Source: a bacterium (GTDB lineage Bacteria; B130-G9). Taken from it: a stretch of DNA of 23,573 nucleotides. Positions 1-23,573 of the stretch are shown here, piece by piece. The position numbers were made by a program, and so were the translations under genes. The stretch spans positions 1 through 23,573 of the forward strand of contig JAGHCW010000093.1 of NCBI GenBank assembly GCA_021160245.1, read 5' to 3'. Every line of letters starts with the position of its first letter. Position 1 is the first letter of the stretch. A model generated the notes under the pieces. That model was not told where the DNA came from. It saw only the letters and a list, made by a program, of their open reading frames with translations, and made no database searches.

Positions 1-1
1 A

Positions 2-319
2 TTCGGTTTTTCTGAGGCCCATTTGGCGAAGGTTTTGAATCAACTCGCTAGGGAGGGACTTGTTAAGGGCAGTCGGGGTCCAAAGGGTGGATACAGACTC
101 GGACGGGCCGCCGATGAGATAACGCTGAAGGAGGTCTATCGGGCGATTGAGGGGCCGTTTGAGCTGTCGAGGTGCATGTTTGGCATCCCGATATGCGACG
201 GGAGCGGGTGCGTGCTTGGCGATTTTTTCGGAGAGATGAGCGGCAAGGTTGAGGCGATGATGGCAAGCACCACGGTTTCACAGATTTGTTTGAGCATGAA
301 AGGGAAATTAGGTGAGTAA
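2..319 (+). CDS. Rrf2-family transcriptional regulator, 5' truncated by window edge
   Basis: The reading frame is open from base 2, so the N-terminal part of the helix-turn-helix lies outside the window; an internal TTG at 23 is not the true start. What remains shows the end of the recognition helix and the wing characteristic of Rrf2/IscR proteins (SRGPKGGYRL). Three cysteines follow in a CX6CX4C arrangement (codons at 173, 194 and 209), the place where IscR, NsrR and RsrR bind an Fe-S cluster. Members of this family sense iron-sulfur status, NO or redox state and repress nearby genes. The stop overlaps the start of the iron-sulfur protein gene by 8 bp, and Hcp lies downstream, which suggests it regulates this nitrosative-stress cluster. 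Family assignment is firm; the sensed signal is inference. Confidence 0.88.
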   Translation, partial: FGFSEAHLAKVLNQLAREGLVKGSRGPKGGYRLGRAADEITLKEVYRAIEGPFELSRCMFGIPICDGSGCVLGDFFGEMSGKVEAMMASTTVSQICLSMKGKLGE

Positions 320-1208
320 GAGAGAGATAATCAAGATAGACGAGGCGAAATGCACGGGTTGCGGAGACTGCATCCCCAACTGCCCGGAGGGAGCGCTTCA
401 GATCATTGATGGCAAGGCGCGGCTCATCAGCGATCTCTTCTGCGATGGCCTGGGCGCCTGCATTGGGCACTGCCCCGAGGGCGCGATCACCGTCGAGGAG
501 CGCGAGGCGGCGCCATATAGCGAGCGGGCAGCAATGGAGAACATCGTGGGGCATGGCAAGAACACGATCGCGGCGCACCTTAAGCACCTCGAGGATCATG
601 GCGCGTGCGACTATCACAAGGAGGCGATTGCGTTCTTGATGGAGAGGGGCATCGATATTCCGGTTGATGAGCCGGCGCCTGCTGCGGATAAACTGCCGTG
701 TGGGTGCGCGGGTTCTGCGGTCAAGGACTTCTCGGAAGACGTTGTGTGCGCCGATGATGAGCCCGCCCCGGTAGCAAGTCGCCCCTCGCGGCTTGGACAC
801 TGGCCGGTTCAGATCAATCTCGTTCCGGTTAATGCTCCTTATCTGAATGGCGCCGACGTTCTTATCGCCGCCGACTGTGTTCCGTTTGCCTATCCGGGCT
901 TTCATGAGGATTTCTTGAGCGGCAAAGTCCTGCTGGTGGGATGTCCCAAGCTCGATGATGCCGAGTTTTATTGCGATAAGCTGGCAGAGATATTCTCTGT
1001 AAATAGCATCCACGCTATCACCTGCGTCCACATGGAGGTTCCTTGTTGCTTTGGCTTCAAGCGGATCATCGACACGGCGCTCGAGCGGGCGGGGAAGGCA
1101 TTGCCGATTCGCGACGTAACCATCGGCGTTAGGGGTGAGCTTCTGGGGGATATCACCGTTTACCCGACTTCGGACGATGGTGGCTGCGGCTCCTGTGGGC
1201 GTTGCTGA
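312..1208 (+). CDS. Two-[4Fe-4S] ferredoxin-like iron-sulfur protein
   Basis: The GTG start overlaps the end of the Rrf2 gene. The first ~65 residues form a bacterial-type 2[4Fe-4S] ferredoxin: CTGCGDCIPNCPEGAL, then a second set CDGLGACIGHCPEGAI. A longer C-terminal part of about 230 residues follows with scattered cysteines (LPCGCAG, VPCCFGF) and a Cys-rich tail (GGCGSCGRC) that could hold another metal centre. The 298-residue length and layout match ferredoxin-domain proteins of strict anaerobes that are often found beside hcp. The likely role is electron delivery, plausibly to Hcp. The identity of its electron donor cannot be read from the sequence. Confidence 0.87.
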   Translation: MSKREIIKIDEAKCTGCGDCIPNCPEGALQIIDGKARLISDLFCDGLGACIGHCPEGAITVEEREAAPYSERAAMENIVGHGKNTIAAHLKHLEDHGACDYHKEAIAFLMERGIDIPVDEPAPAADKLPCGCAGSAVKDFSEDVVCADDEPAPVASRPSRLGHWPVQINLVPVNAPYLNGADVLIAADCVPFAYPGFHEDFLSGKVLLVGCPKLDDAEFYCDKLAEIFSVNSIHAITCVHMEVPCCFGFKRIIDTALERAGKALPIRDVTIGVRGELLGDITVYPTSDDGGCGSCGRC

Positions 1209-1316
1209 ATGATTCCGTTGATGATGTGATAACAAGATGTGTGCTCAATATGCGGCTTGCCGTTTGGGAGCGCACAGATTAGATAGAAGACCATAACAAG
1301 CATAGGACGATTGCCG

Positions 1317-2075
1317 ATGACAAAGAACTGGCAAGACACGAGGGACTCTTTTCAAGTAGTGGATGTGCGCAAGTTGACGGGAAATTTCTTACCGATGGTC
1401 CTGAATAAGGCCACGGAGATGAGGGTTGGCGAGGGTATCTGCGTGGTGCAGAGCTTTGAGCCAATACCGCTTTATTCGGCCCTTGCGGACTTGGGTTTTG
1501 AACATACAACGGACAGGGTCTCGGAAACCGAATATCGGGCCTACTTCATCAAGAATGAAGCAAGGGATGCCGCTGCGCCCGCGGGCATGGACGTTCCCCT
1601 GAAGCCGACGGCGATTTTGAACTTTAAGCGGATAGACGACGAGCTCGCGGACATAGTAGTTCACTTCTGGGAGCTCATCTGGGGCAAGGGAGATTCTGCG
1701 ATCGACCAAAAGACCAAGTATCTATTGTCGCTGGCGAACGCTGTGGGAGCTGGCCGGATGAGGCAAGCGACGAGGGAGCTTGTGAAGGCGTACGCCGACG
1801 GCGTTACGGTGGAGGAACTGGACGAGCTCTTCGCCCTCTTCGCCTGGAATCACGGGCCCGGGACCTTCGCCTCGCAGATTGGCCCGTCGGCGCTCTTTGG
1901 CGCCTACAAACTGATCAAGTCTCGCGAGCAGAATGACGTGTCAAAGGAGGAAATCCTGAGGCAGCTCGTTGAGCGATTTGATGAGTCGAATCCCGCCTCG
2001 TCAACGTTCTTCAAGAATAAGCTTAGACAAGATAAGCAGCATGACGAACCCATTTCCGACAGCAGAGGAGATTAA
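1317..2075 (+). CDS. DUF2249 domain fused to a CMD/AhpD-like helical domain
   Basis: Residues ~8-70 look like a DUF2249 (TusA-like) domain: DVRKLTGNFLPMVLNKA, then a VGEGICVVQSFEPIPLYSAL stretch. Residues ~105-210 resemble the carboxymuconolactone decarboxylase/AhpD helical fold (KTKYLLSLANAVGAGRM and following), but the CXXC and His used for peroxidase chemistry in AhpD are absent, so this half is probably not a peroxidase. The ATG at 1317 is preferred over a TTG at 1311 because AGGA at 1304-1307 gives 9-nt spacing to ATG but only 3 to TTG. DUF2249 proteins recur in nitrogen-oxide and respiratory gene clusters. The exact function is unknown; the cupin gene begins 1 bp after the stop. Confidence 0.72.
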   Translation: MTKNWQDTRDSFQVVDVRKLTGNFLPMVLNKATEMRVGEGICVVQSFEPIPLYSALADLGFEHTTDRVSETEYRAYFIKNEARDAAAPAGMDVPLKPTAILNFKRIDDELADIVVHFWELIWGKGDSAIDQKTKYLLSLANAVGAGRMRQATRELVKAYADGVTVEELDELFALFAWNHGPGTFASQIGPSALFGAYKLIKSREQNDVSKEEILRQLVERFDESNPASSTFFKNKLRQDKQHDEPISDSRGD

Positions 2076-2076
2076 C

Positions 2077-2421
2077 ATGATCGAATCAGCTAGGCTTCAA
2101 GACGTCCCTAAATTGGACAACCCGCACGGTGTTGACGCTCGCAAGCTGCACGACAGCGAACACGCGCAGGTCATTCACATCGAGCTCGCGCCGGGCGGAA
2201 AACTGTTAAGACACTCGACGCCCGTCGATGTCGTCTTCTTCGTCATAGAGGGAAGCGCGGTCATCGAGATTGGAGATGAACGTGTTGAGGCAATTGCGGA
2301 CACGCTCATTGAGAGCCCCGCGAAGATTCCGCATCGGGTGATGAACGGGGGCGATGGGACGCTACGTTTCCTAGTGATCAAGACCCCGAGACCGACGCAG
2401 CCGACGCGCATCTTGGGTTGA
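2077..2421 (+). CDS. Small single-domain cupin protein
   Basis: A 114-residue protein with the two conserved cupin patches: LAPGGKLLRHSTPVDVVFFV with a following G near VIEGSAVIEIGDE, then IPHRVMNGGDGTLRFLVI. The ATG at 2077 is chosen because GAGGAG at 2065-2070 lies 6 nt upstream and the preceding gene stops at 2075; the frame is open further upstream but that part overlaps the previous gene. The usual metal-binding histidines are only partly kept (H in LLRHS and in IPHRV). Small cupins of this type bind a metal or small ligand and may be sensors or enzymes. Its place between the DUF2249 protein and Hcp suggests a role in the same stress response. The substrate is unknown. Confidence 0.82.
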   Translation: MIESARLQDVPKLDNPHGVDARKLHDSEHAQVIHIELAPGGKLLRHSTPVDVVFFVIEGSAVIEIGDERVEAIADTLIESPAKIPHRVMNGGDGTLRFLVIKTPRPTQPTRILG

Positions 2422-2499
2422 TGTGATAGAATGCACGACACTAAAGGCAATATAGCAAGTAACTCAATATAACAGCATCGTAAAACGGAGGTATGAACG

Positions 2500-4149
2500 A
2501 TGAGTATGTTTTGCTACCAGTGTGAACAGACGGCGAAAGGGACGGGATGCACCGTCGCGGGAGTCTGCGGTAAGGACTCGACGACCGCGACGCTTCAGGA
2601 CCTTTTGCTCTACGCGACGAAGGGCGTCTCGATGTTCGCCCACCGCTTGAGAGAGCTTGGCGCCAAGGACCATGAGATCGACGTCTTTGCGGTTCAGGCG
2701 CTTTTCACGACGATAACGAACGTCAACTTCGATCCTGAGCGGCTTCAAGGGCTCATAGTGAAGGCTGCCGAGCTTCGCGACAAGGCCAAGGGCCTTTATG
2801 CAGCGGAGTGCGCGAAGTCGGGCAAGACCCCGGACAGGCTGGGTGGCCCGGCGGACTGGACCCCCGCGGGCGACATCGATGGCCTCGTCAAGCAGGGCGA
2901 GGAGGTCTCGATTGCAAAGGAGAAGGCGAAATACGGCGACGACATTGCGGGCCTGATGGAGCTTTACCTTTATGGCCTCAAAGGGACGGCCGCCTACGCC
3001 GATCACGCGGCGATTCTGGGTGTTGAGAGCGATGAGGTTTTTGCCGCGTTTCACGAGGCGCTGGATTTTTTGGCTGAGGGGACATTTATGGTCGAGTCTC
3101 TTCTTGGTAGATGCCTGGCAGCTGGGGAGCTCAACCTAACGGTGATGGCGCTCTTGGACAAGGCGAATACCGGGGCTTATGGCGATCCTGAGCCGACCGT
3201 GGTCCGCGTGACTCCCGTCAAGGGCAAGTGCATCGTCGTATCTGGCCACGATTTGAAGGACCTTGAGGAGCTGCTGAAGCAGACCGAGGGCAAGGGCATC
3301 AATATCTGGACGCACGGTGAGATGCTGCCCACGCTGGCTTATCCGGGCCTCAAGAAATACAAGCACCTCGTCGGCAACTACGGTGGAGCGTGGCAGGACC
3401 AGATAAAAGAGTTCGACGCGTTCCCCGGCGCGATCCTGATGACGACCAACTGTATCCAGAAGCCGCGCGAGAGCTACAAGAGCCGCATATTCACCTGCGG
3501 CCTCGTCGCTTGGCCGGGCGTCAAGCATATCGCGGACCGAGATTTCTCGCCTGTGATTGAGGCGGCGCTTGCGGAGCCTGGATTTGCAGAGGATGCGCCC
3601 GAAAAGACCATCACTGTCGGCTTTGGGCATAACGCGGTCATGAGCGTGGCTGGCACGGTCATCGACGCGGTTAAGGCGGGCAAGATACGCCACTTCTTCC
3701 TGATTGGCGGCTGCGACGGGGCAAAGTCCGGGCGCAACTATTACACCGAACTCGCGAAGGCCGTGCCCGATGACTGCGTCATCCTGACGCTCGCCTGCGG
3801 CAAGTATCGGTTCAACAAGCTCGAGTTCGGCGACATCGGAGGCATTCCGCGCCTCCTCGATATCGGCCAATGCAACGACGCGCATTCGGCCGTTCAAATA
3901 GCGGTCGCGCTCGCCGGCGCGTTCAAGTGCAGCGTGAACGAGCTGCCGCTCTCCATGATTCTGTCGTGGTATGAGCAGAAGGCTGTATCGATTCTCTTGT
4001 CGCTTCTGCACCTGGGCATCAAGAACATCCGCCTCGGGCCGTCGCTGCCTGCGTTCATAACGCCAGCCGCGCTGAACATCCTGGTCGAGAAGTTCAACAT
4101 CATGCCAATCTCCACGCCCGAGGCCGATCTGAAGGCCATCCTGGGCTGA
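2500..4149 (+). CDS. hcp: Hybrid cluster protein (Hcp), class I, hydroxylamine/NO reductase
   Basis: A full-length 549-residue Hcp. The N-terminal motif C5-X2-C8-X8-C17-X5-C23 is the class I type that binds a [4Fe-4S] cluster in anaerobes. All ligands expected for the hybrid Fe-S-O cluster can be found with spacings like those of Desulfovibrio Hcp: H250 (SGHDL), E274 (HGEM), C318 (TTNC), C405 (GGCDG), C433 (LACGK), C458 (GQCND), E492 and K494 (WYEQK). The start is supported by GGAGGT at 2487-2492 with 7-nt spacing. Family members reduce hydroxylamine to ammonia in vitro and reduce NO to N2O and drive S-nitrosylation in vivo. The 78-bp upstream gap may hold its own promoter. A perfect hairpin follows the stop. 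Confidence 0.97.
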   Translation: MSMFCYQCEQTAKGTGCTVAGVCGKDSTTATLQDLLLYATKGVSMFAHRLRELGAKDHEIDVFAVQALFTTITNVNFDPERLQGLIVKAAELRDKAKGLYAAECAKSGKTPDRLGGPADWTPAGDIDGLVKQGEEVSIAKEKAKYGDDIAGLMELYLYGLKGTAAYADHAAILGVESDEVFAAFHEALDFLAEGTFMVESLLGRCLAAGELNLTVMALLDKANTGAYGDPEPTVVRVTPVKGKCIVVSGHDLKDLEELLKQTEGKGINIWTHGEMLPTLAYPGLKKYKHLVGNYGGAWQDQIKEFDAFPGAILMTTNCIQKPRESYKSRIFTCGLVAWPGVKHIADRDFSPVIEAALAEPGFAEDAPEKTITVGFGHNAVMSVAGTVIDAVKAGKIRHFFLIGGCDGAKSGRNYYTELAKAVPDDCVILTLACGKYRFNKLEFGDIGGIPRLLDIGQCNDAHSAVQIAVALAGAFKCSVNELPLSMILSWYEQKAVSILLSLLHLGIKNIRLGPSLPAFITPAALNILVEKFNIMPISTPEADLKAILG

Positions 4150-4173
4150 GATAGAGTCTAATAGGGATCATGC

Positions 4174-4198
4174 CGGGGGACGTCTATCGCGTCCCCCG
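4174..4198 (+). terminator. Perfect 9-bp hairpin after hcp, terminator-like without a T tract
   Basis: CGGGGGACG at 4174-4182 pairs perfectly with CGTCCCCCG at 4190-4198 around a 7-nt loop, 25 nt after the hcp stop. No run of T follows, so it is either a non-canonical terminator or a 3'-end stabilising stem. Confidence 0.55.
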
Positions 4199-4702
4199 CA
4201 CCCCTCCGCGATTTCCGGGGATTGCGCCGTCGATGCCATATTGTTGCCAAACACCGGCTGGCGGTTTGTGTTCTTGTCATTGCATCCTGACCAAACAGGA
4301 GGACAACAGCAAGGCCGAAGAGAGAGAATGCTTGATATGTAAAAGCAGGTGGAATCAGATTGGATTGCCTTGCAGCATGGGAATTTCATGCCGGGTATGC
4401 CCTATTTTCGATACGCAGCAGTATAAGCATATCGCCTGGACAAAGGAGACACTCGACAAGGTTGAGCAGGATTTGATGTTGCACATTGTCGAGAGCTTCG
4501 GTCGCGGCCCCGTCACATCCCCCCTGAGTCTTAGCATCAAGCCCCATTGCGGGGCCAATCTCACCTCTCTCTTTGCTCCTTTCCCCTCATTTGCGCCCTT
4601 CGATTTCCGTCGAACTTTCGACTTCCTTTTTGTGGATGTGCCGATATTGTTTGGCCCCTTGCCTATCCTAATCTCAAATATCAGAAGGAGCAGACAGTTA
4701 TC
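4199..4702. other. About 500 bp without an assignable gene
   Basis: Open frames exist on both strands, but their composition (runs of Ser, Pro, Phe and Arg; no recognisable domain) does not look like a conserved protein. One + strand segment around 4425-4500 (IAWTKETLDKVEQDLM) faintly resembles the start of a PCP-reductase-like domain and follows a Cys-rich stretch; this is too weak to call. The segment lies just upstream of two pseudogenes, so it may itself be eroded sequence. Confidence 0.4.
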
Positions 4703-4993
4703 ATGCGAGAGCATAAGAATGTACGCGTGCAGACGGATGAGAAGTCATCCTTCTATTAGACGCGGCTCGGAGTGCAGATGTTTATTATCTATCTCATAGT
4801 TTATTTTGGCTTCGTTGGGATAAACAGCGTGAAGCCGACGTTGATGGGAACGGGTATCGGCGGACTGAATCTTGCCGTGGTTTATGGCATGGGGCTGACT
4901 GTGCTTGCTCTGGTTATGGCGATGATCTACACGCACCTTTGTAGCATCGAAGAGACAATGCACGGTGAGACCATCGAGAAGGGCAGCAAATGA
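4703..4993 (+). pseudogene. DUF485 small membrane subunit of a solute:sodium symporter, interrupted by an amber codon
   Basis: Read through a single TAG at 4757-4759, this frame gives about 96 residues, the usual DUF485 length. After the TAG come TRLGVQMFIIYLIVYFGFVG, the loop INSVKPTLM, a second membrane helix (NLAVVYGMGLTVLALVMAMI) and the family's charged tail (YTHLCSIEE). Before it are an ATG at 4703, AAGGAG at 4685-4690 (12-nt spacing, rather long) and 18 sense codons. An internal restart at GTG 4772 or ATG 4778 would lose the cytoplasmic N-terminus. The TGA overlaps the next ATG (ATGA), the usual coupling of DUF485 with its SSS permease. Because the permease is clearly broken, I read the amber as pseudogenisation. 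Confidence 0.75.
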
Positions 4994-5831
4994 TATATCA
5001 GCAGTCCTACTCAGCCATCTGCTTGTTTTTTTGCTCTTGTTCTTTTCGTAATCGGGCTATCCATATATCTGGGTAGAAGGACGAAGTCGTCTAAAGGTTA
5101 TTTCGCGGCCGGCGGAACGATCCACTGGTTAGTAAACGGTAAAGCATTTGCGGGCGACTATCTCTCTGTGGCGTCGTTCCTGGGCATCTGCGGCATGATC
5201 ACGTAGCCGGCTATGACGGCTTTCTTTATTCAATAGACTATCTTGCGGGATGGATAGTCGCGCTCTTTGTCGTTGCTGAGGCGATGAAGCGCAGAGGCAA
5301 GTTCACGTTCACCGATGCGCTCGATTCGACGTTCAACTCCAAGGCCATCCAGCTGATGGCTGGCATTAGCACACTCGTTGTCTCGATAATTCATCTGATC
5401 CCACAGATGGTCGGTGCAGGCGTGCTGGTTACGCCACTGCTTGGGCTGCCGCACTGGCTCGGAGTTACGATTGTCGGCGGCGCGGTTATCATCATCGTGG
5501 CGACGGCCGGAATGGCTTCGACAACTTACGTCCAGTTCATAAAGGCAGCCTGTTGATCTTCTTCTCGAGAATACTTGTTATTTGCCTCTCAGCTCGTGGG
5601 GTCTCGACGGACCCAGATCATGGCGGCGATAAGGTCACGATCTATTATCAGAAGCCGACCTAAGGCAAGCTGATAATGCGCCCTGGCCTGAAGTTTAAGG
5701 TCGAGAACGCAACTACAACCCAGACATTGAACTTCATCTCGATTCCGCTGAGCTTTATTACGCTGGTGGTTGTCTCTTATCTGACGCAACGCCCTGGGGG
5801 CAATAAAGGCAGCAAGGTGGCCACAGCCTGA
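4990..5831 (+). pseudogene. Solute:sodium symporter (SSS, ActP-like) remnant with frameshifts and internal deletion
   Basis: Pieces of an SSS-family sodium/solute symporter appear in three frames. After the ATG at 4990 a T7 run (5026-5032) carries one base too many; the next frame gives GYFAAGGTIHWLVNGKAFAG and SFLGICGMIT, then TAG at 5204. Restoring one base there continues as AGYDGFLYSIDYLAGW, then GKFTFTDALDS, IPQMVGAGVLVTPLLGLPHW and TAGMASTTYVQFIK. The frame shifts again near 5550 (LLIFFSRILVIC, VSTDPDHGGD, VTIYYQKPT), has a TAA at 5659-5661, then PGLKFKVENATTTQTLNFIS joined to a C-terminal-like tail (IPLSFITLVVVSYLTQ). The tail joins near 5735-5750, so most transmembrane helices are missing. 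Such transporters carry acetate or similar organic acids. Clearly non-functional. Confidence 0.88.
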
Positions 5832-6012
5832 GCGATTCATCGCGCAGTCTTAGCGCTTTCTGCAATAGTGATTTTGAAAGAGCCAGCGATTGGCAGGTAA
5901 TACATATTGAATGGTGGAGAGCACCACAAGATAGGGCTGCGCCTCGGCGTCGCAGCCCACAAGGCCACAGACCTCAGGACTGACCAGAATTCCTCTGGCA
6001 CTCTGTGTGAAG

Positions 6013-6042
6013 TTGACAGGTTGTTGACGCGTGTGTTATATT
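6013..6042 (+). promoter_or_regulatory. Sigma70-type promoter ahead of the ABC transporter unit
   Basis: A perfect -35 TTGACA (6013-6018) is separated by 18 bp from TATATT (6037-6042). A GGAGGT follows at 6060-6065. This is the best promoter match in the window and would drive the small ORF, ATPase and permease as one transcript. Confidence 0.6.
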
Positions 6043-6071
6043 TTAGAGCGTGATAACTTGGAGGTCTTTAT

Positions 6072-6365
6072 TTGGTGGCAGAGGCATTTGCTGAGTCGTT
6101 AATAGAAGTCATCTTGACAGTGATAGCAGCACAGGTTTCATATTACTTGAGAATCACTAGGGCAATCGCTCGCGCGTTCTGCCCCACCCCCCATAATCAG
6201 ATGTTTCGGCTCCATTATTATGTCCCCGCCCCAATACTGCGCCCAACACGATGGCCAATTCCGAGATCAGGCCGGCTCGCCCTCGCGCCTCTTACAGTGA
6301 CCCGCGCTTTGATCCCTACACAATTGCCTGGGCGCTTTGCGCCGGCTGCGTTTGAGATTACGTGA
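6072..6365 (+). CDS. Doubtful small ORF, possibly a leader protein of the ABC operon
   Basis: The 97-codon frame has GGAGGT at 6060-6065, 7 nt before TTG 6072 (10 nt before GTG 6075), and its TGA overlaps the ABC ATPase ATG as TGATG, a common sign of translational coupling. The N-terminal third (VAEAFAESLIEVILTVIAAQ) could be a membrane helix. The rest is rich in Pro, Arg and Ala and matches no family I know, which is typical of an out-of-frame reading. A competing frame at 6251-6355 encodes a 34-residue peptide containing ASYSDPRFDPYTIAWALCAG, so a frameshifted relic is also possible. No function can be proposed. Confidence 0.3.
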   Translation: MVAEAFAESLIEVILTVIAAQVSYYLRITRAIARAFCPTPHNQMFRLHYYVPAPILRPTRWPIPRSGRLALAPLTVTRALIPTQLPGRFAPAAFEIT

Positions 6366-7303
6366 TGAGAAGCGTCATTGAGATAGAAGGGCTTGAAAAG
6401 GTTTACAGATCGGGCGTTCGACGGCGAAATATCCACGCCCTAGATGGCCTAGACCTCTCTGTCGCAGAGAACGAGATATTTGGTTTTCTAGGCCCTAATG
6501 GGGCAGGCAAGACGACAACGCTTAAGATTTTGACCGGACTGCTGTTTCAGACGTCGGGCACGGCGCGCGTCCTGGGCAAGGCCGCCGGGGACTTATCCAC
6601 AAAGGCTCAGATGGGGTTCTTACCAGAGAGTCCCCATTTTTATGAATATCTGACAAGTCGAGAGCTTTTAGACTTTTACTGCCGGCTGTTTCGCATTCAC
6701 AAGGCGAGCCGGCGCAAGAAAGTGGATGAGCTCTTAGCTAGTGTAGGGCTTGAGCACGCGGCGGATCTCCGAGTAAGGAAACACTCTCAAGGCATGAAGC
6801 AGCGGCTTGGAATCGCCCAAAGCCTTGTGGGTAATCCCAAGGTCCTTCTGTTGGACGAGCCGATGTCCGGGCTTGACCCGATGGGCCGGCGGCAGATCAG
6901 GGAGATGATACGAAAGCTCGCCTCAGATGGCATGACGATTTTCTTCAGTTCACACATTCTCTCGGACGCGGAGTTGCTCTGCGACCGGGTGGGGATATTG
7001 GTGAAGGGACGTCTTGTGGACGTTGGGAAGATGGCGGATATACTCAAGCCGAGAATGGGTCTCTTTGAGGCGATAGCATCTGGCGTTGATGGCGCTTGCA
7101 GGGAGCGGCTTGAGGGTATCTGCAAGAGAGTGGCGCTCCGGGATGACAGGCTGCACCTCGAGATTTCGGGTGAGGATAATCTCAGGGAGGCTGAAAGAGC
7201 AATAATCGAGGCGGGTGGAGTTTTGGACTCTCTTTCACGGATGCGGACGACGCTCGAGGACCATTTCATGGAGTTTCTCAAGCCGGACGAGGCGGCCAAA
7301 TAA
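6365..7303 (+). CDS. ABC transporter ATP-binding protein (ABC-2 exporter type)
   Basis: A 312-residue ATPase with Walker A GPNGAGKTTT (K49), a signature HSQGM (residues 140-144, with His in place of the usual Leu), Walker B VLLLDEP (D164, E165), D-loop SGLDP and H-loop His197. The last ~90 residues form the C-terminal extension typical of ATPases paired with ABC-2 permeases (gliding/NatA/CcmA-like). ATG 6365 is preferred over GTG 6362; the ATG overlaps the preceding TGA. It shares the TAATG junction with the permease gene, so the two surely work together at the inner membrane. The exported substrate (lipid, polysaccharide, drug or peptide) cannot be deduced. Confidence 0.93.
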   Translation: MRSVIEIEGLEKVYRSGVRRRNIHALDGLDLSVAENEIFGFLGPNGAGKTTTLKILTGLLFQTSGTARVLGKAAGDLSTKAQMGFLPESPHFYEYLTSRELLDFYCRLFRIHKASRRKKVDELLASVGLEHAADLRVRKHSQGMKQRLGIAQSLVGNPKVLLLDEPMSGLDPMGRRQIREMIRKLASDGMTIFFSSHILSDAELLCDRVGILVKGRLVDVGKMADILKPRMGLFEAIASGVDGACRERLEGICKRVALRDDRLHLEISGEDNLREAERAIIEAGGVLDSLSRMRTTLEDHFMEFLKPDEAAK

Positions 7304-8067
7304 TGAGAACATGGGCTCTTTGCTTGAATACTTTCAGAGAGACAGTTCGGGACAAGGTCTTTTTGGTTCTCGTAGTGTTTGCGCTCGTGATGATCATGTC
7401 TTCTCGGATATTCAGCTTTCTCTCGGTGGGGCTGGAGCTGAAGATAGTGATGGACTTGGGGCTTGGGAGCATTTCGGTATTCAGTCTTTTGATTGCGCTG
7501 TTTGTCGGAACTACCTTGGTTCATAAGGAGATCGACAAGCGGACAGTTTACACGATTGTGTCGAAGCCCATTCGAAGGTACCAGTTCATTATCGGCAAGT
7601 ATGCCGGCCTGAATATGACGATTCTGGTGAATATGGCGATCATGACGGGCTTCTTTTATCTATCAATTTGGTTGATGGGTGGCAGTTGGTCACTTGACTT
7701 GGGGCTTTGCATTCTGCTTATATACGTTGAAATTATGTTAGTAACCGGACTTGCGCTGCTATTTTCTACTTTCGCCTCTCCGACGCTTAGCGCGGTTTTC
7801 ACTTTCCTCACCTATGTATTGGGTCATTTATCCAGCGATCTGAAGTTCTTTTCGGAGCAGTCGGAGAACATTATTGTAAATATATTCGGCAAGGTCTTCT
7901 ATTACTTGCTTCCTAACTTGTCGAAGTTCAATTTCAAGAATGAAGTTGTTCACGGTTTTGCGATTCCAATGGATAGTCTTTTCTATTCAATTGTTTATGG
8001 TTTGCTATATTGTGCGTTACTTGTGATCGTTTCATCGCTCATATTTGAGCGTAAGAACCTCAGATGA
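7303..8067 (+). CDS. ABC-2 family transporter permease
   Basis: A 254-residue protein with about six hydrophobic helices. The first follows an N-terminal cytoplasmic segment containing NTFRETVRDKVFLVLVVFAL, typical of ABC-2 permeases; next come a helix with GSISVFSLLIALFVG and the loop VHKEIDKRTVYTIVSKPIRR, a conserved coupling segment of this subfamily. Later helices include LVTGLALLFSTFASPTLSAV. The ATG overlaps the TAA of the ATPase gene by one base. It presumably forms a homodimeric membrane channel driven by the upstream ATPase. It is shorter than permeases with large periplasmic domains, so a simple two-gene exporter is likely. A tRNA gene follows 25 bp after the stop. Confidence 0.9.
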   Translation: MRTWALCLNTFRETVRDKVFLVLVVFALVMIMSSRIFSFLSVGLELKIVMDLGLGSISVFSLLIALFVGTTLVHKEIDKRTVYTIVSKPIRRYQFIIGKYAGLNMTILVNMAIMTGFFYLSIWLMGGSWSLDLGLCILLIYVEIMLVTGLALLFSTFASPTLSAVFTFLTYVLGHLSSDLKFFSEQSENIIVNIFGKVFYYLLPNLSKFNFKNEVVHGFAIPMDSLFYSIVYGLLYCALLVIVSSLIFERKNLR

Positions 8068-8092
8068 GAGGTATTTGTGCGACCTGACTTCT

Positions 8093-8167
8093 GGGCCCAT
8101 AGCTCAACGGCAGAGCCCCCGGCTCATAACCGGATGGTTCCTGGTTCGAGTCCAGGTGGGCCCACCA
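8093..8167 (+). tRNA. tRNA with CAT anticodon: tRNA-Ile2 (lysidine type) or elongator tRNA-Met
   Basis: The cloverleaf is complete: acceptor GGGCCCA/TGGGCCC, D-stem GCTC/GAGC, anticodon loop CTCATAA (anticodon 8125-8127), T-stem CCTGG/CCAGG with TTCGAGT, discriminator A and an encoded CCA. The paired first base rules out initiator tRNA. C4-G69 and C5-G68 are the acceptor pairs by which TilS recognises tRNA-Ile2, which favours Ile2 over Met. The base pair at 27-43 is a C/A mismatch. Confidence 0.92.
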
Positions 8168-8282
8168 CGTTCTTTACACCCCCTGGTCGCATTACCATTA
8201 GCTGTAGGAAATAAGGCAACTCTTGAAGGTTTGCATAAGAGGCAGTGTACTCTCTTTATAGATAAGATGGGAGGTGACAGAA

Positions 8283-9026
8283 GTGCCACCCAAGAGTCAG
8301 ACATTTCAGCTGGCACAGCTAGTCAAGCTGCAGGCTATACGGCTGCAAATAGGGAGATTTGAGCAGTCGTTCAAGGCTATTCCCGAGGAGATTGCTACTA
8401 TAGAAAGCAATGCGCATCGGTATGGGGAGGAGATCGAGCAGAACAAGAAGCTAGAACAGAGTATCAATTCACAGTATAGGAGCTATGAGAACGAGATACA
8501 GGACCGCAATAATAAGCTAGCGCAGTATCAGAACCAGCTTTGGGCCGTTAAGACGAACATCGAATACGCCGCCCTTTTGAAGCAGATAGATACTCTGAAG
8601 GGCATGAATGAGATTACAAACGACCAGATATTTCATCTGGAAGAGGAGAAAGAGCAGCTGCTTATCCACAGAGTGGAGAAGGAAAAGGCCTTTGAAGAGG
8701 TCAAGGCAGCAAATGAGAAGAGGGTGGAGGAGCTGGAGCTCAAGCTGAAGAAGGCGCAGAAGGAGCTCGATGTCTTGAGGCAGAAAGAGCAGAGGATAGC
8801 GGCGAGGATACCACAACAGCTCATCTCGCGGTTCAAAAAGATTGCAGAGGCCAGAGAAGGTATCGCAGTTGTCTCGGCAAATGGCGGCATCTGCAATGGC
8901 TGCTTCACCAGCATTCGGCCTCAGGTTTACGACAAGATAAGACAAGGCGGCACGATCGTCCAATGTGAGAGCTGCTCCCGGATATTGTTCTTTGATGTGA
9001 GCCGGGAATCGGGGCAATCATCCTGA
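8283..9026 (+). CDS. CdsZ-like C4-type zinc-ribbon coiled-coil protein (DUF164/zf-RING_7)
   Basis: About 190 residues of continuous Glu/Lys/Gln-rich coiled coil precede a C-terminal zinc ribbon with C204-NG-C207 and C228-ES-C231, the layout of the DUF164/CdsZ family. GTG 8283 is chosen because GGGAGG at 8269-8274 lies 8 nt upstream; the in-frame GTG at 8274 overlaps that ribosome binding site. Characterised relatives include CdsZ, a chaperone of chlamydial type III secretion proteins, and the mycobacterial protein encoded next to an RNase H gene (Rv2229c beside Rv2228c). Here too an RNase H-like gene follows after 16 bp, so the pairing appears conserved. Its role is probably nucleic-acid or protein binding; this is not settled for the family. 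Confidence 0.88.
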   Translation: MPPKSQTFQLAQLVKLQAIRLQIGRFEQSFKAIPEEIATIESNAHRYGEEIEQNKKLEQSINSQYRSYENEIQDRNNKLAQYQNQLWAVKTNIEYAALLKQIDTLKGMNEITNDQIFHLEEEKEQLLIHRVEKEKAFEEVKAANEKRVEELELKLKKAQKELDVLRQKEQRIAARIPQQLISRFKKIAEAREGIAVVSANGGICNGCFTSIRPQVYDKIRQGGTIVQCESCSRILFFDVSRESGQSS

Positions 9027-9042
9027 CGATGATCGAGCCCCA

Positions 9043-10410
9043 ATGACGGCTGATACCGACTCTAAAGTGCCCGAGTCCGCCAAGATTTGGATTGATGGCG
9101 GCTCTAAAGGCAACCCCGGTCCCTCCGCAATCGGCTATGTCATAAAATCAGCAGACAACAAGGTCCTTGTGGCTAAGGGCAAATGCATCGGTGATACTAC
9201 GAATAACGTCGCTGAGTACAAAGCGCTGCTTACTGCCCTCGAGCACGCCAGCCGCCTCGGAACAAAGAAGATCTTCGTCCGCTCCGATTCCAAACTCGTT
9301 GTGAATCAATTGACTGGTAGGTGGAAGGTCAAAGACGAGCGAATCATACGCCTTTGTTCTGCTTGTTTGCGCGCGTCCAACGGTTTCGATGTATTCCGGA
9401 TTGAGCACGTTCCCCGAGAGCAGAATACCGAGGCGGACAAGCTAGTTCGAGACGCGCTCAAGACCAAGGGCAAGAAAGAGGCAAGTTCGGCCAAATGCAG
9501 ATTCAAAGCGGATGGGATCATCTATATTGCGGGCGACTCTAAGGGCGCCTCAGGCCACGCCGCGGCCTCCTATGTCATCGTTACGCCCGATGACAAGGTG
9601 CTCGCGATAAACGCTAGATACTTGGGCAAGCGGCCCCAAAACATTCCTGAATATGCTGCCGTGTATCTTGCCGCGAAGAACGCCAAGGAACTGGGCCTCG
9701 ATAAGATTATTATCCGCATGGATAACACACTTGTCGCAAAGCAGCTTTGCGGTGAGTTCAAGGTTAAGAGCGAGAGGCTGATAAAGCCGCATTCTGATTG
9801 TGCGGAGGCTCTGAAGGGCTTTGGGAAGCATGGAATAGAGATTATCCCACGCTCGACAAACAAAGTCACCCACCGCATGTCTTGCGAGGCGATACGGGAC
9901 TACGAGAAGGAGGAGCGGCAAGAGGGATCCGAAATCTCGCCTGAGCGCAGCTTCAAGCCCGACGGGATCATAAGTGTCGCTGGCATCTCAAAGGGCGTCT
10001 CTGATTACGCTGCTGTCGCTTATGTAATTTCCGCGTTAGATGAAACGGTGCTCGCGGTAAGTGCTAGATACTTGGGGCTGCGGCCGTCCAATGTGGCAGA
10101 ATATGCGGCCGTGTATTACGCTGCAAAGAAGGCCGGTGAACTTGGCTTAAGCAAGATCGTCATCCGAACGGACAGCAAGCTCGTCGCAAAGCAGCTCAGC
10201 GGAGAGTTCAAGGTCAAGAGCGAGAATCTGAAGAAACCGTACGCCGTGTGTATGCGGGCGTTAGAGGACTTCGAGAACTATGAAATAGAGGCAATATCGC
10301 GCGAGGCCAACGAGACGACCCGCCGTATGGCTTCTGAGGCGATAAGTGCTCATGAAAAAGATGAGTTAAACGGGGATTCGCCCGATGGGAAGAAGGAGGG
10401 GGAACCATAG
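9043..10410 (+). CDS. Triple RNase HI-like domain protein, two domains with degenerate active sites
   Basis: The 455 residues contain three tandem RNase H folds (about 12-140, 155-290 and 305-440) joined by charged linkers. Domain 1 has the full DEDD set: D18 (IDGGSKGNPG), E58 (AEYKALLTAL), D82 (SDSK) and D132 (EADKL), so it should cleave RNA in RNA/DNA hybrids. In domain 2 the first Asp is A163 and the last is H277, while E203 and D227 remain. In domain 3 they are A313 and R427, with E353 and D377 kept. Domains 2 and 3 are very alike (both have KLVAKQL or TLVAKQL followed by GEFKVKSE), indicating a later duplication after loss of activity. They may bind hybrids without cutting. The ribosome binding site is weak; the gene follows the zinc-ribbon gene by 16 bp. 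Bacterial RNase HI is normally ~150 residues. Confidence 0.9.
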   Translation: MTADTDSKVPESAKIWIDGGSKGNPGPSAIGYVIKSADNKVLVAKGKCIGDTTNNVAEYKALLTALEHASRLGTKKIFVRSDSKLVVNQLTGRWKVKDERIIRLCSACLRASNGFDVFRIEHVPREQNTEADKLVRDALKTKGKKEASSAKCRFKADGIIYIAGDSKGASGHAAASYVIVTPDDKVLAINARYLGKRPQNIPEYAAVYLAAKNAKELGLDKIIIRMDNTLVAKQLCGEFKVKSERLIKPHSDCAEALKGFGKHGIEIIPRSTNKVTHRMSCEAIRDYEKEERQEGSEISPERSFKPDGIISVAGISKGVSDYAAVAYVISALDETVLAVSARYLGLRPSNVAEYAAVYYAAKKAGELGLSKIVIRTDSKLVAKQLSGEFKVKSENLKKPYAVCMRALEDFENYEIEAISREANETTRRMASEAISAHEKDELNGDSPDGKKEGEP

Positions 10411-10439
10411 GAGGGCGTTGACGGTTTTAATTTGTGAAC

Positions 10440-10469
10440 TTGACAGCTGAATTGCAGTTTTTGTATCTT
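10440..10469 (+). promoter_or_regulatory. Probable promoter of the parvulin lipoprotein gene
   Basis: TTGACA (10440-10445) is followed after 18 bp by TATCTT (10464-10469), which is preceded by TG. It sits in the 147-bp gap before the parvulin lipoprotein start. Confidence 0.5.
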
Positions 10470-10557
10470 ACAAGCCACTGAGAGTTTTTTTGACGTTACC
10501 CGTGTAGCGGGCTTTTGGATTTTGTTTTACATCTCACACCAGGTCATGGAGGTATTG

Positions 10558-12009
10558 ATGTCAGCAAGTAACGGAAGGATGAGAGAGATCGTCTCGCTGC
10601 TAGCGATATTCGTCGTTACAATGGCGCTTTGGGGCTGCGATGAGCCACAACAGGGCACAGGTATGCCGCCTGCTAATGCTCCTGTCGCAAGCCAGCCAGC
10701 AGGCGATCGGCCGGCGCCAAGTTCGTCGGAGCCGGGGGCCATCTTGGCTCAGATAGGTGATATTGTTATATCGGAGGCGGACCTGGAGCAGGAGATTGGG
10801 GATATTCCGGTCTACATGCAGAGCAAGTTCAAAACCAAGAGCGGCCGGATTGACCTGCTCAACAAGATGGTGGAGAACGAGCTCTTGGCCAGGGCCGCGC
10901 AGGATGCAGGGCTGGACAAGGACCCGGCGGTCAGGCGGAAGATCGAGGATTCTCGAAAGAAGATTCTTCAGAACGAGTATTACAGCCAGTTCATGAAGAA
11001 CAGCGTGGGAGTACCCGATGCGAAGATACTTGAGTATTACGAGGCCAACAAAGACAAGTACAAGACGAAGGCAAGAGCTCGGGTGCGGATGATAACCTTT
11101 GATAACGAGGCAGCGGCGAAGAAGACGCTTGAGGATGTTCGCAGCAAGCCGGAGAGCTTTGAGGCCCTCGCGAAGGAGAGGTCAAAGGACCAGTCAACAG
11201 CAGCATCAGGTGGTTTGCTTGGCTGGGTCACGAACGGCGGCTATATCCGCGGGCTCGGGAAGGACCCGATCGTTAACAAGGCCATCTTCGCGCTTGCGGA
11301 GAATAAGGTGAGCGACGTGGTGAAGACGAAGAAGGGGACGTTCGTAATCTTGAAAGTGGAGACGCTGGAGCCAGAGAGCTATCGGCCGCTGGACCAGGTC
11401 AAACGGCGCATCGCGGATGAGCTCTTGGTCAATGACAATGAGGTCAAGGGCTATTACGATTCGCACAAAGATGAGTTTATAAGCAAGGAGCGCGTCAAGG
11501 CAAGAGTTGTCGTTTTTGACACGGAGAAGAAGGCAAAACAGGCGAAGAAGCAGCTCAGCAAAAAACTGACTCTCAAGAGCTTCTCAGATTATGCAAAGAA
11601 GCACTCCATCGATAAGACCAATGCCAAGAATGGCGGGTATCTTGGGTATATCACTAAGGGAAGATATATCCCCGGTATCGGCCGAGACCCTGGATTGGAG
11701 ACGGTTCTCTTTTCTCTTGCCGAGAATCAGATGACCGATCCCGTTAAGACCAAGAAAGGATGGAGCATTTTCTATGCTGAGAGCAAAGAGGATGCTAAGC
11801 TCAAACCTCTTGACCGCGTGAGAACCTTGATCACGAATAAGCTTCGCCGCAAGATGCGTGAGAGCTCACAGACAGAGGCTATGGATAACCTCAAGAAGAA
11901 GTACAACTGCCAGGTCTTTGACGATCGAGTTGGCGGGTCTCAAGACGATGCGTCTTCCAGTTCATCAGAGGACATTCGCAACGTTTTCAAGCCAAGAAGA
12001 GGCAGGTAA
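10558..12009 (+). CDS. PpiC/SurA-type lipoprotein with two parvulin domains
   Basis: ATG 10558 has GGAGG at 10548-10552. The N-terminus is a lipoprotein signal peptide (VSLLAIFVVTMALWGC, lipidated Cys27) followed by Asp28, the +2 residue that in Enterobacteria favours retention on the inner membrane. A Pro/Ser-rich linker leads to a SurA_N-like helical region (~65-165: ISEADLEQEI, MVENELLARAAQDAGL). Two parvulin rotamase domains follow at about 170-275 and 310-415, each with the pattern FEALAKERSKDQ/SDYAKKHSIDKT, then GGLLGWV/GGYLGYI and a VKTKKG core. It probably folds or escorts exported proteins, as SurA, PrsA and PpiD do. The tail is acidic/serine-rich then basic (FKPRRGR). Confidence 0.92.
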   Translation: MSASNGRMREIVSLLAIFVVTMALWGCDEPQQGTGMPPANAPVASQPAGDRPAPSSSEPGAILAQIGDIVISEADLEQEIGDIPVYMQSKFKTKSGRIDLLNKMVENELLARAAQDAGLDKDPAVRRKIEDSRKKILQNEYYSQFMKNSVGVPDAKILEYYEANKDKYKTKARARVRMITFDNEAAAKKTLEDVRSKPESFEALAKERSKDQSTAASGGLLGWVTNGGYIRGLGKDPIVNKAIFALAENKVSDVVKTKKGTFVILKVETLEPESYRPLDQVKRRIADELLVNDNEVKGYYDSHKDEFISKERVKARVVVFDTEKKAKQAKKQLSKKLTLKSFSDYAKKHSIDKTNAKNGGYLGYITKGRYIPGIGRDPGLETVLFSLAENQMTDPVKTKKGWSIFYAESKEDAKLKPLDRVRTLITNKLRRKMRESSQTEAMDNLKKKYNCQVFDDRVGGSQDDASSSSSEDIRNVFKPRRGR

Positions 12010-12022
12010 AAAATAGCGGAAT

Positions 12023-12250
12023 ATGAAAGCAACTGAGAAGAGAAGACGGCAACCAGGCGGTCCCCAAGACGGCACTGACACGGCCGATGAGCGGCCGGAT
12101 TCGGGATCTGATGATCCCGAGGCTGAGCGGCATCTGGAGTTTTTGGTCCTGATGGTTCTGTTGTTCATGTTGCTTTGTGTACTGATTATACCTGGGAGTT
12201 GGCTCAATTCCGCCTCGATGTGGTTTGGGGCTCATGTTCCGGGGCTTTAG
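12023..12250 (+). CDS. Small single-pass membrane protein of unknown function
   Basis: A 75-residue frame beginning 14 bp after the parvulin gene. The first ~38 residues are hydrophilic and charged; residues ~40-58 form a strongly hydrophobic helix (FLVLMVLLFMLLCVLIIPGS). The ribosome binding site is weak (AGCGGA). I recognise no family. Its position suggests co-transcription with the parvulin lipoprotein, and the clear membrane segment argues that it is real. Its coding sequence contains a perfect 8-bp hairpin. Confidence 0.55.
   Translation: MKATEKRRRQPGGPQDGTDTADERPDSGSDDPEAERHLEFLVLMVLLFMLLCVLIIPGSWLNSASMWFGAHVPGL
12101..12120 (+). repeat. Perfect 20-bp hairpin inside the small membrane-protein gene
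   Basis: TCGGGATC and GATCCCGA form an 8-bp stem around TGAT. It is preceded by two copies of CGGCCG at 12081-12097. It may act on translation or transcript end formation; no T tract follows. Confidence 0.5.
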
Positions 12251-12271
12251 TGAGAAGAGAAATAAGAAATC

Positions 12272-12343
12272 GCCGGCGTAGCTCAGTGGTAGAGCAGCTG
12301 ATTCGTAATCAGCAGGTCGTAGGTTCAACCCCTATCGCCGGCT
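12272..12343 (+). tRNA. tRNA-Thr (CGT anticodon)
   Basis: Acceptor GCCGGCG/CGCCGGC, D-stem GCTC/GAGC, anticodon stem GCTGA/TCAGC with loop TTCGTAA (anticodon 12304-12306), T-stem GTAGG/CCTAT with one G-T pair and loop TTCAACC. The discriminator is T and no CCA is encoded, unlike the other tRNA in this window. It lies 28 bp before the S20 gene. Confidence 0.95.
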
Positions 12344-12371
12344 TTTCCTCTAAAATGATAGGAGAGTATAG

Positions 12372-12983
12372 GTGCCGACACATAAGAGCGCAATGAAACG
12401 TCTCCGGCAAAGCGAGATACGGAGATTGCGTAATCGCTCTCGGAAGAGCATGGTGAAAACGGCGGTTAAGAAGATCGATGCCGCTATGGTGACAGGGGAG
12501 AATGTCGATAAAGAGAAGATGGCCGTTTTGTATAAGGACGCCGTTGCTCGAATCGCCAAGACCTCCGCTAAAGGAACGCTGCACAAGAGGACAGCGAGCA
12601 GGATGACAAGCCGCCTTGCTCTCTCGGTCAACAAGGTCATGGGGAAGAACTGGCTTTGCGAGCGACCTAGCCCGACTCCTGCCGCTCCCGTTGTGGCGCC
12701 TGACCACTTGGAAACTACGCCGGATGTTGCAGCGACTGAGAGCGTATCGGAAGTTGCCCCGGTCGAGACGGCGATTGTTGAAGATGCGGTCGAGTCCCCA
12801 GTGGTTGAGCCCGATGCCGAGACATCTGCCGCCTCGGAGGAGGAAGCATCCACTGCGTCCACGGAAGAGGATTTGAAGCCGCCAACCGCCGCGGACGATG
12901 ATGCTCCCCAGGTCGATGCCTTGTCCGAGGAAAAGGCCGATTCCGAATCTGATTCTGAGCAGGCGACGAAGCCGAGCGAATAG
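12372..12983 (+). CDS. rpsT: Small ribosomal subunit protein S20 with a long acidic C-terminal extension
   Basis: Residues 1 to ~93 are S20: PTHKSAMKRLRQSEIRRLRN, then RKSMVKTAVKKID, and the core THKRTASRM-like LHKRTASRMTSRLALSVNKV. S20 binds 16S rRNA helices in the 30S body and is normally 85-95 residues. Here the frame continues for about 110 more residues rich in Glu, Asp, Ser, Ala, Pro and Thr, with about 30 acidic against four Lys/Arg residues, so the tail is predicted to be disordered. The start is GTG 12372 with AGGAGAG at 12360-12366. The tail's biased, frame-consistent composition argues against simple read-through of a lost stop. Its role is unknown. Confidence 0.93.
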   Translation: MPTHKSAMKRLRQSEIRRLRNRSRKSMVKTAVKKIDAAMVTGENVDKEKMAVLYKDAVARIAKTSAKGTLHKRTASRMTSRLALSVNKVMGKNWLCERPSPTPAAPVVAPDHLETTPDVAATESVSEVAPVETAIVEDAVESPVVEPDAETSAASEEEASTASTEEDLKPPTAADDDAPQVDALSEEKADSESDSEQATKPSE

Positions 12984-13031
12984 GCGGAACCGCCACAGGA
13001 CGTTGTCAAATGAGTTTCTTGCGTTTGGGTA

Positions 13032-13113
13032 GGGGCGATTCATAAAGCGTGAGCGCGACAGGACATCAAATCGCCCCAATATGGCATTATTTAGATTGCG
13101 ATTCGTGAATCGC
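13032..13113. promoter_or_regulatory. Inverted-repeat cluster in the gap between rpsT and the thioredoxin-like gene
   Basis: GGGGCGATT (13032-13040) and AATCGCCCC (13069-13077) form a 9-bp inverted repeat with a 28-bp spacer. GCGATTC/GAATCGC (13098-13113) is a second, near-continuous palindrome carrying the same GCGATT core. This could be an operator or an RNA structure. The rest of the 308-bp gap (12984-13291) shows nothing else I can assign. Confidence 0.4.
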
Positions 13114-13291
13114 CTCTTGGCTCGCCTTGCTTCTCCATCGTCCTTCCTCAGAGAGCCTGATGTACGCCTCAATCTGATCCTTTTGAGTCTCCCCCTAATC
13201 ATGCTTGAAAGGTCTTGATGATTTTGATAGTAATCACATTGGAGGATGTCTTGAGGCGAGGTGGTGGTCTGCCTAATAAGAGGGAGCTAGA

Positions 13292-13777
13292 TTGAGGAAA
13301 AGGCCCAATAGAAGCATTCTGACAATCGCGTTTGTTATTATTGTGATGGCGTTATTCGCCTGGCACTTCAATCGCCGTATGGAAGAACTCCAAAATCGCC
13401 CTGCCGAGGAGGTCGTAACGGCCGAGCCTGATAGCCGGGCTCCGGGAGTTGAAAGCGGCAACATTGATGCTCTTAACTCCGGTTTGGGGTCGTCGGGGGT
13501 CCCGATTCTCGTCTGCTTTTGCGCAGATTGGAGCTCCGACTGTCACGAGGCGCGGGTGCTTCTTGATTCTTTGAGCAAGCGATATGGCAAGGGTCTTCGG
13601 GTTCGTTTGATAGACCCTTCGTCAGAGGTTGCTCTTGCCAAGAACTTCAGGATCACCTCACTGCCGACGTTCATAGTATTCGACAGGTTGGGCAATCTCG
13701 TGTTGCGTCGAGAGGAGCTTATGCAGGAGGATGATGTGAGAGATGTTCTGGTGCGTTTGGGGCTAGACGCGCCTTAG
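13292..13777 (+). CDS. Membrane-anchored thioredoxin-fold protein with SSDC in place of CGPC
   Basis: The TTG start at 13292 is supported by AGGGAG at 13281-13286. Residues ~8-24 (ILTIAFVIIVMALFAW) form an uncleaved membrane anchor, followed by a linker and a thioredoxin domain at ~65-160. The active-site region reads ADW-S81-S82-D83-C84: the first Cys of CXXC is Ser while the second is kept. The cis-Pro loop (TSLPTFIVFD) is intact. Two extra cysteines precede the motif (C75, C77). A classic dithiol-disulfide exchange is therefore unlikely; a monothiol or binding role is possible. The protein probably faces the periplasm. Confidence 0.82.
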   Translation: MRKRPNRSILTIAFVIIVMALFAWHFNRRMEELQNRPAEEVVTAEPDSRAPGVESGNIDALNSGLGSSGVPILVCFCADWSSDCHEARVLLDSLSKRYGKGLRVRLIDPSSEVALAKNFRITSLPTFIVFDRLGNLVLRREELMQEDDVRDVLVRLGLDAP

Positions 13778-13816
13778 GCTTTCGTTCGGTATATGCGTGA
13801 TTTGCTCCAGGAAGCA

Positions 13817-14782
13817 TCATTCGGCAGCTTGCGACGTCGCACTCAGTATGCTGGTGCCATTGTTCAGCATGAGTTGCTCATAGGTGCTAGAGGCGCGATC
13901 GCCTCCAGCCGCCGCCGCAAACACCGCCCTTTTGAATCCTCCGATCTCGACAAGTTGATCGACAGATTCCGAGTTCGACAGCTCATCCGTGACGATGATC
14001 TTCACGTTGTCACTCAAGAGTTTTTTAGCAACACGTTTGATTGCCAGAGGCTCACCCACTATAGGTAGCATCGACTCAAGACGGCCAACAATCCGCAGAT
14101 CAAATCGCCTGCCGAAATAGAAAACACCATCACATGCCGCGACTATCTTGACCTGCGAGGCCCCAGCTAGTTTTATATCTAAGGAAGACCAGAGATTGTC
14201 GAGATCGGCGAAGTAGGCTTCTCTTTGCCGTTCCAGGTACTTCGCAGCTTCCGGGATTTTGGCGATGATAGATAGTTGCACCGCCATTACCATATCTCGC
14301 ACATTGCCGGGAGCCAGCCAGTAGTATGGGTCCACGTGTAGGTCGTGCAACCTGAAATCGCGACCGACCGCTTGGCCATTTTGGTCCAGAAGACCGACGC
14401 TTCTCGAAAGGTCAACTACCGTAAGGTCCGGCCTGTTGATGTCCTTCGTGACCTCATCTACCCAATCGTCGAGCCCGGCGCCCACCTTAACGAGAATATC
14501 CGCCTCATAGATACTGACCACATCGCTGGGGCGAGGCTGAAAGTCGCCCAGCTTGACGTCGTGATTGATTATGCTCTTGATCGTGACGTATTTCTCACAG
14601 CTCCGCCGAACGATGTCCTTCAGCATGGGAATCGTAACTACTACATTTACGCTGGGTGTAATTGAGGCGACTTGTGAGCGGTTGTCCGCTTTGCCAAGTA
14701 AAGCGGTTTTAGTGAGCATGACAACGGTCAGGGCAAGCCATACAGTAAGCAATACCCCTCCAACTATGAGCTTACCTTTCAC
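13817..14782 (-). CDS. ZnuA/TroA-like (cluster A-I) binding protein lacking the metal ligands
   Basis: The GTG start at 14782 has GGAGG just upstream (14787-14791, 4-nt spacing); an ATG at 14839 has none. A hydrophobic segment (KLIVGGVLLTVWLALTVVML) anchors the protein, with no lipobox Cys. The rest follows the TroA/ZnuA fold: TIPMLKDIVRR, FQPRPSDVVSIYEADILVKV, DPYYWLAPGNVRDMV, then FYFGRRFDLRIVG. The metal-binding His residues of the family are replaced: DPH of the first motif by KLG (G79), DPH of the second by DPY (Y153), and THD by ACD (C217); the C-terminal Asp/Glu is not evident either. No ABC transporter genes are adjacent. It is probably a paralogue with another ligand or a structural role. 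Confidence 0.8.
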   Translation of the reverse strand: MKGKLIVGGVLLTVWLALTVVMLTKTALLGKADNRSQVASITPSVNVVVTIPMLKDIVRRSCEKYVTIKSIINHDVKLGDFQPRPSDVVSIYEADILVKVGAGLDDWVDEVTKDINRPDLTVVDLSRSVGLLDQNGQAVGRDFRLHDLHVDPYYWLAPGNVRDMVMAVQLSIIAKIPEAAKYLERQREAYFADLDNLWSSLDIKLAGASQVKIVAACDGVFYFGRRFDLRIVGRLESMLPIVGEPLAIKRVAKKLLSDNVKIIVTDELSNSESVDQLVEIGGFKRAVFAAAAGGDRASSTYEQLMLNNGTSILSATSQAAE

Positions 14783-15037
14783 GACGCCTCCGCAAGTTCC
14801 GATTTCGAGGAGCAATAGACCATAATAGTGCCATATCATTGCGCATTAGCAAGAAAGGTCTCTCAACAGCTCGGGCATCCAGGTATAATAGGGTGTTACT
14901 CGCCCCGGCGACGAACCAGTGGGCCTGCCTGGAGAAAGTTGGGCGCGACCGATTCTCTTTCCATGAGTTTTCTCCAATCAAAGAGAGATGACACCATGAT
15001 ATGTCAGTCGTCGCACGCCCCAGGAACGGGCTCTCCG

Positions 15038-15955
15038 TTAGCCTCTGTCCAGCATGTATTGCGCGGGGTTTTGGGGTTTGCCATTGATGCGGACTTCATA
15101 GTGCAGATGAGGCCCTGTACTTCGGCCGGTTGAACCGACCAGGGCGATGACATCTCCTCTTTTTAGATGATCGCCTCGTTGGGCTATAATTTTATGGCAA
15201 TGCGCGTACCAGGTGGAGAATCCGTTGCCGTGATCGATTTCAATTGCATGGCCCCATCCTGAACACCACTTGACCTTAGTTACTATCCCGTCCGCCGTGG
15301 CGTGGATTGGCGTGCCCTTAGGACAGGCTATGTCAACCCCATGATGAAAAGTTCTCTTGTGCGTGAAGGGGTCCAGCCTCGTTCCGAATGCGGATGACAT
15401 CCAGCCACCTTCAATCGGTGTTATTGATGGCATTGAATTCAGCAGCTTTCTATGCCTGCCGAGATATGAAAGCAACGCCTCGGCCCGAACATCTTGCTCA
15501 TCAAGCGTTGCGTCAAGCATGCCCATCTCAACCGATAGCTCATCAAGAAGCGCTTTCTGCTCACCCTTGTAAAACCGCGAGAACGCCCCTGAGCGGCGTC
15601 CCGTATCAGGACCGCCAACGGCCAACTCACCATCCAGACCGACCATAGTCTCAATTCGTCCGGCTTTCTCGCCAACATCGGAGATGCGATTCTTCAGATT
15701 CTGCATATCCTGAACCAGCTGCCTCGCCTGTTCGGACGTCAGGACGGCCTCTTTCATCTTGGCCACCTGCTCCTTCATCGAGGCTATCTCGCTTCTCGCC
15801 GCAAGGTGCTCCTTGACCAAGAGACCTGCGCCTATGGCCGAGCCCAGAACCAGTAATAGGGCCACACATACCGTAATGCGGTTGACAAGGAAGGTCCGAA
15901 TTGAAGACCTCGCATCGGGAACTATCATTATCGTATAGAACCGGCTGCGAATCAT
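15038..15955 (-). CDS. M23 family metallopeptidase (membrane-anchored murein endopeptidase)
   Basis: The ATG at 15955 lies 5 nt after GGAGG on the minus strand, so it is preferred over the ATG at 15967, which overlaps that site. The N-terminus (SRFYTIMIVPDARSSIRTF) is a stretch common to this M23 subgroup, followed by one transmembrane helix and a coiled coil (~50-110). The C-terminal LytM domain has the Zn-binding residues H205-x2-D208 region (FHHGVDIA) and H283-L-H285 (HLHYEV), plus YAHCHK. It should cleave peptidoglycan cross-links or, if assisted, activate amidases. All catalytic residues are present, so an active enzyme is expected. Confidence 0.92.
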   Translation of the reverse strand: MIRSRFYTIMIVPDARSSIRTFLVNRITVCVALLLVLGSAIGAGLLVKEHLAARSEIASMKEQVAKMKEAVLTSEQARQLVQDMQNLKNRISDVGEKAGRIETMVGLDGELAVGGPDTGRRSGAFSRFYKGEQKALLDELSVEMGMLDATLDEQDVRAEALLSYLGRHRKLLNSMPSITPIEGGWMSSAFGTRLDPFTHKRTFHHGVDIACPKGTPIHATADGIVTKVKWCSGWGHAIEIDHGNGFSTWYAHCHKIIAQRGDHLKRGDVIALVGSTGRSTGPHLHYEVRINGKPQNPAQYMLDRG

Positions 15956-16433
15956 TAGAGCCTCCATATTGCGCCTATGCTAGTATTTTCGCTAGCGCAG
16001 GCCATGGGCGTCCACTATCATAAGAGAAAAACTCGGAACCGAAACTCACGTCCCGTGAGGCGATACGGTATCGCAAGTATCGGGAAAACCACAAGTTCTC
16101 AAACGTCAACATACAAAAGCTGCATAGCCAAGTCAAGCTTCTCCCAATTCGTCTCGCGGCGCCTGTTCATCCCTGTGATTTTAGATCACTATGTAACTCC
16201 ACTATATATGATTTCAGTGTCGCCAATCGAGCAAAGCTCCTTGCCATAGTCTGTCCAGCAGAGGGCTTCCAGAGAGGCTTGCCCCACTCTACAAGCCACA
16301 GTATATATCGTTCATTTGAGCCTATCTGTTTAGGCGGGGCTTCAACCAGCGACTCCTTCTCGCAACTTCCCGCCCATTTGGCAAATCTAACCCGATGCTG
16401 CATCCAGCGACGGATGTGGTATATTGCTTTGGT
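15956..16433. other. Divergent intergenic region of 478 bp
   Basis: This gap separates the leftward M23 gene from the rightward glycosyltransferase gene and should hold both promoters. I find no strong sigma70 match. Besides the paired palindromes listed separately, no gene or repeat can be supported. Confidence 0.5.
16045..16074. repeat. Two adjacent perfect palindromes, possible operator or cruciform
   Basis: CTCACG-TCC-CGTGAG (16045-16059) is followed with no gap by GCGATAC-G-GTATCGC (16060-16074). A further TATCG half occurs at 16079. The dense symmetry sits in the divergent region about 100 bp upstream of the M23 start. Confidence 0.6.
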
Positions 16434-17480
16434 ATGAAGAGAATATGCGTGGTAACATCTGGCGTGCCATTCGTTAGGGGTGGCAACGAGCTCTTGGCGG
16501 AAACGCTTGTCCGGCAGCTTGCGCGGTTGGGCTATCGGCCTCATCTCATAACGGTCCCGCAGAATCGCTTTGGCCGTCAGTTCTCGGCTTATGCTGCGGC
16601 CTATCTGACTGACGTGCGTTTTGACGGCTGTCCGGAGAAGATCGACCAGGTCATCTCGCTGAAATTCCCCAGTTTCGCGGTCGGGCATCCCGCCCATGTC
16701 TGTTGGTTCAACCATAGGATGAGGGAGTACTACGACCTTTGGCCGGAGTTCTCCAGGACACTGGGCATGAAGAATCTGCTGAAGGAGAGCATGAGGCGCA
16801 AGGGTCTGCATGTGTTAGATTCTCATCTTCTTAAGAGAAGGGTCTCGAAGGTCTTTGCACAGTCGGAGAATATTCAGCGGCGGCTCCTTCGTTTTGGTGA
16901 CATCCCCTCCGAGGTGCTGTATCCTCCGGCGACTGACCTCATCGTCTGTCCCAAGGTTGAATACGGCGATTTCATACTCTCGCCGGGGCGGCTAGTTGGT
17001 TTGAAGCGCCACGATCTTTTTATTAGAGCCTTCGCGAGATTGCATGACTCTGGCATCAGGGGTGTTATTGCGGGCACGGGCCCCGATGAGCGGAGACTCA
17101 TGGCTCTTGCTGAGCAGCTGGGGCTATCGGACCGTGTGGAGTTTGTTGGCGAGCTGGACTACGAGGCGCTGAGCAGATATTACGGAAAATGCCTCGCCGT
17201 TTTTTATGGGCCATTTGCGGAGGATTTTGGCCTCGTTACGCTTGAGGCTGGCAGATGTCATAAATGCGTCATAACCTGCACAGATAGCGGAGGCCCGACC
17301 GAGCTCGTCGTTGATGGCGAGAGCGGTCTCTTGACCGAGCCGGACGATGACGCTCTTGCTGACGCAATCAACAAACTCGATAGTGACAGAAGGCTCGCCA
17401 AGGCGCTTGGAGACGTGGCGCACAACACTTCCCTGCGATATAGTTGGGAGGAGACCATACGTAGGCTGGTGGTAGTCTGA
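16434..17480 (+). CDS. GT4-family glycosyltransferase
   Basis: A 348-residue GT-B enzyme. The N-terminal Rossmann half opens with KRICVVTSGVPFVRGGNELL, the acceptor-binding Gly-rich loop of GT4. The C-terminal half begins at FILSPGRLVGLKRHDLFIRA and contains the nucleotide-sugar motif E263-DFGLVTL-E271 (EX7E). The ATG at 16434 fits the family's N-terminus; no ribosome binding site is visible, but a TATATT at 16420-16425 could place the transcript start very near the ATG. It probably adds a sugar to a lipid-linked or surface polysaccharide. Donor and acceptor are unknown. Confidence 0.9.
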   Translation: MKRICVVTSGVPFVRGGNELLAETLVRQLARLGYRPHLITVPQNRFGRQFSAYAAAYLTDVRFDGCPEKIDQVISLKFPSFAVGHPAHVCWFNHRMREYYDLWPEFSRTLGMKNLLKESMRRKGLHVLDSHLLKRRVSKVFAQSENIQRRLLRFGDIPSEVLYPPATDLIVCPKVEYGDFILSPGRLVGLKRHDLFIRAFARLHDSGIRGVIAGTGPDERRLMALAEQLGLSDRVEFVGELDYEALSRYYGKCLAVFYGPFAEDFGLVTLEAGRCHKCVITCTDSGGPTELVVDGESGLLTEPDDDALADAINKLDSDRRLAKALGDVAHNTSLRYSWEETIRRLVVV

Positions 17481-17535
17481 GGGCTGAGGCCTTCGCTATT
17501 TGCGGTCTCTAAGAAACTCATCCCGAAGATATAAA

Positions 17536-17563
17536 TTGACACTCGGCGTTCACATCGGATAGT
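17536..17563 (+). promoter_or_regulatory. Probable promoter of the RAM-domain gene
   Basis: TTGACA (17536-17541), 16-bp spacer, GATAGT (17558-17563), about 50 bp before the ATG of the Lrp/AsnC ligand-binding protein. Confidence 0.45.
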
Positions 17564-17614
17564 CTGAGGCAGGGCTTAATTCGGTGTCGTTGTTTGTTGA
17601 AGAGGAGCGAGGCA

Positions 17615-17875
17615 ATGGAGAAGTATCAGGGGTTTGTGGCGATCAATGTTGATTCGGGGGAGGGATTGAATGTCTATAATCATCTTAAGAAGCGACCTGA
17701 GGTTGTGTCCATATACCTCGTCGCCGGGCAGTATGACATCATGCTCATGGCCGAATCTGCGACTTCAGAGTCTCTCGCCGACTTCATTATTCAAGAGGTC
17801 CAGAATACTAAGGGCGTTGTGGCAACAATGACTTGCATGGTCCTTCGAGGCGAGAAGACGGCTTTCTCCACATAG
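17615..17875 (+). CDS. Stand-alone Lrp/AsnC ligand-binding (RAM) domain protein
   Basis: This 86-residue protein consists only of the βαββαβ ligand-binding domain of Lrp/AsnC regulators (FVAINVDSGEGLNVYNHLKK, VVSIYLVAGQYDIMLMAE, then a VQNTKGVVATMTCMVL segment). No DNA-binding helix-turn-helix is present, and none is encoded upstream. ATG 17615 has AGAGGAG at 17601-17607, 7-nt spacing. Stand-alone RAM proteins bind amino acids or similar effectors and form ring-like oligomers; some modulate full-length Lrp proteins. Partner and ligand cannot be predicted here. Confidence 0.9.
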   Translation: MEKYQGFVAINVDSGEGLNVYNHLKKRPEVVSIYLVAGQYDIMLMAESATSESLADFIIQEVQNTKGVVATMTCMVLRGEKTAFST

Positions 17876-18090
17876 CCACAGATGCCGCCCCTAGTGCCGG
17901 CTTCGGGCACAGAAGGTGTTCGATGACGAAGCACAACCGCAATATCTTGTTGTTGAATGGGCGCAATACAGTATATTGGGTGAGGTCGGGGCACGGTTTT
18001 CGAGATGTCGGACCACTGTGGCGTCCGGCGAGCTCGGTGATTTCAGTCGCAGAATGATATGGATGATAGTCTTGGTTTGGAGGTTGCCTA

Positions 18091-19026
18091 ATGGGCAAGT
18101 TGACTCGAGATGAAGTGGAAAGCGGAGCAAAAGAGGGGAGGAGCTTTTCAGGCGCCGACCTTCAGCAGTTGGATTTAGATGAATGCGATCTCTCGGGGGC
18201 GGACTTCTCGGGGGCGAATCTGCGCGGCACGATTCTGCGGAATGCTGACCTTTCGTACTGCAATTTACGAGGCGCTGATCTTTCGCGGGCTAGTATGCAG
18301 GAGGCCTATATGAAGAAGGTCGATCTCAGCGACGCGATTATGGTGCATGGAGACCTCTCAAGGGCTCATTTGAGGTCAAGTAACCTCCAGCGAGTTGATT
18401 TCAGAAAGGCCAGAGCGGAGGATTGTGAGTTCATAGACTGTGATCTGTCGGAGTCGATTCTGGACGGCGCCGACATGACGCTTTCGGATTTCATCAATCC
18501 GATACTTGAGCGGATTCGAGCTTTCAGTGCCGATCTATCGCTATCCAGGATACAGAACGGGTTACTCGATCACTCTAACCTCAAAGGGATAGACCTGGGT
18601 GGGGCGGAGATAGTGAATTGCGAGATGACGATGGCGAATCTGACGGGCGCCAATCTTCGGCAGGCCAAGGTTTTCTCAAGCAAGCTGGTTAAGGCCATTC
18701 TCAAGGACGCCATTCTCTCTGCAAGTAGCCTCAAGAGCACAGATTTTACTGGAGCGGACATGAGTGGGGTGGCGATGGAGGTTGCGAAGATACGTCAGTG
18801 TCAGTTTTCCCAAGTGAATCTCTCCGGCGCCAATCTCAAAGCGGCCTATTTCCGGGATGTGGAGCTTGTTGGCGCGAATCTTGACGGGGCGGACTTGCAC
18901 TCAACGACTTTCAGGCACGTTGAGCGAAGTGGTGTGGATCTTTCCAAAGTAAAACATCTCGACAAGGCCAAGGGCGACCTTGCGTCAGCGGATGACTTGT
19001 TGACCCAGGATTCTCAAGGGGCTTAG
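18091..19026 (+). CDS. Pentapeptide-repeat protein
   Basis: The 311 residues are almost entirely A(D/N)LXX-type repeats (FSGADLQQLDLDECDLSGAD, FSGANLRGTILRNADL, VNLSGANLKAAYFRDVELVG), which build a right-handed quadrilateral β-helix. A short irregular stretch at ~130-160 (FINPILERIRAFSADL) may be a loop or hinge. No signal peptide or membrane helix is seen, so it is likely cytoplasmic. ATG 18091 has GGAGG at 18079-18083. Some members (Qnr, MfpA) mimic DNA and bind gyrase; most have no known role. It abuts dnaB with no intervening base, so the two are co-transcribed. Confidence 0.9.
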   Translation: MGKLTRDEVESGAKEGRSFSGADLQQLDLDECDLSGADFSGANLRGTILRNADLSYCNLRGADLSRASMQEAYMKKVDLSDAIMVHGDLSRAHLRSSNLQRVDFRKARAEDCEFIDCDLSESILDGADMTLSDFINPILERIRAFSADLSLSRIQNGLLDHSNLKGIDLGGAEIVNCEMTMANLTGANLRQAKVFSSKLVKAILKDAILSASSLKSTDFTGADMSGVAMEVAKIRQCQFSQVNLSGANLKAAYFRDVELVGANLDGADLHSTTFRHVERSGVDLSKVKHLDKAKGDLASADDLLTQDSQGA

Positions 19027-20442
19027 GTGGCGGAAGTTCAGGCTAAGGTTCCCCCTCATGATCTCGAGGCAGAGCGACTTGTTCTTGGCGGCATTCTTAT
19101 AGATAACAGCCAGTTGGCAGCCGTTTCCGAGGTTATCACGGCCAAGGCGTTTTATTTCTCTCCTCATCAGCATATTTATGACGCCATGTTCGATCTTTAT
19201 GACAAAGACCTGCCTCTTGATCTTCTGACGCTCAAGGATGAATTGCTTCGGCGCGAAAAGCTCGAGAAGGTGGGGGGCATGGCCTACCTATCGAGGCTTG
19301 TCGCGGAGGTCTCTGCCGTAACAAACATCCGACACTATGCCGGCATTATGAGCGAGAAATACGTGCTTCGCTCACTCATCGCGGCGTGCAGCAACGTGGT
19401 TGATAAGTGCTATAAGGGGGCTGATGATGTTGGCGATCTCATCACTCTTGCAGAACGGGCGGTGGCGGACGCAACTGAGCAGAGATCGAGCAGCTCAATC
19501 GTCTCAATGGATGAGGTCGTTCGGGAGAACCTAGAGCTGCTTGAGAAGATTGCGGCCGGAGAGAAGAAAGTTGCGGGCGTGCCGACTGGATTCACTGAAT
19601 TGGACGAGCTGATGCTCGGCCTGCATCCCGGGGACTTGATAATTGTCGGCTCCAGGCCCAGCGTCGGGAAGACCTCATGGTGCTTGAATGTCGCGCATAA
19701 TGCGGCCGCGAAGGAGCATGTGCCTGTCTTGATATTCACGATTGAGATGTCGAAGGAAGAAATTACGAATCGGATGCTAGCGTCAAAGTCGGGCGTCTCG
19801 CTCACGAGGATACGGGCCGGTAAACTATCGCATTCTGACCGAGATATGCTCAAGACGGCCGGCGAGGAGCTCAGCGGAATGCCTATTCTAATAGACGATT
19901 CTGCCTCCCTTTCTCCGCTTGAGATGCGAGCGCGAGCGAAACAGGCCAAGATCGAGCACAACATCGGCATTGCGATGGTTGACTATCTTCAACTGATGCA
20001 CTACCAAAGGCGAACAGAGAACAGGCAGCAAGAGGTCACCGCGATTTCAAGATCGCTAAAGACAATGGCGAGGGAATTGGATATTGCGGTCGTCGCATTC
20101 TCTCAGCTCAGTCGTGATGTGGCGAAACGGAGGGAGAATCGCACGCCTCAGCTGGCCGACCTTCGTGAGTCCGGCTCCCTTGAGCAGGATGCCGACGTGG
20201 TTATCTTCCTACATGATCCCGCTCGAGGCGCGCCTAACAAGAAGGGTGAACCGCAGTCGAGGCCCGATAATGCCGAGATCGATATCATCGTCGCAAAGCA
20301 GAGAAACGGTCCGACAGCCTCGTTAAAACTTCTATTCCAGACGAAATACGCGTCGTTCAAGAATATTTCCAAGGAAGCGCCTCCTCCCTGGGTAGTTGTT
20401 GATGACCAGGACGCCGACTGGGTGGAGGATGACGAGCTATAG
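19027..20442 (+). CDS. dnaB: Replicative DNA helicase DnaB
   Basis: A full-length 471-residue DnaB. The N-terminal domain begins VPPHDLEAERLVLGGIL. The RecA-like domain has Walker A GSRPSVGKTS (K215), Walker B IAMVDYLQLM (D319), and the QLSRDVAKR and LADLRESGSLEQDADVV motifs. It forms the hexamer that unwinds DNA at the replication fork. The start is GTG 19027, right after the TAG of the pentapeptide gene; AAGGGG at ~19016-19021 can serve as ribosome binding site. The usual Met of RPSMGKT is Val here. The C-terminus ends in acidic WVEDDEL. Confidence 0.97.
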   Translation: MAEVQAKVPPHDLEAERLVLGGILIDNSQLAAVSEVITAKAFYFSPHQHIYDAMFDLYDKDLPLDLLTLKDELLRREKLEKVGGMAYLSRLVAEVSAVTNIRHYAGIMSEKYVLRSLIAACSNVVDKCYKGADDVGDLITLAERAVADATEQRSSSSIVSMDEVVRENLELLEKIAAGEKKVAGVPTGFTELDELMLGLHPGDLIIVGSRPSVGKTSWCLNVAHNAAAKEHVPVLIFTIEMSKEEITNRMLASKSGVSLTRIRAGKLSHSDRDMLKTAGEELSGMPILIDDSASLSPLEMRARAKQAKIEHNIGIAMVDYLQLMHYQRRTENRQQEVTAISRSLKTMARELDIAVVAFSQLSRDVAKRRENRTPQLADLRESGSLEQDADVVIFLHDPARGAPNKKGEPQSRPDNAEIDIIVAKQRNGPTASLKLLFQTKYASFKNISKEAPPPWVVVDDQDADWVEDDEL

Positions 20443-20743
20443 CGTTATTCCAGCAGGCGTGATTTGCACCTGATAGAAAGAGAAGGGCATACTACATGTA
20501 GTGGTACGCCTTGTGCTTGCCCAAAACATATAGATGGGCGGAGACAAGTCCCGCCCACACAAAACCCGAAATTCGACTTATTAGATAGCCTCAGAAAGCC
20601 GGATGATCGTACTTTTGACTCTTGAGAGTTCACTACGTAATCTTGTTTATGTTTAGAACCTTTGCTCGTGGGAGAGAATAATTGATGATCAAAGCTGTAA
20701 TTCTGTCAAGGATGCAGCGTACATATTGGGAGGGAGCTAGCTG
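20443..20743. other. Structured intergenic region after dnaB
   Basis: The 301-bp gap holds a 12-bp perfect palindrome ACTACATGTAGT (20491-20502) framed by GGGCA (20485-20489) and TGCCC (20518-20522), then a second stem GGGCGG/CCGCCC (20536-20541 and 20551-20556). Neither is followed by a T tract. They could end the dnaB transcript or be a small structured RNA. No ORF here is convincing. Confidence 0.5.
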
Positions 20744-21106
20744 ATGGTCGCCGCTCCAACTGATGAGAAGTTCTCTACGCAACTTGCTGAGATGAATATA
20801 CTTTATGATATACCCCTGGGTGAGCATGGCCAAATCCAAGAGTTTCTTCAGGAACAGGATTTTCTCTATCCCATTCTGAAGGAGGCAAAGGACCAAATAG
20901 TCGAGGTGTTCGGGGAGAACGTCGTGGTCTGCCTCGAGTTGTTTCATGATGCGGAGGAAGGTTGGGACAATCTCTTTATCGTCATAAAGACCCGCCTGGA
21001 CGCCGATGAGGCGATGCGGCTCGAAGACAAGTTGGTGCACAATTGGTTTGCTCAGAGGTTGCAGGACGCCGGGGGCAAGCTAAATATCATTGAGGAGCCA
21101 CTATGA
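20744..21106 (+). CDS. Small acidic partner protein encoded with a HEPN protein
   Basis: A 120-residue soluble protein with a helix (FLYPILKEAKDQIVEVFGEN), then β-strands and an ELFHDAEEGWDNLFIVIKTR segment, ending with a helix and GGKLNIIEE. Similar small proteins occur next to HEPN-domain genes in many bacteria and archaea; I recall no named function. It lacks the GSXXXGXXXXSDXD motif of the usual MNT nucleotidyltransferase partner. ATG 20744 has GGGAG (20732-20736), 7-nt spacing. It overlaps the HEPN gene by ATGA, so the two are translationally coupled, which suggests a complex, perhaps antitoxin-like. Confidence 0.75.
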   Translation: MVAAPTDEKFSTQLAEMNILYDIPLGEHGQIQEFLQEQDFLYPILKEAKDQIVEVFGENVVVCLELFHDAEEGWDNLFIVIKTRLDADEAMRLEDKLVHNWFAQRLQDAGGKLNIIEEPL

Positions 21107-21453
21107 GCGTTTATAGCAATGATACGCTCGCGCTTGCTGAGGAACTTGTCACAAGACCGGATGAGGCGAGCGCGAGGGCATCCGTCAGCCGCGCGTACTA
21201 TGCTCTTTTCTGCGCCGCTCGGGACTCTTTTGGGCTAAAGGGCCATGCCGTGCGGGGCGTCAACCGTCTTGTAATCGAGCGTTATATGAATTCTGGTAAG
21301 CCGGATGAGCGGGAGGTCGGGCGGATACTTGACAAGCTGAGACGCTTCAAAAGCCTGGCTGATCTTGAGAGCGGCAAAGCCCTTAAGCCGGGTATTGCCG
21401 AGAGGTCAGTTCTTCTTTGCAGGCGAGCGCTTGAGCTCCTTGAAGGTGTGTAA
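21103..21453 (+). CDS. HEPN-domain protein with Cys in place of the conserved His
   Basis: A 116-residue all-helical HEPN protein. The signature SRAYYALFC (R30 to C37) matches the (R/N)AYYAMFH motif of the subfamily, but the usual His is Cys37. Then GLKGHAVRGVNRLVIERYM and a C-terminal helical part (DKLRRFKSLADLESG, then AERSVLLCRRALELL) follow family form. HEPN proteins include RNase toxins that use RX4-6H; the missing His suggests no RNase activity here or another chemistry. It overlaps the partner gene by 4 bp. A toxin-antitoxin role is inference. Confidence 0.85.
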   Translation: MSVYSNDTLALAEELVTRPDEASARASVSRAYYALFCAARDSFGLKGHAVRGVNRLVIERYMNSGKPDEREVGRILDKLRRFKSLADLESGKALKPGIAERSVLLCRRALELLEGV

Positions 21454-21494
21454 CTGGCATATTTTGCGCCAAGAATCGCTCAAAAGCTGAAACG

Positions 21495-21527
21495 GCGGTT
21501 CTGCACGACACTATCGTGTGGTTCCGC
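21495..21527. terminator. Hairpin between convergent genes, possible two-way terminator
   Basis: GCGG/CCGC flanks an inner stem CTGCACGA/TCGTGTGG (with two G-T pairs) around CACTA. It lies between the convergent HEPN and O-antigen-ligase genes and overlaps the stop codon of the latter. No T tract follows on either strand. Confidence 0.45.
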
Positions 21528-23573
21528 TGGAGCTCATTTGCCGCCTCACCCAATTGAGGCGTTCTTTCAGTTTATTATCATCCGGGGCCAGCTGGCAGGC
21601 AATTCGCAGTTGCGACTCGGCTGCTTGCCAATTCTGCTGATCGGAATAGATGTTCGCGAGCGCGATTCTGAATGACGCTCGGTTTGGGGCCAGCCTAATA
21701 GCCTTGAGGAAGAAGCGTTCTGCTTGGGCGTGATTTCCCTCCAAGTAGTAAGTCGTGCCCATGTTCGACAGCGCGGACGGATATTCCGAAAATCGGTCGA
21801 GGACGTTTTGAAACTCGCCTCTCGCAGCTGCAAACTTGCCCTTTTGGAAGAACACCGCGCCGAGCTGAGACTGCTTCAGAATCCAATCCGCGCCCTCAGA
21901 GTCTATCATGCGCGATGCAAGCCGCCTGGAAGGCCCTGGCGCCTCATTCCTTTCTGCATCTTGGAGTAGCCGGAGATTATACTCAGCGATAACGTCCGTT
22001 GGGTCAATGACCATGAGTCGCTCGACATGCTCGCGCGCCCTTCTGCCCTGCCCGAGCGCCATTGCAGTAACCGAAGCGTCAAGCAATAGAACCCGGCTGC
22101 CGGGTAGATAGTGAAGCCCTGCATTGAGCGTCTTGAGCGCACTCTCTGGCTCATTCCGCGAGCGTTGCAGCCGCGAAAGCTCGATGTATGCCTCCAGAAA
22201 TCTCGGCTCATATTTTATCGCCAGCCCATAATTCTCGATGGCGGCCGCCGGTCTTTTGAGGCCCCGCAGAGCCTCCGCGACGCCGAAAAACGAGTATTCG
22301 TGGAACGGTTGAATCTCAAGGGCCTCGCGAAAGGTTTTAAGAGCATCGTCATAGCGATTAAGCGCAAGCTCTGATTCACCCAGCTTGAAATAGACCGTGT
22401 AGCGCGGAAGGCCTAGGTCAATTGCCCGATCAAACTCCTGTATTGCCATGCGATGGTCCTCGCCCGCAAGAAGATGCTCCATTCCTTTTACAAAATGTCT
22501 CTCTGCCTCAAGGGGTCGATAGGGCTGCAGGCATCCCCCGACGGCGGCGAATATCAAAATGCTGCTCAGGAGTTTGCCGACAGCTCTCGGGATACGAACG
22601 CCGATTGTGAGAGCCACCCGGCGAGGCGCCCAAAGGCCGAGTACAACGGCAAGGGCGCCAATCGTCGTCGGCACTCGCATTGGGTAGCTGACGACGCTCT
22701 GAACGACAATGGCCATGAATCCCGCAACTGTAGCGAGCATCATCTGCTGCGAGCAGGTTCTCTCAGAGTCGGAACTGGCTCCGGAAAGCCCCCGCGGCGC
22801 CGCGCCTCGGAATGGAAGGCGCCCGGCCGTAAAAACCAGCCATAAAAAGAGCATAAGCCCTGCAAAGCCCATCTCCAGAGCGGTCTCGAGGAACTCGTTG
22901 TGGCAGTAAAAGGAGTTGTGCAGCAGATTGTCCCTGTCCTGACGCCACGTTTTCGTGATTCCCCGCATCGGTTGGATGAACTTGTGCTCGAACTCGTTTT
23001 CAAATACCGCGAAATTGCCCAGTCCGAGACCAAGTGGATGCCGCTTGATCAGCATCATGGCGCTGCGAAACATCTTGCCTCGTTCTGAAGCGCCGACCGT
23101 GCTCCCCACGACCGTCTCTCCTTTGTACGCGAAGAAGGCTATTGCAGAGGCTACACACAGCGTAAGGAGCACGATTATTGCACTTTTACTCTTGCGAATC
23201 CCGACAGGATTCTCGCCTTCGACACGAGGCGCGGTTGCATTCCCAAAGTGAAATCCGCTGCGACTCGTTTCGATGGTGGCGAGAAATGCCGTTGAGACCA
23301 GGAAGGCTATCCAGCCGCCCCATGAGTTCGTCAGAAGAAGACACGTGAAGTTCACAAAGTAGGCAGAAAGGAAAGCGATCTCCAGCCACCTTCTGCCTGA
23401 TGTTTTGGCGAGGCCAAGTATGACGGGCAGAGTTAAGACCAAGAGCCCGGCGAGGAAGTTGGGATTCCACATCGTGGAGAAGACCCGTTTGCCGAGCTCA
23501 GGCTCCCACGGGAGGTTGCCCCACAACGTCTCCATGACGCCGAAGAACTGCGCTATTCCCAGCAGTGAGACGA
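21511..23573 (-). CDS. O-antigen ligase/Wzy-like membrane protein with C-terminal TPR domain, 5' end outside window
   Basis: The frame stays open to the right edge (upstream of the ATG at 23535 it reads SLLGIAQFFGV), so the gene begins beyond the window. The N-terminal ~340 visible residues have several transmembrane helices and Wzy_C/O-antigen-ligase features: FSTMWNPNFLAGLL, HPLGLGLGNFAVFE, and a His-containing loop (HNSFYCHNEFLETALEMGFA). After the last helix a cytoplasmic or periplasmic region of ~320 residues carries about seven TPR motifs (AIQEFDRAIDLGLPRYTVYF, LKTFREALEIQPFHEYSFFG, AERFFLKAIRLAPN and others). Such proteins polymerise or ligate surface glycans or glycosylate proteins; the TPRs may recruit partners. 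Confidence 0.88.
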   Translation of the reverse strand, partial: VSLLGIAQFFGVMETLWGNLPWEPELGKRVFSTMWNPNFLAGLLVLTLPVILGLAKTSGRRWLEIAFLSAYFVNFTCLLLTNSWGGWIAFLVSTAFLATIETSRSGFHFGNATAPRVEGENPVGIRKSKSAIIVLLTLCVASAIAFFAYKGETVVGSTVGASERGKMFRSAMMLIKRHPLGLGLGNFAVFENEFEHKFIQPMRGITKTWRQDRDNLLHNSFYCHNEFLETALEMGFAGLMLFLWLVFTAGRLPFRGAAPRGLSGASSDSERTCSQQMMLATVAGFMAIVVQSVVSYPMRVPTTIGALAVVLGLWAPRRVALTIGVRIPRAVGKLLSSILIFAAVGGCLQPYRPLEAERHFVKGMEHLLAGEDHRMAIQEFDRAIDLGLPRYTVYFKLGESELALNRYDDALKTFREALEIQPFHEYSFFGVAEALRGLKRPAAAIENYGLAIKYEPRFLEAYIELSRLQRSRNEPESALKTLNAGLHYLPGSRVLLLDASVTAMALGQGRRAREHVERLMVIDPTDVIAEYNLRLLQDAERNEAPGPSRRLASRMIDSEGADWILKQSQLGAVFFQKGKFAAARGEFQNVLDRFSEYPSALSNMGTTYYLEGNHAQAERFFLKAIRLAPNRASFRIALANIYSDQQNWQAAESQLRIACQLAPDDNKLKERLNWVRRQMSSSGTTR

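Follow-up and report, generated by a model that had tools for sequence, protein, structure and literature searches.

A 455-aa open reading frame (ORF) on the forward strand at positions 9043–10410 of the 23,573-nucleotide stretch of bacterial DNA analyzed here (the window) encodes three RVT_3/RNase HI domains, the first with an intact active site and the second and third with disabled ones. Such conserved, catalytically degenerate ("dead") RNase H copies are real and are unusual for a cellular RNase HI, and we infer that they have a functional role. By analogy, they are best read as a pseudo-RNase H appendage that may be convergent with the connection domain of retroviral reverse transcriptase.

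The ORF contained three stretches matching Pfam RVT_3 (PF13456; 189 bits, E = 2.7e-56). When the genome containing the window (G000) was searched in six frames, the three domains of this gene were the sole RVT_3 matches, each exceeding the curated cut-off of 21.6 bits singly (Table 1). The gene is the only type 1 RNase H detected in the organism; an RNase HII gene is also encoded in G000, away from this locus. Chance or misassembly was ruled out as the source of the triplication, since the copies have diverged (domains 2 and 3 share 60% amino acid and 68% DNA identity) and the three-domain protein recurs in an independent genome, G002. The Pfam scan of the ORF returned only RVT_3/RNase_H and no reverse transcriptase, and the hybrid-binding domain (HBD; dsRHbd) family was absent at E values up to 1. 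Assignment to the bifunctional RNase H/acid phosphatase family (NF005567) was rejected, with a score of 258.6 bits against a cut-off of 326 and no phosphatase domain in Pfam.

Domain 1 contains the GNPG and TNN-x-EY motifs (N24, T53–N55) in addition to the full D-E-D-D set, and its closest solved relatives are the RNase H domain of Rv2228c (3hst) and Halobacterium RNase H1 (4e19). Its sequence, fold, and DEDD residues place it with the RVT_3-type RNases HI, which also include LC11-RNase H1 (3u3g/4h8k) and the Sulfolobus enzyme (2ehg/3aly), but each of these contains only one RNase H domain. Domains 2 and 3 belong to the RNase H family by their RVT_3 scores and lack a complete DEDD set. The alignment bore out the first-pass annotation of this DNA, which had assigned all four carboxylates to domain 1 and noted the loss of the first and last Asp from domains 2 and 3. 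Its further statement that the middle Glu and Asp are kept held for both dead domains of the window but is not absolute among relatives.

Table 1. Features of the window in and around the three-domain RNase H gene, with RVT_3 scores from the six-frame search of G000
Feature	Position	Strand	Details
ABC transporter ATPase and permease genes	6362..8067	+	Conserved further upstream
Coiled-coil and C4 zinc-ribbon gene	8274..9026	+	Zn_ribbon_9; weak CdsZ/CT398 similarity; 16 bp upstream of the RNase H gene
Domain 1, intact	9073..9468	+	D18, E58, D82, D132, loop His H122; RVT_3 89.7 bits
Domain 1 carboxylate codons	D18 9094-9096; E58 9214-9216; D82 9286-9288; D132 9436-9438	+	
Domain 2, degenerate	9502..9915	+	A163 (9529-9531), E203, D227, H277 (9871-9873); RVT_3 50.0 bits
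Domain 3, degenerate	9952..10365	+	A313 (9979-9981), E353, D377, R427 (10321-10323); RVT_3 58.5 bits
SurA-like double-PPIase gene, tRNA, ribosomal protein S20 gene	10522..12980	+	Downstream; same order in G002
SurA-like lipoprotein, two PPIC-type PPIase domains	10522-12009	+	Conserved in G002
Ribosomal protein S20 gene	12372-12983	+	203 aa; S20 family match at residues 3-87

The same kind of protein, with an intact domain 1 followed by one or two dead domains, was present in all four genomes sampled from the host phylum (G000–G003; one family, three genera). Two dead domains were found in G000 (455 aa) and G002 (484 aa), and one in G001 and G003 (312 aa). In every domain following domain 1 in the four genomes, six in all, the first Asp was replaced by Ala and the last by Arg or His. 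The middle residues were more variable, with Asp replacing the Glu in G002 domain 2 and Asn replacing the Asp in G001 domain 2. In 386 bacterial genomes searched with RVT_3 and a dead-domain profile, at thresholds that more degenerate copies could escape, no tandem RNase H gene was found outside this family. Beyond the family, the dead-domain profile gave at most one match per genome, and where two RVT_3 matches occurred (six genomes), they were all on separate contigs or far apart. No relative was found among phages and viral contigs, and plasmids yielded three weak single-domain matches. Separately, RNase HI domains were seen fused to a DAHP synthase (L057:574-1902) and to a YgbB/IspF family enzyme (L049:1492-2505), and three further open frames (L007:1486-2559, L009:1498-2610, and L054:1495-2973) combined an RNase HI domain with approximately 225–360 upstream residues that had no Pfam match.

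Structure prediction indicated that the dead domains should retain the fold. The full-length AlphaFold2 model (mean pLDDT 91.5, pTM 0.48) contained three complete RNase H folds of uncertain relative orientation, joined via long C-terminal helices (residues 129–149 and 270–295). Domain 3, modeled from a 28-row alignment, was likewise predicted to form a complete RNase H fold (mean pLDDT 96.2, pTM 0.90) and gave Z values of 21.0–23.4 against the archaeal and bacterial RNases HI 4e19, 3hst, 3aly, 3u3g, 4h8k (hybrid complex), and 2ehg.

To define what the dead domains have lost and gained, we compared the columns of the six dead domains with those of 46 canonical RNase HI sequences, using domain 1 numbering. 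In addition to the first and last Asp, residues N24 and P25 of the GNPG loop and T53 and N54 of the TNN motif were kept in none of the six, and the loop His was lost in five and kept in one. N55, E58, and D82 were each kept in five, and the fold positions G19, G50, Y59, L85, Q89, G92, V96, R125, and N128 in all six. Because the first Asp is gone, both metal sites are broken in the dead domains, and the remaining Glu and Asp may form pairs with the Arg or His that replaced the last Asp, closing the site. Cleavage has thus probably been lost, and it is exceedingly improbable that these domains retain or have re-evolved catalysis via displaced carboxylates. The Glu and Asp are mostly kept, and D165 lies two residues from A163 in domain 2 of the window, but this position varies among the dead domains (I, G, G, S, and S elsewhere), and the acid gains of the dead clade, located at the beginning of strand 1, at D38 (a distal loop position common to domain 1), and at E99, are all away from the active site. 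Column by column, no conserved substitute carboxylate was found near the active site in the six dead domains; the takeover of the lost positions by nearby acidic residues, which the first-pass annotation had named as counting against its reading, was therefore not seen.

The same comparison bears on the proposal of the annotation that the dead domains could be hybrid-binding modules raising processivity or tethering the enzyme at R-loops. In the canonical version of this reading, they would hold the RNA–DNA hybrid as an RNase H does and raise processivity, comparable to the HBD of eukaryotic RNase H1. We take N24, T53, and N54 of domain 1 as the counterparts of the hybrid-contacting residues N151, T181, and N182 in human RNase H1. 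None of the six dead domains keeps these hybrid-reading positions, and five lack the loop His, so that hybrid reading in the canonical way has probably been impaired along with catalysis. In favor of canonical binding are the intact RNase H fold of the model, the E203/D227-type residues that are mostly kept, and the precedent of Drosophila RNase H1, whose second, divergent hybrid-binding-like domain raises turnover (PMC7657459). However, the loss of every N151/T181/N182-equivalent position and the erasure of the GNPG loop weaken it, and in its canonical form we consider it improbable.

Basic residues were gained in the dead domains at T52 (Arg or Lys in 6/6), E67 (Lys in 6/6), and R103 (Lys in 6/6), besides the Arg or His at the last Asp. 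In the window, R197 and K212 of domain 2 and R347 and K362 of domain 3 are conserved among dead domains. The net charge of the dead domains ranged from -1 to +10, indicating that they are not uniformly basic. It is conceivable, at a rather low probability, that they constitute a bacterial pseudo-RNase H arm in which the Asp to Arg/His charge swap and the new Arg beside the presumed phosphate pocket turn the metal-dependent active site into a metal-independent nucleic-acid grip controlling the adjacent catalytic RNase H, an independently evolved counterpart of the retroviral "dual RNase H" design.

Phylogenetic analysis of the ten family domains from the four genomes, together with 46 single-domain RNases HI, placed the ten in one clade (95/95), which favors intragenic duplication over foreign acquisition. 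The four first domains grouped together (96/77), and the six dead domains formed a single clade (100/99, recovered in 100% of bootstrap trees) sister to domain 1. As the loss is common to all six dead domains of this clade, it arose a single time, prior to the multiplication of the dead copy and the divergence of the genera. The first-pass annotation had named a clade of domains 2 and 3 as a check and had considered that the loss probably predates the second duplication; the tree agrees with this, the two domains belonging to one dead-domain clade with the dead domains of relatives. The history of the second duplication was less simple. G000 domain 2 paired with G002 domain 3 (99/93 in one tree and 91/88 in another), and simple positional orthology was weakly rejected (AU p 0.034–0.036), whereas independent second duplications were not (AU p 0.07–0.13). 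Either exchange between copies or independent duplication may explain this grouping.

A long stem (1.21 changes per column) leads to the dead clade, and later branch lengths are similar to those of domain 1. Selection was evaluated with the G001/G003 pair, since between-genus pairs were saturated in dS and were left out. In this pair, dN/dS was about 0.19 (95% 0.10–0.34) for domain 1 and about 0.22 (95% 0.12–0.39) for the dead domain. Where dN/dS is measurable, the dead domain is therefore under purifying selection and as constrained as the catalytic domain. An initial burst of change on the stem and subsequent constraint matching that of the catalytic domain would be expected of domains that gained a role. 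The alternative that the dead domains are dead weight, left over neutrally from domain duplication and tolerated without being used, has in its favor that redundancy is the simplest reason for the loss of catalysis and that copy number differs between genomes. One author group has suggested that such degeneration in retroviruses and LTR elements may stem primarily from the elimination of redundancy (PMC10508981). Equal dN/dS of the dead and catalytic domains nevertheless argues that a domain left over in this way then acquired value. This constraint, the full fold, the 39 columns invariant among the six dead domains, and the presence of the protein in 4/4 genomes across three genera make dead weight very unlikely. 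The view of the first-pass annotation that the degenerate domains have been "kept on purpose" is thus supported, and the random erosion of domains 2 and 3 in relatives that would have spoken against it was not observed.

Gene neighborhood analysis revealed that the zinc-ribbon coiled-coil gene immediately upstream, which is probably in the same operon as the RNase H gene, also lies beside the orthologues in G001, G002, and G003. In a motif search, a zinc-ribbon motif protein was found near 17 of the 46 other, unrelated RNase HI loci, so that this neighbor accompanies RNase HI in general; the pattern suggests a general partnership. Downstream, holA, encoding the clamp-loader delta subunit, directly follows the RNase H gene in G001 and G003 (L067:609-1751, L068:1748-2908), with a 4-base overlap in G003, and the SurA-like and S20 genes take its place in G000 and G002. 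The approximately 115 further residues of the window S20 protein form a low-complexity acidic tail, and the G002 S20 orthologue (L069:8635-9177, 180 aa) has an acidic tail too.

These neighbors give some weight to the explanation that the dead domains are protein-docking or oligomerization modules, for the zinc-ribbon coiled-coil protein or the replication machinery, without nucleic-acid contact of their own. The adjacency of the zinc-ribbon gene, conserved in the family, and the position of holA are consistent with docking, as is the loss of hybrid-reading residues in all six dead domains while fold residues are retained. However, the zinc-ribbon neighbor also accompanies single-domain RNase HI, so the extra domains are not required for that association. 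We regard docking as possible, with considerable reservation.

The reading toward which we lean, tentatively, is that of a pseudo-RNase H tether or scaffold, in which the dead domains would either position the active domain or help to retain it. The N-terminal domain 1 is predicted to cut the RNA of RNA–DNA hybrids through the standard two-metal DEDD mechanism. An intragenic duplication of the RNase H domain early in the history of the phylum would have produced a copy in which Ala replaced the first metal-binding Asp and Arg or His the last; with these gone, the copy could hardly bind the two catalytic metals. The resulting pseudo-RNase H would later have multiplied to two copies in some members, and its complete fold, helical linkers, and new conserved basic residues would have been retained under selection. 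As a built-in tether, the non-cleaving RNase H fold could hold nucleic acid by charge contacts, or dock a partner, and thereby position or retain the catalytic domain, as is thought for the retroviral connection domain. The hybrid-reading losses, the charge spread from -1 to +10, the possibility that the new Arg or His serves only to pair with the remaining Glu and Asp, and the variation in dead-copy number between one and two count against a tether.

The closest parallels come from mobile elements. The retroviral reverse transcriptase connection (tether) domain and the dual RNase H proteins of Tat, Chronos, Archon, Odin, and lokiretrovirus elements likewise combine active and degenerate RNase H in one chain, with DEDD lost and the fold kept (PMC10508981, PMC5348765, PMC9040795). 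In retroviruses and LTR elements, the native RNase H, though degenerated, has been described as keeping both the fold and substrate binding (PMC10508981, PMC9040795). The same degenerate fate would have recurred independently in the protein described here, which differs in having no reverse transcriptase or mobile element and a bacterial housekeeping context. Moreover, retroviruses and LTR elements acquired a foreign RNase H, whereas the bacterial copy appears to derive from intragenic duplication, and the active domain stands first in the bacterial protein, followed by up to two dead copies.

Other systems resemble it less closely. RNase H1 enzymes with a hybrid-binding domain (the halodurans enzyme and the Drosophila enzyme with its second HBD-like region; PMC7657459, PMC1950709) also join a catalytic RNase H to accessory domains with possible substrate retention, but the window protein has no HBD, and its accessory domains are themselves RNase H folds. 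Prp8 likewise carries an RNase H-like domain that is inactive, an RNase H fold kept without catalysis and reported to retain RNA binding (PMC5603734), but Prp8 is spliceosomal, has no active RNase H in the chain, and has an unrelated sequence context.

Retroelements already provide examples of degenerate RNase H partners, whose benefit there is debated. A soluble, stand-alone bacterial RNase HI with one or two dead copies under purifying selection would provide a simple system, free of reverse transcription, for testing what such a domain contributes to an active RNase H, and would show that mobile elements are not the only setting in which duplicated RNase H meets a tether-like fate.
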